DNA of 64,000 nucleotides from Elusimicrobia bacterium GWA2_61_42 (GTDB lineage: Bacteria > Elusimicrobiota > Elusimicrobia > Elusimicrobiales > UBA9959). How positions within the stretch are numbered: the stretch's first letter is position 1; each line of letters begins with the position of its first letter. The stretch is taken from positions 62,001-126,000 of the forward strand of contig MGTU01000004.1 in the NCBI GenBank assembly GCA_001799615.1, given 5' to 3'. This document shows, piece by piece, positions 1 through 64,000 of this stretch. The notes under the pieces were generated by a model. It saw only the letters and a program-made list of their open reading frames with translations. It was not told the origin of the DNA and ran no database searches. The position numbers and the translations under genes were made by a program.

Positions 1-1
1 C

Positions 2-292
2 ACCGGGGCTCTTATGAGCCTGTGCGTAGCGGAGAAAAGACTGGGACAGATAAAAGCCGCCCTGGAGCACTGCGCCGAAGCCGCCGCGGCCGCGCTGAAG
101 GATTGCGGGCGGGGAGGCGGGCAAAGCCGCGTGCAGGCGGCCGGCGCTTTGCTGGAGACCGGGCGCATACACCAGGAGGCGGGACGGCCCGCCGAGGCCG
201 CCGCGGCCCTGAAGAAGGCTTTGAAAACGGCGCCGGCGAAGTGGGATCGCGCGGCGGAAGCCGGCGAGCTTTTAAATGCTTTGAAGCGGTGA
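2..292 (+). CDS. C-terminal end of a TPR-like protein (partial)
   Basis: The reading frame is open to the left edge, so this is the 3' end of a longer gene; the ATG at 14 need not be the start. The visible part is alanine-rich and helical, with two tetratricopeptide-like units: one around AALEHCAEAAAAAL and one around AGRPAEAAAALKKAL. TPR repeats normally mediate protein-protein contacts. No catalytic motif is visible and the true function cannot be told from this fragment. It ends 44 bp before the next start. Confidence 0.55.
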   Translation, partial: TGALMSLCVAEKRLGQIKAALEHCAEAAAAALKDCGRGGGQSRVQAAGALLETGRIHQEAGRPAEAAAALKKALKTAPAKWDRAAEAGELLNALKR

Positions 293-336
293 TTTTTTAT
301 ATCATATTAATATCCCGGGGCGCCCGGGACTTTTTA

Positions 337-1008
337 ATGAAATATCTCCTTCCCGTTTTCCTTTTGTTCCTGTCGGGCTGCCTGTCCGGAGCCGCGGGCC
401 TGCGCCGCGGTAAGGACGTCTATCCCGATTTCGCGGCGCTTAAAGCCGCCAATACCGAGGGTCTGAACTATTCCCGCGAGGTCTACGACCGGGGTTCGGA
501 CGTGGCGATCTTCGCCATACACGGCGGCGATATCGAGCAGGTCACCGCCAGGCTGGCCCGGGGCGTGGCCGGCAGGGATTTTAACCTTTATATTTTCAAC
601 GGCTGGCTGGGCAGGGACAGCGGCCGCCTGCACGTGACCGCGGCGCGTTTCGACGACCCGCAGGCCGTGTTCCTGGCTACCTCCAGCGTGCTGGGGATCT
701 CCCTGCACGCCCAGGCCGACCGCGGCGCCTGGGTTTGCGTGGGGGGAAAGAACAAAATGGCCGCCGCCCTTATCGCCAGGCGGCTCGGAGACGCCGGGTT
801 CGCGGCGGAGACCCCCTGCCAGCGCCTGCCCGGCACCTCGGACAAGAACATCGTGAACCGGCCTTCCGCGGGCGGGGTGCAGCTGGAGCTGACGCTGCGC
901 CTGCTGGACAAGCTTGAGCAGGACGGAGAGTATTTATCTAAATTTACCGAGGCGGTGCGGATGGGAGCGCTGGAGTCGCTGGCTTCGGTCAAGGCCGGCG
1001 CTAAATAA
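337..1008 (+). CDS. Lipoprotein of the poly-gamma-glutamate hydrolase (PghP/YjqB) family
   Basis: The start is ATG 337, because only from there does the product begin with a lipoprotein signal: a hydrophobic run ends in a lipobox LSGC with Cys15. The frame is open further upstream, but that part reads like shadow sequence. The 223-aa product has the family landmarks IHGGDIE (H62, E67), a later His in RLHVTAARF (H99), and NIVNRPSAGGVQLEL near residue 171. Known members are zinc-dependent amidases that cut poly-gamma-glutamate; a periplasmic or surface amidase role is inferred. There is no clear SD; the upstream base composition is AT-rich. Confidence 0.65.
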   Translation: MKYLLPVFLLFLSGCLSGAAGLRRGKDVYPDFAALKAANTEGLNYSREVYDRGSDVAIFAIHGGDIEQVTARLARGVAGRDFNLYIFNGWLGRDSGRLHVTAARFDDPQAVFLATSSVLGISLHAQADRGAWVCVGGKNKMAAALIARRLGDAGFAAETPCQRLPGTSDKNIVNRPSAGGVQLELTLRLLDKLEQDGEYLSKFTEAVRMGALESLASVKAGAK

Positions 1009-1044
1009 GCGCGGCACGCGATATAAAGCAAGGAGCAAACAACC

Positions 1045-2145
1045 ATGAAAAAGATCAGGATCTTCGCTTTCGGCGGCAATGAAGTGGCCCCGGTCGGCCT
1101 CAAGGACAAGGACGGCAAGGCCATCAACCCCGACATCGCCATGCAGTGGCAGCGCACCGCCGAGACCGGCAAGCTGGTGGCCGACATTTTCGAGAAGCAC
1201 CCCAAAGACCTCTACGTCATCACCCACGGCAACGGCCCGCAGGTAGGCAATATCCTGATGCGCGCCGAGATGTGCCGCCCCCAGCTCTTCCCGCTTTCTC
1301 TCGACGTCTGCGTGGCCGACACGCAGGGCGCGATGTCCTTTATGATGGCCCAGCTCAACAACGAGCTGAACATCCGCGGCATCGACAACCTGCTGGCCGG
1401 CATCGTGACGCAGGTGGTGGTGGACAAGGACGACCCCGATTTCAAGCACCCGTCCAAGTACGTGGGCCAGTCCTATAACGCCGAAGAGGCCAAGCAGCGC
1501 ACGGCGGACGGCTGGACCATGAAGATGTACAAGAAGGACGACAAGGGCGCCGAGATCTGGCGCCGCGTGGTGCCCTCCCCCGTGCCCACCGACATCGTCG
1601 AGATCGACGCCATCGAAGCTATGCTGGAAAAAGGCATAGTGCCCATCACCGTGGGCGGCGGCGGCATCCCCGTGCGCGAGGTGACCCCCGAGATCAAGGA
1701 CGGCAAAGAAATTTATACCACTAATTACGGCGTGAAGTATTCCAAGCCCGCCAAGGGCGAAAAACCCCTGAAGATGTACACCGGCGTGGAAGCCGTTATC
1801 GACAAGGACCTGGCCAGCGCCCTGCTGGGCTGCATGCTGATGAAGCGCGCCAAGGCCCGCGGCGAAGAGGTGGAGGTCAGCCTGACCATCTTCACCGGCG
1901 AGGACGGCGCCAAGCTGAATTACCAGAAGCCGGACGAGAAGAGCCTGCGCGTGGTCAAAGTTTCCGAGCTGGAAGCCATCTACAACCAGGTGCCCCCGCC
2001 TTTCCCCGCCGGCTCCATGGGCCCCAAGATCAAGGCCGTCATAGAATTCATCAAGGGCGGCGGCTCCGTGGCTTATATCTCCAAAACGGAGCTGTTCGAG
2101 GAAACCCTGGCCGGCAAGGCCGGTACCACGGTGCTGCCCGGCTAG
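1045..2145 (+). CDS. arcC: Carbamate kinase
   Basis: Carbamate kinase interconverts carbamoyl phosphate plus ADP with carbamate plus ATP. Family signatures are intact: THGNGPQVG (60-68), RRVVPSPVPTDIVE (from 173), VGGGGIPV (203-210), GVEAVIDKDLASALL (247-261) and FPAGSMGPKI near the C-terminus. An AAGGAG SD lies just before ATG 1045. At 366 aa it is longer than the usual 310 or so; the excess is mostly an insertion of about 25 residues between VGGGGIPV and GVEAVIDKDL. No arginine deiminase or catabolic transcarbamylase gene is in the window, so the carbamoyl-phosphate source is unknown; argG, argH and pyrB lie elsewhere in the window. Confidence 0.9.
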   Translation: MKKIRIFAFGGNEVAPVGLKDKDGKAINPDIAMQWQRTAETGKLVADIFEKHPKDLYVITHGNGPQVGNILMRAEMCRPQLFPLSLDVCVADTQGAMSFMMAQLNNELNIRGIDNLLAGIVTQVVVDKDDPDFKHPSKYVGQSYNAEEAKQRTADGWTMKMYKKDDKGAEIWRRVVPSPVPTDIVEIDAIEAMLEKGIVPITVGGGGIPVREVTPEIKDGKEIYTTNYGVKYSKPAKGEKPLKMYTGVEAVIDKDLASALLGCMLMKRAKARGEEVEVSLTIFTGEDGAKLNYQKPDEKSLRVVKVSELEAIYNQVPPPFPAGSMGPKIKAVIEFIKGGGSVAYISKTELFEETLAGKAGTTVLPG

Positions 2146-2208
2146 AGGGCCGGCAAACCGGCCAAGAGGAGGGCCGGTCTTTAAATCCCGGCGCGTTATT
2201 TTTTATCT

Positions 2209-3447
2209 ATGAAGAAAATCAAAACTTTACAGTGCATACGCTGCGGCAAGGACCACAAGCTGGCGGACGCCAAGTACAACTGTACTTCGTGCGGCGGCAA
2301 CCTGCAGGTGCTCTACGACTATAACCTGATAAAGAAGCGCCTTAACTACGAAGTGCTCAAGGACAACCCCGAGCGCAGCATCTGGCGCTACCTGGACATC
2401 CTGCCCGTTTCCAGCATCAAGAACGTGCCGCCGGTGCAGGTGGGCTGGACGCCGCTTTACCGCGCGGAAAAACTTGGCGCCGAATGCGGCGTGCACAACC
2501 TTTATATCAAGGACGACGGGCGCAATCCCAGCGCGTCTTTCAAGGACAGGGCCAGCGCGGTAGTGACGGCGCGCGCCCTCGAACTTAAGGAAAAAGTAAT
2601 AACTACGGCCTCCACCGGCAACGCCGCCTCCTCCCTGGCCTGCCTGACCGGCAGCCTGGACATGAAGACTATGATCTTCGTCCCGGAAACGGCCCCCGCG
2701 CCCAAAGTGGCGCAGCTGCTGGTGTTCGGCGCCACGGTTATCATGGTGAGGGGCACCTATGACGACGCTTTCGAGCTCTGCCTGAAGGCCTCGGCGGAGT
2801 ACGGCTGGTATAACCGCAGCACCGGCATCAACCCCTTCACCCGCGAAGGCAAGAAAACCTGCGCGTTCGAGATCTGCGAACAGATGAACTGGGAGACCCC
2901 GGACAAGGTGTTCGTCTCCGTGGGCGACGGCAATATCATCAGCGGCATCTGGAAAGGCTTCGTGGAGTTCCACCGCCTGGGCATCATCGAGCGCCTGCCG
3001 CAGCTGGTGGCGGTACAGGCCGAGCATTCCGATTCCATAAAGCGCGCTTTCGAATCCGGCACCGACGTGCAGCCGGTGTCCGGCAAGACCATCGCCGACA
3101 GCATTTCCGTGAGCCTGCCGCGCGACGGCATGGCCGCGGTGATGGCGATAAAGGATTCCGGCGGTTTCGCCGTCAGCGTGACGGACGCGGAAATACTGGC
3201 CGCCATTCCCCGCATAGCCCGCGGCTCCAACGTGTTCGCGGAGCCCGCGGCCGCGGCCACTTACGCCGGCCTGCTCAAGGCGGTAAAAGAAGGCAAGGTC
3301 AAAGACAACGAGTCCGTGGTGCTGCTGATAAGCGGCAACGGCCTTAAAGACATCCAGAGCGCCATGCAGTCGGTGGGCAAGCCCTACACCATAAATCCGG
3401 ACATTACCGAGCTGAAGAAGCTGGTGGCCGACCACAAGCTGGTTTAA
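2209..3447 (+). CDS. thrC: Threonine synthase
   Basis: This PLP enzyme converts O-phosphohomoserine to threonine. The 412-aa product starts with a zinc-ribbon-like segment (C9, C12, C25, C28) found in one class of threonine synthases. The PLP lysine is K112 in SASFKDRAS, and the phosphate-binding loop is TASTGNAASS. LLISGNGLKD near the end is typical. It follows arcC by 63 bp; that gap holds a GGCCGG/CCGGCC hairpin. There is no evident SD, and an AT-rich TATTTT precedes the ATG by 6 nt. No leader peptide or riboswitch is seen. Confidence 0.92.
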   Translation: MKKIKTLQCIRCGKDHKLADAKYNCTSCGGNLQVLYDYNLIKKRLNYEVLKDNPERSIWRYLDILPVSSIKNVPPVQVGWTPLYRAEKLGAECGVHNLYIKDDGRNPSASFKDRASAVVTARALELKEKVITTASTGNAASSLACLTGSLDMKTMIFVPETAPAPKVAQLLVFGATVIMVRGTYDDAFELCLKASAEYGWYNRSTGINPFTREGKKTCAFEICEQMNWETPDKVFVSVGDGNIISGIWKGFVEFHRLGIIERLPQLVAVQAEHSDSIKRAFESGTDVQPVSGKTIADSISVSLPRDGMAAVMAIKDSGGFAVSVTDAEILAAIPRIARGSNVFAEPAAAATYAGLLKAVKEGKVKDNESVVLLISGNGLKDIQSAMQSVGKPYTINPDITELKKLVADHKLV

Positions 3448-3461
3448 GCGCCGGCAAGGCG

Positions 3462-3500
3462 AAGGGCCGCGGCGGGGAAACCCGCCGCGGCCCTTCCGTT
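3462..3500 (+). terminator. Hairpin terminator after thrC
   Basis: A 15-bp perfect GC-rich stem (3462-3476 with 3481-3495) with a GAAA loop is followed by CCGTTTTCCC. The U tract is short, so termination may be partial. Confidence 0.6.
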
Positions 3501-3504
3501 TTCC

Positions 3505-3564
3505 CGGGGGCAGGGGCCCAGGTCCGCCTGGGTCTTAAAGCCGCGGTTTTTAGCCCTAAAGACC
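3505..3564 (+). repeat. Interspersed CCCAGG/CCTGGG element, copy A
   Basis: This stretch upstream of the proline-rich secreted protein contains GGGGCCCAGG, a 4-base spacer and CCTGGGTCTTAAA, then TAGCCCTAAAGACCC. Closely similar modules occur near 8395-8437 (reverse strand), 20414-20486 and 42428-42491. It is palindromic and could be an operator or a REP-like repeat. Confidence 0.5.
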
Positions 3565-3640
3565 CTGACCAAAGCGGCGGTCTCGCGCTAGACTATAAGA
3601 GTCTCACTATGTTTCAAAACAGAAATGGAGGTTGTTCCGC

Positions 3641-4729
3641 ATGACAAACAAACTTGTCGTAGCACTCGCCTGCCTTGGCTTTACGGCCACCGCCGGCGCC
3701 GAAGTGAACTTTGATCAGGATCTCGACATCAAAAGCGTCATCGAGCAGGCTAAGAACTCCGACGTAAAAGCCCCGTATCCTTACTACGGACCCCACCGCG
3801 TACGCTACAGCAGGGAGTGCAAGAACTTCTCTTTCGGTCCCAGCGCCTTCGCGCAGGCTTCCGAACGGGCCTACCTGAGCAGCACCGAATATACCGAGGA
3901 TTGCCGGTTCGTGCCCAACCCGCCGCCCCCGCCTCCTCCTCCGCCCCAGCCCAACCCGAACGGCCCCAAGCCGCCTAATCCCCCGGGCCAGCAGCCGGGC
4001 CACCCTAATCCTCCCGGCCATCAGCCCGGCCATCCGAAGGATTATAACCCCGGCTTCCCGGGCTATAACGGCAGCGACGACGGCCCGCACGGGAATTATT
4101 CCTATCCCGGCAATTACGGCAATCAGCAGGGAACCTGGTACTGCCATGAGCGCGCGGGCCGGGTTTTCCAGGCCACCGCGCAGCTGAACGTCGCCCCCCG
4201 GCAGTTGTATCCCTGGGAGAGCGAAGCGTTCAACGTCTGCATGGAAGCCGACCGGGTGGAGCTTGATACGCGCCATTCCCCCTACCGGTACCACGTGGAC
4301 AGGCAGGGCATGTACGACGTGACCTTCAACCTGACCCCGAACTACCGCACCCCCACGGCCCCCGACTCCAACGGGCTTTCCGCCTCCTCGTTCGCCTTCC
4401 GCGACGACAAGTTCGTCCTGGACGTGTCCGACCGGTGGGGCGGCGAGTACGCCGGTGAGAAAGTAGAGATCAAGGTGGAACTGTTCAAGGACGGCTTCCT
4501 GTTCTTCAACAGCAGCCAGGGTGAGAAGACCTTCACCTTCGACGTGGCGCGCGGCTACCAGCTGGCTTTCGCCGAGGGCGACCTGCAGAAGACCGCCGCC
4601 TTCGCGGACCCCGGCGGCGACCTGCGCGGCCCCAAGAAGTTCTACGTGAAATGGGGCTTCCGCCGCGTGGGCAGCATCTCCATCAACGAGTACGTCAACA
4701 AGGGCAGCACCGACAAGATCACCAAGTAA
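3641..4729 (+). CDS. Secreted proline-rich protein of unknown function
   Basis: ATG 3641 is chosen over the in-frame TTG at 3632 because GGAGG sits 9 nt upstream of it. The 362-aa product begins with a signal peptide (about 1-20, ending AGA-E). Residues 88-145 are a low-complexity linker: nine consecutive prolines, then PNPPGQQPGHPNPPGHQPGHP repeats, then Gly/Tyr/Asn-rich sequence. The C-terminal 200 residues look like beta-sandwich domains (alternating hydrophobic strands with many Asp, Tyr and Phe). I do not recognise a family. The two-domain, flexible-linker architecture suggests an exported adhesin or envelope protein; that is inference. Confidence 0.75.
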   Translation: MTNKLVVALACLGFTATAGAEVNFDQDLDIKSVIEQAKNSDVKAPYPYYGPHRVRYSRECKNFSFGPSAFAQASERAYLSSTEYTEDCRFVPNPPPPPPPPPQPNPNGPKPPNPPGQQPGHPNPPGHQPGHPKDYNPGFPGYNGSDDGPHGNYSYPGNYGNQQGTWYCHERAGRVFQATAQLNVAPRQLYPWESEAFNVCMEADRVELDTRHSPYRYHVDRQGMYDVTFNLTPNYRTPTAPDSNGLSASSFAFRDDKFVLDVSDRWGGEYAGEKVEIKVELFKDGFLFFNSSQGEKTFTFDVARGYQLAFAEGDLQKTAAFADPGGDLRGPKKFYVKWGFRRVGSISINEYVNKGSTDKITK

Positions 4730-4749
4730 GAGCGGGCAGGCAGAATAGA

Positions 4750-4785
4750 AGAAGGGCCGGCTTAAAGCCGGCCCTTCTTTTTTTG
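4750..4785. terminator. Bidirectional terminator between convergent genes
   Basis: The stem AGAAGGGCCGGC pairs with GCCGGCCCTTCT, followed on the plus strand by TTTTTTT. It lies between the plus-strand secreted protein and the minus-strand histidine kinase. Confidence 0.85.
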
Positions 4786-4798
4786 CGCCCGCCGAAGC

Positions 4799-6361
4799 TC
4801 AGTTCGGCAGGGCTATGGTGAAAGCGGAGCCTTTCTGCAGCTGCGACTTGGCGAACACGCGCCCGCCGTGGACCTCGGCTATCTTCTTGACCAGCGCCAG
4901 CCCCAGGCCCCAGCCTTCCACCTGGCCGGTGAAAGAGGCCTCTACCTGGTAGAACTTGTGGAAAATATTCTCCAGCTCCTCGCCGGGGATGCCGGGGCCG
5001 TTGTCCCCGACCGAGAGGATGGCATGGCCGTCGCGCGCCTGCGCCGAAAGGATCACCAGTTTGTCGCGGCCCGGGTTGAACTTTACGGCGTTGTCTATAA
5101 GGCTGCGCATGGCGTTGGCGAGCAGCTTGCGGTCCGCCTTTACGCTGACCTGTTCCGGGGCGGCTATCTTTACGGTGAGGCCCTCTACGCCTTTGAGGCG
5201 CTCTTTCATGTCCTCGGCTATCTCGCCCAGGAAATCCGCGGCGTCGAAATCTATCTTCTCCAGGGAGCAGGCGTCCAGGTTGTCGATCGTGACGAAGTCC
5301 AGCAGGCTCTCCACCAGGCCGGTCAGTTTCTGGCCCTGGCCGTAGATGGTTTCCGAGGACTTTACCACCAGGTCCGGCAGTTCCTTGGCGCTGGCCTCGT
5401 CTTTGAGGATCTGCGCGTAGCCGCTGATGCAGGCCAGCGGAGTCTTGAATTTGTGGGAGATGAGCGACAGGAAGTTGCGGGCCATGCGCTCTTCCGTGCG
5501 CTGCGCGGTGACGTCGGTCAGGATCCACAGGCGGCCTTCCACGCGGGAGTTGCCGTCCTTGTCCTCGGTGAAAAGTTTTATGACGGAGCCGTCCAGGTAG
5601 AACCTCTTGGGTTTTTCCCGGTACAGGTCGAAGCGCGACACCGTTTCCTCGCGGCCCAGTACCGTGTCCAGTCCGGGCTTGACTTCGAAATCCGTGAAGG
5701 CGCCGCTGATGTTGGCGAACTTGTATTTGTCGTGTTCCAGGTAGGTCTTGGCCGAGTTGTTCAGGATCAGGATCTCGCCGTTGATGTCGGTGAGGATGGC
5801 GCCTTCCTTGATGCGCTTGAAGACGATCTCCATCTTGCGCTTCTCTTCCTTCACGGAAGAGAAAAGGCGGGAGTTCTCTATGGCGATGGCCGCCTGCGAG
5901 GCGAAAGCCTCGAAAGAGTTCCTGTCGGTCTCCGAGAAATCGCCTTCGGTCTTGTTGATGGCCTGCACCACGCCGATGGCCTTGCCTTTGATGATCATGG
6001 GGCAGGTTAAGAGCGAGCGCGTGACGTAGCCGCTCTTGGCGTCGGCCTTCTTGGAGTGGCGCGCGTCGTTGGCCACGTCGTTGATGATGATGGAGCGGCT
6101 TTCCTTGGCGCAGGTGCCGGCTATGCCCTCGCCCAGCTTGAAGCGCATCTTCTGCACGTCCTCGGGCAGGCCCAGCGCCACGTCGAAGTAAAGTTCCTGG
6201 TTCTTCTCGTCGAGCAGGTACAGGGAGGCGCGCTCGGCTCCCACCACGCGCGAAGCCAGCCGCATGATGGTGGTCAGCAGTTCTGAAATATCTAGTTTTG
6301 AGGAAAGCAGCCGTGATACCATCACCAGCATTTCAAGGCTTTCCTGCGACTGCGTTATCAT
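4799..6361 (-). CDS. GAF-PAS sensor histidine kinase (cytosolic)
   Basis: The 520-aa product has no membrane segment. Domains in order are GAF (about 18-165, with LGEGIAGTCAKE), a PAS-like segment (about 178-288, ILTDINGEILILN), HisKA with phospho-acceptor H303 in SHKFKTPLACISGY, and HATPase_c with N box N424 (IDNAVKFN), G1 DNGPGIPG (453-460) and G2 GWGLGLALV (483-491). It should sense an intracellular signal and phosphorylate a response regulator. None is adjacent; the only one in the window is the CheY-like protein at 58885. It lies 12 bp downstream of the barrel-like gene, so the two are probably co-transcribed. Confidence 0.9.
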   Translation of the reverse strand: MITQSQESLEMLVMVSRLLSSKLDISELLTTIMRLASRVVGAERASLYLLDEKNQELYFDVALGLPEDVQKMRFKLGEGIAGTCAKESRSIIINDVANDARHSKKADAKSGYVTRSLLTCPMIIKGKAIGVVQAINKTEGDFSETDRNSFEAFASQAAIAIENSRLFSSVKEEKRKMEIVFKRIKEGAILTDINGEILILNNSAKTYLEHDKYKFANISGAFTDFEVKPGLDTVLGREETVSRFDLYREKPKRFYLDGSVIKLFTEDKDGNSRVEGRLWILTDVTAQRTEERMARNFLSLISHKFKTPLACISGYAQILKDEASAKELPDLVVKSSETIYGQGQKLTGLVESLLDFVTIDNLDACSLEKIDFDAADFLGEIAEDMKERLKGVEGLTVKIAAPEQVSVKADRKLLANAMRSLIDNAVKFNPGRDKLVILSAQARDGHAILSVGDNGPGIPGEELENIFHKFYQVEASFTGQVEGWGLGLALVKKIAEVHGGRVFAKSQLQKGSAFTIALPN

Positions 6362-6373
6362 CTTGTCCCCGTT

Positions 6374-7225
6374 CTAGAAAAATACCTGCAGGAGTATTTT
6401 ATAATAATTCTTCCACGCCGCGCCTTCGTCTTTGTAAAGGTTATAGGCCAGGTCCAGCGTCGACTTGTCGTTAAGGCCCAGCTTGAGCCCGACAATGCCG
6501 GAGTTGGCCGCCCGCGCGTTCCTGTAGGATATTTTACTATATCCCGCGTAAAGATGGCTGTCAAAATCGGGTTTCATGTTGCGGGCCACCTGCGCCGACA
6601 GCGCCCATTCGGGCAGGGCGGTTACGGGGCGGAAAGTGCCCAGGTAAGCCATCTCCGAGTGGTCCAGCGCCGGGGTGCGCAGCGTGGCGTTGGAAACCCC
6701 GGCCGGCCGGATAAAGCCGGCCGCGGAGGCCTGGAAGAAGAACTGGTTGTAATAGGACTTCTCCAGCTGCGCTTCGAAGGCGGTTTCCGAGAACTTGCTC
6801 TTTTCGCCGCTCCAGAGGCGCGCGCTCTGGCTGGCCCAGGCCCCGGACAGCACCAGGTTCAGGTAGCTTTCGTCGTCTTCGGCGTCCAGCGAGGTGAGCA
6901 GGTAGGCTTTGGCGCCCGCGGCGCCGGAGCGGATCTGCCCGGAAACGGGATAGAGGAACGGCTTCAGCGAGACGAAAAATTTATCCCCGGAATACATGAG
7001 CGGCAGGCGGAAGGAATAAACCTTGTCGTTGTAGCCGGCGGTGTTGCGGTAGAAGGCGGCGTTGGCGCCGGCCACCAGGCGCGGGGCGACGTTGGTGAAC
7101 AGGGTCAGGGAGTCCCGTTTCATGCCGTTGGACCCCGTGGCGTAATCGTTCTCCAGCCACCAGGCCGCCGATGAATTTGCCGCGAAAAAGGCCGAAAAAA
7201 ACGCCGCCAGGACGATATGCTTCAT
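6374..7225 (-). CDS. Putative outer-membrane beta-barrel protein
   Basis: The start at 7225 (MKHIVLAAFFSAFF) is preferred to an ATG three codons upstream at 7234. A perfect TATAAT ends directly at the 7234 ATG and is 9 nt before the 7225 one, as expected for a leaderless start. The product has a signal peptide cut near NSSAA, then about 265 residues of alternating strands rich in Tyr, Phe, Asn and Ser, ending in VFF; a C-terminal Phe is typical of outer-membrane barrels. No close family is recognised. It precedes the sensor kinase by 12 bp. Confidence 0.65.
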   Translation of the reverse strand: MKHIVLAAFFSAFFAANSSAAWWLENDYATGSNGMKRDSLTLFTNVAPRLVAGANAAFYRNTAGYNDKVYSFRLPLMYSGDKFFVSLKPFLYPVSGQIRSGAAGAKAYLLTSLDAEDDESYLNLVLSGAWASQSARLWSGEKSKFSETAFEAQLEKSYYNQFFFQASAAGFIRPAGVSNATLRTPALDHSEMAYLGTFRPVTALPEWALSAQVARNMKPDFDSHLYAGYSKISYRNARAANSGIVGLKLGLNDKSTLDLAYNLYKDEGAAWKNYYKILLQVFF

Positions 7226-7234
7226 GGTAACCAT

Positions 7235-7240
7235 ATTATA
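7235..7240 (-). promoter_or_regulatory. TATAAT box of a likely leaderless promoter
   Basis: On the minus strand TATAAT ends 9 nt before ATG 7225, and no SD sequence is present. No convincing -35 box is seen. Confidence 0.45.
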
Positions 7241-7278
7241 TATTATTAAACGGATTTTCCGTTCTTGAATGCCGGACC

Positions 7279-7316
7279 GTAAAAAAGCCCTCCTTTTCAG
7301 GGGAGGGCTCTTTTAC
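7279..7316. terminator. Terminator after the repeat protein gene
   Basis: The stem AGCCCTCC / GGAGGGCT is flanked by complementary A and T runs (GTAAAAA on the left, TCTTTTAC on the right), so it can work on either strand. It is placed to end the minus-strand gene at 7357-8310. Confidence 0.8.
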
Positions 7317-7356
7317 GGGCTTGGTCCCGGTCGGCCGGGTCAGGCCGCGGTCCGCG

Positions 7357-8310
7357 CTATTTGAGGAACAGGAAGAAATACTGAAGGAAGTCGTACAGGT
7401 CGCAGTTGACCAGGCTGGCGTCCACGGGGCTGTAGTTCATGTAGCCGCCGATATGGCCGTTCACCTTGTTGTAGACGAGTTCCACCGGGGCGTGGTTGGC
7501 GTAGCCCTTCACGGTCACTATGGTCGCGTCCGCCAGGCCCTCCGACATGTTGAATTCGAGCTTTACCGGGGAGTTGTTGGAGCTGCCCTGCAGCAGGCCG
7601 TTCTTCCAGTTCACCGTATACCTTACCGGGCTCAGGTTGGCGCCGCCGTAAACGGTCACTTCCTCTTTGCTCCAGTCGAATTTCAGGTTGACGGGGGAAA
7701 GGTTGGCGCCGCCGGTTATGGTCTTTTCCGCGTGGTTCACGCTCATGTTCACGGGGGAGTTGTTGAGGCCGCCGGTTATGGTCCAGTCCAGCTTGTTGAT
7801 CTTGAGGTCCGCCTGGCTGTGGTTCATGCCGCCTTTTATGGTGCCCATCTTTACGGCGTAGGTGGATTTGTTCTGCAGCCCGAAGAGCTGGTTGTGCACT
7901 TTGCGGCCTACCTTGACTTCTTCCACGTAGTAGTACCGGGCGAGGCCGATGGCGTAGTCCGCGGCGTCCAGGCCGGTCACGTCCACCATTACCATGTAGC
8001 CGCCGGAGTTGTCCTGCAGGGCCTTGGCTTTAAAGCCGCCTTCGTTGAGTTCCTTTACCACCTTGTCGATATTCTCGCCGTGCCTGATCAGCCCTATAAG
8101 GGTGTCGTTCATGTCCGGCTGGGCTTCGTTCACGGTGATCTTGCGCAGCGTCATCCACTGGTTGGCCTTGGGGGCTTCGGGGGAGGGGGTTTCTATCCCG
8201 GAAAGCGAAAGACCCGCGCCCGAGAGGGCCAGGTTGTCGGCTGCGCCGGCGAGGACCGCGCCTGAAAGGGAGAGTACCGCCGCGGCCGCTAGATGGGTAA
8301 TTTTATTCAT
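7357..8310 (-). CDS. Secreted protein with seven tandem GGxNxSPV repeats
   Basis: The start has a GGAGGT SD 9 nt upstream. The 317-aa product has a signal peptide (about 1-23), a region of about 125 residues with an alpha/beta look, then from about residue 155 seven units of 19-27 residues. Each unit begins with a variant of GGANLSPV and continues with an amphipathic strand: GGMNHSQAD, GGLNNSPVN, GGANLSPVN, GGANLSPVR, GSSNNSPVK, GYANHAPVE, GGYMNYSPVD. The spacing suggests a beta-solenoid or stacked hairpins. I know no named family with this unit. It is divergent from the clostripain-like protease. Confidence 0.7.
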   Translation of the reverse strand: MNKITHLAAAAVLSLSGAVLAGAADNLALSGAGLSLSGIETPSPEAPKANQWMTLRKITVNEAQPDMNDTLIGLIRHGENIDKVVKELNEGGFKAKALQDNSGGYMVMVDVTGLDAADYAIGLARYYYVEEVKVGRKVHNQLFGLQNKSTYAVKMGTIKGGMNHSQADLKINKLDWTITGGLNNSPVNMSVNHAEKTITGGANLSPVNLKFDWSKEEVTVYGGANLSPVRYTVNWKNGLLQGSSNNSPVKLEFNMSEGLADATIVTVKGYANHAPVELVYNKVNGHIGGYMNYSPVDASLVNCDLYDFLQYFFLFLK

Positions 8311-8394
8311 TCAATTGTTACCTCCGTGCTTGGATAACTATATTCTGCCACAAAGGCGGCGCCGCCACAATGGGCGCAGGACCCCCGAATTCGC

Positions 8395-8437
8395 CGCTTT
8401 TAGACCCAGGCCGGGCGGGACTTTAGGGCTAGGCCTT
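8395..8437 (-). repeat. Interspersed CCCAGG/CCTGGG element, copy B
   Basis: Read on the minus strand this contains TAGCCCTAAAGTCCC followed by GGCCTGGGTCTAAAAGCGGCG, the same modules as copy A in another order. It lies about 90 bp upstream of the seven-repeat protein, in the sense orientation for that gene, and next to the protease promoter on the other strand. Confidence 0.45.
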
Positions 8438-8455
8438 GCGAAAAGCGCCGTGCCC

Positions 8456-8483
8456 TTGACATGTCAACGGGGTCTGCTATAAT
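8456..8483 (+). promoter_or_regulatory. Consensus sigma-70 promoter for the protease
   Basis: A perfect TTGACA (8456-8461) and a perfect TATAAT (8478-8483) are 16 bp apart, with a TG one base before the -10 box (extended -10). This is the best promoter in the window and points to strong constitutive expression of the following gene. Confidence 0.85.
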
Positions 8484-8511
8484 ATTTTTGTAAAAGGCAA
8501 CCGGAGGCTTT

Positions 8512-9915
8512 ATGAGAAAATTAACCATGCTGGCGGCCGCGGCCGCGCTGCTGGCTTCGGCCGCGGCGGTCAAAGCCGCGGACAAGAACCTGGATTTTGA
8601 CGGCAGGACGGGGCTCCTGGACGGCCTGGGCTTTACCCAGGCGCCCGCGGTTTCGGCCCCGCAGGCGGACAAGGCGGCCGCCGCCGCCAAGACCGCCAAA
8701 AAGAAATGGACGGTGCTGGTCTTCGTGAACGGCAAGAACGACCTGGAATCCGCCGGCCTGCTCAACCTGAACATGATGGAGATGGTCGGGTCCAACAAGG
8801 ACCTGAACATCCTGGCCGAGTTCGGCCGCATGAACGGCCAGCAGCGGGACACGGACGCCGACGGCAACTGGACGGGCTCGCGCCGCATCTACGTAAAAAA
8901 AGACGCCGACATGGAGAAGATCAGTTCCCCCGTGGTGCTGACCACCGAGAAAGTGGACATGGGCGACTATAAGCGCGCGGTGGATTTCGTGCTGTGGGCC
9001 AAGAAGAACTACCCGGCCGAGAAATACCTGCTGATCCTGTGGGACCACGGCACGGGCTGGATGGACCCCCGCCAGGAGCCGAAAAAAACCTCGGAGAAGG
9101 GCATCTCTTTCGACGACGAAACCGGCAACTATATCCGCACCCGGGAGATCGGCTCCATCGTGAAGGAGGCCGGCGGGGTGGACGTGCTGGCTTTTGACGC
9201 CTGCCTGATGCAGATGGGCGAAGTGCTCAGCGAAATAAAAGGCAGCGCCTCGGTGATGGTGGGCTCGGAAGAGACCATCCCCGGCGTGGGCTACCCTTAC
9301 CATGTTTTCCTGGGGGCCATGGCCAGGGAGCCGGGCATGAGCGCCGAGAAGCTGGGGAGCATCATGGTGGAAGCCTACAAGATGTTCTACCAGTCCGACG
9401 TCAAGCGCGGCGCCCAGCTCTCCGCCGTGCGCGTGGCCAAAGCGTCCGAGTTCGAAACGCGCGTGAAGGCCCTGACCGCCGCCATCAAAGGGGTTAACGA
9501 CGCGGCCGCGCTGAAGGCCGCCAGGGCCGGCGTGATGCGCTTCGACATCGTGGGCGCCGAGAGCGACCCGCGCAAGCAGATCTCCTTCTACGGGGACCTG
9601 TACAATTACCTGGAGCTGCTGGAAGGCGCGATGACGGCCAAAGGGGCCGCGGCCGAGGACCTCCGGGCCAAGTCGGCCGGGCTGCGCGCCTTTATCGCCA
9701 GGGACCTGGTGATCCACAACAACTACTTCGACAGGGACCGGGCCGGCCGCGATTTCAAGGATACGCACGGCATTTCGGTGTACCTGCCCCCCGTGATAGA
9801 CCAGATAGAACAGGCCAAGCTGGAGGGGATCTTCGAAGGCAAATACCAGGACTTCGCGTTCTCCAGGGCCACGGGCTGGCACGACTTCGTGACCTACCTG
9901 TACGGCGTGAAATAA
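8512..9915 (+). CDS. Clostripain-type cysteine protease (peptidase C11), secreted
   Basis: ATG 8512 follows a GGAGG SD and a consensus promoter. The 467-aa protein has a signal peptide (about 1-22), a short Ala-rich pro-region, then a caspase-fold C11 domain. The catalytic His is in LWDHGTGW (H179) and the catalytic Cys in FDACLMQMGEV (C231). Clostripains cut after basic residues and are often self-activated; the specificity here is unknown. Only the signal peptide suggests its location (periplasm or outside). It is a single-gene unit closed by a strong terminator. Confidence 0.88.
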   Translation: MRKLTMLAAAAALLASAAAVKAADKNLDFDGRTGLLDGLGFTQAPAVSAPQADKAAAAAKTAKKKWTVLVFVNGKNDLESAGLLNLNMMEMVGSNKDLNILAEFGRMNGQQRDTDADGNWTGSRRIYVKKDADMEKISSPVVLTTEKVDMGDYKRAVDFVLWAKKNYPAEKYLLILWDHGTGWMDPRQEPKKTSEKGISFDDETGNYIRTREIGSIVKEAGGVDVLAFDACLMQMGEVLSEIKGSASVMVGSEETIPGVGYPYHVFLGAMAREPGMSAEKLGSIMVEAYKMFYQSDVKRGAQLSAVRVAKASEFETRVKALTAAIKGVNDAAALKAARAGVMRFDIVGAESDPRKQISFYGDLYNYLELLEGAMTAKGAAAEDLRAKSAGLRAFIARDLVIHNNYFDRDRAGRDFKDTHGISVYLPPVIDQIEQAKLEGIFEGKYQDFAFSRATGWHDFVTYLYGVK

Positions 9916-9928
9916 ACGCGCCGCGCGG

Positions 9929-9961
9929 AGGCCCCCCGGCGCAGCGGGGGGGCCTTTTTTT
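9929..9961 (+). terminator. Terminator after the C11 protease
   Basis: The stem GGCCCCCCG / CGGGGGGGCC is followed by TTTTTTT. Confidence 0.85.
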
Positions 9962-9984
9962 GTCCCCGGCCCGCCGCATTATTG

Positions 9985-9990
9985 TAGAAT
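9985..9990 (+). promoter_or_regulatory. TAGAAT box of a likely leaderless promoter
   Basis: TAGAAT lies 7 nt before ATG 9998 and there is no SD. The same arrangement recurs at other genes in the window. Confidence 0.4.
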
Positions 9991-9997
9991 TTCAAGC

Positions 9998-11026
9998 ATG
10001 GAGCGGATCCTTCTCGTGAATTTCGCGGAGTGCCCGGAAAACCTGCATTTCGAGCGGGCTTTCGTGCGCGCCCTGGAACGGCGCCGCGGCCTGGCGCTGG
10101 ACGTGCTGCACGACTTCGACTACCATTACGATTTTATAGGCGTTCCGGTCCCCCCGGGCGGGCGGCGGCTCCGCTACGTCGGGCTGGAGGCGCTTAAAAG
10201 AACCTGCGGCCGCTATCACAAGATCGTGCTGCTGGATTTTCCCAAGCGGGCCCGCTGCGCGCCGGGCTTCCTCTGGCTGGCGCGGCAGGCCCCGGCGGCC
10301 GAAAAGCTCTTCATCGCCAACCACCTGATCCCGATGCCGGGGCATAACTTCACGGCCGACCTGGTGCGCCGCTACGCCGCGCTGGACGGAACGCGCGCGG
10401 GCTACATGCTGGAGTTCGACGACCGCGGCCTCTGGGGGGAGATGGGGCTGGCCGGAAAAAGGCTGCTGCGGCGCGGCTACGCCTCCGACTGCGTTTATTA
10501 CCGGCCTTCGGGGGCGGCGGCCGGAGGTTACGCTTTTTCCGCGGGCTCGGCCGGGCGCGACTACGCGGCGCTGGCCGCCGGCGCCAGGCGCGCGGGCTTC
10601 GGGCTTAAGATCTTCAGCGACTCGAAGCCGGGCCCGCTGCCGCGCGGCGCGGAGTTCCTCCCGCTGGCGAAGAATCTGCACAACCTGAAAGCCGCGGCGG
10701 AAGGCGCGCGCGCGGTGGTCATCCCGCTCAACGACAAGCACGTCAACGAGGCGGCCGGCAATTCCATCGCTTTTCTTTCCATGGCCCTGGGCCGCCCGGT
10801 GCTGACCCGGCGCACCCCGTATATGGAGCGCTTCATAAAGGACGGGGCCAACGGTTTCTTCTACGATACTTTGACCCCCGGGGCCATAGCCGGCGGCCTG
10901 AAGCGCATAGCCGCGCTGAGCCCGGCCCGCCTGGAAAAACTGGGCGCCGCCGCCCGCCGCACCGTCCTGGCCAAAGCCAGCCTGGACCGCTTCTGTTCCG
11001 CCTTTCTCCGCCGCTTCGCCGCCTGA
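9998..11026 (+). CDS. GT-B glycosyltransferase-like protein
   Basis: The 342-aa product lacks membrane segments. Its C-terminal half carries the look of a family 4 type glycosyltransferase: NEAAGNSIAFLSMALGRPVLTRR followed by ERFIKDGANGFFY, where a nucleotide-sugar site and the GANG(F/Y) loop are expected. The N-terminal half is a divergent Rossmann-like acceptor domain. The donor and acceptor are unknown. It stands alone, closely followed by guaA, and starts without an SD. A role in surface glycan assembly is inference. Confidence 0.6.
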   Translation: MERILLVNFAECPENLHFERAFVRALERRRGLALDVLHDFDYHYDFIGVPVPPGGRRLRYVGLEALKRTCGRYHKIVLLDFPKRARCAPGFLWLARQAPAAEKLFIANHLIPMPGHNFTADLVRRYAALDGTRAGYMLEFDDRGLWGEMGLAGKRLLRRGYASDCVYYRPSGAAAGGYAFSAGSAGRDYAALAAGARRAGFGLKIFSDSKPGPLPRGAEFLPLAKNLHNLKAAAEGARAVVIPLNDKHVNEAAGNSIAFLSMALGRPVLTRRTPYMERFIKDGANGFFYDTLTPGAIAGGLKRIAALSPARLEKLGAAARRTVLAKASLDRFCSAFLRRFAA

Positions 11027-11123
11027 AGGTTTGGCCGCCGCTTTCCGCGCGAAGCCCGCCAAGTGCGAAGACGGGTTAATTTGTTAGAATTTGACAGCCT
11101 GACCGCCGGGCAAAGAACGCTTT

Positions 11124-12656
11124 ATGGATCAAATACTTATTCTGGATTTCGGCAGCCAGTACACGCAGCTGATAGCGCGCAGGCTGAGAAGCCTGCGGGT
11201 CTATTGCGAGATCCTGCCCTTTAACGCCGCGGCTGAAGATATCCTTTCCCGCTCGCCGCGCGGCATCATCCTTTCAGGCGGCCCGTCCAGCGTTTATGAC
11301 AAGGCCGCCCCCAGGCCCGACCCCGCCATTTTCAACCTGGGTCTGCCCGTGCTGGGCGTCTGCTACGGCATGCAGCTGCTGGCCCGCGAGTACGGCGGCA
11401 AGGTCGCCAAAGCTGCCGCGCGCGAATACGGTCTGGGCGAACTTAGGATCGTTAAAAGCTCCCGCCTGTTCAAAGGCGTGACCGGGAACTTCAGGGTATG
11501 GATGAGCCACGGCGACGAGGTAAAGCGGGTCCCGCCCGGTTTCAGCGTGACGGCGCGCGCGGCCGGTTCCGGCGTCTCCGCCATGGAGAACCCGGCCCTC
11601 AACCTCTACGCGCTGCAGTTTCATCCCGAGGTGCACCACACCGAACACGGCGCGAAAATGCTGGAGAACTTCGCGCGCGGCGTCTGCGGCTATAAAGAGC
11701 GCTGGACCCCGGCCTCCTTCCTCGCCGGCAGCGTCGCCGAAATTAAAAAGCGGGCCGGCGGCAAGGCCGTCATCTGCGGGTTGTCCGGCGGCGTGGATTC
11801 TTCGGTGGCGGCCGTGCTGGCCCACCGGGCCATAGGCGATAAGCTCAACTGCATCTTCGTGGACACCGGGCTGCTGCGCCACGGCGACCGCGAGCGCATG
11901 ACGGAAGTTTTTAAGAAGAAATTCGGCTACAAGCTCAAGATCGTGGACGCCTCCGCCTTGTTCCTGGGCCGGCTGAAAGGCGTCACTTCCCCGGAAAAGA
12001 AGCGCAAGATCATCGGTCATACTTTCATAGAGGTCTTCGACAGGGAGGCCAAAAAGATAAAGGGCGCCGCTTATTTGCTGCAGGGCACGCTTTATCCCGA
12101 CGTTATAGAGTCCGTTTCCGTAAAAGGCCCCTCCGCCGTTATCAAGAGCCATCACAACGTGGGCGGCCTGCCCGCCAGGATGAAGCTGGGCCTGATAGAG
12201 CCGCTCCGGTATTTCTTCAAGGACGAGGTGCGGGAGCTCGGCCGCGGCCTGAAGATCCCCGAAGCGGTGCTGATGCTCCACCCTTTCCCCGGCCCCGGCC
12301 TGGCCATACGCGTGCTGGGCGAGGTTACCCCCGACAGGCTGAAGATCCTGCGCGAGGCGGACCGCGTGATGCGGGAAGAGATCCTGGCGGCCGGCTGGTA
12401 TCCGAAGATCTGGCAGGCTTTCTGCGTGCTGCTGCCGGTGCGGTCCGTGGGCGTGATGGGCGACGAACGCTCCTACGAATACACCATAGCCCTGCGCTGC
12501 GTGAGTTCCGTGGACGGCATGACGGCGGACTGGTCCAGGCTGCCGCACGCCCTGCTGCAAAGCCTTTCCTCGCGCATAGTCAGCGAAGTGCGCGGCGTGA
12601 ACCGCGTGGTTTACGATATTACCTCCAAGCCCCCGGCCACCATAGAATGGGAATAA
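11124..12656 (+). CDS. guaA: GMP synthase (glutamine-hydrolysing)
   Basis: The enzyme converts XMP to GMP using glutamine and ATP. The 510-aa length is normal. The class I glutamine amidotransferase domain has nucleophile C80 (GVCYGMQ) and the H167/E169 pair (FHPEVHH). The ATP pyrophosphatase P-loop is SGGVDS (221-226), and the dimerisation domain ends in the usual KPPATIEWE. It acts directly after IMP dehydrogenase, encoded by guaB two genes downstream. Confidence 0.97.
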   Translation: MDQILILDFGSQYTQLIARRLRSLRVYCEILPFNAAAEDILSRSPRGIILSGGPSSVYDKAAPRPDPAIFNLGLPVLGVCYGMQLLAREYGGKVAKAAAREYGLGELRIVKSSRLFKGVTGNFRVWMSHGDEVKRVPPGFSVTARAAGSGVSAMENPALNLYALQFHPEVHHTEHGAKMLENFARGVCGYKERWTPASFLAGSVAEIKKRAGGKAVICGLSGGVDSSVAAVLAHRAIGDKLNCIFVDTGLLRHGDRERMTEVFKKKFGYKLKIVDASALFLGRLKGVTSPEKKRKIIGHTFIEVFDREAKKIKGAAYLLQGTLYPDVIESVSVKGPSAVIKSHHNVGGLPARMKLGLIEPLRYFFKDEVRELGRGLKIPEAVLMLHPFPGPGLAIRVLGEVTPDRLKILREADRVMREEILAAGWYPKIWQAFCVLLPVRSVGVMGDERSYEYTIALRCVSSVDGMTADWSRLPHALLQSLSSRIVSEVRGVNRVVYDITSKPPATIEWE

Positions 12657-12719
12657 GCCGGCGGCGGCGGTTTTCGCGCGCGGCCGTACAGACCCCGAGT
12701 TGAACACAAGGCGGCTTAA

Positions 12720-14549
12720 ATGAGAACCATACTCCTTTGTCTCTGTTTTTCCTGCGCCTGGGGCCTTCGTCCCCTCGCCGCGGAGGAGAGCCTGCTGATA
12801 AAAACCCTCAAGGGCGCCTCCGGCATGATCTATTCCTCCGCGGTCTCCGCCGACGGCCGGTACGTGGCCGCGGGCGGCGTGGACAAAACCATCAATGTCT
12901 GGCGCCTGGAAGACAGCTCGCTGCTGAAGTCGCTTAAAGGCCACAAGAGCTTCATAAATTCCGTGGCCTTCTCGCCGGACGGCGGCCTGCTCGCCTCCGC
13001 CGGCGAAGACGGCGTGGTGAAGCTCTGGAACCTGGCGGACGGCTCCTGCGTCAGCACCCTGCAGGGGCACCGGGAGTCCGCCACGGCCGTGGCGTTCTTC
13101 CCGGACGGCAGGCGCTTCGCGTCGGCGGGCGGCGACGGCACCGTCAAGATCTGGGACGTTAAAGCCCGGACGCCGCGCAGGACCCTTAAGACGCGCGCCG
13201 GCTACGCCTACGCGGTCGCCGTGTCCTCGGACGGCAAGCGCATCGCCTCGGGCAACGCCAATACCACCGTCACGCTTTGGAACGCCGAAAGCGGCGCTTT
13301 CGAGATCGCTTTCGAGGGGCACCGGGACGCGGTCAACTCGGTGGCTTTCTCGGCGGCGGGCAATTACCTCGCCTCCGGCAGCGAGGACGGCTCGGTCAAG
13401 ATCTGGCGCATCAGCGACGGCCTGTGCGTGAAGACCTTCGAGGGCCAGCGCCGGCCCGTGCTCTCCGTCTCCTATTCGCCGGACGGCCAGTACGTTTTTT
13501 CCGGGGGCAAGGACAGGGCGGTTAGCGCCTGGCCGGTCTCGGACGGAGGGCAGCCAAGGACTTTCCTGGGGCACAGCGGCCCGGTCAAGTCGGTGTCCTT
13601 CACTGCCGACGGCAAATACCTGCTGTCCGGCAGCCAGGACAGGACCATCAAGCTGTGGCTGACGCCGTGGGAAGCGGACAGGCGGGACGCGGAGATAAAG
13701 AAAGCGGCGGACCTGGAAGCCGAGAAGAACAAGAACTACGACACCCACTATGCGGCCGGGCTTAACCTGCTGGCTTCTTCCGATATCGAGAACCTGAAAG
13801 GCGCGATAACGGAATTTACGCTGGCGCTGACCTATAAACAGGAGAAAGCCGGCGAGGCGAAGCTCAAGGAGGCGGTGGAGGCCCTGCGCCTGGCGGAAGA
13901 ACGGAAAAAAAACCGGCTGATCCTGAGCCTGGCGGGCGCGGCGGCGGCGCTGCTGGCCATGGCGGGTTTCGTGATCGTTACCAAGGTCAGATATAAGATC
14001 AAGCTCAGGAAGACCCTGCCGGGCGAAATAAAGGTGGAGACGCTTTCCGGCAACTACGAGAACGCTTTGAGCCGGTACGAGCAGTATAAGGCGGCGGGCG
14101 GAAAACCGCAGGCCCTGCCGCGGGAGGAGATGCTGGAACTTTACCGCGGCCTGCACACCCTTGACGCCCTGTGCAAGGAAGACCTGCCCTGCGGCTACCT
14201 GCTGTTCTACGCGGCCGCCATAGCTAAAGAAGGCAATTATAAACTCGCCTTGAGCATGCTGCGCTCCGGGAAACTGGCGGACGATTTCAAGGAGGCCGGC
14301 GAATACGACGCCTTCGCGGACGTCTATGAGAAAACCGACAGGCCCGAAAGCTTGCTGGCGGTAAAACTAAGTCCGGCCGCCTATTCGGGTTTGGCGGAAG
14401 CGTTCTTCAGGCTCGGGGACTACGAGGCCTGTGAAAAAGTCTGCGCCCTGAAGAAACAGTTCCACCCGGGGAAGCTGACCCCGAGGGACGCGGAGCTGCC
14501 GGCCGCCTGCCAAAAGGCCGCGGCCGGTAAAAAAACGCCTGCGGCGTAG
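12720..14549 (+). CDS. Membrane-anchored WD40 beta-propeller protein with helical C-terminal domain
   Basis: The 609-aa protein has an N-terminal signal (about 1-21), then seven WD40 repeats (about 25-325) with repeated GHxxxVxSVAFSPDG and SGSxDxTIKLW motifs, which should close one propeller. A helical, charged segment follows, with one transmembrane helix at about 399-421 and a C-terminal helical-repeat region of about 190 residues resembling degenerate TPRs (NYENALSRYEQYKAAGG, NYKLALSMLRSG). With a cleaved signal the propeller would be periplasmic and the TPR-like part cytosolic. It lies between guaA and guaB, but no functional link is evident. Confidence 0.8.
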   Translation: MRTILLCLCFSCAWGLRPLAAEESLLIKTLKGASGMIYSSAVSADGRYVAAGGVDKTINVWRLEDSSLLKSLKGHKSFINSVAFSPDGGLLASAGEDGVVKLWNLADGSCVSTLQGHRESATAVAFFPDGRRFASAGGDGTVKIWDVKARTPRRTLKTRAGYAYAVAVSSDGKRIASGNANTTVTLWNAESGAFEIAFEGHRDAVNSVAFSAAGNYLASGSEDGSVKIWRISDGLCVKTFEGQRRPVLSVSYSPDGQYVFSGGKDRAVSAWPVSDGGQPRTFLGHSGPVKSVSFTADGKYLLSGSQDRTIKLWLTPWEADRRDAEIKKAADLEAEKNKNYDTHYAAGLNLLASSDIENLKGAITEFTLALTYKQEKAGEAKLKEAVEALRLAEERKKNRLILSLAGAAAALLAMAGFVIVTKVRYKIKLRKTLPGEIKVETLSGNYENALSRYEQYKAAGGKPQALPREEMLELYRGLHTLDALCKEDLPCGYLLFYAAAIAKEGNYKLALSMLRSGKLADDFKEAGEYDAFADVYEKTDRPESLLAVKLSPAAYSGLAEAFFRLGDYEACEKVCALKKQFHPGKLTPRDAELPAACQKAAAGKKTPAA

Positions 14550-14579
14550 TTTAAGCTTGAGCGGAGAGGTGCCAATTTT

Positions 14580-15713
14580 ATGCTTCAGGATAATATCGTT
14601 CTAGGGCTTACTTTCGACGACGTGCTGCTGCTCCCGGCCAGGTCTGCGGTGCTGCCGGGGCAGACCGGCATACAAACCCGGCTGACCGCCGGGATAACCC
14701 TCAACATTCCGCTGCTCTCCGCCGCCATGGATACCGTAACGGGCTCCGCCCTGGCCATAGCCATGGCGCGCGAAGGCGGCCTGGGAATAATACACCGCGC
14801 CATGCCCGCCTCCCGGCAGGCGCAGGAGGTGGCCGCGGTTAAAAAGGCCGGCGCTAAAAAATACCCCGGCGCCTGCGTGGACAAAGCCGGGCGCCTGCGG
14901 GCGGGCGCGGCCATAGGCGCCGGCGACGCCGCGGTTGAACGCGCGGGGGAACTGGTGGCCGCCGGGGCCGACGTTATAGCTTTGGACACCGCGCACGGCC
15001 ATTCCGAGTCCGTCCTTAAGACGCTTAAAGCCGTGAAGAAAAAATTCAAAGTGGAAGTGATCGCCGGCAACGTGGCCACTTACGAGGGCGCGCTGGACCT
15101 GATAAAGGCCGGCGCCGACGCCATAAAGGTGGGCATAGGGCCCGGTTCTATCTGCACCACCCGCATAATTTCCGGGGTAGGGGTGCCGCAGCTGACCGCC
15201 ATAAAAGAGTGCTGCCGCGCGGCCGCCGGGAAGAATATCCCGGTGATAGCCGACGGCGGGATAAAGTTTTCCGGCGACATCACCAAGGCCATAGCCGCCG
15301 GGGCCGGCTGCGTAATGCTGGGCACCCTGCTGGCCGGCACCAGCGAGGCGCCGGGCAGCGTTATCGTCTGGCAGGGCCGTAAATATAAGGCTTACCGCGG
15401 CATGGGTTCGGTCGGCGCGATGGAGGCCGGTTCCAAGGACCGCTACGGGCAGCAGGGCGTGGAAAAGCAAAAGCTCGTGCCCGAGGGTATAGAGGGGCGG
15501 GTGCCGTACAAAGGGCCCCTGGCCGGTATCCTCCACCAGCTCACCGGGGGGCTGCGCGCCGGCCTGGGCTACTGCGGCTGCAGGGACCTGGAAGAACTCA
15601 GGCAAAAGGCCAGGTTTATCCGCATCTCTAACGCGGGCCTGCGGGAAAGCCACGTACACGACGTAAAGATCTCCAAAGAAACCTCTAATTATTCCGGCCG
15701 CGGGGGGGAATAA
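14580..15713 (+). CDS. guaB: IMP dehydrogenase lacking the CBS domain
   Basis: This enzyme oxidises IMP to XMP with NAD+. The 377-aa product keeps the catalytic barrel: TFDDVLLLP near the start, the active-site loop GPGSICTTR with C192, the phosphate site [10 protein letters not shown], and the flap RGMGSVGAM. Canonical enzymes are about 485 aa and carry a Bateman (two-CBS) insertion before the catalytic Cys. Here the chain passes from GLGIIHRAM to the barrel with only a short linker, so allosteric nucleotide binding by CBS domains is absent. An SD-like GGAGAGG precedes ATG 14580. Confidence 0.93.
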
Positions 15714-15714
15714 A

Positions 15715-16046
15715 ACGGGGCGGGCCTGATGGCCCGCCCTCTGTCGGTCTCAACCACACCGCCACCGCACCGCATTGCCCCTCGCCACCGCTACGCGGAT
15801 GAGACCTTGTCCGCTACTATAATGTAGCTCCAAAAAACAGAAATTTCAAGGGCCTTTCGGGCCTTTATTTCGGCTTTGCCGCGGGCGGCCCTTACGCTTT
15901 TTTTGCCTTGCGGGGCAAAAAAAGGGGCAGGTCTCAATGGCCTGCCCTTACCGGGGTCCCGCATTCCAAGTTGCTTATACTTGGGTGGGGCCCGTACAAT
16001 ACTATACCCCCTGAAAGCGCGGATTTCAAGGGCCTTTCGGCCCTAT
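15715..16046. repeat. Duplicated hairpin-rich intergenic unit (two degenerate copies)
   Basis: This 330-bp gene-free stretch holds two related units. Unit 1 (about 15715-15866) starts with the hairpin GGGCGGGCC-TGAT-GGCCCGCCC; unit 2 (about 15924-16046) starts with GGGCAGGTCTCAATGGCCTGCCC. Each continues with CCGCATT, then ACTATA, and ends in ATTTCAAGGGCCTTTCGG. Between them is a perfect 11-bp hairpin (15897-15907 with 15914-15924). The first hairpin may terminate guaB. No ORF here looks real. Confidence 0.55.
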
Positions 16047-16495
16047 TTTTCCTCGTCGAAACGGTTCATCAGCAGGGAGTTGTAATAAGTGTCCTTGCCT
16101 ACCTGTTTTACTTTATTGAAGAAACCGCAGGCCCGCACTTTGGCGCCTTTGCCGAAGGCCGGCAGGCGCAGCGAGATGATGTTTATGAAATCGTAACTGC
16201 CGTCCGGCGCCGTTTCCTGCAGGCTGAAGATGGTGTAAGGCCGCACCAGCCTGTTGTCCTCCACCCGCAGGTCCAGCACCTCGCCCCTGACGCAGACCGA
16301 CCGGGCCTCGTACTTGTCCGGGTCCCGGTTCAGTTCCATGACGGAGACCGGGGTATTGGACCGCCGGGAAGAGGGCAGCCTGCAAAGGCCGAGCACGAAG
16401 CCGAGCAGGCACAGCCCGGCCAGCACCCCGGCGCAGCGCCCCCAGAAGTGACCGAAAAACCAGGCCAGGAGATCGCGTTTGTTCTCGCTTATCAT
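16043..16495 (-). CDS. Membrane-anchored protein of unknown function, paralogue 2
   Basis: The 150-aa product has one N-terminal membrane helix (about 20-38) and then a compact domain of about 100 residues. The domain carries SVMELNRDPDKYEARSVCVRG, PYTIFSLQET, DGSYDFINIIS and KQVGKDTYYN. The same landmarks, in the same order, occur in the protein encoded directly upstream, so the two arose by tandem duplication. The VCVRGEVLDL segment resembles the first strands of an OB fold, but I do not recognise the family. Its ATG directly follows the stop of the upstream gene (TAAATG). Confidence 0.75.
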   Translation of the reverse strand: MISENKRDLLAWFFGHFWGRCAGVLAGLCLLGFVLGLCRLPSSRRSNTPVSVMELNRDPDKYEARSVCVRGEVLDLRVEDNRLVRPYTIFSLQETAPDGSYDFINIISLRLPAFGKGAKVRACGFFNKVKQVGKDTYYNSLLMNRFDEEK

Positions 16496-16999
16496 TTAAA
16501 AAGCCCTGCTCTTGCGCGGCCCGTAGACCGGGCCTTCTATCTTGCCGCTGCGCTCGGCCTTGAAACCGTTCAGAAAGATCACGTTGTGGTAGGTGTCCTT
16601 GCCCACCTGCTTCATGGCGCTGAAAACCCCGCAGGCCGTCACCAGCCCGGCGCCCGGCGCCTCGCGCTCGTCGAAGGAAATAATGTTGACGAAATCGTAG
16701 TCCCCGGCGGCCCTGGTCTCTTTAAGGCTGAAAAGCGCGTAGGGCAGTTCCTCCGGTTCCGCGCCGCTGTCTTTCAGGTTCAGCAGGGTCCCGCGCACGC
16801 AGATGCCGCGGGCGTTGTACCTGGCCGGGGCGGCGTTGAGCTCGAAAACGGAGACCAGGCTGTTGTTGGGGACGTGGGCTTTGCTGAAGCAGCCGAAGGC
16901 GTAGCCAGCGGCCACCGCGGAGAGGGAGGCGAGCAGCATCGGGGCCCTGAATTCCTTCAGGACCCAGAAGACGAGCCTCTTGGTATTATAGTCGAGCAT
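16496..16999 (-). CDS. Membrane-anchored protein of unknown function, paralogue 1
   Basis: The 167-aa product has one N-terminal hydrophobic helix (about 20-38) and a domain with SVFELNAAPARYNARGICVRG, PYALFSLKET, AGDYDFVNIIS and KQVGKDTYHN. These match the downstream paralogue closely, which supports both as real genes. The conserved Cys in CVRG and in ACG may form a disulphide. The domain probably faces the periplasm. The pair is convergent with guaB and is followed by hairpin-rich sequence. Confidence 0.75.
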   Translation of the reverse strand: MLDYNTKRLVFWVLKEFRAPMLLASLSAVAAGYAFGCFSKAHVPNNSLVSVFELNAAPARYNARGICVRGTLLNLKDSGAEPEELPYALFSLKETRAAGDYDFVNIISFDEREAPGAGLVTACGVFSAMKQVGKDTYHNVIFLNGFKAERSGKIEGPVYGPRKSRAF

Positions 17000-17133
17000 G
17001 CGCCCCCCCGTATCGCTACGGAGCCCTTTCCCCTTTAAACACGTTGTCTAAAACTGCCAACCCCTTTAAGTAAACCAATATACCAAATTTAAACGCGTTT
17101 TTACGCCGATTGCCCAAAGTCACATTGCGGCGG

Positions 17134-17913
17134 CTAATCCCCCTGGAAGTTCGGCTTGCGCTTTTCCATGAAAGCCTTTATGCCTTCCTCGTAATCGCCG
17201 CTGTTGTAGACCTTGCGGCGCAGCGCCTGGATGCGCTCGAACCCGTCCGGGCTTATCGGGTGGGCTTCGGAAAGAATGCGGAACTGTTCCTTGACCACCG
17301 AAACGGCCAGCGGCGAGTTGCCGGCTATGGTGCGCGCCAGGGCGAAAGTGAAGGACTCTATTTCCCTGGAGCTGACGAGGTGGTTGAGGATGCCGAAGTG
17401 ATAAGCCCGCTCGGCTTTTACCGGCTCGGCCGTAAAGAACATCTCTTTGGCGATGTTGCTGCCCACGCGGTTGATGAAGTGCATGATGCCGGAGGCGTTG
17501 TAGGGCAGGCCCATCTTGACCGGGGTGATGGCGAAAGTGGCGGTTTCGTCGCCCACGGCCAGGTCGCAGGTGACGGCCAGGTCGGTGGCGCCGCCCCAGA
17601 CGCTGCCCTGGATCATGGCTATCACCGGGCCGGGGTAGTTCTGGATGGCGCGGAAGGCCGTTTCCATCGGGCTGTCGTAGGCCAGCGGGTCATGGTGCAC
17701 TTTAGGCAGCTGGGTGATGTCGTGGCCGGCCGACCAGACCCTGGCGCCGTTCTCCGCCCGGAGGACGATCACCGGCACCTTCTTCGCCTTGAACTCTTCC
17801 AGGGCGGCGGTCAGCTCGGCGCAGAGCTCCAGGCTGAGGGCATTGCGCCTGGCCGGGTTGTTGAGCGTAAGCACGCCTATATTGTCTTTCACCTGCCGCA
17901 GTATAAGTTCCAT
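17134..17913 (-). CDS. scpB: Crotonase-family decarboxylase, methylmalonyl-CoA decarboxylase (ScpB/YgfG)-like
   Basis: The 259-aa crotonase matches the remembered E. coli ScpB pattern over its length: SAGHDITQLP (H64), the oxyanion segment GSVWGGA (104-110), GLPYNASG (Y138), then FERIQALRRKVYNSGDY and EKRKPNFQGD at the end. H64, G108 and Y138 line up with the H66, G110 and Y140 active-site residues of ScpB. The expected reaction is methylmalonyl-CoA to propionyl-CoA plus CO2. Mutase and CoA transferase genes are not adjacent. AAGGAGG precedes the start. Another crotonase activity cannot be excluded. Confidence 0.8.
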   Translation of the reverse strand: MELILRQVKDNIGVLTLNNPARRNALSLELCAELTAALEEFKAKKVPVIVLRAENGARVWSAGHDITQLPKVHHDPLAYDSPMETAFRAIQNYPGPVIAMIQGSVWGGATDLAVTCDLAVGDETATFAITPVKMGLPYNASGIMHFINRVGSNIAKEMFFTAEPVKAERAYHFGILNHLVSSREIESFTFALARTIAGNSPLAVSVVKEQFRILSEAHPISPDGFERIQALRRKVYNSGDYEEGIKAFMEKRKPNFQGD

Positions 17914-17943
17914 TGCCGCCTCCTTGAGTTCGCTTTTAGATTG

Positions 17944-17949
17944 TATAAT
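17944..17949 (+). promoter_or_regulatory. TATAAT box 6 nt before the beta-lactamase-like gene
   Basis: A perfect TATAAT ends 6 nt before ATG 17956, with only TTAAAA between and no SD, so the transcript probably starts at or near the ATG. A weak TTGAGT is 14 bp upstream. Confidence 0.45.
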
Positions 17950-17955
17950 TTAAAA

Positions 17956-19218
17956 ATGAAGAAATTCATTTTTCCGCTCCTCGGCCTGCTCCTGGCCCCG
18001 GCGCCGGCCCGCGCGGCCGCCCCGTGCGGCGGCCTTGAAAAAGCGGCGGCGCAGCTCTCCGAACGCGTCGCCGAGCGCCCGCGCGGGCTCGAGCAGCTCT
18101 TCGACAAAAGCCTGTTCGCCCATATCTCCGCCGAAAAGCTGGGCGCGTACCTGGCCGGCCAGTATAAGGCCAACGGTCCCGTGGTTTCCACCGTTCTGGT
18201 CAGTTCCGATAACGCCTGCTCCGGCCATTTTCTGCTGGAGACCGGGCGCGGCTACCGGCTGCCCGCCGCCATATCGCTTAACCCGGTGACCGGGCGCATA
18301 AGCGGGCTGTTCTTCGGGACGGCTTACAAGAAGGACCTGACGCTGGACGCGGCGGTCCGGCAGTTGAAGGCTTTGCCCGGCAAAACGGGCCTGCTGGCTA
18401 TGCGCCTGGGCGAAAAGCCGGAGGCGGTAGCGGCGCTCAATGAAAGCGAACAGTTCGCGGCCGCCTCCGCCTTCAAGCTTTACGTGCTGGGCGCGCTGCT
18501 GGAGAATAAAGTTCCCTGGGATAAAGTCCTCCGCCTGCGCTCGGAGGACAGGTCCCTGCCTACGGGGCGCCTGCAGGACTGGCCGGAAGGCTCGCCGTTT
18601 ACGGTCCACACGCTGGCCGCCCTGATGATCTCCGAAAGCGATAATACCGCGGCGGACACGCTTATCTCGGCGCTGGGCCGCCGCAACATCGAGGCCGCGC
18701 TGCCGGCGCTGGGGCATTCCAACCCCTCCCTGCTGCGGCCTTTCCTGCGGACCTCGGAGCTGTTCCGGCTGAAGGCCGACAGTGAAAAAGCCCTGAAGTA
18801 CATGAACCTGCCGGCCGAAGAAAAATACAATTTCCTGGAAGGCCTGGGCCAGGCCCCGCTGTCGGCGGCGGCCCTCAGGCTCAGCCCTTTCGGCATAGAA
18901 AGGCTGGAGTGGCTGATCTCGCCGGCCGACCTGTGCCGGGTGATGAAATATATCGCGGACAAGGACGACAAGGCGGCGCTGGACATACTGGCTATGAACC
19001 CCGGCCTCCGGCTGCCTCCCGGCGCTTTCCTCTACGCCGGGTATAAGGGCGGAGGCGGGCCCGGGGTCCTTTCCATGACCTGGCTGCTCAAAGACCTGAA
19101 CTCCCACTGGTACTGCCTGTCGGCCGTCTGGAACGACGAGCGGGAAAAACTGGACGAGGCTAAATTCTACGCCGTCATGAACGGCGCCCTGGCCGGGCTG
19201 GGGAGCCGCGGGGAATAA
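17956..19218 (+). CDS. Secreted serine hydrolase with class A beta-lactamase fold
   Basis: The start is ATG 17956 because the signal peptide (KKFIFPLLGLLLAP...ARA) begins there; upstream in-frame sequence overlaps the scpB-like gene on the other strand. The 420-aa product has the catalytic motifs in order: SAFK (S171, K174), SDN (228-230) and YKGG (K364). The S-to-SDN distance fits class A enzymes. An extra N-terminal domain of about 120 residues precedes the catalytic domain. It could be a beta-lactamase, a DD-peptidase-like enzyme or an esterase; the 136-residue gap between SDN and KGG is longer than in class A enzymes, so penicillinase activity is uncertain. Confidence 0.78.
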   Translation: MKKFIFPLLGLLLAPAPARAAAPCGGLEKAAAQLSERVAERPRGLEQLFDKSLFAHISAEKLGAYLAGQYKANGPVVSTVLVSSDNACSGHFLLETGRGYRLPAAISLNPVTGRISGLFFGTAYKKDLTLDAAVRQLKALPGKTGLLAMRLGEKPEAVAALNESEQFAAASAFKLYVLGALLENKVPWDKVLRLRSEDRSLPTGRLQDWPEGSPFTVHTLAALMISESDNTAADTLISALGRRNIEAALPALGHSNPSLLRPFLRTSELFRLKADSEKALKYMNLPAEEKYNFLEGLGQAPLSAAALRLSPFGIERLEWLISPADLCRVMKYIADKDDKAALDILAMNPGLRLPPGAFLYAGYKGGGGPGVLSMTWLLKDLNSHWYCLSAVWNDEREKLDEAKFYAVMNGALAGLGSRGE

Positions 19219-19233
19219 GCTTCCCGCGGAGAA

Positions 19234-19265
19234 TAAAAAAACCCCGGCAGCCCGGGGTTTTTCTT
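19234..19265. terminator. Bidirectional terminator
   Basis: AAAAACCCCGG-CAG-CCCGGGGTTTTT lies between the beta-lactamase-like gene (plus) and the Lnb-like gene (minus) and has T runs on both strands. Confidence 0.85.
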
Positions 19266-19281
19266 GTTTCACGCGCGGCCT

Positions 19282-20385
19282 TCAGAGCGGCGCGGCCGGC
19301 GGGGGCAGGAACTCGCCGTAATTCTGCTTCGTTATCGTAAAGGCCTTGGGGCCCAGCACGCCTTTGCGGCCCAGGTAGCCGGGCACCATCGGCGGGGTGG
19401 TCGCGTAAAAGTTGTAGATGAGGTGCGGGATGGTCCACATGCGTACCCGCTTGTTTTCCGGCAGGCCGTGGTTTATCATCATGACCAGGTTGTTGGTGCA
19501 GTTGTTGCGGGTGGAGTGATACCATTCGCCTTCCCGGTTAAGCGTGGCCAGGGCCACGGTGTCGCGGGTCATCTTTTCCTTCAGCGCTTTGTCGGTCAGC
19601 AGCGGGTAGAAGTTCATCCACTCCTTGCCGAAGGCCGTGCTGTCCAGCGCGTAGTCCTCGAAGTTGGTCAGCAGCCAGATGATGTTGTAGGTTTTCTTGA
19701 AGCCGGCCAGCAGCGAATAGTCCTGGCCTTCGCGGGCGTAAGCCTCCACCGACAGGAAAAAACCTTTCGACTTCCTGCCGGCCGCGTCCGTGAACCCGCC
19801 GTCCTCGAACTCGTAGAACAGCAGGGAGTGGCCGGCGATGCCCGGCGGCTGCACCTTGGTCACGAAATAGATCTCCTTGACCAGCTCCGGGCGGATGGCG
19901 GCGGAAACCCAGGTAAAATCATGCGCGGCCGCGGTCGGCTCCAGCCAGCGCAGGTTGTCCACCCGCAGCGCGCCGGCCTGCTCGCCCAGGAACAGCGCGG
20001 GCCTGAATTTATCTTTATGGGGCGGGGGTTCGGCCGCGGCGGGGTCGGGGACATACTCCTGGATGCTGTGCACCCTGAGCGTGTCCACGTCGTCGGAAGC
20101 TTCGGCCCGGCCCCAGATCTCCACGGTGCGGTCGTCGAATTCGGCCGCCTGCTCTTTTGAAAGCTCGAGTATGAAGACGCGCCCGTCCCCGGTATTCAGC
20201 ACGGTCCTGTCCGGGTGCACGGTGACCAGGCCGCGCAGGAAATAGGTAACGGCGTGCTTGTCGGCCGGCGCGGCCGCGGCCGGCAGCGGCAGGGGAGAGG
20301 CGTAGAGGCTGGTGAAGTCGTCGGCCCTGGCGGCGCCGGCCAGCGCCAGGCAGAGCAGCGGGAAAACAAGAGGTTTCGCGTTCAT
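19282..20385 (-). CDS. Secreted DUF4105/Lnb-N-like protein
   Basis: The 367-aa product has a signal peptide (about 1-21). The C-terminal half resembles the DUF4105 (Lnb N-terminal periplasmic) domain: GFFLSVEAYAREGQDYS, a membrane-proximal YNIIWLLTNFEDY, and STRNNCTNNL, where the Cys of NNC is the expected catalytic residue and the nearby His in EWYHSTRNN a partner. Lnb proteins are lipoprotein N-acyl transferases. The long membrane part of full Lnb is missing, so this is at most a soluble relative. The N-terminal 120 residues look like an OB-type beta domain (RGLVTVH..VEIWGRAE). Confidence 0.55.
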   Translation of the reverse strand: MNAKPLVFPLLCLALAGAARADDFTSLYASPLPLPAAAAPADKHAVTYFLRGLVTVHPDRTVLNTGDGRVFILELSKEQAAEFDDRTVEIWGRAEASDDVDTLRVHSIQEYVPDPAAAEPPPHKDKFRPALFLGEQAGALRVDNLRWLEPTAAAHDFTWVSAAIRPELVKEIYFVTKVQPPGIAGHSLLFYEFEDGGFTDAAGRKSKGFFLSVEAYAREGQDYSLLAGFKKTYNIIWLLTNFEDYALDSTAFGKEWMNFYPLLTDKALKEKMTRDTVALATLNREGEWYHSTRNNCTNNLVMMINHGLPENKRVRMWTIPHLIYNFYATTPPMVPGYLGRKGVLGPKAFTITKQNYGEFLPPPAAPL

Positions 20386-20413
20386 ACCTGTTATGTTATC
20401 TTTTGGCGCGCTT

Positions 20414-20486
20414 CGCCCCTAGAGGCTAAAGACCTACCCCGGCCCGGTTTTATTTCCCAGGCCCCCCTGGGTACTGCGGCCCTGCC
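20414..20486 (+). repeat. Interspersed CCCAGG/CCTGGG element, copy D
   Basis: It contains CCCCTAGAGGCTAAAGACC, then CCCAGG, a short C-rich spacer and CCTGGGTACTGCGG, resembling copies A, B and C. It lies between two divergent genes, just upstream of the TATAAT box for the fusion gene. Confidence 0.45.
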
Positions 20487-20503
20487 CGCGGCCGGCGGTT
20501 TGG

Positions 20504-20509
20504 TATAAT
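20504..20509 (+). promoter_or_regulatory. TATAAT box 9 nt before the phosphotransferase-RapZ gene
   Basis: TATAAT is followed by AAAAAAGCC and ATG 20519 with no SD, which fits leaderless transcription. Confidence 0.45.
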
Positions 20510-20518
20510 AAAAAAGCC

Positions 20519-21976
20519 ATGCCGCTTAAAAACAAGGAAAAAGAAGCCGCCCTGAAGCCCCAGCCTGAAGCCCCGCTGCGGTCGCTTTACAAGAAGACTT
20601 TCGGCCGCGAGCCGGAGGCTTTCGAGCCGCTGAAGGCCGACGGCTCGGCGCGCCAGCTTTACCGCCTGAGGGGCGAAAGCCGCTCCGTTATAGGCGCCTT
20701 CGGGCCGGACAAACTGGAGAACCGGGCTTTCCTGGAGTTCTCGCGGCATTTCCGCGCCGAGAAACTGCCGGTGCCCGAGATCTACGCCGAAGACCAGCCC
20801 CAGGGCATTTACCTGGAAGAGGACCTGGGCAGCACCACCCTGTTCGAATTCCTCGGCGCCGGGCGCAAAGGCGCCGAGCTGCCCGCCCCGGCCCTGGCCG
20901 CTTATAAAAAAACGCTGGACTGGCTGCCGCGCTTCCAGGCGCAGGTGGGCCGCGGCCTGGACCTGAAGTTCTGCTACCCGCGGGCCGGTTTCGACCGCCA
21001 GTCCATAATGTGGGACCTGAATTATTTCAAATATTATTTCCTGAAACTGGCCAAGATCCCTTTTAACGAACAGAAACTGGAGGACGATTTCGTCCGCTTC
21101 ACCGATTTCCTGCTGGAGGCTTCCGCCGACTATTTCCTCTACCGCGATTTCCAGTCGCGCAATATCATGCTGCGCGGCGGGGAACCCTGGTTCATCGATT
21201 ACCAGGGCGGCCGCCGCGGGGCCCCTCACTACGACCTGGCCTCGCTGCTCTACGACGCCAAGGCGGACCTTTCGCCCGAAACCCGCTCCGAGCTCAGGAA
21301 GCATTACCTGGCGGCCTCCGGGCTGGACCAGAAAACTTTCATGCGGCATTACCACGCCTTCGTCTACATCCGCATCATGCAGGCCATGGGCGCCTACGGC
21401 CTGCGCGGCTTTTACGAGCGGAAAACCCACTTCCTCAACAGCGTGCCCTACGCGGTGCGCAACATCGAGTGGCTGCTGCGCAACACCGAACTGGAGGTGA
21501 AGCTGCCGGAACTGACGGCGGCCTTCAAGCGCATCGCCGCCTCTTCCTACCTGCGCCAGTTCGGCGAGACCAAGCTGGGGCTGACCGTGCGCGTGAGCAG
21601 CTTCTCCTTCAAGAACGGGCTGCCGCTCGACGAGAAAGGGCACGGCGGCGGCTTCGTGTTCGACTGCCGGGCCCTGCCGAACCCCGGCCGCTACGAGGCT
21701 TACGCGCAGCTTACCGGCAGGGACAAGCCCGTTATCGATTTCTTGAAAAAAGAACCGGAGGTCGGCAAATTCCTGGACGGCGTCTTCGCCCTGACCGACC
21801 AGAGCGTGGAGAATTACCTGTCGCGCAATTTCACCTCGCTGATGGTCAACTTCGGCTGCACCGGCGGGCGGCACCGCTCCGTGTACTGCGCCGAGGCCCT
21901 GGCCGCGCGCGTGAAGCAGAAATACGGCGCCCGGGTAGAGCTGGCCCACCGGGAGATAGGGGACGCGCCAAAGTGA
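20519..21976 (+). CDS. Aminoglycoside-phosphotransferase-like sugar kinase fused to RapZ C-terminal domain
   Basis: The 485-aa protein has two domains. Residues about 20-340 form a COG3178-type phosphotransferase (AmgK family) with the catalytic loop YRDFQSRN (D210, N215) and the metal-binding FIDYQGG (D227). Residues about 355-482 match the RapZ C-terminal domain: RVSSFSFKNGLP, FDCRALPNPGR, TGRDKPV and FGCTGGRHRSV (445-455). AmgK phosphorylates N-acetylmuramic acid or N-acetylglucosamine at C1 in wall recycling, and the RapZ C-domain senses glucosamine-6-phosphate in E. coli. The next gene, MurU-like, overlaps by 4 bp (GTGA), which supports a kinase-uridylyltransferase pair. Confidence 0.85.
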   Translation: MPLKNKEKEAALKPQPEAPLRSLYKKTFGREPEAFEPLKADGSARQLYRLRGESRSVIGAFGPDKLENRAFLEFSRHFRAEKLPVPEIYAEDQPQGIYLEEDLGSTTLFEFLGAGRKGAELPAPALAAYKKTLDWLPRFQAQVGRGLDLKFCYPRAGFDRQSIMWDLNYFKYYFLKLAKIPFNEQKLEDDFVRFTDFLLEASADYFLYRDFQSRNIMLRGGEPWFIDYQGGRRGAPHYDLASLLYDAKADLSPETRSELRKHYLAASGLDQKTFMRHYHAFVYIRIMQAMGAYGLRGFYERKTHFLNSVPYAVRNIEWLLRNTELEVKLPELTAAFKRIAASSYLRQFGETKLGLTVRVSSFSFKNGLPLDEKGHGGGFVFDCRALPNPGRYEAYAQLTGRDKPVIDFLKKEPEVGKFLDGVFALTDQSVENYLSRNFTSLMVNFGCTGGRHRSVYCAEALAARVKQKYGARVELAHREIGDAPK

Positions 21977-22686
21977 AGGCGATGGTGTTCGCCGCAGGGC
22001 TCGGCACGCGGCTGCGCCCGCTTACCGACGGCGCCCCGAAGGCGCTGCTGGACGTGAACGGCGCGCCCATGCTGGAGCTGGTGATAAGGCGGCTGGCGGC
22101 CGCCGGCGTTACGGAACTGGCGGTGAATACCCACCACTTCCATGAAAAGATAGCGGCGTTCCTGCGGAGTAAAAATAATTTCGGTCTGAAGCTGGAGCTT
22201 TCGCGCGAGGAAGAATTCCCTCTGGAGACCGGCGGCGGGCTTATGCGGGCGGCGGCCTTTTTTAACGACGGCAAACCTTTTTTCGCGTACAACGCGGACG
22301 TTTATTCGGAAATGGATTTGGGCGCGCTGTACGCGCGCCACCTGGCCGGCGGCGCGCTGGCCACGCTGGCCGTGCGAAACCGGGCGTCCCGGCGGCGCCT
22401 GCTGTTCGACGCCGGGATGGCCCTGAAGGGCCGGGAAGGGGAAGTGGAAGGCGCCGGCCTGAAGCCTTTCGCCTTCAGCGGCATCCAGGTGGTCTCTCCG
22501 GAGATCTTCGCCAGGATCAGCGAGACCGGGGTGTTCTCCATAACCGGCGTCTACCTGCGCCTGGCGGCCGCGGGAGAAAAAATAGCGGGCTTTGAGGATA
22601 AGTCCCCGTTCTGGTGCGACATCGGCGACCTGGAGCGGCTGGAAGCCGTCCGCCGCCGGGCGGCCGCGGCGGCGGAAGGGAAATAA
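21973..22686 (+). CDS. murU: Nucleotidyltransferase, MurU-like (N-acetylmuramate-1-phosphate uridylyltransferase)
   Basis: The chosen start is GTG 21973, overlapping the upstream stop as GTGA; it gives the N-terminus KAMVFAAGLGTRLRPLT that aligns with MurU and other sugar-phosphate nucleotidyltransferases. The 237-aa product has the G-x-G-T-R-L-R-P NTP loop, a K in GAPKALL, and metal-site YNADVYSE. MurU makes UDP-MurNAc from MurNAc-1-P, bypassing de novo synthesis. Coupling to the kinase gene favours that role. Mannose-1-phosphate guanylyltransferase activity is the main alternative. Confidence 0.75.
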   Translation: MKAMVFAAGLGTRLRPLTDGAPKALLDVNGAPMLELVIRRLAAAGVTELAVNTHHFHEKIAAFLRSKNNFGLKLELSREEEFPLETGGGLMRAAAFFNDGKPFFAYNADVYSEMDLGALYARHLAGGALATLAVRNRASRRRLLFDAGMALKGREGEVEGAGLKPFAFSGIQVVSPEIFARISETGVFSITGVYLRLAAAGEKIAGFEDKSPFWCDIGDLERLEAVRRRAAAAAEGK

Positions 22687-22690
22687 TACT

Positions 22691-23107
22691 ATGAAACTTA
22701 AAGAACTTATGCGGGTGCTCATAACCGAGGAGATGCGGGACGTCTCGGTCTATAAGGAGGAAGCGGCGGTCTTTGGCGCCGCCTCCGGCCCCGGTGAAAA
22801 GATCAGGGAAGTGTTCCTGCGCGTGTCCGAGGAGAAAAAAAAGCGCCTGAAACTGCTGGGGCGCATGTCCAAGGAAGGCACCGGCTTCCGCCAGCGTAAA
22901 ACCGAGACGGCCCGGTCCATCGAGGCCTCGCTGCGCCTGCATGAGACCTGCGCCGACAGGACCATCCGGCTTTACAGGGACCTGCACAAGCTCATCAATA
23001 ACCCCGAGTCCAAAGCGGAAGTGATCGCCGTTATCTCCGGCGAGCGCGCCGTCCTGGCCGAGATCAAAGCTTTGCGCCTCCTGGTGGAAAAAGCCAAGAA
23101 GGCCTAG
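22691..23107 (+). CDS. Small helical protein, possibly ferritin-like
   Basis: ATG 22691 lies 4 bp after the stop of the upstream gene. The 138-aa product is predicted all-helical, with many Lys, Glu and Arg (LITEEMRDVSVYKEEA, REVFLRVSEEKKKRLKLL, ASLRLHETCADRTIRLYRDL). The heptad-like four-helix pattern recalls ferritin-like or rubrerythrin domains, but I cannot identify the paired ExxH iron ligands. The function is unknown; its location suggests co-transcription with the wall-sugar genes. Confidence 0.6.
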   Translation: MKLKELMRVLITEEMRDVSVYKEEAAVFGAASGPGEKIREVFLRVSEEKKKRLKLLGRMSKEGTGFRQRKTETARSIEASLRLHETCADRTIRLYRDLHKLINNPESKAEVIAVISGERAVLAEIKALRLLVEKAKKA

Positions 23108-23111
23108 GCGC

Positions 23112-23570
23112 ATGATCGTTTCCGACCTGGAGCGCGCAAGCCGGCGGATCCCGCCGGGGCCCGGCGTCGAAAAAGCGCTGGAGTTCCTGGGCCGCCCCGG
23201 CCTGCGGGATTTGCCGGACGGCAGGTATGAGATAGACGGCGAGCGGGTGTTTGCCCTGGTCCAGCGCTATGAAACCGCGCCGGCGGGCGAGCCGGAATTC
23301 GAGGCGCACCGCAAATATATCGACCTGCAGTTCCTCGCCGCCGGGACCGAGGTGATAGGCTGGGCGCCTCTTTCCCGCCTGGCCGTTACCAGGCCTTATG
23401 ACGCTCAAAAAGATGTTTGTTTCGGCCTGGTAACCGCTGAAGAGCGGACCGCGGTTTTGCTTAAGGCCGGGCAGCTGGCCGTGCTTTATCCCGAAGACGC
23501 CCACGCGCCAAAACTGGCCGCCGGGGCTCCGTCCCAAGTCACTAAAATAGTAATTAAGATCTCCGTTTAG
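23112..23570 (+). CDS. YhcH/YjgK/YiaL (DUF386, NanQ-like) family protein
   Basis: The 152-aa protein shows the cupin-like family pattern: ALVQRYETAP, then FEAHRKYIDLQFLAAGTEVIG, YDAQKDV and YPEDAHAPKLA. The His residues in AHRKYID and EDAHAPK are the expected metal ligands. E. coli YhcH (NanQ) promotes anomerisation of sialic acid; relatives act on other amino sugars. Its place after AmgK-like and MurU-like genes fits a sugar anomerase for MurNAc or GlcNAc, which is inference. The last 17 bp overlap the convergent methylase gene. Confidence 0.8.
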   Translation: MIVSDLERASRRIPPGPGVEKALEFLGRPGLRDLPDGRYEIDGERVFALVQRYETAPAGEPEFEAHRKYIDLQFLAAGTEVIGWAPLSRLAVTRPYDAQKDVCFGLVTAEERTAVLLKAGQLAVLYPEDAHAPKLAAGAPSQVTKIVIKISV

Positions 23571-24270
23571 CGGGGCGCCGGACCGGCGCCTGCAGCCTGC
23601 GGATGAACAGCGTGGTGGCCTTGTCCGCGCGGGCCAGGTCTTTGCCCAGTTCTCCCACCGTGGTGTCCACGACGCGGCCGGCCGGCAGCTGGGCGTTGGG
23701 ACAGTTTACCAGCGCGGCCGGAAAATCCGCCGGGTACAGTTTTTGCAGGTCGGCCAGGAATTTTTTTATATTCGCGGCGTGGCGTTCCGAGCCGCCGCCT
23801 ACCATGAAATACAGCGTGTCTATGCCGGTCTGCAGGCGCGGGCCGCGGTCGTATTCGCCCACGTTCACCAGCCGCACGTCGTAGCCCCCGTCCTCCGCCA
23901 GCAGCAGCATGTTGAAGAGGGAATCTATGGAGGAGACGCCTTCCAGCACCTGTACCTTTATGCCTTGGGCCAGCGCTTTTTCCCGCAGCAGCAGGGCCGG
24001 CTTGTTCAGGAAGAAAGGATTGCCGTAGGTAAGGAAGGCCAGGGGGGAGCCTTTTTTAAGCTGGCGCAGGGCGGCGTCCACGGTCGCCTCCGGAGAGGCG
24101 GCGGCGTCCACGGCTATGTCGCGGCAAAAACTCCCTATAAAGGAGTTAAGTCGGGAGTCCGACATGGAGGTATAGACCGAACGGCAGGTTTTCAGGGCCG
24201 CCAGGGTCTCGAAAGTGATGTGGCCGGCCTTCAGGCCCATCGAACAGATTATTATCTCTTTGTCTTTCAT
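23554..24270 (-). CDS. Tetrapyrrole-methylase-superfamily SAM methyltransferase
   Basis: The 238-aa protein has TP-methylase landmarks: the N-terminal strand EIIICSMGLKAGHIT, the LTYGNPFFLNKP loop in place of the usual GDP, VQVLEGVSSIDS and VNVGEYDRG. There is no uroporphyrinogen or cobalamin pathway around it, so a porphyrin substrate is unlikely. Stand-alone relatives include YabN-type and peptide-backbone methylases. It converges on yhcH-like with a 17-bp overlap. The substrate cannot be assigned. Confidence 0.7.
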   Translation of the reverse strand: MKDKEIIICSMGLKAGHITFETLAALKTCRSVYTSMSDSRLNSFIGSFCRDIAVDAAASPEATVDAALRQLKKGSPLAFLTYGNPFFLNKPALLLREKALAQGIKVQVLEGVSSIDSLFNMLLLAEDGGYDVRLVNVGEYDRGPRLQTGIDTLYFMVGGGSERHAANIKKFLADLQKLYPADFPAALVNCPNAQLPAGRVVDTTVGELGKDLARADKATTLFIRRLQAPVRRPAKRRS

Positions 24271-24349
24271 AAAAGAAACCGCCCCGGCGCCTCCCGCGGG
24301 AGCTTCTTAAATTATATAATTAAAGCCGGCCCAGAGGCCTTACCTCATT

Positions 24350-25120
24350 ATGGCAAAACAGAAAATAGCGGACGGCTCCCAGGTTTACTGGGACGGCCTG
24401 CATTACGACGCTTTTAACCAGCCCTATGAGGACGACCGCGAATTTTACCTGGCCGCGGCCCGCAAAGCCCGCGGCCCGGTGCTGGAACTGGCCTGCGGTA
24501 CCGGCCGGCTGACCGTTCCGCTCAGGCAGGCCGGCATAGACGTGACCGGCCTGGACCTGGCGAAGCCCATGCTGGCGCAGGCCCGGGCCAAGGCCGCGGC
24601 GGCCGGGGTAAAAGTCCCTTTCCTGGCCGGCGACGCCCGCAAGTTCAGCCTGGGCCGCAAGTTCGCGCTGATCTTCATGGCTTTTAATTCCCTGCAGCAC
24701 CTGGGCCGCAGGGAGGAGCTGGAAGGCCTTTTTTCCTGCGTGGCGCGCCACCTGGCCCCCGGCGGGCGGTTTATCTTCGACGTCTTCAACCCGGACCCCC
24801 GCTCCCTGGTGCGCGACCCGGGCGAGCTGCTGCCCGTGGCCTACTATGCCGATCCCGCCGGGGCGGGGCAGGTGCTGGTGAACGAGCAGTACTCCTATGA
24901 CAAGGCGGCGCAGGTTTCCCGCCTCGCCTGGCATTACCGCAGCGAAAAAACCGGCAAAACGGTGAAAAGGAGCCTCAACCTGAGGTGTTTCTACCCCGAG
25001 GAATTGCTGGCGCTGGCGCATTATAACGGCTTCCGGGTGCTGGCCCGCTACGGGGATTTCAAGGGCCGCCCTTTCAAGGGGGGCAGCGTGAAGCAGGTGC
25101 TGGTCTGCGCTGTCTCTTGA
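24350..25120 (+). CDS. Class I SAM-dependent methyltransferase
   Basis: The 256-aa protein has motif I LELACGTGRLTVPL, the acidic end of strand 2 in GLDLAKPML, and motif LIFMAFNSLQHL, followed by RFIFDVFNPDP. This is the COG2226-like small-molecule methyltransferase pattern. The substrate is not predictable. A TATAAT lies about 35 nt upstream and there is no SD. The stop codon overlaps the -35 box used by the ribosomal operon. Confidence 0.85.
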   Translation: MAKQKIADGSQVYWDGLHYDAFNQPYEDDREFYLAAARKARGPVLELACGTGRLTVPLRQAGIDVTGLDLAKPMLAQARAKAAAAGVKVPFLAGDARKFSLGRKFALIFMAFNSLQHLGRREELEGLFSCVARHLAPGGRFIFDVFNPDPRSLVRDPGELLPVAYYADPAGAGQVLVNEQYSYDKAAQVSRLAWHYRSEKTGKTVKRSLNLRCFYPEELLALAHYNGFRVLARYGDFKGRPFKGGSVKQVLVCAVS

Positions 25121-25145
25121 AAAGGCGGGCGGAATTTGCTATCCT
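25117..25145 (+). promoter_or_regulatory. Promoter of the rpsF operon
   Basis: TTGAAA (25117-25122) and TATCCT (25140-25145) are 17 bp apart. The -10 box ends 9 nt before rpsF ATG 25155, where no SD is present, so this may be a leaderless or very short-leader transcript. The -35 box overlaps the stop codon of the upstream methyltransferase. Confidence 0.55.
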
Positions 25146-25154
25146 AAACCTACT

Positions 25155-25463
25155 ATGAACACTTATGAGTTAATGTTGATTATCAACCCGCAGATTTCCG
25201 ACGCCGAAATCGGCGAAGCTGTGGAAAAAGCCAAGAAGATCCTGACCGACGAGAAAGCCGAAGTGCTTTCCGAAGACAGGCTGGGCCGCAAAAAATTCTC
25301 CCACAACGTGGGCAAGAACCGCGACGGCTTCTACGTGTACATGAAGGTCAAGGCCTCGCCCGAGAGCGTGAAGCCTATCAATCACAGCCTGAAGCTGCAG
25401 GAAACCGTCCTGCGCGCCCTGATGATGAAGGCCTCCGTTGAGCAGCCGGTTAAGAAAGCCTGA
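25155..25463 (+). CDS. rpsF: 30S ribosomal protein bS6
   Basis: The 102-aa protein has the bS6 pattern MNTYELMLIINPQ, LGRKKFSHNV and ETVLRALMMK. bS6 pairs with bS18 in the small-subunit platform; the order rpsF-ssb-rpsR-rplI is a widespread bacterial operon, and all four genes occur here with short gaps. No leader structure of the kind that binds S6:S18 is visible, because the promoter is so close to the start. Confidence 0.97.
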   Translation: MNTYELMLIINPQISDAEIGEAVEKAKKILTDEKAEVLSEDRLGRKKFSHNVGKNRDGFYVYMKVKASPESVKPINHSLKLQETVLRALMMKASVEQPVKKA

Positions 25464-25483
25464 TAAAAAAACCGCGCTGACGC

Positions 25484-25936
25484 ATGGACATACGGATCCC
25501 AGAGGTTAACCAGGTTCTGATCGCCGGCCGGCTTACGCGCGATCCCGAACTTCGCTTTACGCAGAAAGGCCAGGGGATGAGCTTCTTTTCGGTGGCGGTC
25601 AACCGCCGCTACAAGGACGCAGCCACCGGCGAATGGAAGGACGACACCACTTTCGTGTCCGTTACGGTGTGGGGCCCGGCGGCCGAACGCTGTAAGGAAA
25701 AGCTGAAAAAGGGCAGCCCGGTATTCGTGGAAGGGCGCCTTACCGCTTCTGAGTTCACCGACAAGTCCGGCCAGAAGCGCAAAGAGCTGAAAGTTACCGC
25801 CCGCAGGGTCCAGTTGATGGCCTACGACGGGGCGGCCGCCGAAGGCGGCGGGACAGTCTCTCACGAGGCGGAAGAAATACACGCCGAAACGGAGCCGAAA
25901 GGCGATTCGTCCGGTATAGAAGAAGTACCGTTTTAA
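25484..25936 (+). CDS. ssb: Single-stranded DNA-binding protein
   Basis: The 150-aa protein has an N-terminal OB fold (NQVLIAGRLTRDPELR, FSVAVNRRY, KDDTTFVSVTVWG, GSPVFVEGRL) and a short acidic tail ending EEVPF. This is the equivalent of the DDIPF tip that recruits replication and repair proteins. It lies 20 bp after rpsF. Confidence 0.96.
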   Translation: MDIRIPEVNQVLIAGRLTRDPELRFTQKGQGMSFFSVAVNRRYKDAATGEWKDDTTFVSVTVWGPAAERCKEKLKKGSPVFVEGRLTASEFTDKSGQKRKELKVTARRVQLMAYDGAAAEGGGTVSHEAEEIHAETEPKGDSSGIEEVPF

Positions 25937-25958
25937 AGATCAGCCAGGAGCTAACATT

Positions 25959-26282
25959 ATGGAGAACAAAGAAACAATTCCCGCCAGCCAGCCCGCCCCG
26001 GCCCCCCGGCCCATGGGCGCGCCGCCCATGCACCGCGAGTCGGCCGGCCCCCGCCGTCCCGGCGGCCGCAGGTTCGCCCCGCGCCGCAAGGTGTGCAGGC
26101 TGTGCGCCGAGCACATAGACCTGGTGGACTACAAACAGGCGCAGATCGTGAAGACCTTCTGCACCGAGTCCGGCAAGATCCTTTCCCGCCGCATCACCGG
26201 CGCCTGCGCGAAGCACCAGCGCCAGATCATGAGGGCGGTAAAGATCAACCGCAACCTGTCCCTCATGTCCTATAACGGCTAA
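25959..26282 (+). CDS. rpsR: 30S ribosomal protein bS18 with N-terminal extension
   Basis: The C-terminal 65 residues are typical bS18: RRKVCRLCAEH, IVKTFCTESGKILSRRITGACAKHQ. The four Cys/His positions suggest the zinc-binding form. The 107-aa length exceeds the usual 75-80 because of a Pro/Arg-rich N-terminal extension of about 40 residues (PAPAPRPMGAPPMH, GPRRPGGRRFAPRR). Extended bS18 occurs in some phyla; the extension is likely disordered and RNA-contacting. Confidence 0.96.
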   Translation: MENKETIPASQPAPAPRPMGAPPMHRESAGPRRPGGRRFAPRRKVCRLCAEHIDLVDYKQAQIVKTFCTESGKILSRRITGACAKHQRQIMRAVKINRNLSLMSYNG

Positions 26283-26297
26283 TTACGGAGTTTTAAA

Positions 26298-26747
26298 ATG
26301 AAAGTTATACTTAAAAAAGATGTCGTCAACCTCGGCCGCTCGGGCGAAATAAAGAACGTCCGCGACGGCTACGCCCGCAACTTCCTGATGCCCCGCGGCA
26401 TGGTGGAAACCGCCACCGAAGGCGCGCTCAAGGCCTGGAAGAACAGCGCCGACAAGCGCGCCAAGCGCGTGGCCGCCGAAGACGGCGCCCTTACGGAACT
26501 GGCCAAGCGCCTCGGCGCCATCACCCTTTCCTTCTCCCGCCCCGTCTCCGAAGACGGCGTGATGTTCGGTTCGGTGGCCAAGAGCGACCTGATAAAGAAC
26601 CTCTCCGCCGCCGACATCGAGATACACAAGGACATGATAAAGCTGCCGGCTTCCATAAAGGCCGTCGGCACCTTTGAAGTCGAGATCGCCCTGAAGGCCG
26701 ACATTACGGCCAAGATAAAGGTGGCGGTTTCGGCCCAGAGCAAGTAA
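26298..26747 (+). CDS. rplI: 50S ribosomal protein bL9
   Basis: The 149-aa product has the bL9 N-terminal domain ([30 protein letters not shown]), a long connecting helix and a C-terminal domain with [12 protein letters not shown] and IDMIKLP-like sequence ([15 protein letters not shown]). Length is normal. An ACGGAG SD precedes the ATG. Confidence 0.97.
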
Positions 26748-26764
26748 AAGCACTCCTTGATAAC

Positions 26765-26796
26765 GCCCGGGTCCGGCTTTCACGCCCGGCCCGGGC
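26765..26796 (+). other. Hairpin between rplI and dnaB
   Basis: GCCCGGG (26765-26771) is complementary to CCCGGGC (26790-26796), with an 18-nt loop. No U run follows, so it may act as an RNA processing or attenuation site in the 74-bp gap rather than a full terminator. Confidence 0.35.
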
Positions 26797-26821
26797 TTAA
26801 CTTACCGGCGCGGCAGGGGTT

Positions 26822-28204
26822 ATGTCCTACACTAAAGTTCCTCCAAACTCTAACGAGGCGGAAATGGCCGTCCTCGGCGCCATGCTTATCGAGAAAGAAG
26901 TCATCGAGAGCGTCACCGAGATCCTCCTGCCCAAGAATTTCTACAGCTCCGTCCACAGCAAGATCTTCGAAGCCATCCTGGACCTGCGCGCCCGCAACCT
27001 GCCCGTGGACGTGGTCACCCTTTCCGAAGAACTGAAGAAAGCCGGCCGGCTGGAAGAGCTGGGCGGCCAGAAATATCTGTCCGACCTGATGGAGAAGGTC
27101 TCCACCTCGGCCCATACCCAGGCCTACGCCCAGATCGTCAAGGAAAAGTCCGTGCTGCGCGACCTGATCCGCGTCTCCACCGCCGTGGTGGAGAAATCCT
27201 TCGAGGGCGCGGAAGAAGTGGACCGGATCCTCGATTACGCGCAGGAACAGGTGCTTTCCGTGGCGCAGAAGAACACCGACCACGGCTTCTCGGCCGCGTC
27301 GGACCTGGCCAAGGAAGTCCTGGACCGGATAGAAAAATATTATTCCAACCATTCGGCCATCACCGGTGTGCCCACCGGGTTCAGCCGCCTCGACGACATG
27401 ACCGGCGGCCTGCAGAAGTCCGACCTGATCATCTTGGCGGCCCGCCCCAGCCAGGGCAAGACCGCCATGGCCCTGAACATGGCCTACCACGCCTGCGTGG
27501 AAAAGAAGATCCCCACCGCTTTTTTCTCGCTGGAAATGAACAAGCATTCCATCATGCAGCGTATGATCTGTTCCGCCGCGCGCGCCAACCTCAGCGGCGT
27601 CAGGAACGGCCGCCTGCCCCGCGAGATCTGGCCCAGCCTCACCCGCCACACGGCGGAGGTGTCCGAATCCCCGCTTTACATCGACGACTCGCCCGGCCTG
27701 AATATCCTGGAGATCCGCAACCGCACGCGCAAGCTGATGAGCCAGCTGAAGAACGAGGGCAAGACCCTCGGCCTGGTGGTCATAGACTACCTGCAGCTGA
27801 TCCGCGGCGCCGGCAGGTCCGAGAGCCGCCAGCAGGAAGTTTCCGAGATCTCCCGCCTGCTCAAGGACCTGGCGCGCAGCATGGAAGTGCCGGTCATGGC
27901 GCTGTCCCAGCTGAACCGCCGCAGCGAGGACAAGGCCCGCGAAGGCAACCGCCCGCAGCTTTCCGACTTGCGTGACTCCGGCTCCATCGAGCAGGACGCC
28001 GACGTGGTGGGGCTGATCCACCGCCCGGAGTACTACAACCGCGCCGACCCGACCTTAAAGAACAAGGCCACCCTTATAATAGCCAAGCAGCGCAACGGCC
28101 CCGTAGGGGACGTGGAGCTGGCTTTCTTCCACGAATACACCAAATTCGAGAACCCGGTGATGACCAGCATGGACGCCGGGGTGCCTGAAGAGGCGGTCTT
28201 TTAG
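26822..28204 (+). CDS. dnaB: Replicative DNA helicase DnaB
   Basis: The 460-aa protein has the N-terminal DnaB domain (PPNSNEAEMAVLGAMLI) and the RecA-like helicase with Walker A ARPSQGKTA, FFSLEMNK, Walker B LVVIDYLQLI, and SQLNRRSEDK. It unwinds DNA ahead of the replisome and binds primase through its N-domain. Its position after rplI is the common arrangement. No intein is present. Confidence 0.97.
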   Translation: MSYTKVPPNSNEAEMAVLGAMLIEKEVIESVTEILLPKNFYSSVHSKIFEAILDLRARNLPVDVVTLSEELKKAGRLEELGGQKYLSDLMEKVSTSAHTQAYAQIVKEKSVLRDLIRVSTAVVEKSFEGAEEVDRILDYAQEQVLSVAQKNTDHGFSAASDLAKEVLDRIEKYYSNHSAITGVPTGFSRLDDMTGGLQKSDLIILAARPSQGKTAMALNMAYHACVEKKIPTAFFSLEMNKHSIMQRMICSAARANLSGVRNGRLPREIWPSLTRHTAEVSESPLYIDDSPGLNILEIRNRTRKLMSQLKNEGKTLGLVVIDYLQLIRGAGRSESRQQEVSEISRLLKDLARSMEVPVMALSQLNRRSEDKAREGNRPQLSDLRDSGSIEQDADVVGLIHRPEYYNRADPTLKNKATLIIAKQRNGPVGDVELAFFHEYTKFENPVMTSMDAGVPEEAVF

Positions 28205-28215
28205 CCAGAGAAGCC

Positions 28216-29316
28216 ATGGCCATAAACCTCAGGCCGACCATAGCTGAAGTACGGCTCTCCGCCGTGCGTAAAAACCTGCAAAAATTAAAAAAAACTGCCG
28301 CGCCGGCCCGCGTGCTTTTCGTGGTCAAGGCCAACGCCTACGGCCACGGGGCCGCCGCGCTGGCCCGCCTGGCCGAACGCGAGGGCCTGGCCTGGGGCTT
28401 CGGCGTTTCCTCCGTGGAGGAGGGCCTGGCGCTGCGCGCCGGCGGCATCATCAGCCCGGTGCTGGTGCTGGGCAGCCTGTACCCTTTTGAAAGCTTCGTG
28501 GAGGCCATTAACGCCGACCTGATGGTGACCATCGCCAGCCTGGACGCCGCGCGCCAGGTGATAGAGGCGGCCCGCCGCCTGGGCAAAAAAGCCGTCTGCC
28601 ACATAAAGCTGGAGACCGGCATGGGGCGCATCGGCGCGCGCAAGCCTTCCGTCCTCAAGATCTACGACGAGCTTTCCGCTTCGGGCGCCGTGGCGGTGGC
28701 CGGGATGTACACGCACTTTTCCAGCGCCGACACCGACCCGCGGTATACCGCGCAGCAGCTGGGCTTTTTCTCCGAGACCGCCGCGGCGCTGCGCGAGCGC
28801 GGGGCCAAAAACCTTACTTTGCACGCCGCCAATTCGGCGGCCGCCGTGACTGTTCCGGAAAGCCGCCTGGACATGGTGCGCTGCGGCATCGCCGCCTACG
28901 GCCTCGCCGACGGGTTCGAGCCGGCGCTGGCCCTTAAGACCCGCGTGGTTTTCATCAAGAACGTGCGCGAAGGCGCCTTCATCAGCTACAATAAATCTTT
29001 TTGCGCCGACCGGCCCCTGAAGATCGCCACGCTGCCGGTGGGCTACGCCGACGGCTACCTCCGCCGGTTCTCCAACAGGGCCGACGTGCTGATCGGCGGG
29101 CTGCGCTGCCGCGTGCTGGGCAACGTCACCATGGACATGACCATGGTGGACGTTACCGCCGTGAAGGACGCCGCCGTCGGGTCCGAGGCCGTGCTGCTGG
29201 GCCGGCAGGGCCGCGAGGAAGTGACGGCGCAGGAGCTGGCCGCGCTGGCCGACACCATCACTTACGAGGTGGTCACGCTGATCTCGGGCCGGGTGCCGAG
29301 GGTTTACCTGGAATGA
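28216..29316 (+). CDS. alr: Alanine racemase
   Basis: The PLP enzyme makes D-alanine for peptidoglycan. The 366-aa protein has the PLP lysine K38 in VVKANAYGHG, MYTHFSSAD, and the C-terminal domain with the second catalytic Tyr near 258 (FISYNKSF) and LPVGYADGY. It follows dnaB by 11 bp, and its stop overlaps mlaE as ATGA. Confidence 0.95.
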   Translation: MAINLRPTIAEVRLSAVRKNLQKLKKTAAPARVLFVVKANAYGHGAAALARLAEREGLAWGFGVSSVEEGLALRAGGIISPVLVLGSLYPFESFVEAINADLMVTIASLDAARQVIEAARRLGKKAVCHIKLETGMGRIGARKPSVLKIYDELSASGAVAVAGMYTHFSSADTDPRYTAQQLGFFSETAAALRERGAKNLTLHAANSAAAVTVPESRLDMVRCGIAAYGLADGFEPALALKTRVVFIKNVREGAFISYNKSFCADRPLKIATLPVGYADGYLRRFSNRADVLIGGLRCRVLGNVTMDMTMVDVTAVKDAAVGSEAVLLGRQGREEVTAQELAALADTITYEVVTLISGRVPRVYLE

Positions 29317-30101
29317 AATTTTCTTTTACCGAAAAAGTAGGGCATGAGTTCATGAACCTGGCGGAAGCCCTGGGCGGCGCCGCGCTCATGCTCAAATCCG
29401 TGGCCTTCTGGCTGTTCCGGTCCAAGTTCGAGGCCTCGGAAACTATAAAGCAGTCGGTGAAGATCGGCGTGGATTCCTTCACCGTGACCGCGCTGACCAG
29501 TTTTTTCACCGGGATGGTGCTGTCGCTGCAGATGGGGCAGTCCACCAAGAACCTGTTCAACGAGCCGCTTTACGTCGGCACCATGGTGGCCTTCTCGATG
29601 CTCAAGGAGCTGGGCCCGGTGCTTACCTCCATCGTGGTGGCCGGGCGCGCCGGCGCCGTGGTCACGGCCGAGATCGGCACCATGCAGGTGACCGAGCAGA
29701 TCGACGCGCTCTACACGCTGGGCACCAACCCCACCCGCTACCTCCTGGTGCCGCGTTACCTGGCTTTCCTGATCACCCTGCCGCTGCTCACCGTGTTCGC
29801 TGATTTCATCGGCGTGATGGGCGGCTGCATCGTGGGCGTGGTCAAGCTGGGCGTGCCCAGCTCGGTCTACTTCGACGACATCTTCACCTACCTGGAGATG
29901 GGCGACTTCATGCACGGCTTCCTTAAAACCTACGTGTTCGCCTTCATGATCGCCACGGTCTCCTGCTACAAGGGGCTTAATACCAAGGGCGGCGCGGAAG
30001 GCGTGGGCAAGTCCACCACCGAGGCCGTGGTGGTCAGCATGGTGCTGGTGATGGTGCTGGACTATTTCATCAGCGCGCTGCTGGTGGCGGTGGGCATATG
30101 A
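29313..30101 (+). CDS. mlaE: ABC lipid-transport permease MlaE
   Basis: The start is ATG 29313, overlapping the alr stop; upstream in-frame sequence is shadow. The 262-aa product has five or six membrane helices and family motifs FFTGMVLSLQ, ELGPVLTSIVVAGRAGAVVTAEIGTM and TEQIDALYTLGTNP. MlaE forms the inner-membrane permease that, with MlaF and MlaD, moves phospholipids between the two membranes. mlaF follows with a 4-bp overlap. Confidence 0.95.
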   Translation: MKFSFTEKVGHEFMNLAEALGGAALMLKSVAFWLFRSKFEASETIKQSVKIGVDSFTVTALTSFFTGMVLSLQMGQSTKNLFNEPLYVGTMVAFSMLKELGPVLTSIVVAGRAGAVVTAEIGTMQVTEQIDALYTLGTNPTRYLLVPRYLAFLITLPLLTVFADFIGVMGGCIVGVVKLGVPSSVYFDDIFTYLEMGDFMHGFLKTYVFAFMIATVSCYKGLNTKGGAEGVGKSTTEAVVVSMVLVMVLDYFISALLVAVGI

Positions 30102-30838
30102 TAGAGATTAAAGACCTCGTCAAGAATTTCCCCGGCCGGCGCGTCATCGACGGCATCTCCGCCGAGATCCGCGACGGGGAGTTGTTCAGCGTCATCGGCC
30201 CTTCGGGCACCGGCAAGAGCACCTTTATAAAGTGCCTGATCCGCCTGCTCAGGCCCGAGAGCGGCCAGATCATCGTGGACGGCCAGGACATCGCCTCCAC
30301 CTCCAGCGAGTTCACGCTGGCCAAGGTGCGGCGCAGCTTCGGCTACCTGTTCCAGGAAGGGGCGCTGTTCGACTCGCTGACGGTCCTGGAAAACGTGGCT
30401 TTCGGCCTGAAATACCTTACCGATATCCCCAAAAGCGATTACCCGCGCATCGTCAGGGAGAAGCTGGCGCTGGTGGGCCTGAAGGACGTGGAGCACCTGA
30501 AGCCCGCCGAGCTTTCGGTGGGCATGAAGAAGCGCGTGTCGCTGGCGCGCTCCATCGCGGCCGAGCCGAAATACATGCTTTACGACGAGCCCACCACCGG
30601 CCTGGACCCCGTGACCACGGGCATGGTCAAGGAGCTTATCATCGACATGCGGTCCAAGCTCAACATCACTTCGATAGTGGTCACGCACGACCTGAACCTG
30701 GCGCTGGAGATCTCCAGCCGGGTGGCCATGCTCTACGGCGGAAAATTCGTGGAGGTCGGCGAGCCGGCCCAATTCCGCCAGTCGGAGAACCATGAAGTAA
30801 AAGAATTCATGGAGATCTCCCACCTCTCCCGCAAGTAA
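30098..30838 (+). CDS. mlaF: ABC lipid-transport ATPase MlaF
   Basis: The 246-aa ATPase has Walker A GPSGTGKST (34-42), a Q loop in FGYLFQEGALFDSLTV, the signature region ELSVGMKKRVSLARS (Val where most have Gly), Walker B MLYDEPTTGLDP and the H loop VVTHD. It powers the MlaE permease. mlaD does not follow directly; a 323-bp repeat-bearing gap separates them. Confidence 0.95.
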   Translation: MIEIKDLVKNFPGRRVIDGISAEIRDGELFSVIGPSGTGKSTFIKCLIRLLRPESGQIIVDGQDIASTSSEFTLAKVRRSFGYLFQEGALFDSLTVLENVAFGLKYLTDIPKSDYPRIVREKLALVGLKDVEHLKPAELSVGMKKRVSLARSIAAEPKYMLYDEPTTGLDPVTTGMVKELIIDMRSKLNITSIVVTHDLNLALEISSRVAMLYGGKFVEVGEPAQFRQSENHEVKEFMEISHLSRK

Positions 30839-30880
30839 AGTTCGATCCTTAATCCTTCAAAACAAACCACTGGTTGGCAA

Positions 30881-30920
30881 GTCCGGGTGCGGCCATGGGG
30901 GCCGGAACGCAAAAACGTGG
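30881..30920 (-). repeat. Partial inverted copy of the three-hairpin element next to R1
   Basis: The segment GGCCATGGGGGCCGGAACGC plus AAAAACG matches the complement of the 3' arm of the element, so a half copy lies in opposite orientation next to the full copy R1. Confidence 0.55.
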
Positions 30921-30959
30921 TCAAGAAAGCGGCCGCGGCGGCCGCACGCACCCCGAGCG

Positions 30960-31098
30960 GGGGCTGACGAGGGTGACGGCTAAGCAAAACCGTCGTTGAG
31001 CCCGCCGCTTGCATAGCGCGGCGGGCGAATACCGAGCGAGGGCACGGTGTGCCCGAGCGTGTTTTGCGTGCCGTCACCCTTGGCAGACACCGCCCCCC
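30960..31098 (+). repeat. Three-hairpin structured element, copy R1
   Basis: The closing stem pairs GGGTGACGGC (30971-30980) with GCCGTCACCC (31070-31079) and GCAAAAC (30984-30990) with GTTTTGC (31061-31067). Inside are a 9-bp hairpin (31000-31008 with 31018-31026) and GGGCAC-GGT-GTGCCC (31040-31054). The outer flanks GGGGGC and GCCCCC also pair. A homologous copy with compensating stem changes lies at 46059-46206 on the minus strand. The element ends about 80 bp upstream of mlaD, in sense orientation. The rest of this 323-bp gap holds no ORF. Confidence 0.75.
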
Positions 31099-31106
31099 CT
31101 TTTTTA

Positions 31107-31112
31107 TATAAT
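31107..31112 (+). promoter_or_regulatory. TATAAT box upstream of mlaD
   Basis: TATAAT lies between element R1 and mlaD, 49 bp before the ATG. A GATATC-7-GATATC direct and palindromic repeat follows it (about 31114-31132). No good -35 box at standard spacing is seen. Confidence 0.35.
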
Positions 31113-31161
31113 GGATATCGTATATAGATATCATTAGGGTTTCGGCGTTTTTAAAGGATAT

Positions 31162-32454
31162 ATGAACGGCGAGATGAAAGTCGGTTTATTCGTGCTGGTG
31201 GGCTCGGTCCTTTTCGGGGCCGCGCTCTTCCTGCTGGGGGATTATTCTTTCCAGACCTATTACCCGGTCTACGCCGAATTTACCGACGTGGCCGGCCTGC
31301 CCGACAAGGCCACCGTGAAGCTTTCCGGCGTGGAAGTGGGCAAGATCCGCAAGATCTATCTGAAGGAAAATAAAGTGGTGGTGCAGTTGGCCATCCGCGA
31401 GGGCGTGAAGATCTACCGCGGCGCCAAGTTCGCGGTGGGCTCCACCAGCGTGATCGGCTCCAAATATTTGCAGGTGGACCAGGGCGCGCCCGCGCTGGGC
31501 GTGGTGGAGGCGGGGGAAACCGTGCTGGGCGAGGAGATCGTGCCGCTGGACAAGGCGGTGGCGCGCGCGGTGGCCAGCATGGAATCGCTGGTGGCCGACA
31601 TCCGCGGCGAAGGCAAGCTGGCCAAGAGCATGCAGGACATCCTGGACAACCTTCGGGACATCACCGCCAACGTCAACGATATCGTGGCCAACGGCCAGCC
31701 GCACGCCGAAAAAGCCATAGAGCGCATGGATTCCATCACCGCCAGGCTCGACTCCATGCTGATCAAGACCGACGAGATAGTGGCCAAGATAAACCGGGGC
31801 GACGGCGTGGCCGGGGCGCTGGTCTCGGACGCCAAGATGAAGGACGACGTGACCGCCGCCATCACCAATATCCGCGACGCCAGCGCCTCCGTCAAGGACG
31901 CGATGGGCCGCATGACCGGCTTCCGCACCTACCTGAAGTGGGATTATAAGTACGAGCCGCTGGCGCACGGCTCCAAGAATAATTTCGGCCTCAAGATCTA
32001 TCCCCGCGAAGGGCGCTATTACTACGTGGGCGCGGCCAACATGATAAACACCAAGGACGCCTCCGAGGGCACCGACTACGAAGCGCTCAACACCATAGAC
32101 GCCCAGCTCGGCTGGGACGTGGGCCCCTTCGACCTGTACGCCGGCGTGCTGCGCGGCTCGGGCGGCGGCGGCGTGCGCTGGAAGCCCTTCTATAATTCCA
32201 GGTGGGACCGCCTTTCCGTGCTGGTGGAGGCTTCCGAATTTTCGCGCAACCGGCGCATCAAGGACCGGCCCTTCAACGACCCCCGCTACGACGTGGGCGT
32301 GGACGTGGCCCTTAACAAGTACGTGTCGGCCGGCGTGCGGCTTAACGACCTGATGGAGACCAAGCGCGTGAATTACACCACCCGGCTGGTCTTCGAGGAC
32401 AAGGACATCGCCTATCTTTTCGGTTTCGCCAGCCTGGGCGCGCTCAAGAAATGA
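31162..32454 (+). CDS. mlaD: MlaD-type MCE protein with C-terminal beta-barrel-like domain
   Basis: The 430-aa product has one N-terminal membrane helix (about 7-25), one MCE domain (about 35-110: YAEFTDVAGLPDKATVKLSG), a helical stretch (135-250) of the type that forms a hexameric tube, and then about 175 residues of alternating strands (YKYEPLAHGSKNNFGLKI, GRYYYVGAANMIN, FDLYAGVLRGSGG, KYVSAGVRLNDLM). The last part looks like an outer-membrane barrel. E. coli MlaD is 183 aa and lacks both extensions. The protein could thus bridge both membranes. Its ATG follows AAAGGA, and radA overlaps its stop by 4 bp. Confidence 0.85.
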   Translation: MNGEMKVGLFVLVGSVLFGAALFLLGDYSFQTYYPVYAEFTDVAGLPDKATVKLSGVEVGKIRKIYLKENKVVVQLAIREGVKIYRGAKFAVGSTSVIGSKYLQVDQGAPALGVVEAGETVLGEEIVPLDKAVARAVASMESLVADIRGEGKLAKSMQDILDNLRDITANVNDIVANGQPHAEKAIERMDSITARLDSMLIKTDEIVAKINRGDGVAGALVSDAKMKDDVTAAITNIRDASASVKDAMGRMTGFRTYLKWDYKYEPLAHGSKNNFGLKIYPREGRYYYVGAANMINTKDASEGTDYEALNTIDAQLGWDVGPFDLYAGVLRGSGGGGVRWKPFYNSRWDRLSVLVEASEFSRNRRIKDRPFNDPRYDVGVDVALNKYVSAGVRLNDLMETKRVNYTTRLVFEDKDIAYLFGFASLGALKK

Positions 32455-33863
32455 AATTAAGAACGATCTACCGCTGCCAGCAGTGCGGCCAGACCTCGCC
32501 GAAATGGGCGGGGCAGTGCGCCGCCTGCGCGGGCTGGAACACCCTGGTAGAGGAAGCGGAGGAAGTGCTGACGAAAGCGGCGGCCAAGGCCCGCGGCCTC
32601 ACGGATTTTTCGGAGCCGCCGGTGAAACTTTCGGAGGCCCGCGCCATGAAGGCCGAGCACGCCGTCACCGGCCTGCCCGAGCTGGACCGCGCGCTGGGAG
32701 GCGGCCTGGTGAAGGGCCAGGTGGTGCTGCTGGCCGGCCCTCCCGGCATCGGCAAGAGCACGCTTACCATGGAAACCTGCTCGGCGCTGTCGTCCGGGGC
32801 CTATGCCGGCAAGAAGATCCTTTACGTGTCCGGCGAGGAATCCATCTCCCAGGTGGGGTCCCGCGCGGAGCGCCTGGGCGCCAGGTCGGAGCACGTCTAC
32901 CTGATGAGCGAAACCAACCTGGCGCGCATCATCGAGGAGTTCCGCAACCTCAAGCCCTCTTTTCTCGTGATCGACTCCATCCAGACGGTCTACCACCCGG
33001 AGTTCGTGGGCAGCCCCGGGTCCGTGGGCCAGATAAGGGAATGCGCCTCCGAGCTGCTCAAGACCGTGAAGGCCGCCGGCGTGCCGTTGTTCCTGCTGGG
33101 CCACGTCACCAAGGAAGGCTCCCTGGCGGGCCCCAAGGTGCTGGAGCACATCGTGGACACGGTGCTTTATTTCGACGCCGAGAAGAACAATATTTTCAGG
33201 GTGCTGCGGCCCCACAAGAACCGCTTCGGGCCGGTGGACGAGACCGGGATCTTCGAGATGACCTCCAAGGGGCTGCGCTCGGTGGAGGACGCCGGGCTGC
33301 TGTTCGCCGATTCCGACCGGGAGCGGGAGCTGGCGGGCCGCGCTTTCGCGGTGGCTTTCGAGGGCGCCCGCCCCATCCTGGCGGAGATCCAGGCGCTGGC
33401 GTCGCGTTCCTACCTGCCCTATCCCCGCCGCACCGTCACCGGCATGGATTTGAACCGCGCGCAGATGCTGATCGCCGCGCTGGAGAAGAACCTGGGCCTG
33501 CGCTTCGACGAGATGGACGTGTTCGCGTCGCTGCAGGGCGGCATCAGGCTTAAGGATTCCGCGCTGGACCTTGCTTTCTGCGCGGCCCTCATCAGTTCGG
33601 CGAAAGATATCCCGCTGCCGCCGGACGTGGTATTCCTCGGCGAGGTGGGCATCCTGGCGCAGGTGTCCAGCCCGGGTTTCCTGGACCGGCGCCTGGCGGA
33701 GGCCGAGCGGCTCGGCTTCAAAACGGCTTTTGTTCCCCGGCTGCCTAAGAAAGACGAAGGGCGCTTTAAGACCCTGAAGCTCGAGGTGGTAAGGGACATG
33801 GGCGGGCTGTACGCCGCCCTGGTAAAATTAACTCCCGCGAAAGCGGGGAAACAGAAAGAATAA
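32451..33863 (+). CDS. radA: DNA repair protein RadA
   Basis: The 470-aa protein has an N-terminal zinc finger (YRCQQCGQTSPKWAGQC), RecA-like core with Walker A GPPGIGKS (96-103), the RadA-specific KNRFG motif (256-260) and a C-terminal Lon-like domain (GIRLKDSALDLAFCAALISS). RadA drives branch migration in recombination. The short gap to the PIN-domain gene suggests one transcript from mlaD to cysS. Confidence 0.96.
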   Translation: MKLRTIYRCQQCGQTSPKWAGQCAACAGWNTLVEEAEEVLTKAAAKARGLTDFSEPPVKLSEARAMKAEHAVTGLPELDRALGGGLVKGQVVLLAGPPGIGKSTLTMETCSALSSGAYAGKKILYVSGEESISQVGSRAERLGARSEHVYLMSETNLARIIEEFRNLKPSFLVIDSIQTVYHPEFVGSPGSVGQIRECASELLKTVKAAGVPLFLLGHVTKEGSLAGPKVLEHIVDTVLYFDAEKNNIFRVLRPHKNRFGPVDETGIFEMTSKGLRSVEDAGLLFADSDRERELAGRAFAVAFEGARPILAEIQALASRSYLPYPRRTVTGMDLNRAQMLIAALEKNLGLRFDEMDVFASLQGGIRLKDSALDLAFCAALISSAKDIPLPPDVVFLGEVGILAQVSSPGFLDRRLAEAERLGFKTAFVPRLPKKDEGRFKTLKLEVVRDMGGLYAALVKLTPAKAGKQKE

Positions 33864-33872
33864 GGAGCAATC

Positions 33873-34880
33873 ATGATAGTTTGGATCTTCAGGGCGGTAG
33901 CCCTTATCGGCACCCCCGTACTGACCTGGTTTACGGTTTCAAAAGACCTTAAGAGCGCGGCTTTCGGCGTGCTCATAGGCCTGGTGATAATCGGCATAGA
34001 ATACGTCTTCGAGAACGTCAGCCTGTTCTCCCTGATAATCGGCATTATCGGCGCGGTGGTGGGCCTGATCCTGGCCAAGCTGCTGGACTACAGCGTCTGG
34101 CAGATCGGCAACCCCTCCCTTAACGAGGTCTGGCCGACCTATATCCCCATCATCCGCTACGCGCTGGCGCTGCTGGGCATGATCATCAGCATCAAGAAGA
34201 TCCCCGAGCTCGACGACCTCGACAAGAACATCCTGTCGATGGGCAAGCGCGGCGGCAAGAACATGAAGGTGCTGGACCTGTCCGCCATCGTGGACGGCCG
34301 CGTACTGGACATCTGCGACACGCATTTCATCACGGGCGGCATCGTGACCCCGCGCTTCGTGGTGCAGGAACTGCACACCCTGGCCGAATCCAGCGAGCCG
34401 ATCAACCGGGCCAAGGGCCGCCGCGGCCTGGACATCCTGGCCCGCCTGCAGGAATCGCGCGAGATCCCCTTCCGCGTGATCGACCGCGACATCAAGGAAG
34501 TACCCGACAACCAGATGAAGCTGGTCATCATCGCCAAAGAACTGGGCGCCTCGATCATAACGATAGACTTCAACATCAACAAGCTGGCCGCCCTTGAGAA
34601 CGTCACCGTGCTCAACATTAACGACCTGACCATCGCCCTGAAGCCCGTGGTGCTGCCCGGCGAGGACATGAGCGTGTTCGTCATGAAGGACGGCAAGGAA
34701 AAAGAGCAGGGCGTGGGCTACCTCGACGACGGCACCATGATCGTCATCGAGGACGGCCGCGACTTTGTCGGCAAGAAAGTGGACGCCGTGGTGCAGTCCA
34801 TCCTGCAGACTTCGCAGGGCCGCATCATCTTCACGCGCGTGAAAGGCAAATCCGCTCAGCAGGGGCCCAAGCAGCCCTGA
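33873..34880 (+). CDS. PIN/TRAM domain membrane protein (YacL-like)
   Basis: The 335-aa protein has an N-terminal region with three or four membrane helices (about 1-120), a PIN nuclease domain starting at KVLDLSAIVDGRVLDI with acidic residues in TPRFVVQELHTLAES, DNQMKLV and ITIDFNINKLA, and a C-terminal TRAM RNA-binding domain (PGEDMSVFVMKDGKEKEQGVGYLDDGTM). This family commonly neighbours ispD. Its exact substrate is not established; a membrane-tethered RNase is the likely role. An AAGGAG SD precedes ATG. Confidence 0.9.
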   Translation: MIVWIFRAVALIGTPVLTWFTVSKDLKSAAFGVLIGLVIIGIEYVFENVSLFSLIIGIIGAVVGLILAKLLDYSVWQIGNPSLNEVWPTYIPIIRYALALLGMIISIKKIPELDDLDKNILSMGKRGGKNMKVLDLSAIVDGRVLDICDTHFITGGIVTPRFVVQELHTLAESSEPINRAKGRRGLDILARLQESREIPFRVIDRDIKEVPDNQMKLVIIAKELGASIITIDFNINKLAALENVTVLNINDLTIALKPVVLPGEDMSVFVMKDGKEKEQGVGYLDDGTMIVIEDGRDFVGKKVDAVVQSILQTSQGRIIFTRVKGKSAQQGPKQP

Positions 34881-34887
34881 GGGTAAA

Positions 34888-36075
34888 GTGCCTACAAGGA
34901 AAAAAACTGGCGGCGCCGAAGCCATCATCCTGGCGGGCGGCACCGGCGAGCGCATGGGGGCTGAAAAGCAGTACCTGCCGCTGGCCGGCCGCCCCATGCT
35001 GGAGTGGACCGTCGAGGCTTTTACCTCCAGCGGGCTGTTCTCCAAAGTTATACTGGCGCTGGGGCCCGGCAACCTGGCCAAATACGGGCCCGCCTGGGAA
35101 AAAGCCGGCGTGCAGACGGCGCCCGCGGGCGCCACGCGCACGGAGTCGCTGCGCAGCGCCTTCAAACTGGTCAGCCCGGGCGCCGAACTGGTGGCGGTGC
35201 ACGACGGGGCCAGGCCCCTGGTAACCGCGGCCCTGATAAAAGCCTGCCTTGAAAAAGCCGCCCTGCACGGCGCCGCGGTGCCCGCGGTGGCGCTCAAGGA
35301 CACGGTGAAGAAAGTGGCCGCCGGCGGCAGTGTTTTTGAAAGCACGCCGGACCGCGCCGCGCTGCTGGCGGTGCAGACCCCGCAGTGCTACCGCAGGGCC
35401 GTGCTGGCCGCAATACTGGAGCGGGCGGGCTCCCAAAAAGATTATTCGGACGAGTCGCAGGTGCTGGAACAGCTCGGGATTAAGGCAGCGGTGGTGCCTT
35501 CGACTTACCGCAACATCAAGGTTACCACCCCCGAGGACCTAATTATAGCGGAGGCTTTTATGAAAGAAGAAAAATCCGTTTCCACGCGCGTTAAGATCCC
35601 CGTTTCGCGGGCCGGCTTCGGCTACGACATCCACCGGCTGGTCGAGGGGCGCCCCCTGATCCTGGGCGGCATAAAAATAGAGCACACCAAGGGCCTGCTG
35701 GGCCATTCCGACGGTGACGTGGTGCTGCACTCGGTCTGCGACGCCATGCTGGGTTCTATTTCGGCCGGCGAGATCGGCGTCTATTTCCCGCCCACCGACC
35801 TTACCATCATGGGCATCTCCAGCGTGGAGATAGCCCAGAAGACCCTGGAGATCCTCACTTCAAAGAAGGCCAGGATCATAAATCTGGACGTGACCATCCT
35901 GGCGGAAGAGCCCAAGCTGAAGCCGCATTACGAAGCCATCCGCGATTCCATCTGCAGGATCTTCAAACTGGACAAGGCGGACGTCAGCGTAAAGGCCAAG
36001 AGCCGCGAAGGCCTGGGCGATATCGGCCACGGCGAGGCCATAGTCTGCTACGCGGTGGTCAGCGTGATAAAATGA
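34888..36075 (+). CDS. ispDF: Bifunctional IspD-IspF enzyme of the MEP pathway
   Basis: The start is GTG 34888, 7 bp after the PIN gene. The 395-aa protein joins IspD (about 1-225; ILAGGTGERMGAEKQYLPL, VHDGARPL, QTPQCYR) to IspF (about 240-395; GFGYDIHRL with metal ligands D247 and H249, LLGHSDGDVVLH, SREGLGDIGHGEA). IspD makes CDP-methylerythritol and IspF makes the cyclodiphosphate, two non-consecutive steps around IspE. Such fusions are known in some proteobacteria. All active-site motifs are intact. Confidence 0.95.
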   Translation: MPTRKKTGGAEAIILAGGTGERMGAEKQYLPLAGRPMLEWTVEAFTSSGLFSKVILALGPGNLAKYGPAWEKAGVQTAPAGATRTESLRSAFKLVSPGAELVAVHDGARPLVTAALIKACLEKAALHGAAVPAVALKDTVKKVAAGGSVFESTPDRAALLAVQTPQCYRRAVLAAILERAGSQKDYSDESQVLEQLGIKAAVVPSTYRNIKVTTPEDLIIAEAFMKEEKSVSTRVKIPVSRAGFGYDIHRLVEGRPLILGGIKIEHTKGLLGHSDGDVVLHSVCDAMLGSISAGEIGVYFPPTDLTIMGISSVEIAQKTLEILTSKKARIINLDVTILAEEPKLKPHYEAIRDSICRIFKLDKADVSVKAKSREGLGDIGHGEAIVCYAVVSVIK

Positions 36076-36476
36076 AGACTTTAGCCGGCCTTGCCTGCCT
36101 CTCCCTGGCGCTGCTCTGCGGCTGCTCGGGCGGGCGGCCCGGCCCGGCCTCTAACGGGGCCGCGGTGGTCTTCCAGAAAAAGAATTTTTCACTGGTGAAG
36201 GTCCCGGACCCGGACCTGGAGGCCGCCCTGGAAGGGCTGCTCTCCTCCAGCTACGCCGTCGCCGTAAAGGAGCACTCCGGCGACACCCCGATGGATATAG
36301 GGTTCACCTATTCCCTGGCCCCCAGGGGGGCGGTCTACCCGTTTTCGGAAATTGAAGTTTCCTGCATTATCCAGGAAAAGTACGCCAGGCGCAGCGGCCC
36401 GGTGCTCTGCGGGGATTTCTTCCGCGAGCTGGACCTTAAGATCAAACGCGCGCTGGCAGATAAGCAGCCCTTTTAA
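36072..36476 (+). CDS. Small lipoprotein of unknown function
   Basis: ATG 36072 overlaps the ispDF stop by 4 bp. The 134-aa product has a lipoprotein signal with lipobox LLCGC (Cys17 or 19), then a soluble alpha/beta domain of about 100 residues (FSLVKVPDPDLEAALEGLLSS, SLAPRGAVYPFSEIEVSCIIQEK). Two further Cys residues may form a disulphide. No family is recognised. It should be membrane-anchored in the periplasm. Confidence 0.7.
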   Translation: MKTLAGLACLSLALLCGCSGGRPGPASNGAAVVFQKKNFSLVKVPDPDLEAALEGLLSSSYAVAVKEHSGDTPMDIGFTYSLAPRGAVYPFSEIEVSCIIQEKYARRSGPVLCGDFFRELDLKIKRALADKQPF

Positions 36477-36488
36477 AAGGAACACGCC

Positions 36489-37901
36489 ATGCAATTCAGG
36501 ATCTACAACACGATGACGCGGCAGAAAGAGGTCTTTAAACCCATTAAAGAGGGCGAGGCCGGCGTCTACACCTGCGGTCCCACCGTCTACCATTACGCCC
36601 ATATCGGCAACCTGCGCACCTATGTTTCCCAGGACGCCTTCGTGCGCGCCCTGAAGTTCTTCGGCTACAAGCTGAAGCGCGTCATGAACATTACCGACGT
36701 GGGGCACCTCGTCTCCGACGCCGATACCGGCGAGGATAAGATGGAGGTCGGCGCCCGCCGCGAAGGCAAGTCCGCCTGGGACGTGGCCAAGTTCTACACC
36801 GAGGCTTTCTTCAAAGATTACAAGTCGCTCAACTGCCTGATGCCCGACGTGCTGTGTCCCGCCACGGACTACGTCCAGGAAATGATAGACATGGTTTTGG
36901 TCCTCGAAGCCAAAGGTTACACCTATAACATTCCCGGAGACGGCGTTTATTTTGACACGGCCAAGCTGCCGGATTACGGCAAGCTGGTGGGCAAAAGCCA
37001 CATCGAAGGCATCAGGGAAGGGGCGCGCATAGAGGCCAACGCCCAGAAGCGCGGTCCCACCGATTTTGCCGTCTGGAAATTCTCCACGCCCGAAGAGCAG
37101 CGGCAGATGGAGTGGGAGTCCCCGTGGGGCAAAGGTTTTCCCGGCTGGCACATGGAGTGCTCGGCCATGGCCGTTAAGCACCTGGGCGAGACCATAGACA
37201 TCCACTGGGGCGGTGAGGACCACGTGGCCATCCACCACACCAACGAGATCGCCCAGTCGGAAGCCGCCACCGGCAAACCTTTCGCCAACTACTGGATGCA
37301 CGCCCGGTTCCTGGTGATGGGCGATCTGGGCAAGATGTCCAAGTCCGCCGGGGATTTTCTTACCACTTCCTCCCTGCCGGAAAGGGGCTATGACCCGCTG
37401 GCCTACCGCTATTGCTGCATGCTGACCCATTACCGCAAGCAGCTGGAATTTACCTGGGAAGGCGTTGAGGCGGCGGCGCGCGGCCTGGACGGCCTGCGCG
37501 CCCTGGCTTTAAAGGTCAAGGCCGAAGCCGCCGGCCCGGTCCCCGCCGTGGACAAGGAAGCTAAATATTACAAGGATTTCGCCGAGGCGCTGGCCGACGA
37601 CGTGAACATGCCGGCGGCTTTAGCCGTGCTGTGGGAAACCCTCAAGGACGCCTCCATCCCGGCTTCGCAGCGACTGGCTTTCGCCCTAGCCGCGGAAGAA
37701 GTGACCGCGCTGGACCTGTTCAAAGCCGAAGCCGAGCAGCCCCTGCCGGCCGACGCCGCCGCGCTGATATCTGAGCGCGAAGCCGCCCGCAAAGCCAAGG
37801 ACTTCAAGCGCTCCGATGAGCTGCGCAAAGCCCTTTCGGACAAGGGCGTGCTCATAGAGGACACCCCCAAGGGCACCAAGTGGAAACTGGTGCGCGGCTA
37901 G
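36489..37901 (+). CDS. cysS: Cysteinyl-tRNA synthetase
   Basis: The 470-aa class I synthetase has zinc ligand C29 and HIGN (38-41) in YTCGPTVYHYAHIGN, further zinc-site sequence in HMECSAMAV and HWGGEDHVAIHHTNEIAQSE, and KMSKS (282-286). The anticodon-binding helical domain is present. An AAAGGAA SD precedes the ATG. It closes the mlaD-cysS transcript, and no T-box leader fits the 12-bp gap. Confidence 0.97.
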   Translation: MQFRIYNTMTRQKEVFKPIKEGEAGVYTCGPTVYHYAHIGNLRTYVSQDAFVRALKFFGYKLKRVMNITDVGHLVSDADTGEDKMEVGARREGKSAWDVAKFYTEAFFKDYKSLNCLMPDVLCPATDYVQEMIDMVLVLEAKGYTYNIPGDGVYFDTAKLPDYGKLVGKSHIEGIREGARIEANAQKRGPTDFAVWKFSTPEEQRQMEWESPWGKGFPGWHMECSAMAVKHLGETIDIHWGGEDHVAIHHTNEIAQSEAATGKPFANYWMHARFLVMGDLGKMSKSAGDFLTTSSLPERGYDPLAYRYCCMLTHYRKQLEFTWEGVEAAARGLDGLRALALKVKAEAAGPVPAVDKEAKYYKDFAEALADDVNMPAALAVLWETLKDASIPASQRLAFALAAEEVTALDLFKAEAEQPLPADAAALISEREAARKAKDFKRSDELRKALSDKGVLIEDTPKGTKWKLVRG

Positions 37902-37996
37902 GTTAGCCGCGCTTTATCGCGCTTTTTGTTTTAAAAACGGCTTTTTTTTGGTAAAATATCTAGGTGCCTTGAAGTTTAAGGTTCGTAACGGCAAAT

Positions 37997-38070
37997 GCGG
38001 GCGTGGTTCAGTGGTAGAACGCGACCTTGCCAAGGTTGAGATGTGGGTTCGATTCCCATCGCCCGCTCCA
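37997..38070 (+). tRNA. tRNA-Gly (anticodon GCC)
   Basis: The 74-nt gene folds as a cloverleaf: acceptor GCGGGCG with CGCCCGC, D arm GTTC/GAAC, anticodon arm CGACC-TTGCCAA-GGTTG with anticodon GCC, and T arm GTGGG-TTCGATT-CCCAT. The discriminator is T (U) and CCA is encoded. A TAAAAT box lies at 37952-37957. Downstream sequence carries copies of its 3' end. Confidence 0.97.
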
Positions 38071-38083
38071 GATTTAATGAATT

Positions 38084-38110
38084 AGGCCATCCTTTCAGGA
38101 TGGCCTTTTC
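38084..38110 (+). terminator. Terminator of tRNA-Gly
   Basis: AGGCCATCC-TTTCA-GGATGGCCT followed by TTTCCTTTT, 14 bp after the tRNA. Confidence 0.85.
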
Positions 38111-38117
38111 CTTTTAT

Positions 38118-38300
38118 GCGGGTGATGGGAATATATTCCTTATGGGGAAAGCTCGCTGACGCTCGCATGTCGCCCGCTCAAGACAATGGGGGAGGCGATG
38201 GGAATCTTACTTATGGGGAGAGCTCGCTGTCGCCCGCTCGAGACAATGGGGGAGGCGATGGGAATATATTCCTTATGAAGAAGCTCGCTGACGCTGCGGG
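38118..38300. repeat. Three tandem repeats carrying tRNA-Gly 3'-end fragments
   Basis: Three units (about 76, 60 and 48 bp) share GATGGGAAT, CTTATGGGGA, AGCTCGCTG, CGCCCGCTC and AGACAATGGGGGAGGC. GGCGATGGGAAT (38194-38205, 38254-38265) is the exact complement of tRNA bases 38052-38063, and TCGCCCGCTC (38170-38179, 38230-38239) equals tRNA bases 38059-38068. No ORF here is credible. The pattern resembles leftover attachment-site debris. Confidence 0.6.
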
Positions 38301-38358
38301 TTCCGCGCGGTGGTGGCCTTCGGCGAGGAGGCGGCGGTAAAACTGAGCGCGGGGCTGG

Positions 38359-38805
38359 TTACTTGGCTAGCAGCTTTTCTTTAAGAAGTTTCCTTAGGGC
38401 GGCCAGCCGCCGCACGCTGGCGGGGATTACCAGCACGGTATTGTCTCCGGCCACGGTGCCGAGTACTTCTGGGAAGCGCCGGGAGTCTATGAATTCCGCC
38501 ACAGTGCCGGCCGCGCCCGGCAGGGTGCGGATCAGGACCAGCGTTTCGTTGGCGGCTATGTCGGTGACGCTGGCGCCCAGCAGCGTGTTCAGCGGAGGTA
38601 TGACGCCGGGCGTCGTCAGGGTGTATCGGCCGCCGCCCGGCCCAGGCACCCAGGAGGCGCCCAGGTCCTTCAGGTCGCGCGACAGTGTGGCCTGAGTTAC
38701 CTGGCAGCCTTGCCCGGTCAGCGACCGGCGCAGTTCTTCCTGGCTGGCCACCGCGCCGGAGGCGATGATCTTGCGTATGGCGTAGATGCGTTCTGTCTTG
38801 GTCAT
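38359..38805 (-). CDS. argR: Arginine repressor
   Basis: The 148-aa protein has the winged-helix domain ([38 protein letters not shown]) and the C-terminal oligomerisation and arginine-binding domain ([30 protein letters not shown]). With arginine bound it forms a hexamer that represses arginine biosynthesis genes. It is divergent from argGH, and two ARG boxes lie in the shared intergenic region, so it probably controls both directions. Confidence 0.96.
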
Positions 38806-38830
38806 TTTTTTTCCGTTCCCGACCCGCTAT

Positions 38831-38864
38831 TGTATAATTATACAGCAATTTGTATAGTTATACA
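38831..38864. promoter_or_regulatory. Tandem ARG boxes between argR and argG
   Basis: Two 14-bp palindromes, TGTATAATTATACA (38831-38844) and TGTATAGTTATACA (38851-38864), are 20 bp apart centre to centre, two helical turns, as expected for one ArgR hexamer. The first contains TATAAT (38833-38838), a likely argG -10 box, so binding would block transcription. Confidence 0.85.
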
Positions 38865-38907
38865 AGGCTCACGTGGAGCCCCGGCCATATATAAGGAGAG
38901 AAAGGAC

Positions 38908-40146
38908 ATGAAAGAGAACAAGAAAGTGGTGCTTGCCTACAGCGGCGGGCTGGATACCTCGGTAATACTCAGGTGGCTCATAGAACAGGGCTACGAGGTG
39001 ATCGCCTATATCGCCGACGTCGGCCAGGCCGGGGATTTCCAGGCCGCCAAGCGCAAGGCGCTTAAAGTGGGCGCCAAGAAGGTTTATATCGAGGACCTCA
39101 AGAAGGAACTCGTCACCGATTATATCTTCCCCATCTTCAAGGCCAATGCCGTCTACGAGGGCCGCTACCTGCTGGGCACCGCCGCCGCGCGGCCGCTGAT
39201 AGCCAAGCGCCACATAGAGATCGCCGCCAAAGAGCATGCCGCCTTTGTCTCGCACGGCGCCACCGGCAAAGGCAACGACCAGGTGCGCTTCGAGCTGGGC
39301 TATTACGCCCTGAACCCCGCCATCAAAGTGCTGGCCCCGTGGAAGATGCAGTCCTTCCTGAACCAGTTCAAGGGCCGCACCGACCTCATCAACTACGCCA
39401 AAGAGAAAGGCATAGAGATAAGCTCCACAATAAAGAAGCCCTACAGTGAGGACGACAATTTGCTGCATATCAGCCACGAGGCGGGCATATTGGAAGACCC
39501 CGCTCACGAATGCGCCGAGGACATCTACTCCCGGACCGTCTCGCCGGAGAAAGCCCCCAATAAGCCCACGCGCATCAGCATACAATTCAAAGACGGCATC
39601 CCGGTGAACGTAAAGAACCTCGACACCGGCCGCTCCGAGAAGGACCCGCTCAAGCTCTTCATGATGCTCAACGACCTGGGCAGCCGCAATGGCGTGGGCC
39701 GGCTGGACATGGTGGAGAACCGCTTTGTCGGCATCAAGTCGCGCGGCGTGTACGAAACCCCCGGCGGCGCCATCCTGCTGGCGGCGCATAAGGACATAGA
39801 GGGCATAGCCATGGACCGCGAGGTGATGCGCCTGCGCGACATGCTGTCGCCCAAGTTCGCCGAGCTCGTCTACAACGGCTTCTGGTTCAGCCCTGAGATG
39901 GACTTTCTGCGCGCCGCGCTGGACAAGAGCCAGGAGGCCATAGACGGCACGGTGACGCTGAAGCTCTACAAGGGCAACATCATCATCACCGGCCGGGCCA
40001 GCCCCAGTTCCCTCTACGACAAGAACCTCTCCAGCATGGACATAGAGGGCGGCTTCAACCAGAAGGACTCGGAAGGCTTTATAAAGATCCACGCCACCCG
40101 GCTGATGGCGCACAGCGCCATAATGAAAAGGCGGGGCGCGAAATGA
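38908..40146 (+). CDS. argG: Argininosuccinate synthase
   Basis: ATG 38908 follows AAGGAGAG. The 412-aa enzyme condenses citrulline and aspartate with ATP. The PP-loop is [10 protein letters not shown] (SGGLDTS at 12-18); [14 protein letters not shown], and the C-terminal multimerisation helix region are present. argH overlaps its stop by 4 bp. Transcription should be repressed by ArgR through the boxes upstream. Confidence 0.97.
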
Positions 40147-41339
40147 AGCTCTGGGCCAAAGGCTGCGAGCTTAATAAGGATATAGAATCCTTTACCGTCG
40201 GGGATGATTATCTCCTCGACCGCCGGCTGGTCAAGCACGACTGCGCGGCGTCGATCGCGCACGCGAAGGCGCTGCGCAAGGCCGGGCTGCTGACCGCCAA
40301 AGAACTGACGGACATCTCCGACGGGCTCAAGGCGATAGCGGCGCTGGACGCCAAGGGTAAGTTCGTCATAAAGCGGGAGGACGAGGACTGCCACACGGCC
40401 ATTGAGGGTTGGCTGACGGCTCATTACGGCGAGGCCGGCAAGAAGGTGCACACGGGGCGATCGCGCAACGACCAGGTGCTGACGGCGCTGCGGCTTTATG
40501 AGCGCGAGGCGCTGACGGAGCTTAAGGCGCGGCTGGCCGCCTTTGCCGGGGCCGCGGGGGTGCTGGCGGGGAAGCAGGGCCGCCTCCCCATGCCAGGCTA
40601 CACCCATACGCGCCGGGCTATGCCCACCACGGTTGGGACCTGGATAGGCTGCTTCGCGGCCGCGGCCGCGGACGACGCGCGGCTGGCCGACGCGCTGATC
40701 AAGATAATGGACCAGTCGCCGCTCGGCTCGGCCGCCGGCTTCGGCGTGCCGGTGCTCAATATAGACAAGTCCTACAGCGCGAAGCTGATGGGTTTTTCCA
40801 AAGCCATAGAGAACCCGATCTATGCCCAGTTCACGCGCAGCAAGTTCGAGCCGGCCGTCATGCACCTCTGCTCGCAGATCATGCTGACGCTGAACAAGCT
40901 GGCGTCGGACCTGGTGTTGTTCAGCACGCCGGAGTTCGGCTTCGTCACGCTGCCCGGGGCTTTCTGCACCGGCAGCTCCATCATGCCGCAGAAGAAGAAT
41001 CCCGACGTGCTGGAGCTGGTGCGCGGCAAGTACCACGTGGTGCTGGGCGAGGAGTTCAAGGCGCTGTCGCTGGCGGGCAACCTGATCTCCGGCTACAACC
41101 GGGACGCGCAGCTGGCCAAGGGGCCGCTGTTCGCCTGCCTGGACATCACGCTGGCTTCGCTTAACATTATGGCCACGGTCGTCGCCGGCCTTAAGATGGA
41201 TAAGACGCGCTGCGTGCTGTCCCCGGAGCTGTTCGCTACGGAAGAAGCCTATAAACTGGTTAAACAGGGAGTGCCCTTCCGCGACGCCTACCGCCGGGTG
41301 GGGGAGAGATTTAGGGATAAGGTGATAGAGATAAGGTGA
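40143..41339 (+). CDS. argH: Argininosuccinate lyase, C-terminally short
   Basis: The enzyme splits argininosuccinate to arginine and fumarate. The 398-aa product has the fumarase-superfamily signature [12 protein letters not shown] (277-288), TGRSRNDQV and [11 protein letters not shown]. Typical ArgH proteins are about 450-460 aa; this one stops shortly after [13 protein letters not shown], so roughly the last 55 residues of domain 3 are missing. The stop codon lies inside a repeated GATAAGGTGA tract that leads into a perfect palindrome. The active-site residues are all upstream, so activity may remain. Confidence 0.93.
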
Positions 41340-41351
41340 GAGATAAGGTGA
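41316..41351 (+). repeat. Triplicated GATAAGGTGA at the argH 3' end
   Basis: Three copies start at 41316, 41330 and 41342. The argH stop (41337-41339) lies in the second, and the third enters the palindrome that follows. Confidence 0.7.
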
Positions 41352-41394
41352 CACAGAACTTAATTGGACGCAATTAAGTTCTGTGTCACCTTAT
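41343..41394. repeat. Perfect 24-bp palindrome between convergent genes
   Basis: Bases 41343-41366 are the exact complement of 41371-41394, with loop GACG. The arm runs ATAAGGTGACACAGAACTTA then ATTG. It sits between the argH stop and the stop of the broken AhpD-like gene. It lacks a U tract, so a mobile REP-like origin is as likely as a terminator role. Confidence 0.85.
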
Positions 41395-41399
41395 GCTGG

Positions 41400-41738
41400 T
41401 TATTTCAGTTCTTCTATGGCTTTTTCGACGAGGGTGACGTAGGTCATGACGCTGGAGCCGCCTACGAGGACGGCGACCATGCTGGCTTCCAGGATCTCCT
41501 CTTTGGACCAGCCGGCTTCCAGGCAGTGCTTTACCGCGGGGGGGACGCAGACGGGGCATTTCTAGGAGACGCTGGCTACCAGCAGCAGCAGCCACTTGCT
41601 CTTTTCCGGCAGCCTGCCGGCCTTGGTCAGGGCGGCTTTATGGTTTATGAAGGCTTCGTATTCGGCCGGTATGGTCTTGCGGATGTCCACCATCAGCCTG
41701 TTGAACTCTTTCATCGTGTTCTTGACGTCGTATTGCAT
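41400..41738 (-). pseudogene. Carboxymuconolactone decarboxylase/AhpD-like gene with in-frame TAG
   Basis: From ATG 41738 (GGAGGG SD upstream) the frame runs 113 codons to TAA at 41400-41402, but codon 59 is TAG (41562-41564). Before it is LPEKSKWLLLLVAS; after it is KCPVCVPPAVKHCLEAGWSKEEILEA and VLVGGSSVMTYVTLVEKAIEEL, the usual AhpD-like ending with the CxxC redox pair. Everything after the stop keeps frame, so a single nonsense change (or a sequencing error) breaks the gene. Intact relatives are small antioxidant or decarboxylase-type proteins. Confidence 0.75.
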
Positions 41739-41856
41739 GCCCGGTCCCTCCGTAACTTTATGTGTTATTGAAAAATTTAACCCGCCCCGGATCCCAGGGA
41801 AAACGCCGCACTTTTTGTTATTATAGATAAAACAGGCGGTGCCGAGCGGAGGTTTT

Positions 41857-42294
41857 ATGAACATGGAAAAATACGAAAAATTTCTGGCGCAGGGCCGCGA
41901 CGCGGGGCTGCTGGCGCTGCGGCTGGGCGTGGGTTTCTTTTTCTTCTACGTGCACGGCCTGCCCAAGATAATGGCGGGGCCGGAACTCTGGCTGAAGATC
42001 GGCGGGGCGATGGGCAACCTGGGGATACATTTCGCGCCTGTCTTCTGGGGCTTCATGGCCGCGGTGGCCGAATGCGGCGGCGGCGCCCTGCTAATACTGG
42101 GACTGCTGACGCGCCCCGCGGCGGCCATGCTGACTTTCAATATGTTCGTGGCGGCGGTGATGCACCTGGCCCTGGGGCAGGGCCTGAAAGAGGCCGCCCA
42201 CGCGGCCGAATCGATGTTCGTCTTTCTGGCGCTGCTGCTGGCCGGCGGCGGGCGCTGGAGCCTGGACCAGCTGCTCTTTAAGGGTAAACTTTAG
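41857..42294 (+). CDS. DoxX family membrane protein
   Basis: Two ATGs compete: 41857 is 3 nt after GGAGGT and 41863 is 9 nt after it; the second may be the real start. The product (145 or 143 aa) has four membrane helices and the DoxX pattern LALRLGVGFFFFYVHGLPKI, AVAECGGGALLILGLLTRPAA and AAVMHLALGQG. DoxX proteins are small integral membrane proteins, some linked to redox or sulphur metabolism; the function here is unknown. A strong terminator follows. Confidence 0.85.
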   Translation: MNMEKYEKFLAQGRDAGLLALRLGVGFFFFYVHGLPKIMAGPELWLKIGGAMGNLGIHFAPVFWGFMAAVAECGGGALLILGLLTRPAAAMLTFNMFVAAVMHLALGQGLKEAAHAAESMFVFLALLLAGGGRWSLDQLLFKGKL

Positions 42295-42320
42295 GGGATA
42301 CGGGAAGGCCGCGGCATCCA

Positions 42321-42358
42321 AAATAAAGAACCGGCCCTGGAGGGCCGGTTCTTTATTT
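42321..42358. terminator. Strong bidirectional terminator after doxX-like gene
   Basis: An 18-bp perfect stem (42321-42338 with 42341-42358) with core ACCGGCCCT/AGGGCCGGT and an A-rich 5' and T-rich 3' end. Confidence 0.85.
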
Positions 42359-42427
42359 AATGGCCGCGCTTAGTCGGCGGCCGTGCCCCTTATTAATTAT
42401 CTTTATAATACCTATTATGAGAAGACG

Positions 42428-42491
42428 GGGCGGGGCCTAAGGGCCTAGAGCAGGGGCCCAGGCGGGCCTAGGCGGGCCTGGGTATTAAAAC
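42428..42491 (+). repeat. Interspersed CCCAGG/CCTGGG element, copy C
   Basis: It contains GGGCCTAGAGCAGGGGCCC then AGG, a duplicated CGGGCCTAGG spacer, and CCTGGGTATTAAAACGGCG. The CAGGGGCCCAGG and CCTGGGTxTTAAA blocks match copy A. It lies about 60-120 bp before the large secreted protein. Confidence 0.5.
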
Positions 42492-42551
42492 GGCGCCGCC
42501 TTGGGCACTTGGCCTCTGCCCGGAAATCGTATTTTCCGGTACACTATAGTA

Positions 42552-44855
42552 ATGAACCACAACAAAACCACCTCCAAAGTTGTTTTTACTGCGTTCTTCC
42601 TGTCACTCACCTGCGCCGCTTCGGCCCCGGCTCGCGCCGCGGACGATTTCGGTTCCTTCTTTGAAGGGGCCGGCCAGAGCTCCATGGCCGAACTAGTCGG
42701 CGGCCTGCGCGCCGAGAGCGCCAAAGCCCAGGACCCCAAGGCCCCCGAGGCCCAGCCCAGCCAGCCCGTTGCCGGCAATAACGAACTCCTCCATTTCTGG
42801 GAAGACCTGAAGACCGACGTTTTTGACGATGTGTGTAAGGAAGCCCAGCTGGACCTGAGCCAGGGCGCCAGCATCGACAACGTGGGCGGCATAGAAGGCA
42901 AGTTCAAACGCTATCTTAAGCAGTATCCCGATAACCATATAGCCCTTATTGACGAGGTGGGGGTGAAACTGGACGCCGGGCATACGATCAGCGACCTGCT
43001 GAACATAGGCGGCAATTCCTTTAATATAGGCTTCTCCGGGGCCCTCGAGGGCAAGTCGGTGGTGGTTCGCAAGACCGAAGAGACCAGGTACTGCAAAAAC
43101 CTGCTTACCCTGGTGGATTTGCGCAAGGTTAAGACCATTCTCCCCGTAAACGAAAAGCGCATCTCGGAGATGAAGGTCAACGAGATCTGGAAGTTCCCCG
43201 CCGTATTGCGCGCCGGCATCAGCGGCGGCATGGGCGTGGCGGTACAGCCCTGGGCCACCGTCTCCTTCTCCCTGGGCACTTCCAAGGAACTGAAGCCCTC
43301 CGTAACCCTTTACAGGATGAGCGAGAACGCCCTGCGCCTGCGCATCCGCCTGGACCGCATCACCGTCAAGAGCGGCGGCGCCTCCGTGGGCACCTCCTTC
43401 GACGCGGGCATGATCGGCCTGCCGGAAGCCGAGGGCTTCCTGATGAAAGAGCTCAACAAGACCGTAGTGAAGGAATTCAACAAGTACCTGGCGCTGCGCA
43501 TGGGCCTTTCCCAGAGCCGCGTAAAGGGCAAGAAGCTGCTGCTCGAGTTCATCATAGACCCCAAGAATCCCGAACAGGTGGCCAAGCTGACGGAGTTCCT
43601 GAAAGGCGACCTGAGCATTATAAAGAAGCTCATCCAGATGGGCATCCGCTTCAACGATTACTCCGACACCGACGACAACTCCAACGGGCAGAACGCCCTG
43701 AACGAAGTGGAGAACGTGGCCGAGCAGGGGCTGGGGCTTAACTCCACCTTCGCGGGGTCCAACCACTTCAGCGGCACCTCCAACGGCTTCAACCTCACGC
43801 TGCCGGTGCTGGTGCAGCACGAGTCCAGCACGGGCCAGCGCTACGACAGGTACCAGACGATGAACGGCGCGCAGGTGCTGCACGTCCACAACGTTTCCAA
43901 GAACTCCTCCAACAGCAACATCAACATCCCCGTGGTCGGCAAGATCTTCAAGCACAACACCAACCAGAACTTCTACGTGGTGAACTACGAGAACCGCGAC
44001 GGCGCCATGTCCGAGGGCGCGGTGGTCTACCAGCGCTACGAGGGCTACATAAAGCACGACGAGCGCGACGCCCGCGGCATGGTCACCAACATGAACGAGA
44101 TCCTCAAGTACGCCGGCACCAAGGGCAACGGCGTCAACAGCGAATTCATGGTGGACGTCAACACCCTGTTCCCCAGGCTGGCGGCCGAGGAAGCCAATCC
44201 CTCCGGCAGCGACAGCGAGGGCAACCCGGCGGTGGACTCCAAGAGCTACAAGTCGGCCCTCATGTCCTTCTCCCTGGTCTTCACCAAGGAAGCCGTGCGC
44301 GACATCCTGGCCGCCCCCGCGGTCACCATAATGAAGGCCGTCCTTAACGTGATGGAAGGCCTGGACCGCGAGATCGTCAGCAAGGTGCAGCACCTCTTCA
44401 AGATGAATACCGAGGGCAAGGTGGACTACGACTGGAAGGCCGCCAACAAGCTGCTGAGCGACTACAAGCGCGACGGCGACAACGCTTTCGACCCCCTCAG
44501 CGTCGTGAACTCCTTCTGCTACAACGTGTCCCGGATAGTGGCCGACCTCGCCACCGTGCGCAATACCGCGGACCAGAAAGAACGGGCCGCGCGCCTCTCC
44601 AAAGTGCTGGCGGGCAAGGGCAAGAGCGGCCTGGGCTACGAAGGCCTTATGCAGGTGCTGATACAGCTGGTGGACGTGAAAGACCTTTACGCCAACCTCA
44701 ACGTTCAGACCGACAAGCGCATCAAGGGCGAGGCCGACATAGCCAGCACCTACAACGTCTACAACAACAACCTGCAGGCCGGCTATAATACGCAGCTCAA
44801 CAACGCCAACGCCCTGCGGGACCGCTTCTCCGACCCCTCGCTGCTCAGCGACTAG
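42552..44855 (+). CDS. Large secreted protein of unknown function
   Basis: ATG 42552 gives a clear signal peptide (about 1-31, ending PARAAD). The 767-aa mature-plus-signal product has no membrane helix after the signal. Residues about 100-300 mix helices and strands; the middle (about 410-540) is rich in Ser, Asn and Gly (SNHFSGTSNGFNLTLPVLVQ, NVSKNSSNSNINIPVVGK); the C-terminal 200 residues are helical. I recognise no domain. Its size, its composition and the absence of other genes in its transcript suggest a surface or periplasmic structural protein. Confidence 0.8.
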   Translation: MNHNKTTSKVVFTAFFLSLTCAASAPARAADDFGSFFEGAGQSSMAELVGGLRAESAKAQDPKAPEAQPSQPVAGNNELLHFWEDLKTDVFDDVCKEAQLDLSQGASIDNVGGIEGKFKRYLKQYPDNHIALIDEVGVKLDAGHTISDLLNIGGNSFNIGFSGALEGKSVVVRKTEETRYCKNLLTLVDLRKVKTILPVNEKRISEMKVNEIWKFPAVLRAGISGGMGVAVQPWATVSFSLGTSKELKPSVTLYRMSENALRLRIRLDRITVKSGGASVGTSFDAGMIGLPEAEGFLMKELNKTVVKEFNKYLALRMGLSQSRVKGKKLLLEFIIDPKNPEQVAKLTEFLKGDLSIIKKLIQMGIRFNDYSDTDDNSNGQNALNEVENVAEQGLGLNSTFAGSNHFSGTSNGFNLTLPVLVQHESSTGQRYDRYQTMNGAQVLHVHNVSKNSSNSNINIPVVGKIFKHNTNQNFYVVNYENRDGAMSEGAVVYQRYEGYIKHDERDARGMVTNMNEILKYAGTKGNGVNSEFMVDVNTLFPRLAAEEANPSGSDSEGNPAVDSKSYKSALMSFSLVFTKEAVRDILAAPAVTIMKAVLNVMEGLDREIVSKVQHLFKMNTEGKVDYDWKAANKLLSDYKRDGDNAFDPLSVVNSFCYNVSRIVADLATVRNTADQKERAARLSKVLAGKGKSGLGYEGLMQVLIQLVDVKDLYANLNVQTDKRIKGEADIASTYNVYNNNLQAGYNTQLNNANALRDRFSDPSLLSD

Positions 44856-44871
44856 CCCCGCTGTATAGATA

Positions 44872-44906
44872 AAAAAAGCCCCCCGGCAAAACCGGGGGGC
44901 TTTTTT
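44872..44906. terminator. Bidirectional terminator
   Basis: AAAAAAGCCCCCCGG-CAAAA-CCGGGGGGCTTTTTT between the secreted protein (plus) and pyrB (minus). Confidence 0.9.
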
Positions 44907-44921
44907 GTTGGCTCCGTGCTG

Positions 44922-45983
44922 CTACCTGATCTTGCCGTCCACGCCGAAGATGTAGGCCATCAGGGCGGCGCGGGCCCACATGCCGTTGCGCTCCTGGCGC
45001 CAGAACACGGCGCGCGGGTCGTCGTCGACGGTCACTTCGATCTCGTGCCGGCGGGGCAGCGGGTGCAGGATCACGCAGGTTTTTTTTATGAGGTCCAGAT
45101 GTTCCTTGCGGAAGTGGAAGGGGGAATAGTCCACGGCTTTGGACTCGCCGGACTTGTCGTGCTCGTCCTGGATGCGGGTCATGTAGATGGCGTCGGCGCT
45201 TTTCATCACGCCTTTGAAATCCTCGGTCTCGGTGAACGGGATATTGTGGCGCTTGAGGAACTCCAGGATGTCGGGTTCCATGCAAAACTGCCGCGGAGAG
45301 ACGAAGGAGAGCGAGACGTTCTTGTAGTTCTTCATCAGGTAGCTGAGGGAGCGCACGGTGCGGCCGCGCTTGAGGTCGCCGACCATCACTATGTGCTTGC
45401 CGTCCAGCTCGCCGCCGAAGCTGCGGTGCAGGGTGTACATGTCCAGCAGCGCCTGGGTAGGGTGCTGGTCCTTGCCTGAGCCGCCGTTGACTATGGGCAC
45501 GGGGCGGCCGGTGCGGTTCATCAGCCAGGCGGTCTTTTCCACGAAGCCGGGGGCGGGGTGGCGCATGATGATCATGTCGACGTAGCTGGAGAAGGTGCGC
45601 ACGGTGTCTTCGGGGGTTTCGCCTTTTACTTCGGAGGAGGTGGTGGTGTCGCGGATCTCGGAGGTCTTGATGCCCAGGATATGGCAGGCGTTGAGGAAGG
45701 ACATGAAGGTGCGGGTGGAAGGCTGCACGAAGTACAGCATGGCGCGCTTGTCGGAGAGTAGGGCGGAGACGTAGTCGGCGCCGTCTTTTTTCTGCGTGAC
45801 TGCCCTTAGCCGGTCGGCGGTGCTGAAGAGGTGTTCGAGCAGTTCGCGGTTGAGCTGCTGGGCGAAGAGGCAGTCGTAGAGGCGCCCGTCCTTCGAGAAG
45901 AAGGGGGTTTTTTCGGAGATGGGGCGGGGGTAGAAGTTCTCCCAGTCGGGCTGCACGCTGGTCATGGCTTGTGTTCTTTGCAT
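44922..45983 (-). CDS. pyrB: Aspartate carbamoyltransferase
   Basis: The enzyme joins carbamoyl phosphate and aspartate in pyrimidine synthesis. The 353-aa product has the carbamoyl-phosphate loop FVQPSTRTFMSF (S89-T92), HPTQALLD (174-181), VMVGDLKRGRTVRSL and HPLPRRHEIE. It is longer than E. coli PyrB (311 aa), mainly at the N-terminus. An AGGAGGA SD precedes the ATG by 6 nt. No pyrI regulatory subunit follows. A structured repeat element lies about 80 bp upstream in the sense direction. Confidence 0.95.
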   Translation of the reverse strand: MQRTQAMTSVQPDWENFYPRPISEKTPFFSKDGRLYDCLFAQQLNRELLEHLFSTADRLRAVTQKKDGADYVSALLSDKRAMLYFVQPSTRTFMSFLNACHILGIKTSEIRDTTTSSEVKGETPEDTVRTFSSYVDMIIMRHPAPGFVEKTAWLMNRTGRPVPIVNGGSGKDQHPTQALLDMYTLHRSFGGELDGKHIVMVGDLKRGRTVRSLSYLMKNYKNVSLSFVSPRQFCMEPDILEFLKRHNIPFTETEDFKGVMKSADAIYMTRIQDEHDKSGESKAVDYSPFHFRKEHLDLIKKTCVILHPLPRRHEIEVTVDDDPRAVFWRQERNGMWARAALMAYIFGVDGKIR

Positions 45984-46058
45984 TGTCTTCCTCCTGGATT
46001 TTTAAAGCTATTTATAAATCTTTAACTGTGAGTTCTGGGTAACGGGGCCGCGGGGTGC

Positions 46059-46206
46059 CCGGTCGGGGCAGCCATGGGGACCGGAACGCAAAAACAGTGT
46101 CTCGCACACCGTGCTCGCACTTCCCCGCCTCGCCCTTCGCGCTTACGCAAGCTCAGGGCTCCGGCAGGGTTTTGCTAACCCGGTCCCCACGTCTGCCCCT
46201 CCGGAT
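46059..46206 (-). repeat. Three-hairpin structured element, copy R2
   Basis: On the minus strand the closing stem pairs GGGGACCGG with CCGGTCCCC (46188-46180 with 46084-46076), GCAAAAC with GTTTTTGC, and outside it GGGGCAG with CTGCCCC. Inside are a GCCCT/AGGGC hairpin containing GCTTGCGTAAGC and an AGTG-GCAC-GGT-GTGC-CACT hairpin. The core GCACGGTGTGC is identical to R1. It lies upstream of pyrB in sense orientation, and nothing else occupies this 280-bp gap. Confidence 0.75.
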
Positions 46207-46263
46207 TGGTGAACGCTGGTCGCGTTTGGCTGGTTATAAAAAGAGCTGTTAAAAAACCACTCG

Positions 46264-46779
46264 TCAGGGGGCGGTTATTGCTACGAGGTCGAGGAGGACG
46301 AGTTTGTTGGCGCGGCCGAGTTTTACTTTGGCGACCACGGAGCCGGAACGGGCGTCTTTGAGCGGGTTGTTCTCGTTCAGGTAAAAGCGCTCTATGCCGT
46401 AGGTGGCGCGGAAAAGGCCGCGGAAGCTGAAGTTTACATAGGCTTTGGCCCATTGGCCTTCGCCGGGGGTTTCGGCGCAGGCGGCAGCTTCGTATATTTT
46501 AACCGGGCCGGCGGCCGTTTGGGCGGTCCTGCCTTTGTCTTCCAGTTTTACGTAAAGCTGTAGGCCGGCGTCGTGGCGGGCAAGGCCGCGGCAGGGCTCC
46601 GGGGTGTTGATGGCATAGCTGAGGGCCACGTAGGTGCCGCTCAGCCAGTCGCGGGGGTCTACGGGGGCGGTTTCCAGGTAGAACACCGGGGAATCGGTAT
46701 TCCTCGAGGACAGCAGCCAGCCGCCCCAGGCGGCGAAGAACAGCAGCTGCAGGCCCAGCGCTATTTTTAATTTATTCAT
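46264..46779 (-). CDS. GDYXXLXY-domain membrane-anchored protein
   Basis: The 171-aa product has one N-terminal membrane helix (about 5-23) and a periplasmic domain with the family hallmark near DPRDWLSGTYVALSYAI, a variant of GDYxxLxY. Its ATG overlaps the stop of the upstream DUF2157 gene. GDYXXLXY and DUF2157 proteins often occur together, sometimes fused; their function is not known. The pair is the only content of this transcript. Confidence 0.8.
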   Translation of the reverse strand: MNKLKIALGLQLLFFAAWGGWLLSSRNTDSPVFYLETAPVDPRDWLSGTYVALSYAINTPEPCRGLARHDAGLQLYVKLEDKGRTAQTAAGPVKIYEAAACAETPGEGQWAKAYVNFSFRGLFRATYGIERFYLNENNPLKDARSGSVVAKVKLGRANKLVLLDLVAITAP

Positions 46780-48092
46780 TTCTTCACCGACTCTATCAGG
46801 GCTTTTCGGCCCCGGTTAACGAAATAGGCCAGCGCCGCGAAGGCGAGGCCGGTTATGATGAAGGCCACGCCGCTCTTGAGCAGGCCGCCGAAAATATCTA
46901 CGAAGCGGGTGACCGCGGTCAGCGTTATCACCAGCACGCCGCGGTTAATGAGCTTCTCGTCGGAATTCCTGGCGCCGCTCATGATGCAGCCGACGCCGAA
47001 GGCGGCCAGGATGAAGTTGGCGGTCACGGCCAGGGCTTTGGCGTGGACCTCGGTGGCGCCGAAGAGGAAGAAGGCGCACAGCACCGAGGCCGCCAGCAGG
47101 CCTTTGGCCACAAGGTCCTCTTCCCGGCCTTCAGGCAGCAGGCGCTGGGGCCTGAAGAGCGCGGTCAGCAGGGCCCCGGCGAAAATTATCCAGGTCAGGG
47201 CGGCGCCGTAAACGGTATCGGTGCCGCGCAGGCCATGGTAAGCGTGCGGCTTGTAATGCCAGAAGAAGGTCATGGCGTAGACCGAGGCCGTCCAGACGGT
47301 GAGCGGCAGGCCGGCCTTTTCGCTGTCCGGCCGGCGGCCCCAGGAAAGCCACAGCACCGCGAGGGACATGCCCGCCAGCAGCACCAGCGCCTCGGAGCGC
47401 ACCTTTATGGCGGTGTCGGCCGCCAGCATGAAGAAAGTCCAGACCGCGGCGGCGCCCAGGGGCGCGCCCAGCTTCTGGCCCGGGTACAGGGCCGCACCGC
47501 CGGCCAGGACCACGAGGGCCAGCGGCCAGTGCCACAGCGGCTGGGCCGCGCGGCCATAGTTGGCGGTGAGCGCCAGCATATTGGAAGAACCGAGGGTGCC
47601 CCAGAAAAGAACGGCAAAAAGCAGGAACGAGACCAGGTAGGCGGCCAGCGGCCTTTTGGAGAAGGCGGCCAGCGGGGCGGAGATAGCCGCCCAGGCCAGG
47701 TAAGGCTTTACCGGGTCGCCGCTGAGGTTGAAGATCTGCGCGTAAAGGCCTATGCCCAGCGCCGGCATGAAGAACCAGAGTATCTCCAGCGGGGCGGCGG
47801 CGGGCTTGTCCTGCAGCCGCAGGGCGGCAGCGGCCGTTCCCGCGAAAAGCAGCAGGTAAGCGCACATCTTGGCGATGGCGCCTATCTTGTCCCAGTTATG
47901 CGCCGCCACTAAAATGAACCCCAGCGCTATAAAGAGCCCGGCGGCCGCGGCTATCCAGTGGACGGCTTTAAAAGAGGCCAGGGGCCTGGAGGCGTAGGCG
48001 CTGTCCCAGGTCCCGGCGGCCTGTTCGGGCGTAATAAGGCCTTTGGCCGCGGCTTGCGCCAGGTCGTTCTTTAATCTTTTGTAATAGGACAT
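46776..48092 (-). CDS. DUF2157 polytopic membrane protein
   Basis: The 438-aa product has a short cytosolic N-terminus (YYKRLKNDLAQAAAKGLITPEQA) typical of DUF2157, then about 12 membrane helices. ILVAAHNWDKIGAIAKM near residue 60 is the family signature (the HNW motif). It overlaps the GDYXXLXY gene by 4 bp. No function is established for the family. Confidence 0.85.
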   Translation of the reverse strand: MSYYKRLKNDLAQAAAKGLITPEQAAGTWDSAYASRPLASFKAVHWIAAAAGLFIALGFILVAAHNWDKIGAIAKMCAYLLLFAGTAAAALRLQDKPAAAPLEILWFFMPALGIGLYAQIFNLSGDPVKPYLAWAAISAPLAAFSKRPLAAYLVSFLLFAVLFWGTLGSSNMLALTANYGRAAQPLWHWPLALVVLAGGAALYPGQKLGAPLGAAAVWTFFMLAADTAIKVRSEALVLLAGMSLAVLWLSWGRRPDSEKAGLPLTVWTASVYAMTFFWHYKPHAYHGLRGTDTVYGAALTWIIFAGALLTALFRPQRLLPEGREEDLVAKGLLAASVLCAFFLFGATEVHAKALAVTANFILAAFGVGCIMSGARNSDEKLINRGVLVITLTAVTRFVDIFGGLLKSGVAFIITGLAFAALAYFVNRGRKALIESVKK

Positions 48093-48180
48093 AACTTTGT
48101 TCGCCGCGTACGGCCGCCCGCCGCGCCTGCCAGGCCTTACCCGGAATCAATTATATTAAAAAAGGGCCGCGGCTATTTTA

Positions 48181-48186
48181 TAGAAT
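48181..48186 (+). promoter_or_regulatory. TAGAAT box 6 nt before the GT-C-like gene
   Basis: TAGAAT then TGATTC and ATG 48193, with no SD: a likely leaderless start. Confidence 0.4.
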
Positions 48187-48192
48187 TGATTC

Positions 48193-49956
48193 ATGCATGA
48201 CCGCGACAGGATATTCGGCATACTGGGGTGGGGCGCCTTCGCCTTCGCCGCTTCTGCTTTTTTCCTGCCGGTCATAAACCCGGATATTTTCTGGCACCTG
48301 TCCGCCGGCAAATACACGCTGGCGCACCTGGCCCCGCCGCGCGCGGATTTCCTTTCCTGGCCTCTGGCCGGCGCGGATTGGGTGGATTTCGAATGGCTGC
48401 CGCAGGTGATTTACTACCTCATTCACCGCGCGGCCGGGTTCTGGGGGCTGCTGTTCTTCAAGGCCGGCCTGCTGGCGCTGACGCTGCTGGTTTTCAGGGG
48501 GATACTGCTGCTCTACGGGCGCGCCCGCCTGCTGCCGCTGGCGCTGCCTTTTTTCGCCGCGGCTATTATCACCAACAGCGACCTGCGCCCCGAGAACTTC
48601 ACTCTGCTGTTCTTCACCATAACCCTGTATTACCTGGAAAAAAGCCGCCTGACGGCGCTGCCGGCCGGGTGGCGGTTCAAGGCGGCGGTATTCGCTTTCT
48701 TCGCGCTGTGGACCAACCTGCACGCCGGTTACCTTTACGGCCTGGCCCTGGTGGGCCTTTACGCCGCCGGTGAATTCTTCGAGGAAGAACTGCCTTTCAT
48801 CTACGGCAAGGCGTCTTTCGCCCGCCCGCAAAAAAGCCTGGCCTACCTGGGCCTGTTCTTTACCGGCCTCGTTTCCAGCCTGGCCAACCCCTACGGCTGG
48901 AAGATCTACTCGGTCATCTCCAACCACCAGCGGCACATAACCACTTTGCAGGAACACATCCAGGAGTGGAACACCTTCGACCTGACCAACGCCTACCAGT
49001 GGCCTTACGTGCTGGCCCTGGCCGTGGTAATGGGGAGTTTGGTGTTCTTCCTGCTGCGGCGCCGGCATACGGCGTACACGCATTTCGCCTGCCTGATGTT
49101 CTTCCTGTGGGCTTCGGCCAACCACGCCCGGCACATACCTTTTTTTATCATTACCGGCCTGGCTTTCCTGCTGGCCCTGCCCTGGCCCGGCCTGCCCGAA
49201 AAGGGGTTGAAGCGCGCCGCGGCGCTGGGCGCGGCGGCCGCCTGGCTGCTCGTCAACGCGTGGTTCTACAACAATTTCATCTGGACGCAGTATGCCGCCA
49301 AGCCGGAGCTCTTCAAGTGGGGCTCGGCGGGGCTGTCTGATTTCCTCCGGACCAATAAAAAAGAACTGTCGGGCCTGAAACTTTTTAATCCCTGGGGCTG
49401 GGGCGGCTGGCTGGGCTGGGAACTGGCGCCGGACTACAAAGTGTTCATAGACGGCCGCTACCTTTTCCACGACAAGATCGTGGAAGTGGTGGGGGTGCGC
49501 AACGGCCCGCAGAACTGGCGCGAAATGATCGGGAAGTACGGTTTCGACCTGATGCTGATAACTTTGGACGAACCGAAGGTCCCGCTGAAGCAGAAGCTGG
49601 CCGACGGCAGCAGCGGCATTTTCTGGCGGCCCTCGTACTTGTTCTACCTGCCGCGCTCGGAGTGGGCCGTGGTGTACTGGGATTATTCCGTGGCGGCTTT
49701 GGTCAGGCGCTCCGCGGTGCCTGCCGGCTGGCTGGCCGGGCGGGAGTTCCGCTACCTGCGCCCGGCCGACAGCCTTAACCTGGTGGCCCCGCTGATGGGG
49801 GGAGAACTGCCTCTTTCCGCGGTCCGCCGCGAGGCGCTGCAGTATTTAAAGAACCACCCGACCTCCGGGGACAGTTCGCCCGCAGCCGATATCATGAGCT
49901 TCATGGGCGGGCTGGAGACGCTGTGCGCCCAGAAAGGAACCAGATGCAGGCAATAA
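48193..49956 (+). CDS. Polytopic membrane protein, GT-C glycosyltransferase-like
   Basis: The 587-aa product has about ten membrane helices in residues 10-360 and a soluble C-terminal domain of about 200 residues. NPDIFWHLSAGKY between helices 1 and 2 resembles the catalytic Asp region of GT-C enzymes that use lipid-linked sugars, and LRPENFT and NLHAGYLYG are typical of this uncharacterised group. The C-terminal domain holds FNPWGWGGWLGWEL and FIDGRYLFHD. The substrate is unknown. The last 13 bp overlap the start of the transporter gene. Confidence 0.6.
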   Translation: MHDRDRIFGILGWGAFAFAASAFFLPVINPDIFWHLSAGKYTLAHLAPPRADFLSWPLAGADWVDFEWLPQVIYYLIHRAAGFWGLLFFKAGLLALTLLVFRGILLLYGRARLLPLALPFFAAAIITNSDLRPENFTLLFFTITLYYLEKSRLTALPAGWRFKAAVFAFFALWTNLHAGYLYGLALVGLYAAGEFFEEELPFIYGKASFARPQKSLAYLGLFFTGLVSSLANPYGWKIYSVISNHQRHITTLQEHIQEWNTFDLTNAYQWPYVLALAVVMGSLVFFLLRRRHTAYTHFACLMFFLWASANHARHIPFFIITGLAFLLALPWPGLPEKGLKRAAALGAAAAWLLVNAWFYNNFIWTQYAAKPELFKWGSAGLSDFLRTNKKELSGLKLFNPWGWGGWLGWELAPDYKVFIDGRYLFHDKIVEVVGVRNGPQNWREMIGKYGFDLMLITLDEPKVPLKQKLADGSSGIFWRPSYLFYLPRSEWAVVYWDYSVAALVRRSAVPAGWLAGREFRYLRPADSLNLVAPLMGGELPLSAVRREALQYLKNHPTSGDSSPAADIMSFMGGLETLCAQKGTRCRQ

Positions 49957-51170
49957 TTTCCGAGGTCAGGTCCCACCCGCTGGCGCTGTTCGCTGATTTC
50001 CGCCGGCTTTTCGCCGGCCGGGTGATCTCGGCCGTAGGCGACAAATTCTTCGCCATCGCCATCGCCTGGTGGGTGCTGTCCGAGGCGGGGCCCAACTCCA
50101 AGTTCCACCTGGGGCTGGTAATGGCCGTGAACGTGCTGCCGGTAGTGGTCTTCGGCCCGCTGCTGGGCACGCTGTCGGACAGGTCCGACAAGCGCAAGGT
50201 GATGCTGGGCGCTGACGCGGCCCGGGCGCTGCTGGTGCTGCTGCTGGCGGCGCTGCTCTGGAGCGGCCGCCTTAACCTGTACTGGCTTTATTCCATCTGT
50301 TTTCTTATCTCCGGGTTCGGCCCGCTGTTCGAGTCCGCCGTGGCGGCCTCCATCCTGCGGCTCACTTCCCCGGAAAAAATGCCGCAGGCGGTGGCCGCGG
50401 ACTCCTCCGTGCTGCAGCTGTCCAACGTGATCGGCTCGGCCCTGGGCAGCGTGCTGATGGCCGCGGCCGGCGTGGCCGGCGCGTTCCTGTTCAACGCCGC
50501 GGGCTATCTGGCGTCGTTCGCCGCCGTCCGGGGGATAAAAACCAGCCTGGCCCCGGAGGACAGGACGGAGAGTTCCTTTATCGCGGAGTTCAAAGAGGGC
50601 CTGGCCTATACCTTCGGCAACAAGCCCGTGCTGGCCCTCATCCTGTCCTTCGCCACCTTCAACTTCTTCGTGTCGCCCATTCTTATCCTCATTCCCATGA
50701 TCGTGAAGTTCACGCTGAAGGAGTCGGTGACCTGGCTGGCCATCTTCGAGGCCTTCTTCGCGCTGGGGTCGGCCGCGCTGGCCGTCGGGCTCAGTTTCAA
50801 GAAGTCTTACGGCAGCATTTACGGCTGGCTGTTCGCTTCGCTGCTGCTGGTGGGCCTGTCCTTCGGCGGGCTTTATTTCATCGCCGATAAATACGCGGCC
50901 TGCGCGCTGCTCTTCGCCGCCGGCGCCGCGCTGGGCGGCGGCAACACCATCGCCATCACGCTGTTCCAGGCCACCGTGCCGGACGCGATGAAGGGCCGGT
51001 TCTTCTCCGTGCTGACCACGCTGGCCTACGCGGTAATGCCGCTCGCCTTCATGGTGAACGGGCTGCTGGCCGAGAAATTTTCAGTGGGTTTCTGCCTGGC
51101 GCTCAACGCCCTGGCCGTGCTGGCGCTTTCCTTCGTGGTGCTGCTGATCCCCCGCCTGGAATATAAATAA
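49944..51170 (+). CDS. MFS transporter (EntS/MFS_3-like)
   Basis: ATG 49944, preceded by AAAGGA, is preferred to an in-frame GTG at 49923. The 408-aa product has 12 predicted membrane helices. FRRLFAGRVISAVGDKFFAIAIAWW at the N-terminus and GPLLGTLSDRSDKRKVMLGADAARA between helices 2 and 3 are typical of the MFS_3 exporter group, which includes siderophore and macrolide exporters. The cargo is unknown. It starts inside the end of the GT-C-like gene, so the two are probably translated together. Confidence 0.88.
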   Translation: MQAIISEVRSHPLALFADFRRLFAGRVISAVGDKFFAIAIAWWVLSEAGPNSKFHLGLVMAVNVLPVVVFGPLLGTLSDRSDKRKVMLGADAARALLVLLLAALLWSGRLNLYWLYSICFLISGFGPLFESAVAASILRLTSPEKMPQAVAADSSVLQLSNVIGSALGSVLMAAAGVAGAFLFNAAGYLASFAAVRGIKTSLAPEDRTESSFIAEFKEGLAYTFGNKPVLALILSFATFNFFVSPILILIPMIVKFTLKESVTWLAIFEAFFALGSAALAVGLSFKKSYGSIYGWLFASLLLVGLSFGGLYFIADKYAACALLFAAGAALGGGNTIAITLFQATVPDAMKGRFFSVLTTLAYAVMPLAFMVNGLLAEKFSVGFCLALNALAVLALSFVVLLIPRLEYK

Positions 51171-51174
51171 AGAC

Positions 51175-51197
51175 CCCGCGGGCTGCCGCGGGATCTT
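51175..51197 (+). terminator. Terminator after the MFS gene
   Basis: CCCGCGG-GCTG-CCGCGGG followed by ATCTTTTCC. A second GC-rich hairpin with a TTTTT loop (about 51220-51244) lies between the convergent genes. Confidence 0.75.
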
Positions 51198-51245
51198 TTC
51201 CGGTCTTGAAAGCCGTCCCTCCCGGGGCGGCTTTTTGCCGCCCGG

Positions 51246-52001
51246 CTAGGCCGGGTTGGGGATGTCTATGAACTCGGTCTTAACTTTGAATTTCTTTTCC
51301 AGCAAGGCGGCCAGGGCCTGTACCCCGGGCTTCTCGCTGTTATAGTGCCCGGCCGAGATAAAGTTGGCGCGCGTCTCGCGGGCGTACTCCTGCGTGCCTT
51401 CCAGCACGTCGCCGGCTATGTACAGGTCCAGGCCCGCCTTCACCGCGTGGTGCAGCATGCCCGCCGCCCCGCCGCTTATCACCCCTATGGTCCGGATCTT
51501 CTCCCTGCCGAAGCGGAAGCAGAGAGGTTCAGCGTCCAGCTTTATGGCCAGCGCGGCGGCTATGTCGCCGATGGCCGCGGCTTTCGGCAGGGCGCCGCTG
51601 AAGCCCACCGTCTCGCCGTTGTAGACCCCGAACGGCTTCATTTTTTTTACGCCGAGCATGGCCAGCAGGCGGGCGTTGTTGCCCACGACGGGGTGCTTGT
51701 CGAGCGGCAGGTGCCACGCGCAGAGCGAGAGCCCGCCGTTAAAGAGCGTCTCGAGCTTGCGCTTGAGCGGGCCGGTAAAGCGCTGGGACTGTCCCCAGAG
51801 CAGGCCGTGGTGTACTATCAGCATGTCCGCGCCGCCGGCGGCCGCGCGCCGGATGCATTCCAGCGAGGCCGAAACTCCGAAGGCGATCTTCTTCACCTGC
51901 TCCCGGCCTTCGGCCTGCAGGCCGTTCATGGAGTTGTCTTTGATATTCTTTGAATCCAGGTAGGAATCCGTGAAAGCAACTATTTTATCCCTGTCAGCCA
52001 T
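51246..52001 (-). CDS. Nif3-like dinuclear metal-centre protein
   Basis: The 251-aa protein belongs to the Nif3/YbgI family (also called GTP cyclohydrolase 1 type 2 homologues). Metal-site landmarks are MLIVHHGLLWG, AWHLPLDKHP and the C-terminal ISAGHYNSEKPGVQAL. Members form toroidal hexamers with two metals per subunit; the physiological reaction is unsettled. It is the last gene of a four-gene minus-strand run, 8 bp after the glucodextranase-like gene. Confidence 0.92.
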   Translation of the reverse strand: MADRDKIVAFTDSYLDSKNIKDNSMNGLQAEGREQVKKIAFGVSASLECIRRAAAGGADMLIVHHGLLWGQSQRFTGPLKRKLETLFNGGLSLCAWHLPLDKHPVVGNNARLLAMLGVKKMKPFGVYNGETVGFSGALPKAAAIGDIAAALAIKLDAEPLCFRFGREKIRTIGVISGGAAGMLHHAVKAGLDLYIAGDVLEGTQEYARETRANFISAGHYNSEKPGVQALAALLEKKFKVKTEFIDIPNPA

Positions 52002-52009
52002 GTGCCCCC

Positions 52010-53695
52010 CTATTTTCTGCCCGGCCGCAGCGCGTAGATATAGCCGTTGGAAATATCGGCCGCGATGTAGTCGGTGATCGTAAATTTATTGACGCCGTCG
52101 GGGGCCAGCAGCAGCGCGGCGTAGCCCCACAGCAGCGGGCTGCCTTTCAGGGCGGCGCGCGGCACGCTGACGGTGACCGCCCCGCCGGCGGCTTTGGGTT
52201 TAAAGGTGCCGGCGGGCACGGGGCCCTTGGGCGTGACCGTGTACAGGACCGCCCGCTCCGGGGTGATCTCCAGCGCGTACTCCCAGGCGTTGTCGGGGAA
52301 AAGCCGCAGCGGCCTTCCCTCCAGCGGGCGCGACATGCCGGCGCGGGGCCGGTGGTTGATGTCGATATAAAGGTCCAGCCTGATGTGGCTGAAGCCGGAC
52401 GGGTAGCGGCCGGGGTTTTCCAGCGCGGCCGGGGTGAAACTGAAAACGAGGTTGTCGGAGCCCGCCGCTACTTTCATGGAGGAGAGCTTCCAGACCTGGT
52501 AGGGGTCGGCGGTTTTGGACAGCTGCGGCCCGCCGGCGGGTACTTCGGGTTTGCGGGCGACGTTGGTTATTTCAAAGCCGCCGTCTTTTACGGACGTCTC
52601 CGGCTTGTCGGTCTGCTTGCCGGCCACGGCGGCGTCGGCCAGGCCGGAGAAGATCCAGGGCGGCGGAGGTTTCTGCATCAGCCTGTAGGCGTTGCCCAGC
52701 GCGTTCTGTATCTCTATCTCGGTTTCCCTGCCCGCTTCGGAGCCGGCTTCCGCCAGGGCTCTTAATTTGACGCCTTCTTCCGCGGAGAAATATTCCTCGA
52801 AAGCGGCGGCCGCGGGTTTATAGTTCCCCTGGAAAGAGTTCAGGTGCAGCATCAGGTCCGACCTGGTCTTGGTTAAAGCCGTCAGCGCCCCGGCCTGGGC
52901 GGGGGTAGAGGCCCAGGCCGTATAGTCGCCGCTCCAGGGCGAGGAGAGGCCGGCTATTTCGGCCGGGGTGGCCCGGGAGGAAACGGCCAGCGCGAGGGCT
53001 TCGGAAACGGTAAGGCGCCCCTGCGCGGCGGGATCCGCCAGCGCGGCGGCCAGCGCGGCGCGCAGCCAGGCGGGGTCGGGCTCCAGGGTCTCGTCAAAAA
53101 CAAGGAACGCCGGGGCGGGGCCCGCGGGCGCGGCCGTGGAATATCTGACGAAGGGGACGGCGTAAACACCGTCCGCTTCCAGTACGGCCGCGGCGGTGGA
53201 GGCCAGCGGGCCGGTAGCCAGCCACTTCAGGCCCATCGCGCGGGCCAGCGGGAAATAATCGGGCGTCAGGCCGCCTGGCGTATTGATCAGGCCGCCGGGA
53301 GCTTTTTTAAGGGCCTTGAAAGCCGCGTCCCGCGCGAGGGACAGGCGCAGGGACAGGAAATACGGGTCGTTGGACAGCGTGGCGGTGGAGGGTTTGCCCG
53401 CCCACCTGACCTCCGGCTCCGCGGAGCCGTAGAGCAGCGGCAGCGGCGGGTCCCCGGCGGGGCGCAGCGCCAGTTCCAGGCGGCCTTCGGCGGAGAGCTT
53501 CTTTACGCGCTCTTCCAGGTCCTTGGGCAATTCGGCAAAAGCGGCCGTAAGCCGCAGGTCTTTGGAGCTTTCGAGCAGAGCTATTATTTCGGAGGCCGCC
53601 TGCCCGCCGGCCGGGATCCAGAGGAGGGCCTGCTGGGCCGGCAGCGCGGAAGCGAAGGTGAGGAAAATGGCCGCGGCGGCCAAAAGTTTAAGCAT
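52010..53695 (-). CDS. Secreted protein with glucodextranase C-terminal-like domain
   Basis: The 561-aa product has a signal peptide (about 1-20). The C-terminal 180 residues match the glucodextranase/DOMON-like carbohydrate module: YQVWKLSSMKVAAGSDNLVFSF, RLDLYIDINHRPRAG and NAWEYALEI. The N-terminal 330 residues are reminiscent of a degenerate GH57-type barrel (LINTPGGLTPDYFPLARAMGLKWLATG) with a helical part (TKTRSDLMLHLNSFQGN), but I cannot locate a sure nucleophile. A periplasmic alpha-glucan binding or degrading role is inferred, supported by the adjacent glycogen-binding-domain gene. Confidence 0.65.
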   Translation of the reverse strand: MLKLLAAAAIFLTFASALPAQQALLWIPAGGQAASEIIALLESSKDLRLTAAFAELPKDLEERVKKLSAEGRLELALRPAGDPPLPLLYGSAEPEVRWAGKPSTATLSNDPYFLSLRLSLARDAAFKALKKAPGGLINTPGGLTPDYFPLARAMGLKWLATGPLASTAAAVLEADGVYAVPFVRYSTAAPAGPAPAFLVFDETLEPDPAWLRAALAAALADPAAQGRLTVSEALALAVSSRATPAEIAGLSSPWSGDYTAWASTPAQAGALTALTKTRSDLMLHLNSFQGNYKPAAAAFEEYFSAEEGVKLRALAEAGSEAGRETEIEIQNALGNAYRLMQKPPPPWIFSGLADAAVAGKQTDKPETSVKDGGFEITNVARKPEVPAGGPQLSKTADPYQVWKLSSMKVAAGSDNLVFSFTPAALENPGRYPSGFSHIRLDLYIDINHRPRAGMSRPLEGRPLRLFPDNAWEYALEITPERAVLYTVTPKGPVPAGTFKPKAAGGAVTVSVPRAALKGSPLLWGYAALLLAPDGVNKFTITDYIAADISNGYIYALRPGRK

Positions 53696-53701
53696 GGCTT
53701 T

Positions 53702-54166
53702 TTATTTTACGGTCAGCACGGAAACCTTGCGGCCCGCTTCCAGGTCAGTGTCGGGATTGAGCGGGTCCAGCACTTCCTGCCCGTCTATGCGGCAGATGTA
53801 CCTGTATTTTCCCGGCGGCAGGGGTATCAGGGCTTCCCAGCGGTTGTCCTGCTTTTTCTGCAGCACCAGGGCCTCCGGGTTCCACTTGTTGAAATCTCCG
53901 GCCACCTTTACTTCTTTGGCGCCGGGGACTTTTACCGAGAATTTTACGAAGCGCAGCTCCGGCTGGGGCGGTTCGGATTGGCGGTCGGCGCGCACGCGCG
54001 TGGGCGGCAGCGCGCCGGAGCGCGTCGGCTTCAGGATGGCCACGTTCCAGTGCCCCATGAAGCCGAAATATTTTTTTATGGCGTTGTTGAAAAGCACGCT
54101 GGGCACGCTGACCAGGGCGAACGCGGCCAGCGCCGCGGCCATCAGGACGGCCTTGCGCTCTATCAT
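53702..54166 (-). CDS. Membrane-anchored glycogen-binding (AMPK-beta/CBM48-like) domain protein
   Basis: The 154-aa product has an N-terminal membrane helix (about 6-26), a linker, and a C-terminal E-set domain of about 85 residues with KEVKVAGDFNKWNPEALVL, RWEALIPLPPGKYRYICRIDG and DPLNP. These are the sugar-contact landmarks of AMPK glycogen-binding domains (the W of NKW and of RWEA, and the KYRY strand). It should bind alpha-glucans at the membrane surface. It lies between the radical SAM gene (4-bp overlap) and the glucodextranase-like gene (6-bp gap). Confidence 0.82.
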   Translation of the reverse strand: MIERKAVLMAAALAAFALVSVPSVLFNNAIKKYFGFMGHWNVAILKPTRSGALPPTRVRADRQSEPPQPELRFVKFSVKVPGAKEVKVAGDFNKWNPEALVLQKKQDNRWEALIPLPPGKYRYICRIDGQEVLDPLNPDTDLEAGRKVSVLTVK

Positions 54167-54816
54167 GCGCCTTCCTCGTCGAGGCGCGGCCGCACCCGCG
54201 GTTCCGCGCCCAGTTTCACGGCGAGGGCCTTGAATTGTTCTATATCCACGCCGTTGCCTTCCACGGCCGTGGCGAAGGTCTCCGGCAGCAGCAGCGAGGC
54301 TTCCCGGATAAATTCTTTTACCTTTTCAAAACCGGTGGCGGCCCAGGGTTCCATGGGGCGCATCAGCGCGGCCCACTGCGCCGGGTCGGAGGTGTTCAGG
54401 CTGACGTGCACGGAGTCGATAAGGCCTTTCATCTCGGGCACCACGTTGCGGCCCCAGACGGCGTTGGCCAGCCCGTTGGTGTTCAGGCGCACGCGCGTGG
54501 CGGGAGGGATCGGGGGGGCTTTGCCGCGCTTGACCAGGCGGGCGGTGGTAAGCAGCGCTTCCAGCCGCATGGTCGGCTCGCCGAAACCGCAAAAAACCAG
54601 TTCTTCAAAAGGCGCCGCCGCCCATTCTTTGCCGGCCAGCGCTATGATCTCCGCCGGCGAGGGTTCCGCCCCGGAAAGGTCGAGGTTGCTGCCGCGGTAA
54701 TCCATCTTCCACGCGTTCTTTACGCAGAAAACGCAGGCCGTAGGGCAGCGGTTGGTGAGGTTGACGTAGAGTCCGTTCTTGTAGCGGTAAACCACGCTGG
54801 GTTTGGCGGCGTCCAT
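54163..54816 (-). CDS. Radical SAM protein (TatD-linked type)
   Basis: The 217-aa protein has the radical SAM cluster motif CPTACVFC (CxxxCxxC) in GLYVNLTNRCPTACVFCVKN, followed by FCGFGEPTMRLE, RLNTNGLAN and VHVSLNTSD. The opening YRYKNGLYVNLTNRC matches the small TatD-associated radical SAM family, usually found with or fused to TatD nucleases; no tatD is adjacent here. The reaction is unknown. It heads the minus-strand operon. Confidence 0.82.
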   Translation of the reverse strand: MDAAKPSVVYRYKNGLYVNLTNRCPTACVFCVKNAWKMDYRGSNLDLSGAEPSPAEIIALAGKEWAAAPFEELVFCGFGEPTMRLEALLTTARLVKRGKAPPIPPATRVRLNTNGLANAVWGRNVVPEMKGLIDSVHVSLNTSDPAQWAALMRPMEPWAATGFEKVKEFIREASLLLPETFATAVEGNGVDIEQFKALAVKLGAEPRVRPRLDEEGA

Positions 54817-54823
54817 GGTTATT

Positions 54824-54829
54824 ATTCTA
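54824..54829 (-). promoter_or_regulatory. TAGAAT box 7 nt before the radical SAM gene
   Basis: On the minus strand TAGAAT is followed by AATAACC and ATG 54816, with no SD. It lies in the 23-bp gap between two divergent genes. Confidence 0.4.
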
Positions 54830-54839
54830 TCATTTAGGG

Positions 54840-55958
54840 ATGAGGATTTTGATAGCCCCCAACGCCTTCAAAGGAACGCTGACCGCGGCGCGCGCCGCCC
54901 GGGCGGCCGCGCGCGGGGTAAAGACGGCGCTGCCGAAGGCGCGCGTTACGGCGCTGCCCATCGCCGACGGCGGCGACGGCCTGCTGGACGCGCTGCGCCC
55001 GGCGCTGGGGGGCACGGTGATCAGGAGCCGCGTGGAAGGGCCTTGCGGCGGGCTCGTTACGGCGCGGTGGCTGCTGGCGGGCCGCACGGCCGTCATAGAG
55101 ATGGCCGAGGCGTCGGGCCTGAAGCTGCTGCGCGGCGCGCGCCTGCGCCCGCTGGACGCCTCCACGCGCGGCGTCGGCCAGCTTATGGCCGCCGCGGCGG
55201 CGCGCGGCGCGCGCGAAATAATAGTGGGGCTGGGCGGCAGCGCTTCCAACGACGGCGGCGCGGGCTGCGCCGCGGCTTTCGGGTTCCTGCTCAACGACGG
55301 CCGGGGGGCGGCCATAGTCCCCGGGGCCCGCGGCCTGGCGGGGCTTCGCGAAATACTGCCCGGCGCCGGGCTGGCGCGCCTCAGGGGGCTGAAGGTGGAA
55401 GGTCTGGCCGACGTGAAGAACGCGCTGCTGGGCCGCCTGGGGTCGGCGCAAGTGTTCGGCCCGCAGAAAGGCGCGAGCCCGAAGGAAGTCAGGTTCCTGG
55501 AAGCGGCCCTCGGCAACTACGCCGCCGCCGTCGTGAAATTTTCGGGCCGGGATATCTCCCGGCTGGAGGGCGGGGCGGCCGCCGGCGGGCTGGGCGCGGG
55601 CCTGGCCGCTTTTTTCGGCGCCGAACTGGCCGACGGCTCCGCCTTTGTGCTGGAGCGGCTGGGTTTCGAGCGCGAACTGGCCCGGGCGGACCTGCTTATT
55701 ACCGGCGAGGGCTGTTTCGACCGGCAAAGCTTTTACGGCAAAGCCCCGGGCGCGGCCATTGCCGCCGCTGTCCGGCTGGGCAAGCCGGTGGTGATCGTCT
55801 GCGGCCGGTCCCTTATACGGGGCCGGCGGGAGCTGGCCAGGCTGGGAGTGGCGGGGATCATAGAGACCGGGGAGACCCCGCACCCGGCCGCCGCGGTCAG
55901 GCTGGCCGTGGCGCGCGGCCTCCCGCGTATCCTGTCGTCCATTGAGTTCTCCTTATAA
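54840..55958 (+). CDS. Glycerate kinase (GlxK/GarK family)
   Basis: The 372-aa protein matches type I glycerate kinases: MRILIAPNAFKGTLTA, PIADGGDGLLDAL, GLGGSASNDGGAG and the C-terminal DLLITGEGCFDRQSFYGKAP. The enzyme phosphorylates D-glycerate, giving 2-phosphoglycerate in this family, linking glyoxylate or sugar-acid use to glycolysis. It is divergent from the radical SAM gene by only 23 bp. There is no SD beyond AGGG directly before the ATG. Confidence 0.92.
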   Translation: MRILIAPNAFKGTLTAARAARAAARGVKTALPKARVTALPIADGGDGLLDALRPALGGTVIRSRVEGPCGGLVTARWLLAGRTAVIEMAEASGLKLLRGARLRPLDASTRGVGQLMAAAAARGAREIIVGLGGSASNDGGAGCAAAFGFLLNDGRGAAIVPGARGLAGLREILPGAGLARLRGLKVEGLADVKNALLGRLGSAQVFGPQKGASPKEVRFLEAALGNYAAAVVKFSGRDISRLEGGAAAGGLGAGLAAFFGAELADGSAFVLERLGFERELARADLLITGEGCFDRQSFYGKAPGAAIAAAVRLGKPVVIVCGRSLIRGRRELARLGVAGIIETGETPHPAAAVRLAVARGLPRILSSIEFSL

Positions 55959-56058
55959 TTTTAATAATATATAGGTCCTATGTTGAAAAGGGGGCGGCAG
56001 GCGCCGCCAGGGCCGTTCTGGCCGTTCTGAGGCCGCGGGTTTTTAAGGAGAGCATAAA

Positions 56059-57471
56059 ATGAGTTCCCACCAGGCAAACCATATTTCTTTCGGCACTGAC
56101 GGGTTCCGCGGCATTATAGCCAGGGATTTCACCTACGACGTGGTCAGGAAGACCGCCCAGGGCATGGCCGACTATATCGCCTATAAATATATGCGCACCG
56201 AGAAGCCTTCCGTGGCCGTAGGCTACGACCGGCGCTTCATGTCGGACCGCTTCGCCCGCACGGTGGCCGAAGTGCTGGCCGCCAACGGTTTGGAAGTCGC
56301 GCTCAGCTCCACCCCGCTGCCCACCCCGGCCATCAGCCTGCTTACCTCCAAGGGCTACGGCCTGGGCGTAATAATCACCGCCAGCCATAACAAACATTAT
56401 TACAACGGCATCAAAGTGAAGCAGAACGGGCGCTCCGCCCCTCCCTCGGTGACCGCGGAGATAGAGAATTACGTGGCCAAAGCGGTGCCCATGAAGCCGT
56501 CCGGCGCCCCTATAACCGTAAAGGATTTCCGGCCCGTCTACGTGGATTACCTCAATTCCAAGGTTTCTTCGTCCAAGGTGCTGCCCAAGCTGCCCGGCAC
56601 CGTGGTCATAGACTTCATGCACGGGGTGGGCGCCGAAACCGCCGCCTCCCTGTTCGGCGCCAAGAACGTGGTCAGGCTGCGCGAGCGGCACGACCCGCTC
56701 TTCGGCGGGATGGCCCCGGAGCCGGTGGAAAAGAACCTGGCCGAGCTGGTGGCCGCCGTGAAGAAGCACAAGGCCCTCTTCGGCGTGGCCCTGGACGGGG
56801 ACGCCGACCGCTTCGCGCTGGTTTCCGACAAGGGCCAGTACATGACCCCCTGCCAGACCGCGCCGCTGCTGCTGGAGTACCTGCTTTCAAAAGGCAAATT
56901 CAAGGGCAAGATCGTCCAGGCCGTTTCCATGGGCTACCTGACCAAGCGCATAGCCCGCGCCGCCAACCTGGCTTTCGACGAGGTCCCGGTGGGCTTCAAG
57001 TACATAGCGGAAAAGATGCTTTCCGAGGACGTCACCTTCGGGGTGGAGGAATCCGGCGGGTACGCCTGGAAGGGGAACCTGCCCGAGCGCGACGGGGCGC
57101 TGACCGCGCTGTTCGTGATGGAGATGGCGGTAAAGACCGGCAAGCCGGTCTCGGCCCTTTACGCCGAGATCGAGAAGAAATACGGCAAGTCTTTCTTCAC
57201 GCGGCGCGACTTCGCCCTGGAAAAAGCCATCCCCAACAAGCATTCTTTCGCCGTCAAGATAAAGAAGAAGCTGCCCAAGATCCTGCTGGGCCACAAGATC
57301 ACCGAGACCAACACCATAGACGGCCTGAAGATAGTGCTGGACAACGACTGGTGGGTGCTGATGCGCCCCTCGGGCACCGAGCCGCTGCTGCGCACCTACG
57401 CGGAGACCGACAGCCAGGAGAACACCAAGAAATTCCTGGACCTGGCCTTCAAGCTGGTGGAACATAAGTAA
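56059..57471 (+). CDS. Phosphohexomutase (phosphoglucomutase/phosphomannomutase family)
   Basis: The 470-aa alpha-D-phosphohexomutase has all four signatures: TASHN with phosphoserine S109, metal loop DGDADR (246-251), sugar loop GVEESGGYAW and phosphate loop RPSGTEPLLR. GTDGFRGI near the N-terminus is shared with glucosamine- and glucomutases. EESGGY rather than the EQSGH of GlmM suggests phosphoglucomutase or phosphomannomutase, but substrate choice cannot be fixed by reading. AAGGAGAG precedes ATG. Confidence 0.9.
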   Translation: MSSHQANHISFGTDGFRGIIARDFTYDVVRKTAQGMADYIAYKYMRTEKPSVAVGYDRRFMSDRFARTVAEVLAANGLEVALSSTPLPTPAISLLTSKGYGLGVIITASHNKHYYNGIKVKQNGRSAPPSVTAEIENYVAKAVPMKPSGAPITVKDFRPVYVDYLNSKVSSSKVLPKLPGTVVIDFMHGVGAETAASLFGAKNVVRLRERHDPLFGGMAPEPVEKNLAELVAAVKKHKALFGVALDGDADRFALVSDKGQYMTPCQTAPLLLEYLLSKGKFKGKIVQAVSMGYLTKRIARAANLAFDEVPVGFKYIAEKMLSEDVTFGVEESGGYAWKGNLPERDGALTALFVMEMAVKTGKPVSALYAEIEKKYGKSFFTRRDFALEKAIPNKHSFAVKIKKKLPKILLGHKITETNTIDGLKIVLDNDWWVLMRPSGTEPLLRTYAETDSQENTKKFLDLAFKLVEHK

Positions 57472-57476
57472 CCCGG

Positions 57477-57505
57477 TGACCGTAAGGCGCCCAACTTGGT
57501 ATAAT
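57477..57505 (+). promoter_or_regulatory. Putative metK promoter
   Basis: GTGACC (57477-57482) and TATAAT (57500-57505) are 17 bp apart. The leader of about 20-25 nt contains GGGAGGA and is too short for a SAM riboswitch. Confidence 0.6.
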
Positions 57506-57533
57506 TTGGTAATAATACAGGGAGGAAGATAAC

Positions 57534-58730
57534 ATGAACTTCAAAGGTAAAAGATACGTCAGCTCAGAGTCGGTGACCGAAGGTCACCCCGATAAAGTAT
57601 GCGACCAGATTTCGGACGCGGTACTTGACGAGATAATGAAGAAGGACCCCGCCGGCCGCGTCGCCTGCGAAACCTTCATCACCCGCGGCATGGTAGTGGT
57701 CGGCGGAGAGATCACCACCAAGACCTACGTCGACGTGGACACCCTCGCCCGCCAGGTCATCAAGGAGATCGGCTACACCCACGCCAAATACGGCTTCAAT
57801 TACGAGACCTGCGCCGTCATCAACGTGATAGGCCGCCAGTCCCCCGATATCGCCCAGGGCGTGGACACCGGCGGCGCCGGCGACCAGGGCCTGATGGTAG
57901 GCTATGCCTCCAACGAGACCCCGGAACTGATGCCGCTGCCGCTGCAGCTGGCCCAGCGCCTTTCCATGCGCCTCGCCGAAGTGCGCAAGAAGAACATTCT
58001 GCCCTACCTCGGCCCCGACGGCAAGACCCAGGTGACCGTGGAATATCACGACGGCAAACCGGCCCGCATCGAGACCATCGTGGTCTCCTCCCAGCACACC
58101 GAGGAGATCCTCGACAAGAGCGGCCACCAGATCACCGAGAAGTCCCGCAGGGAGATCATCGAAGCCGTGATCACGCCCATCATCGACAAAAAGATGATGG
58201 ACAAGGACACCAACATCTACATCAACCCCACCGGCAAGTTCGTCGTCGGCGGGCCCCAGTCCGACACCGGCGTGACCGGCCGCAAGATCATCGTGGACAC
58301 CTACGGCGGCGTGGCCCCGCACGGCGGCGGCGCGTTCTCCGGCAAGGACTCCACCAAGGTGGACCGCTCCGCCGCCTATATGGCCCGCTACATCGCCAAG
58401 AACATCGTGGCGGCCAAACTGGCGCAGGAATGCACCGTGCAGCTGGCCTACGCCATCGGCGTGGCCGAGCCCGTGGGCCTCTACGTGGACACCCATGGCA
58501 CCGGCGTCATCGCCGACGAAAAGCTGTCCAAGATCGTGCGCTCCAGCTTCGACCTGACGCCCCGCGGCATCATCAAGACGCTGAAGCTGCGCTCTCCCAT
58601 CTTCAGGAAGACCGCTTCCTACGGGCACTTCGGGCGCCCCGGCTTCGAGTGGGAAAAGACCAACGCGGCCGAGATGCTTAAGAAGAAAGCGGCGGGCCAG
58701 CCCAAGAGCGAGTGCGCCTGCTGCTGCTAG
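57534..58730 (+). CDS. metK: S-adenosylmethionine synthetase
   Basis: The enzyme makes SAM from methionine and ATP. The 398-aa product has the hallmark motifs [15 protein letters not shown] (HPDK 18-21), GAGDQG (114-119), and the P-loop [19 protein letters not shown]. The C-terminus ends in an unusual Cys cluster, SECACCC. GGGAGGA lies 8 nt before ATG. A SAM supply serves the methyltransferases and radical SAM protein nearby, although that is true of any genome. Confidence 0.97.
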
Positions 58731-58744
58731 AACCGTAAAGCTGT

Positions 58745-58860
58745 GCGCGCCGGAGACAAATGGGGGTTTGTGCCGGCGCGCGCGTTATGATCCGTACGCG
58801 GGCGCCGTGCCCGGGTTTTCAGTTCCGCGCTCTTCCTGCACAAGGTGAGCGCGGAACTGT
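58745..58860. other. Two inverted repeats between metK and the cheY-like gene
   Basis: GCGCGCCGG pairs with CCGGCGCGC (about 58745-58786), with an inner ACAAA/TTTGT stem. A second 13-bp perfect repeat, CAGTTCCGCGCTC with GAGCGCGGAACTG (58820-58832, 58847-58859), lies 26 bp before the cheY-like ATG. The first probably ends metK; the second could be an operator or RNA hairpin. Neither has a U tract. Confidence 0.45.
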
Positions 58861-58884
58861 GCCCAGGCCGGTCAAGGGGGAGCT

Positions 58885-59238
58885 ATGAAGGTATTGCTGG
58901 TAGAAGACAACGCCCTTACAAGATACACCCTGAAGTCCCTGCTGGATAAACTGGGACACGAGGTGGTGGCGGAGGCCGAAGACGGCCCCAGCGCGGTGAA
59001 GTATTACCAGGAGTTCAAGCCGGACGTGGTTTTCCTGGACCTTATCCTGCCCGGCAAATCGGGCGTGGAGATCCTGGAGGACCTGCGGGCCCTGGACCCG
59101 GCGGCCCGCGTGGTGGTGGTGACGGCGGTGGAGCAGGACGAGATCGACCGGCGCCTGGCGGACAAAGGCGTCAACGCGATACTGCGCAAGCCGTTCTCTT
59201 ACGACGATTTCAAGGCGCTGATGAAGGGCCTGGCCTGA
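58885..59238 (+). CDS. CheY-like single-domain response regulator
   Basis: The 117-aa receiver domain has acidic residues E7 and D8, phosphoacceptor D52 (FLDLILPG), switch T80 and K102 (LRKPF). There is no output domain. It probably acts by protein binding, as CheY does. The next gene encodes a CheC-like protein, which supports a phosphorylation-dephosphorylation pair. AGGGGGAGCT precedes ATG. The cognate kinase is unknown; the kinase at 4799 is a candidate only by presence in the window. Confidence 0.93.
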   Translation: MKVLLVEDNALTRYTLKSLLDKLGHEVVAEAEDGPSAVKYYQEFKPDVVFLDLILPGKSGVEILEDLRALDPAARVVVVTAVEQDEIDRRLADKGVNAILRKPFSYDDFKALMKGLA

Positions 59239-59259
59239 ACCTACAAGCCGAACCTTAAA

Positions 59260-59868
59260 ATGGACACCAAAGCCGGACAAATACTCGAACGCATAGCCGT
59301 AACCAGCCTGGAGAAGTGCGTGGCCAAGCTTTCGCGTATTTCCGCGGGGAAATGGAGCGTGGCCGACGCGCGCGTTTCCTGCCGCAGCATGGAAGAGGCC
59401 ATCCGCGACCACGCCGCCCACCGGGGCACCGGCGCCGCCGTTTATTTCGACGTGAAAGGAGAATATCCTTTCACCTCCATGGTGATCTTCAGGCCGGAGG
59501 ACATCGACACCATCTCCAGGGGCTTCATGGGGTTTTCCTTCTCCAAGCTGCCCAGCCTGAACCAGGCGCAGGAACTGCTGCTGTCGGAGCTCGGCAATAT
59601 CATCCTCAACGCCCTTATCAGCTCTCTTTCCAACACGCTCAAACAGAGTTTCCTGCCCACCGCGCCCAAGTGCGTGCAGGGCGAAACGCAGTACCTCCTG
59701 GAAGCGCTCTGGACGGCCGTGGGCCGCTCCGGGCGCCACAGCCTGGTCACCGTGACCCTGGATCTGCAGTGCGACAGGACCGTTACCCGCAGCGAGGTCA
59801 TCGCCCTGATCCCGGAAAGCATGGAAAAAGCTCTTGTAGCCGCCGAAGTCGAGGGAGAAAATAAATGA
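59260..59868 (+). CDS. CheC-like phosphatase
   Basis: The 202-aa product has the CheC/CheX phosphatase helix NQAQELLLSELGNIILNALI with the E110-x-x-N113 pair. The second such helix expected in CheC, near the N-terminus (ILERIAVTSLEKCVAKLS), lacks the Asn, so only one active site is likely. The central sheet region is typical (AAVYFDVKGEYPFTSMVIF). CheC-type proteins dephosphorylate CheY. No CheA, CheW, receptor or flagellar genes are here, so the pair may regulate something other than motility. Confidence 0.75.
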   Translation: MDTKAGQILERIAVTSLEKCVAKLSRISAGKWSVADARVSCRSMEEAIRDHAAHRGTGAAVYFDVKGEYPFTSMVIFRPEDIDTISRGFMGFSFSKLPSLNQAQELLLSELGNIILNALISSLSNTLKQSFLPTAPKCVQGETQYLLEALWTAVGRSGRHSLVTVTLDLQCDRTVTRSEVIALIPESMEKALVAAEVEGENK

Positions 59869-60404
59869 GCATACACCGTACCGCCTCCGTTCTAGCCTGC
59901 GCCCTGGCCCTTGCCGCCGCGCTGCCCCCGCCCGCCCCGGCCCAGACCGAGGTCCTCAGGATCGACTGGGAAATTTCCAAGATGGTGGGCAAGAACCGCA
60001 CCCCTTACGCCCCCGTGGCCGAGCTGCGCGCCGCCCCGGAACTGAAGTTCTCCGATTACCTGCGCGCGCTCGTCACCCTGCGCAACCCCGCGGCCAGGCC
60101 GGTGGAGGGCCTGGTGCTGCGCTACGCTTTGCGGCTGCGCCTGAACAGGAAGGGCGACGCCCCCGAGAAAGCCTTCTGGGGAGTGCCTTTCTACGTGGAG
60201 GAAGTGCGCGTTTCCAAGATCAACCCGGCGTCCGAGCGCCAGGCCAAAGTCATCCATTTCGAGCTTTCCGAACAGCTGCGCAAGCTGCGGAACACCGGCT
60301 TTCAGCCGGAAGCCCTGAAAATAGAAGTGATGCTCTGCCCCCGGCAGGGCGACGAACCGGCCGCCATAGTGCGCGAAGCCGTTCTGAATATTCTTAAACC
60401 GTAA
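59865..60404 (+). CDS. Secreted protein of unknown function
   Basis: Its ATG overlaps the CheC-like stop by 4 bp. The 179-aa product has a signal peptide (about 1-26, ending PAPAQ) and a beta-rich domain of about 145 residues (YLRALVTLRNPAARPVEGLV, RYALRLRLN, FYVEEVRVSKINPASE, KIEVMLCPRQGDEP) resembling an immunoglobulin-like sandwich. I recognise no family. Coupled translation with a CheC-like gene is unusual for an exported protein. Confidence 0.7.
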   Translation: MSIHRTASVLACALALAAALPPPAPAQTEVLRIDWEISKMVGKNRTPYAPVAELRAAPELKFSDYLRALVTLRNPAARPVEGLVLRYALRLRLNRKGDAPEKAFWGVPFYVEEVRVSKINPASERQAKVIHFELSEQLRKLRNTGFQPEALKIEVMLCPRQGDEPAAIVREAVLNILKP

Positions 60405-60444
60405 CCAGCGCGTTCCCGGCGCGGCCGGCGGCACGGAGTCCCTA

Positions 60445-61713
60445 ATGCTCGATATTAATCTCATCAGGACCAATCCCGAAAAGGTCAGGCAGGCCCTGCT
60501 TAAAAGGCTCGACGCCGTAGACCTGGAGCCGCTGCTCGCGCTCGACCGCAAAAGGCGGGAGCTCATCGTGGAGGCGGACGCCCTCAAGATGAAGAAGAAC
60601 GCCGCCTCCGCGACCGTCAAAAAACTGGACCAGGCCGCGCAGCAGGCCGTCTTCGCCGAGATGAAAGAGATCTCCGCTAAAGTGAAAGCTTTGGACGCCG
60701 AAGCGGCCGCGGTAGAGGCCGGGCTGGCCAAGCTTATGGCCGAACTGCCCAACCTGCCGGCCGACGACGTCGTGGCCGGCGGCAAGGAGAGCAACGCCGT
60801 CCTGCGCGACTGGGGCGCGAAGCCGGAGTTCGGCTTCCCGGCCAAGGCGCACCTCGAGCTCTGCAAAGACCTCGCCCTGGTGGACTACGAGCGCGGCGTC
60901 AAGCTGGGCGGCACCGGTTTCTGGGTTTACAAGGACCTGGGCGCCAGGCTGGAGTGGGCGCTGCTTAATTTCTTCGTGGATACGCACCTGAGCAACAAGT
61001 ATTCTTTCGTGCTGCCGCCCCACATCCTCAATTACGACTGCGGCTACACCGCCGGCCAGTTCCCCAAATTCAAGGACGACGTGTTCCTGCTCGCCTCCGC
61101 GGAGGAGAAGGTCCAATTCCTGCTGCCCACCTCGGAAACGGCTTTGATCAGTCTTCACCGCGACGAGGTCATGAAGGAAGACGAGCTCCCGAAGAAATAT
61201 TTCGCCTATTCTCCCTGTTACAGGAAGGAGGCCGGCGGCTACGGCTCCAACGAGCGGGGGATGATCCGCGGGCACCAGTTTAACAAGGTGGAGCTGATCC
61301 AGTTCACGCGCCCCGAGGACTCCCCGGCGGCTTTCGAGGAGATGCTGGGCGTGGTTGAAGGCGTCATGCAGAAGCTCGGCCTGCATTACCGGGTGGTGAA
61401 ACTGGCGGCCAAAGACTGCAGCGCCTCGATGGCCAGGACTACGGACATAGAGGTCTGGATCCCCAGCATGAAGGCCTATAAAGAGGTCAGTTCCGTTTCC
61501 AGCGCCAACGATTACCAGGCCCGCCGCGGCAATATGCGCTTCAAGCGCGGCGAGACCGGCAAGAACGAGTTCGTCCATACCCTTAACGGGTCCTGCCTGG
61601 CCACCAGCCGGCTATTCCCCGCCATCCTCGAACAATTCCAGCAGGCGGACGGCTCCGTAACGGTGCCGGAAGCTTTGCGCAAATATCTCGGAACGGATAA
61701 GATAACGTTATGA
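60445..61713 (+). CDS. serS: Seryl-tRNA synthetase
   Basis: The 422-aa class II synthetase has the N-terminal coiled-coil arm that grips tRNA-Ser (about 30-110), motif 2 in CYRKEAGGYGSNERGMIRGH, and motif 3 near the C-terminus (LNGSCLATSRLFPAILE). VSSANDYQARR lies between. Length is normal. Its stop overlaps the next gene by 4 bp (ATGA). Confidence 0.97.
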   Translation: MLDINLIRTNPEKVRQALLKRLDAVDLEPLLALDRKRRELIVEADALKMKKNAASATVKKLDQAAQQAVFAEMKEISAKVKALDAEAAAVEAGLAKLMAELPNLPADDVVAGGKESNAVLRDWGAKPEFGFPAKAHLELCKDLALVDYERGVKLGGTGFWVYKDLGARLEWALLNFFVDTHLSNKYSFVLPPHILNYDCGYTAGQFPKFKDDVFLLASAEEKVQFLLPTSETALISLHRDEVMKEDELPKKYFAYSPCYRKEAGGYGSNERGMIRGHQFNKVELIQFTRPEDSPAAFEEMLGVVEGVMQKLGLHYRVVKLAAKDCSASMARTTDIEVWIPSMKAYKEVSSVSSANDYQARRGNMRFKRGETGKNEFVHTLNGSCLATSRLFPAILEQFQQADGSVTVPEALRKYLGTDKITL

Positions 61714-62906
61714 AAAAACTTATTTTGACTGCAGCGCTCTCGCTCTGCGCCTCCGCCGCGCTGGCCGCCGTGCCCAAGGCCGAACCTTTGCCCGAGGACC
61801 TGCGCCTGCTTTCTAAAAAAGGCATCGACGCCATTTATTCCGTGGACATCCCCGAGGCCAAAAAGAACTTCGGCGAGGCGCTGGCCAAATACCCCGAGCA
61901 CCCGTACCCGCATTTCGGCATGGCCATGGCCACCTGGGCCACCCTGGAGTACCTGGAAGACGAGTCCGACCCCAAGCTGGGCCAGGAGTACGGCAGGATG
62001 ACGGACGAGGCCATCGACGTGGGCCTGGCCTGGATAAAAAAACATCCGGGCGACGCCAACGCTTACTTGTGCCTGGGCGGCATGTACGGCCTGCGGGCCC
62101 GCCTGGCCGTGCTGCAGCACCGCTGGATCAAAGCCTATTTCGACGGCAAGAAAGCCCTCTCCTACATGCACCGGTCGCTCAAGATAGACCCCGAGCTTTA
62201 CGACGCCTACCTGGGCCTGGGCATGTACGAATATTACGCCGGCACGCTTTCCGGCGTGGTGAAAGTGCTGGCGAAGCTGGTCATGCGCGGCGACGCGAAG
62301 AAGGGCATAGAACTGCTGACCATCTGCAAGGAAAAGGGCTATTTTAACGCGCTGGCGGCCAAGCTGCTGCTGATAGAGATCTATACCGCCACCGGCAGTC
62401 CGTATATGAACACCGACCTGGCGGTCAAATGGTCCAAGGAACTGCGCGCGGCCTATCCCGTTCACCCGCAGATGCATTTCGTGGAGATCGTCTCCCTTTA
62501 CGAGAACAAGCAGTACGAGGAATCCCGCAAAGAATCCCTCGCTTACCTCAAGGCGGTCAACGAGGGGCTTCCCTCCTACCGCCGGCGCTACCTGCCGCGC
62601 GTGCTTACGGCCATCGGCACCACCTACCTGGTGGAGAAAAAATACGACGAGGCCGCCGACTATTTCGCCCGGGCCGCGGCCACGCTGAAAGAGGACGCCT
62701 CCGCGCACCCGGCCCGCTGGGGCGTGTGGGCCATAGTGCGCCTCGGCAACGTCCACGACCTGAAGGGCGCCCGGGACAAGGCCCTGGGCTTCTACAAGGA
62801 AGCCAAAGCCTACAAGGACGAGTGGGGCTTTTCCGAGGCCATCGCCGGCTACCTGAAGAAGCCTTTCGCCGAAACCCAGCTGCCGGGGACTTTGCCCCCG
62901 CCTTAA
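61710..62906 (+). CDS. Secreted TPR-repeat protein
   Basis: The 398-aa product has a signal peptide (about 1-20) and at least six TPR-like helical pairs, for example IPEAKKNFGEALAKYPEHPYPHFG, NAYLCLGGMYGLRA, ALSYMHRSLKIDPELYDAYLGLG and KYDEAADYFARAAATLKED. It should act as a periplasmic scaffold. It is translationally coupled to serS, which is probably only a matter of transcript sharing. No catalytic motif is seen. Confidence 0.85.
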   Translation: MKKLILTAALSLCASAALAAVPKAEPLPEDLRLLSKKGIDAIYSVDIPEAKKNFGEALAKYPEHPYPHFGMAMATWATLEYLEDESDPKLGQEYGRMTDEAIDVGLAWIKKHPGDANAYLCLGGMYGLRARLAVLQHRWIKAYFDGKKALSYMHRSLKIDPELYDAYLGLGMYEYYAGTLSGVVKVLAKLVMRGDAKKGIELLTICKEKGYFNALAAKLLLIEIYTATGSPYMNTDLAVKWSKELRAAYPVHPQMHFVEIVSLYENKQYEESRKESLAYLKAVNEGLPSYRRRYLPRVLTAIGTTYLVEKKYDEAADYFARAAATLKEDASAHPARWGVWAIVRLGNVHDLKGARDKALGFYKEAKAYKDEWGFSEAIAGYLKKPFAETQLPGTLPPP

Positions 62907-62916
62907 CCCCGCGCCA

Positions 62917-63345
62917 ATGGAACTTTCCGCCGTCATCTTCCTGCTGCTCGCCATTCTCGGCTGGGGGCTTGGCGCGTTCTTCGACAAGGTCAGCCTCAAG
63001 CACATGGACCCGTCGGGCGCCTTCTACGTGCGCTCGCTGTTCATGATCTTCATCTTCACGCCGCTGGTGCTGTGGAAGTACTCCCACACCAAACAGGCCC
63101 TGCTGGGCTCGGACAAACTCGGGCCCATTTTCGTGCTGTCCAGCGTTATCGTCTCCATGGGCGGGGTGTTCTTTTACCTTAAGGCTCTGTCCGGAGGGGA
63201 CGCCACTAAAATAGTCCCGCTCAGCTCCACCTATCCCTTCGTCACCTTCGCCCTGGCGCTGCTCTTCCTGGGCGAGAGCTTTACGACGAACAAGCTTGTC
63301 GGCACGCTGCTGCTATCTGGCGGCATTTACTTCATTTCCAAATAG
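62917..63345 (+). CDS. EamA/DMT-type half-transporter
   Basis: The 142-aa product has five predicted membrane helices and one EamA repeat: AILGWGLGAFFDKVSLKHMDP, YLKALSGGDATKIVPLSSTYPFVTFALALLFLGES. Full EamA transporters have two such repeats (about 300 aa); single-repeat proteins work as dimers. The substrate is unknown. It lies 10 bp after the TPR gene. Confidence 0.85.
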   Translation: MELSAVIFLLLAILGWGLGAFFDKVSLKHMDPSGAFYVRSLFMIFIFTPLVLWKYSHTKQALLGSDKLGPIFVLSSVIVSMGGVFFYLKALSGGDATKIVPLSSTYPFVTFALALLFLGESFTTNKLVGTLLLSGGIYFISK

Positions 63346-63356
63346 CCGGGGGGGCT

Positions 63357-63713
63357 ATGACCGTTCCTGAATTCGAAGCGCTGGCCGACAAGGCCATCAG
63401 CCGCCTGCCGCGGGCTTTCCGCGCGCGGCTGGACAACGTCATCGTCACGGTAAAGGCCGCGCCCACAAAGGCGCAGGCGGCCCGGTTCGGCCGCGGCCTG
63501 CTGGGGCTGTATGAAGGCGTGCCGCTGCTGGAGCGCGGTACCGCCTACAGCGGCGCCATGCCGGACAAGATCACCCTGTTCAAGAATAATATAGAAAGCT
63601 TGTGTGAAAGCGACGCGGAGGTCGGCGCCAAGATCCGCCACACCCTGATGCACGAGCTCGCGCACCACTTCGGCATGGACGACGAAGAACTGATCGAAAA
63701 AGGGCTTTACTAG
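63357..63713 (+). CDS. Small zincin-like metallopeptidase (PF06262/DUF1025)
   Basis: The 118-aa protein has the HExxH motif as H99-E100-L-A-H103 in LMHELAHHFGMDDEEL, the family signature with the third acidic ligand in the following residues, and DKITLFKNNIE upstream. Family members are minimal metalloproteases of unknown target. The stop codon is the palindrome CTAG, shared with the stop of the convergent rimO fragment. Confidence 0.85.
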   Translation: MTVPEFEALADKAISRLPRAFRARLDNVIVTVKAAPTKAQAARFGRGLLGLYEGVPLLERGTAYSGAMPDKITLFKNNIESLCESDAEVGAKIRHTLMHELAHHFGMDDEELIEKGLY

Positions 63714-64000
63714 AGAACAACGCCGCGGCGCAGGTAGCCGGCCGCGTGCGTTATTTTGACTTTCACCAGGTCCCCGGCCTTGAGCGGCTGTCCGCCGGGC
63801 TTGGCTTCCACTTCCACCCGGCCGTCTATCTCCGGGGCGTCGCGGTAGGTGCGCCCGAAAACCGGAGAATCCATCAGCACGTCGAAAGTTTTTCCTTTCA
63901 TGTCCGCGTTCACGGCGTCCACCACGGCGCTCTGGGCGCTTATCAGCGCCTGCGCCCGCTCTTCCTTGACGCCCTCGGGCACCTGCCCGGGGAAAGCGGC
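63710..64000 (-). CDS. rimO: Ribosomal protein uS12 methylthiotransferase RimO, C-terminal part (partial)
   Basis: The frame is open to the right edge, so only the C-terminal 96 residues are seen. VPEGVKEERAQALISAQ is the linker that follows the radical SAM domain, and FGRTYRDAPEIDGRVEVE with AGDLVKVKITHAAGYLRRG is the TRAM domain. DAPEIDG is characteristic of RimO, which methylthiolates an Asp of uS12, and distinguishes it from MiaB. The catalytic part lies outside the window. Confidence 0.85.
   Translation of the reverse strand, partial: AAFPGQVPEGVKEERAQALISAQSAVVDAVNADMKGKTFDVLMDSPVFGRTYRDAPEIDGRVEVEAKPGGQPLKAGDLVKVKITHAAGYLRRGVVL

Follow-up and report, generated by a model that had tools for sequence, protein, structure and literature searches.

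The DNA analysed here is a window of 64,000 nucleotides from Elusimicrobia bacterium GWA2_61_42, and all window features described lie on the forward strand. From the open reading frame list and the Pfam and NCBIfam matches, the gene at 20519..21976 was found to encode a 485-aa protein that joins an AmgK-like kinase to the C-terminal domain of RapZ (RapZ_C). The APH/AmgK-like kinase domain spans residues 37-267 (20627..21319; PF01636, E 1.8e-12) and RapZ_C spans residues 356-480 (21584..21958; PF22740, E 2.9e-35), with a C-x5-R-S phosphate loop, C447-T-G-G-R-H-R453-S454 (21857..21880). The AF2 model of the full-length protein had a pLDDT of 90.2 and a pTM of 0.84. As the same architecture is present at 80 loci and recurs in the source genome's own genus and family, the fusion is neither a chance event nor an assembly join, and an AmgK-like kinase bearing a RapZ C-terminal domain is a confirmed architecture. 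A perfect -10 hexamer, TATAAT (20504..20509, read off the sequence), lies only a few bases 5' of the kinase ATG, so the mRNA is predicted to be probably nearly leaderless; the spacing is similarly close in 9 of the 20 starts listed.

The kinase gene shares 4 bp (GTGA, 21973-21976) with the gene that follows, which begins with a GTG at 21973, within the kinase gene's 3' end, and encodes a MurU-like nucleotidyltransferase of 237 aa (21973..22686). Both the fusion and this overlap had been read from the letters in an earlier note, and both were borne out. Next come a small helical protein of 138 aa (22691..23107, from its ORF), for which Pfam and NCBIfam gave no family when scanned as 22682-23107, and a YhcH/NanQ-like DUF386 protein (23112..23570). 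The latter is a plain member of its family by PF04074 (E 1.1e-39) and TIGR00022 and a possible anomerase, although it falls under the cut-off of the N-acetylneuraminate anomerase model (90.3 vs 160 bits). The earlier note had placed all four genes in one salvage cluster. Their order held, as did the kinase-RapZ_C-MurU unit, but the small protein was found near just 11 of the 80 fusion loci and YhcH near 17, and we therefore rejected a four-gene functional unit; these two genes are local to Elusimicrobia and lie outside the conserved unit.

For the kinase part, two NCBIfam models named AmgK, with scores of 60.5 and 54.6 bits that fall far under the respective equivalog cut-offs of 500 and 550, and AmgK was the sole named kinase model among the matches listed for the fusion. 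Two bare Bacteroidota kinases likewise scored under the AmgK cut-off (114.2 and 106.7 vs 550 bits). The protein has a catalytic-loop-like YRDFQSRN motif and a FIDYQG motif, and R209, D210, N215 and D227 are invariant in all 73 aligned fusions; we take D210, N215 and D227 to be the catalytic Asp, the Asn and the metal Asp of the APH fold. The top fold match of the kinase was structure 3csv. LicA/LicC-like choline activation was considered and set aside, as a LicA structure came only at rank 32 in the fold list and no such family led in Pfam or NCBIfam. The top NCBIfam model for the MurU-like protein was MurU (NF045761; 143.8 bits, under the cut-off of 250), followed by the first non-MurU model at 81.7 bits. 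Among solved structures it matched MurU 4y7t (E 4.2e-31) and 8hhd (E 3.1e-30), with 111.5 bits vs 64.1 for a non-MurU structure, and after MurU the next matches were other sugar-1-phosphate nucleotidyltransferases. Judging by family, the kinase probably phosphorylates free MurNAc at the anomeric carbon and MurU makes UDP-MurNAc from the product.

The kinase, RapZ_C and MurU occur together as a unit that is both old and widespread. The 80 fusion loci span about nine phylum labels, and MurU was found directly downstream of the fusion, within 400 bp, in 72 of them and at 3.2 kb in one more, with a median gap of 23 bp over these 73 loci; these are tblastn counts, as neighbour clustering sometimes picks an opposite-strand ORF and so undercounts MurU. 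Four of the seven loci that gave no MurU match end within 350 bp of the fusion match. When six genomes without MurU beside the fusion were checked, five (G035, G048, G161, G165 and G182) were found to encode a MurU-like gene elsewhere (127-145 bits), the best match in the sixth (G050) reaching only 64.7 bits. Judged by eye, no recurring capsule or glycan genes were recognised among the fusion neighbour clusters. The fusion kinases, which mostly carry YRDFQ[SA]RN, form a clade of their own (support 100/100) apart from the Bacteroidota kinases with HRD[FY]H[SC]RN. Three genomes nested within the fusion clade encode RapZ_C on its own, from a gene that sits between those for the kinase and MurU, the result of about two gene fissions; these natural stand-alone proteins are of approximately 130 aa. 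In 27 of 51 fusion genomes, no RapZ_C protein other than the fusion was detected. The survey of gene neighbours in relatives that the earlier note called for thus placed MurU beside the fusion, and its MurNAc recycling route, given AnmK and MurQ in the source genome, is still the best reading; a MurNAc salvage role for the module is well supported by inference.

We compared the RapZ_C domain with E. coli RapZ, an RNase adapter and GlcN6P sensor. The domain model superposed on the RapZ C-terminal domain (CTD; 5o5s) with a Z of 19.8 and an rmsd of 1.7 over 123 aligned residues, and the two proteins have this fold and the pocket loop in common. C447, T448, G449, G450, H452, R453 and S454 are invariant in 73/73 fusions, while position 451 varies, and the C-x5-R-S loop is also present in all 22 RapZ rows of the alignment, one of which reads C-S-G-G. 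By contrast, the N-terminal P-loop domain of RapZ is absent from the fusion; in the source genome this domain (PF03668) was found only at C4:174961-175407, outside the fusion, and a true RapZ is encoded elsewhere, on that contig. The position of His190 is Gly in 73/73 fusions, followed by Arg or Lys in 72, the position of the RNA-contact residue Arg238 is Phe in all 73, the fusions have an extra G-x-G-G-G stretch, and the 190-197 loop departs from that of RapZ at its start. Because of the two substitutions and the extra stretch, the ligand specificity of the E. coli protein cannot be transferred to the fusion. The C-x5-R-S loop has been likened to that of Cys phosphatases (Khan and Gorke 2020). 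As described in PMC9841335, RapZ is inactivated by the C247A and C247S changes, and the density in a crystal of the CTD with GlcN6P points to a product that has likely been chemically transformed; the variants are no proof of catalysis, since RNA binding was lost too.

The source genome encodes AnmK and has a full-length MurQ match (301.3 bits vs a cut-off of 302), with no MupP-model match at E 1e-15, and so does not show the profile of the MupP-type AmgK pathway, i.e., AnmK and MupP present and MurQ absent. Among the 51 fusion genomes, AnmK was detected in 40, MurQ in 37 and both in 32; many of the genomes that lack AnmK are MAGs and perhaps incomplete. The idea that the salvage route simply takes the place of MurQ, as in Pseudomonas, was rejected for the source genome and these 37, as MurQ is present in them. 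AnmK was present in 13/13 fusion-bearing Elusimicrobiota genomes vs 32/86 others, and in 10/14 Bacteroidota genomes with RapZ_C-type kinases vs 0/26 with bare kinases. Fisher tests of these associations (p = 1.2e-5 and 1.2e-6, respectively) ignore relatedness and were not relied on, and the Bacteroidota contrast amounts to roughly one independent event because it falls mostly between two kinase clades. Thirteen genomes have the fusion and AnmK but no MurQ, eight of them without a MupP-model match at E 1e-15, and in the thirteen something else must therefore use MurNAc-6-phosphate. MupP exceeded its model cut-off in 0/64 genomes, a weak test in that Caulobacter also falls under it; the HAD model discriminates weakly, with E. 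coli Gph at 108.9 bits vs 114.8 for the best fusion-genome match.

The module resembles the AmgK-MurU pathway of Pseudomonas and Caulobacter, which operates with AnmK and MupP, in having an AmgK-like kinase beside MurU and usually AnmK in the genome. It differs in that the kinase forms its own clade, has RapZ_C attached and occurs with no MupP above cut-off in 64 genomes; Pseudomonas is, moreover, described as lacking MurQ (PMC5371407), unlike most fusion genomes. In E. coli K-12, deletion of murQ is reported to make MurNAc-6-phosphate accumulate (PMC5371407). In Tannerella forsythia (Bacteroidota), AmgK/MurU and MurK/MurQ are reported to allow direct reuse and breakdown in one cell, as may be the case in the source genome, although that account predicts no AnmK there (PMC7670621). 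In the open-licence literature, AmgK with RapZ, RapZ with MurU, and "Elusimicrobi" with peptidoglycan recycling were not found together, an absence that carries little weight.

From the observed architecture, linkage, conservation and phyletic pattern, we infer a scheme of peptidoglycan-sugar salvage, covering what each of the two enzymes does, on which substrate and in which order. The kinase domain would phosphorylate free MurNAc, perhaps also GlcNAc, at the anomeric carbon, and MurU would convert MurNAc-1-phosphate to UDP-MurNAc. Acting just upstream, RapZ_C would be a cysteine-dependent sugar-6-phosphate phosphatase that takes the 6-phosphate off AnmK-made MurNAc-6-phosphate and passes the freed MurNAc on to the kinase, the role of MupP in Pseudomonas. 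In genomes with MurQ, the source genome included, MurNAc-6-phosphate would then be a fork between breakdown and direct reuse. We favour this assignment of RapZ_C as a MurNAc-6-phosphate phosphatase feeding the salvage kinase, while giving it slightly under an even chance. On its side are the fusion-MurU linkage, the invariant loop, the C247 variants, the transformed-product density, the co-occurrence with AnmK, the MurQ-less genomes, the scarcity of MupP, the stand-alone RapZ_C genes and the genomes with no other RapZ_C protein. Against it, MurQ would compete for MurNAc-6-phosphate in the 37 genomes that have it, AnmK is missing from 11/51 fusion genomes and 4/14 Bacteroidota RapZ_C-type genomes, and the fold matches listed for RapZ_C included no classical Cys-phosphatase family, RapZ being clear and phosphofructokinase weak, although we do not count absence from the list as an exclusion.

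A further point against a phosphatase is that E. coli RapZ binds GlcN6P specifically and tightly (KD 186 nM for the whole protein and 10 nM for the CTD; PMC7073468), and this leads to the main rival reading, which we regard as somewhat improbable yet a serious contender. Here, in line with the control of the kinase suggested in the earlier note, RapZ_C would be an allosteric sensor, an amino-sugar 6-phosphate (GlcN6P, GlcNAc6P or MurNAc6P) in the conserved phosphate loop switching the MurNAc kinase on or off and so balancing reuse against MurQ breakdown and new synthesis; such a switch would be useful in the 32 genomes with both AnmK and MurQ. The uniform Gly at the His190 position, followed by Arg or Lys, argues against sensing, however, as does the invariant Cys, which is not obviously required for pure binding, and the occurrence of RapZ_C as a separate gene is harder, though possible, to reconcile with a cis-acting domain. 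The conserved loop, the separate RapZ_C genes and the AnmK link in Bacteroidota are no less compatible with an enzymatic role than with sensing.

It is also unlikely that the kinase and nucleotidyltransferase serve GlcNAc or another sugar for surface glycans rather than peptidoglycan. The scores of both proteins well under the equivalog cut-offs, the other sugar-1-phosphate nucleotidyltransferases next in rank and the 11 fusion genomes without AnmK would suit such a role, but MurU is clearly the top family and structure, no capsule or glycan neighbours were seen to recur and the fusion is strongly tied to AnmK. That RapZ_C serves mainly in oligomerisation or RNA binding, with the kinase moonlighting as an RNA regulator, is very improbable: the E. 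coli CTD does dimerise and bind sRNA (PMC9841335, PMC5737377), but Arg238 is replaced in every fusion, the 190-197 loop begins differently and the RNA-binding part of RapZ is described as restricted to Enterobacteriaceae (Khan 2020; PMC7073468).

More broadly, and with less assurance than for the fusion itself, we tentatively propose that the RapZ C-terminal domain was at root a cysteine-dependent amino-sugar-6-phosphate phosphatase, which in the fusion would be a MupP substitute across Bacteroidota, Calditrichota, Neomarinimicrobiota, Elusimicrobiota and others, moving MurNAc-6-phosphate to MurNAc-1-phosphate, the GlcN6P sensor of E. coli being a later use. In other bacteria, reusing MurNAc directly is a way around the fosfomycin target (PMC5371407). 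The small, soluble RapZ_C, with its stand-alone versions, makes the choice between phosphatase and sensor testable by a simple assay. If RapZ_C is a sensor, amino-sugar phosphate levels would be tied directly to a salvage kinase. If it is a phosphatase, it would complete direct MurNAc reuse in several phyla without a recognised MupP, and would explain chemically why E. coli RapZ has Cys247, a residue so far unaccounted for.

The gene description and coordinates in the earlier note proved correct when the open reading frame, domains and start codons were read again. The fusion (20519-21976, +; 485 aa) carries an APH-family kinase domain at residues 37-267 and a RapZ C-terminal domain (RapZ_C) at residues 356-480, and the MurU-like gene that follows starts with GTG and overlaps the kinase gene by 4 bases. 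Further downstream are a small helical protein of 138 aa (22691-23107), for which no Pfam or NCBIfam model matched, and a YhcH/DUF386 protein. Just upstream lie a beta-lactamase-family protein (PF13354; 17950-19218, +) and an Lnb_N protein (19282-20385, -). Given the closeness of a TATAAT at 20504-20509 to the ATG of the fusion, its mRNA would be almost leaderless; comparable spacing was seen in nine of the 20 starts listed, among them those of relatives L003, L004, L011, L012 and L014-L017.

AmgK was the best-named family for the kinase part, yet the match fell far under its equivalog cut-offs, and MurU was the top family and top solved-structure match of the second gene. The AF2 model of the fusion was confident (pLDDT 90.2, pTM 0.84). 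The best fold match of its kinase part was 3csv; for the RapZ_C model it was the C-domain of E. coli RapZ (Z 19.8, 123 aligned at rmsd 1.7), with phosphofructokinases next at Z of about 6.

The fusion is no isolated case but belongs to a family. When one genome per species was scanned, at least 539 relatives turned up among at least 588 candidate stretches, and 80 loci were kept; by record title these came from Elusimicrobia, Methylomirabilota/NC10, Bacteroidetes, Calditrichota, Neomarinimicrobiota, KSB1 and Ignavibacteria, plus one Deferribacteres and one Verrucomicrobia MAG. The closest relatives among the matches listed were Elusimicrobia MAGs (90% identity). In 72 of the 80 loci, MurU shared the fusion's strand and lay no more than 400 bp away, and in another it lay at 3.2 kb; across these 73 the gap had a median of 23 bp. 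In four of the seven loci without a MurU match, the sequence runs out no more than 350 bp from the match to the fusion. YhcH (17/80) and the small helical protein (11/80) were found only beside close relatives of the window's fusion. The conserved unit is therefore kinase, RapZ_C and MurU, so that of the cluster proposed earlier MurU was retained and the last two genes fell outside.

The pocket loop of RapZ_C reads C-x5-R-S, and C-x5-R-S/T is the Cys-phosphatase signature. C447, T448, G449, G450, H452, R453 and S454 were invariant in all 73 aligned fusions, and the same loop was present in all 22 rows for RapZ itself, one from E. coli and 21 from Elusimicrobiota, with Ser replacing Thr in one. 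Elsewhere the fusions differed from RapZ: the E. coli His190 position was Gly in 73/73 (RapZ rows: Asn 16, Tyr 4, His 1, Gln 1), the next residue was Arg (67), Lys (5) or Gln (1) as against Tyr/Trp, the Arg238 position was Phe in 73/73, and there was an additional G-x-G-G-G stretch. The phosphatase-loop idea is not new for RapZ, since Khan and Gorke, in the portion of their article available, already compared its pocket with the loop found in cysteine-dependent tyrosine phosphatases, raising the possibility that RapZ hydrolyses GlcN6P (PMC7199280); what is new here is its extension to the kinase fusion. Available sections of Islam and others attribute density in the pocket to GlcN6P that had probably been altered chemically, and describe RapZ C247A and C247S as inactive, the variants tested having lost RNA binding too (PMC9841335).

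In a tree of 73 kinase domains, a 100/100 branch separated all RapZ_C-bearing kinases and split forms from 25 bare Bacteroidota kinases. The loop motif was HRD[FY]H[SC]RN in all 25 and mostly YRDFQ[SA]RN on the RapZ_C-bearing side, its Asp and Asn being presumably catalytic. One of the 26 bare kinases, L112, fell on the fusion side on a long branch; it is fusion-type-like and adjoined by MurU, and its genome (G157) had no AnmK or MurQ match. In three Bacteroidota genomes the kinase stops and is followed by a RapZ_C ORF with its own ATG and then MurU (L139:4012-4428 in G160; L143:3988-4389 in G179; L148:2977-3423, -, in G243). These ORFs span 134-149 codons between stops, match PF22740 at E 2e-28 to 2e-34 and have an intact loop. 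Their two separate positions inside the clade of fusions suggest that the gene was split secondarily, twice; judging from its retention as a separate gene in the same row, RapZ_C can probably act untethered, as enzyme or subunit.

Among 51 fusion genomes (the window's own and 50 from the 80 loci), the fusion was the sole RapZ_C protein found in 27, and another occurred in 24; G009 had three matches, one above the usual fusion plus RapZ. The window's genome has a true RapZ on the same contig, C4 (near 174961-175788; L082), in a row resembling hpf - hprK - rapZ - EIIA, names judged by eye from translations. AnmK was present in 40/51 and MurQ (matches below 1e-50, including one divided between contigs) in 37/51, i.e., both in 32, AnmK only in eight, MurQ only in five and neither in six. 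The window's genome has both, on contigs C10 and C27 and not on the window's own; the two genes adjoin in an Elusimicrobiota small-genome family without the fusion (e.g., G126:C2:82842-84786). Thirteen of 99 Elusimicrobiota genomes sampled had the fusion, all with a second RapZ_C match, AnmK and MurQ; the other 86 had AnmK in 32 and MurQ in 33. Among 118 Bacteroidota genomes, AnmK and MurQ were found in 10 and six of the 14 with kinase plus RapZ_C (fused or split), in none of the 26 with a bare kinase, and in 70 and 77 of the 78 with neither. Kinases without RapZ_C were thus confined, in this sample, to genomes without AnmK and MurQ matches; MurU followed 25 of the 26, the other (L128) reaching a contig end.

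Kinase-RapZ_C and AnmK occurred without MurQ in 13 genomes (G008, G009, G018, G036, G037, G039, G044 and G046 of the 51; G153, G160, G165, G235 and G243 of the Bacteroidota). A MupP model found nothing over cut-off in 64 genomes (the 51 plus 13 more of the 14 Bacteroidota), although it is insensitive, Caulobacter likewise scoring under cut-off; at E 1e-15 there was no match in 35 of the 64, including eight of the 13 (G009, G036, G037, G039, G046, G160, G165, G243). With bare kinases occurring, in the Bacteroidota sample, only where AnmK and MurQ matches are absent, this pattern fits a RapZ_C phosphatase. It falls short of proof, given the frequent presence of MurQ alongside, the low sensitivity of the MupP model, the incompleteness of many of the genomes and a comparison within Bacteroidota that in effect sets two clades against each other.

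The same co-occurrence would suit an allosteric sensor, which would likewise bring a benefit only in cells that form these sugar phosphates; such control of the kinase, as the earlier note proposed, is possible but doubtful. A different sugar is unlikely, and an RNA or scaffold function very improbable. The salvage route itself, formed by the fusion and MurU, is the part of that proposal that stands, as probable. Tannerella AmgK has been used in E. coli together with its MurU, according to the available part of one report (PMC13041923). The phosphatase reading, which we favor tentatively, would build on MurNAc-6-phosphate, a product of AnmK for which AmgK has no known use. RapZ_C would then remove the 6-phosphate, as MupP does in Pseudomonas (PMC5371407).

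Follow-up and report, generated by a model that had tools for sequence, protein, structure and literature searches.

A strongly structured, dispersed intergenic repeat in Elusimicrobia and its probable mobility

Two intergenic segments of Elusimicrobia bacterium GWA2_61_42, one in front of a gene for an MlaD-domain protein and the other in front of a carbamoyltransferase gene, share one folded layout, which raises the question of whether they are structured leader RNAs of these genes or copies of a mobile repeat resembling REP/BIME sequences. Both lie in the window analysed here (64,000 nucleotides of contig MGTU01000004.1), and from our analysis of the sequence the shared layout was confirmed at the coordinates and on the strands given in the preliminary description. 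The first segment, R1, occupies 30960-31098 of the plus strand and was matched both by blastn and by a covariance model (model bounds 30956-31092, 143.1 bits). It consists of a 5' outer arm GGGGCTGACGAGGGTGACGG (30960-30979), a core (30980-31070) defined by fold and covariation, and a 3' outer arm CCGTCACCCTTGGCAGACACCG (31071-31092). Within the core, fold and covariation place an inner stem (30984-30990/31061-31067) and hairpin A (31000-31026), followed by hairpin B (31040-31054), which carries the invariant CACGGTGTG at 31043-31051. The second segment, R2, is a copy from another subfamily at 46059-46206 of the minus strand (model match C4:108063-108203, 126.9 bits), with a 5' outer arm GGGGCAGACGTGGGGACCGG (46180-46199), a core (46085-46179) supported by sequence, fold and covariation, and a 3' outer arm CCGGTCCCCATGGCTGCCCC (46065-46084), all on the minus strand.

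The outer stems read GGGTGACGG/CCGTCACCC in R1 and GGGGACCGG/CCGGTCCCC in R2, and the three adjacent differences between them are indeed all compensated, as had been claimed. The inverted half copy reported beside R1 is also real; it lies head-to-head with R1 at 30893-30922 of the minus strand and is the reverse complement of GACCACGTTTTTGCGTTCCGGCCCCCATGG, the 3' end of the R2 type. R1 is preceded by an ABC ATPase gene and followed by the MlaD-domain gene (mlaD), and R2 lies between a gene for a GDYXXLXY-domain protein upstream and an aspartate/ornithine carbamoyltransferase gene (PyrB/ArgF type) downstream. The sense orientation described for both segments holds, while the distance to the start codon is 64 bp (R1) and 76 bp (R2) rather than 80-90 bp.

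Copies in the host genome and its relatives

With R1 as a blastn query, 44 matches were found in the host genome (2.95 Mb). A covariance model built from 26 copies (138 positions, 45 pairs), a search of the kind that the preliminary description had suggested, raised this to about 70 copies of a repeat of about 140 bp, R2 included (E below 1e-5). All 32 genomes sampled from the genus carried the repeat, each of the 31 other congeners having at least 8 matches; all genomes compared are draft MAGs. Under strict filters, a scan of 295 Elusimicrobiota genomes limited the repeat to the host family, namely its own genus together with g3, g10, g12 and g13, and found none in g2, g4, g5, g6, g11 or g14, nor outside the family. 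No match was obtained in a viral contig collection scanned with the core pattern or in phage and plasmid records searched by blastn with R1. The comparison with Rfam gave no family above the gathering threshold, and no known family there accounts for R1 and R2. In the literature we found no paper linking Elusimicrobia with intergenic repeats. The repeat adds a large, strongly structured family, without an Rfam entry, in a poorly studied phylum.

A scan with organism names returned Elusimicrobia/Elusimicrobiales MAGs, unnamed bacterial MAGs and one Magasanikbacteria contig. The latter (LBTN01000004.1, 36 kb, filed under Candidatus Magasanikbacteria GW2011_GWA2_37_8) carries a copy at its end and, because its content is GC-rich, is likely an Elusimicrobia contig binned into a Magasanikbacteria MAG by contamination. 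The repeat lies at several contig ends.

Conserved fold and structural constraint

The copies share a conserved fold composed of a 20-bp outer stem in which an A.G mismatch is frequent, an internal loop, a GCAAAAC/GTTTTGC stem and two hairpins with invariant loop motifs. The loops are near-invariant (TTGC in hairpin A, CACGGTGTG in hairpin B), and GA steps stand behind the helices. Against dinucleotide shuffles, R1 folds with a z-score of -6.2 and R2 with -8.2. In an alignment of 69 distinct host copies fitted to the model, standard pairs fill 96.7% of the pair cells (75.5% in shuffles), both partners have changed in 36 of the 45 pairs, and 538 cells are doubly changed, that is, compensated, against 142 in shuffles; the covariation score is 0.51, compared to 0.14 for shuffles and at most 0.09 for slid partners. 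A further 100 copies from the congeners G005 and G014, likewise fitted to the model, are paired in 91.2% of cells with 1045 doubly changed cells versus 329, and an independent MAFFT alignment agrees, with 27 of the 45 pairs doubly changed. The selection on a paired structure suggested earlier is thus strongly supported in host, congener and MAFFT alignments, and the fold of the repeat is strongly constrained.

The complementarity of the arms could conceivably be a mutational by-product of template-switch (quasipalindrome) correction rather than of selection on the fold. Such correction agrees with changes that appear in both partners of a pair, one-sided intermediates being few, yet it would erase both the G.T pairs and the mismatch in the middle of the outer stem, which persist. 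At column 12/212, 42 of the 69 copies have A.G or G.A, flanked by conserved G:C and C:G pairs. The invariant bases in the hairpin loops and the excess of G.T wobbles over A.C mismatches (30:8 in alignment A3, 8:3 in the MAFFT alignment A2 and 101:65 in A4, fixed positions excluded) also speak against it, and we consider this explanation doubtful. The same excess suggests that the plus strand is the folded form. The plus strand also folds more stably in 68 of 70 copies, but fold energy was set aside as a strand test since it mostly reflects composition (control -6.6 versus -10.7 kcal/mol).

Nested hairpins of about 25-30 bp (e.g., GTGGAGCGCAGCTCCACTTTCTTG) occur at several positions in the core loops, as in four host copies (L021-L024; C31:24828, C27:80567, C22:52591 and C25:32761), in G005:C41:10400 and G005:C86:14970, and in L303. 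They look as if another mini-element had inserted into the repeat.

Placement, arms and cores at shared sites

The copies are intergenic and stand in either orientation beside unrelated genes. In the frame of the element, the strands of the neighbouring genes are neutral (++24, --19, -+13, +-11), counts that rest on approximate longest-ORF gene calls. Presence and absence of the repeat differ at orthologous sites; the region upstream of mlaD holds it in just 6 of the 30 congeners searched, and the interval between the GDYXXLXY gene and the carbamoyltransferase gene in 2 of 27. A structured cis-regulatory leader RNA or riboswitch of these two genes would agree with the strong covariation and with the sense orientation and similar start-codon distance of R1 and R2. 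However, the neutral orientation and the patchy occupancy of both sites exclude a conserved leader RNA for these genes; with about 70 copies by unrelated genes and inversions at orthologous sites, described below, the leader reading of the preliminary description is extremely improbable. This observation emphasizes a caution, namely that a mobile repeat can produce strong covariation in a handful of leaders.

The mlaD upstream region has a further conserved feature. TATATAATGGATATCGTATATAGATATCATT (31105-31135 of the window, and L097-L126) is retained there in many congeners amid diverged surroundings and resembles a promoter that carries an inverted-repeat operator. Other congeners retain ATATAGATATCATT behind TTGCTATTTTATA upstream of mlaD.

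Clean empty sites without arms were found in G015 (at the L016 site) and in G020 (at the L013 site). A single arm survives as a half-site at the L009 site of G015 and at mlaD in G009 (CTGGCAGACACCGC alone, without a core). The few empty sites that were read, with diverged flanks, showed no evident target-site duplication, and no precise arm-only palindrome was encountered. The arms were at first read as target-site copies, from a common TGGCAGACACCG at mlaD, a reading that was dropped because of the clean empty sites without arms. Longer flanks recur in a minority of the 166 copies from G000, G005 and G014, namely 5' CGTTCACTA in 17 (shuffled 2) and 3' ACTGGGCATCTCGCGG in 14 (shuffled 0), and may mark either a target motif or an extended version of the unit.

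We then compared arms and cores at orthologous sites by ranking the match of the co-located copy against all other copies in the other genome, in place of an ungapped arm-identity test that was uninformative because the arms were misregistered. For the host against five congeners at four sites, which were not random but were those of ten picked for distinct arms that had a same-type copy in a relative, the arms ranked 1, 1, 1, 1, 1, 2, 6, 8 and 27 of 70, whereas the core ranked 17 once and 55-65 in the other eight cases. R1 against the same-site copy of G024, where TTGGAAGACACCGC of the R1 3' arm is retained, gave the arms 1st and the core 45th of 70. Against the mlaD-site copies in G001, G002, G008 and G013, the R1 arms rank only 8th to 52nd, so these copies are probably separate insertions or replacements. 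Between G005 and G014, a top-three rank was obtained for the arms at 9 of 24 sites and for the core at 2 of 24, with 1.6 expected. Two of their sites (G005:C34/G014:C38 and G005:C53/G014:C25) and the L018 site have orthologous arms around an inverted core, the junction of the inversion being the inner end of the arms, and G005:C67/G014:C61 combines nearly identical arms with cores of different subtypes. At several, not all, shared sites, the arms thus stay with the site and drift by compensated pairs, and the core is invertible and of a genome-typical subtype.

At many other co-located G005/G014 sites, neither arms nor core are related, which indicates that turnover of whole elements occurs too. 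Taken to its limit, such turnover would mean that the same intergenic hotspots lose and regain whole elements time after time, each element with its own arms. This would account for the unrelated pairs and for the orientation of the co-located copies, 14 the same and 10 opposite in 24 comparisons (two of which share one G014 copy), as under random insertion. Nevertheless, pure hotspot turnover gives no account of sites with orthologous arms and a different or inverted core; it is contradicted at this subset of sites and somewhat unlikely overall, and a mixture is possible. In G014 (L183, 14966-15079), an inverted-repeat element bounded by GGGACGTTCTTAACTATTGGACTATT, which is probably another MITE, lies beside a terminator where G005 has a head-to-head pair.

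Alternatively, the core could move as an active cassette, excised and reinserted either way into resident palindromes by a dedicated fold-reading recombinase or transposase, with the arms as docking sites. The precise replacement and inversion of cores between conserved arms fit this, as do the single-arm half-sites. Moreover, the core subtypes have few long identical stretches in common, which makes ordinary RecA-type gene conversion hard; they are too divergent for ordinary homologous conversion. Against cassette movement stand the absence of arm-only palindromes among the sites read and the true empty sites without arms, which imply that arms also arrive with the element, as well as the search for an enzyme described below. 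We consider such mobility unlikely, and we give similarly little credence to its fuller form, a two-part system of site-resident docking arms and an either-orientation core cassette whose genome-specific subtypes would sweep through their respective genomes, with the folded single strand and a putative enzyme as guides.

Mobilisation and comparison with known systems

No mobilising enzyme was found among the two candidate domains, Y1_Tnp and RVT_1, neither of which tracks the copies. Y1_Tnp genes are present in 27 of the 32 genomes, two of them in the host genome, but a covariance model search of 31 Y1_Tnp loci found no copy nearby, and the five genomes without a detected Y1_Tnp (draft genomes) still have 25-52 copies among the matches listed. 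Mobilisation as a REP/REPIN by RAYT (Y1) transposases, which the palindromic, intergenic nature of the copies, their inverted dimers and the two host genes would favour, is therefore quite improbable for a branched element of 140 nt. In G022 (G022:C8, L107), a Y1_Tnp gene (53895-54218) lies directly upstream of mlaD, the spot that the repeat occupies in other species. RVT_1 was detected in just 8 of the 32 genomes carrying the repeat, a difference from RT-dependent retro-elements, and was undetected in the other 24, including the host and the 100%-complete G018. A scan of about 1.6 Mb for the motif pair of one subfamily revealed no long version that encloses a gene. Integron attC sites and IscB/TnpB guide RNAs were also considered and rejected, with no Rfam match and no gene alongside.

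In essence, R1 and R2 are probably copies of a non-coding, non-autonomous mobile repeat whose cores are overwritten by ectopic copying. The mobility, conserved fold and neutral orientation of the family are well supported, and for a subset of sites the data also support arms that stay with the site while cores are exchanged. The folded single strand may be the form recognised by a trans-acting machinery that copies or inserts the repeat, and such recognition would keep the arms complementary. Other copies would then overwrite the core of a resident copy, by template switching or gene conversion that takes place at the hairpin and uses the conserved short ends of the core, and core inversion would result when the two inverted arms recombine; no sequence-specific effect on neighbouring genes would be required. 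As for the exchange mechanism, we infer either ectopic copying at the hairpin or active cassette movement. With the repeat, ectopic exchange at hairpins between sequences of about 90 bp can be assayed in a natural setting.

The bcr1 repeats of the Bacillus cereus group are dispersed, with a conserved secondary structure, and by that description alone resemble the present family, although in another taxon. Mitochondrial double-hairpin elements are mobile, non-coding and made of two hairpins; they are organellar and much shorter than the repeat here, and we know of no outer site-bound stem in them. Riboswitches and cis-acting leaders differ from the repeat in that they keep the sense orientation and a constant place upstream of orthologous genes. 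Unlike MITEs, with their constant terminal inverted repeats, the copies have arms that differ between copies though complementary, and the scan above found none that contains a gene. The intergenic, palindromic enterobacterial repeats ERIC (RU-1, 127 bp) and YPAL (RU-2, 168 bp) are similar in size and setting (PMC2229807, PMC2759123), but in ERIC the terminal inverted repeats are short and fixed and the target site is duplicated (PMC2229807), whereas the arms here vary by site and a duplication was not evident at the empty sites read. CGTC-tagged palindromic repeats are likewise without a dedicated transposase (PMC3733652), and the arm here carries GACG, the reverse complement of CGTC, although within the stem opposite TGGC instead of as an unpaired terminal tag, and with a branched core. 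REP/BIME/REPIN sequences are dispersed intergenic palindromes that form inverted dimers and genome-typical populations (PMC3116915, PMC3733652). The repeat shares all of these features; in three genomes, all 23 pairs of intact neighbours spaced by up to 1 kb are head-to-head. The REP/BIME-like architecture of the preliminary description thus stands, dispersed, intergenic, palindromic and with head-to-head dimers, while a link to a RAYT found no support (0 of 31 Y1_Tnp loci); the repeat has no adjacent RAYT, occurs also in genomes without a detected Y1_Tnp, and places two inner hairpins within a long outer stem (about 140 nt), compared to the 20-40 bp hairpin of REP. Site-bound arms together with an exchanged, invertible core are unlike the usual descriptions of REPs, ERIC and MITEs, and the family is a newly recognised variant of small palindromic mobile repeats.
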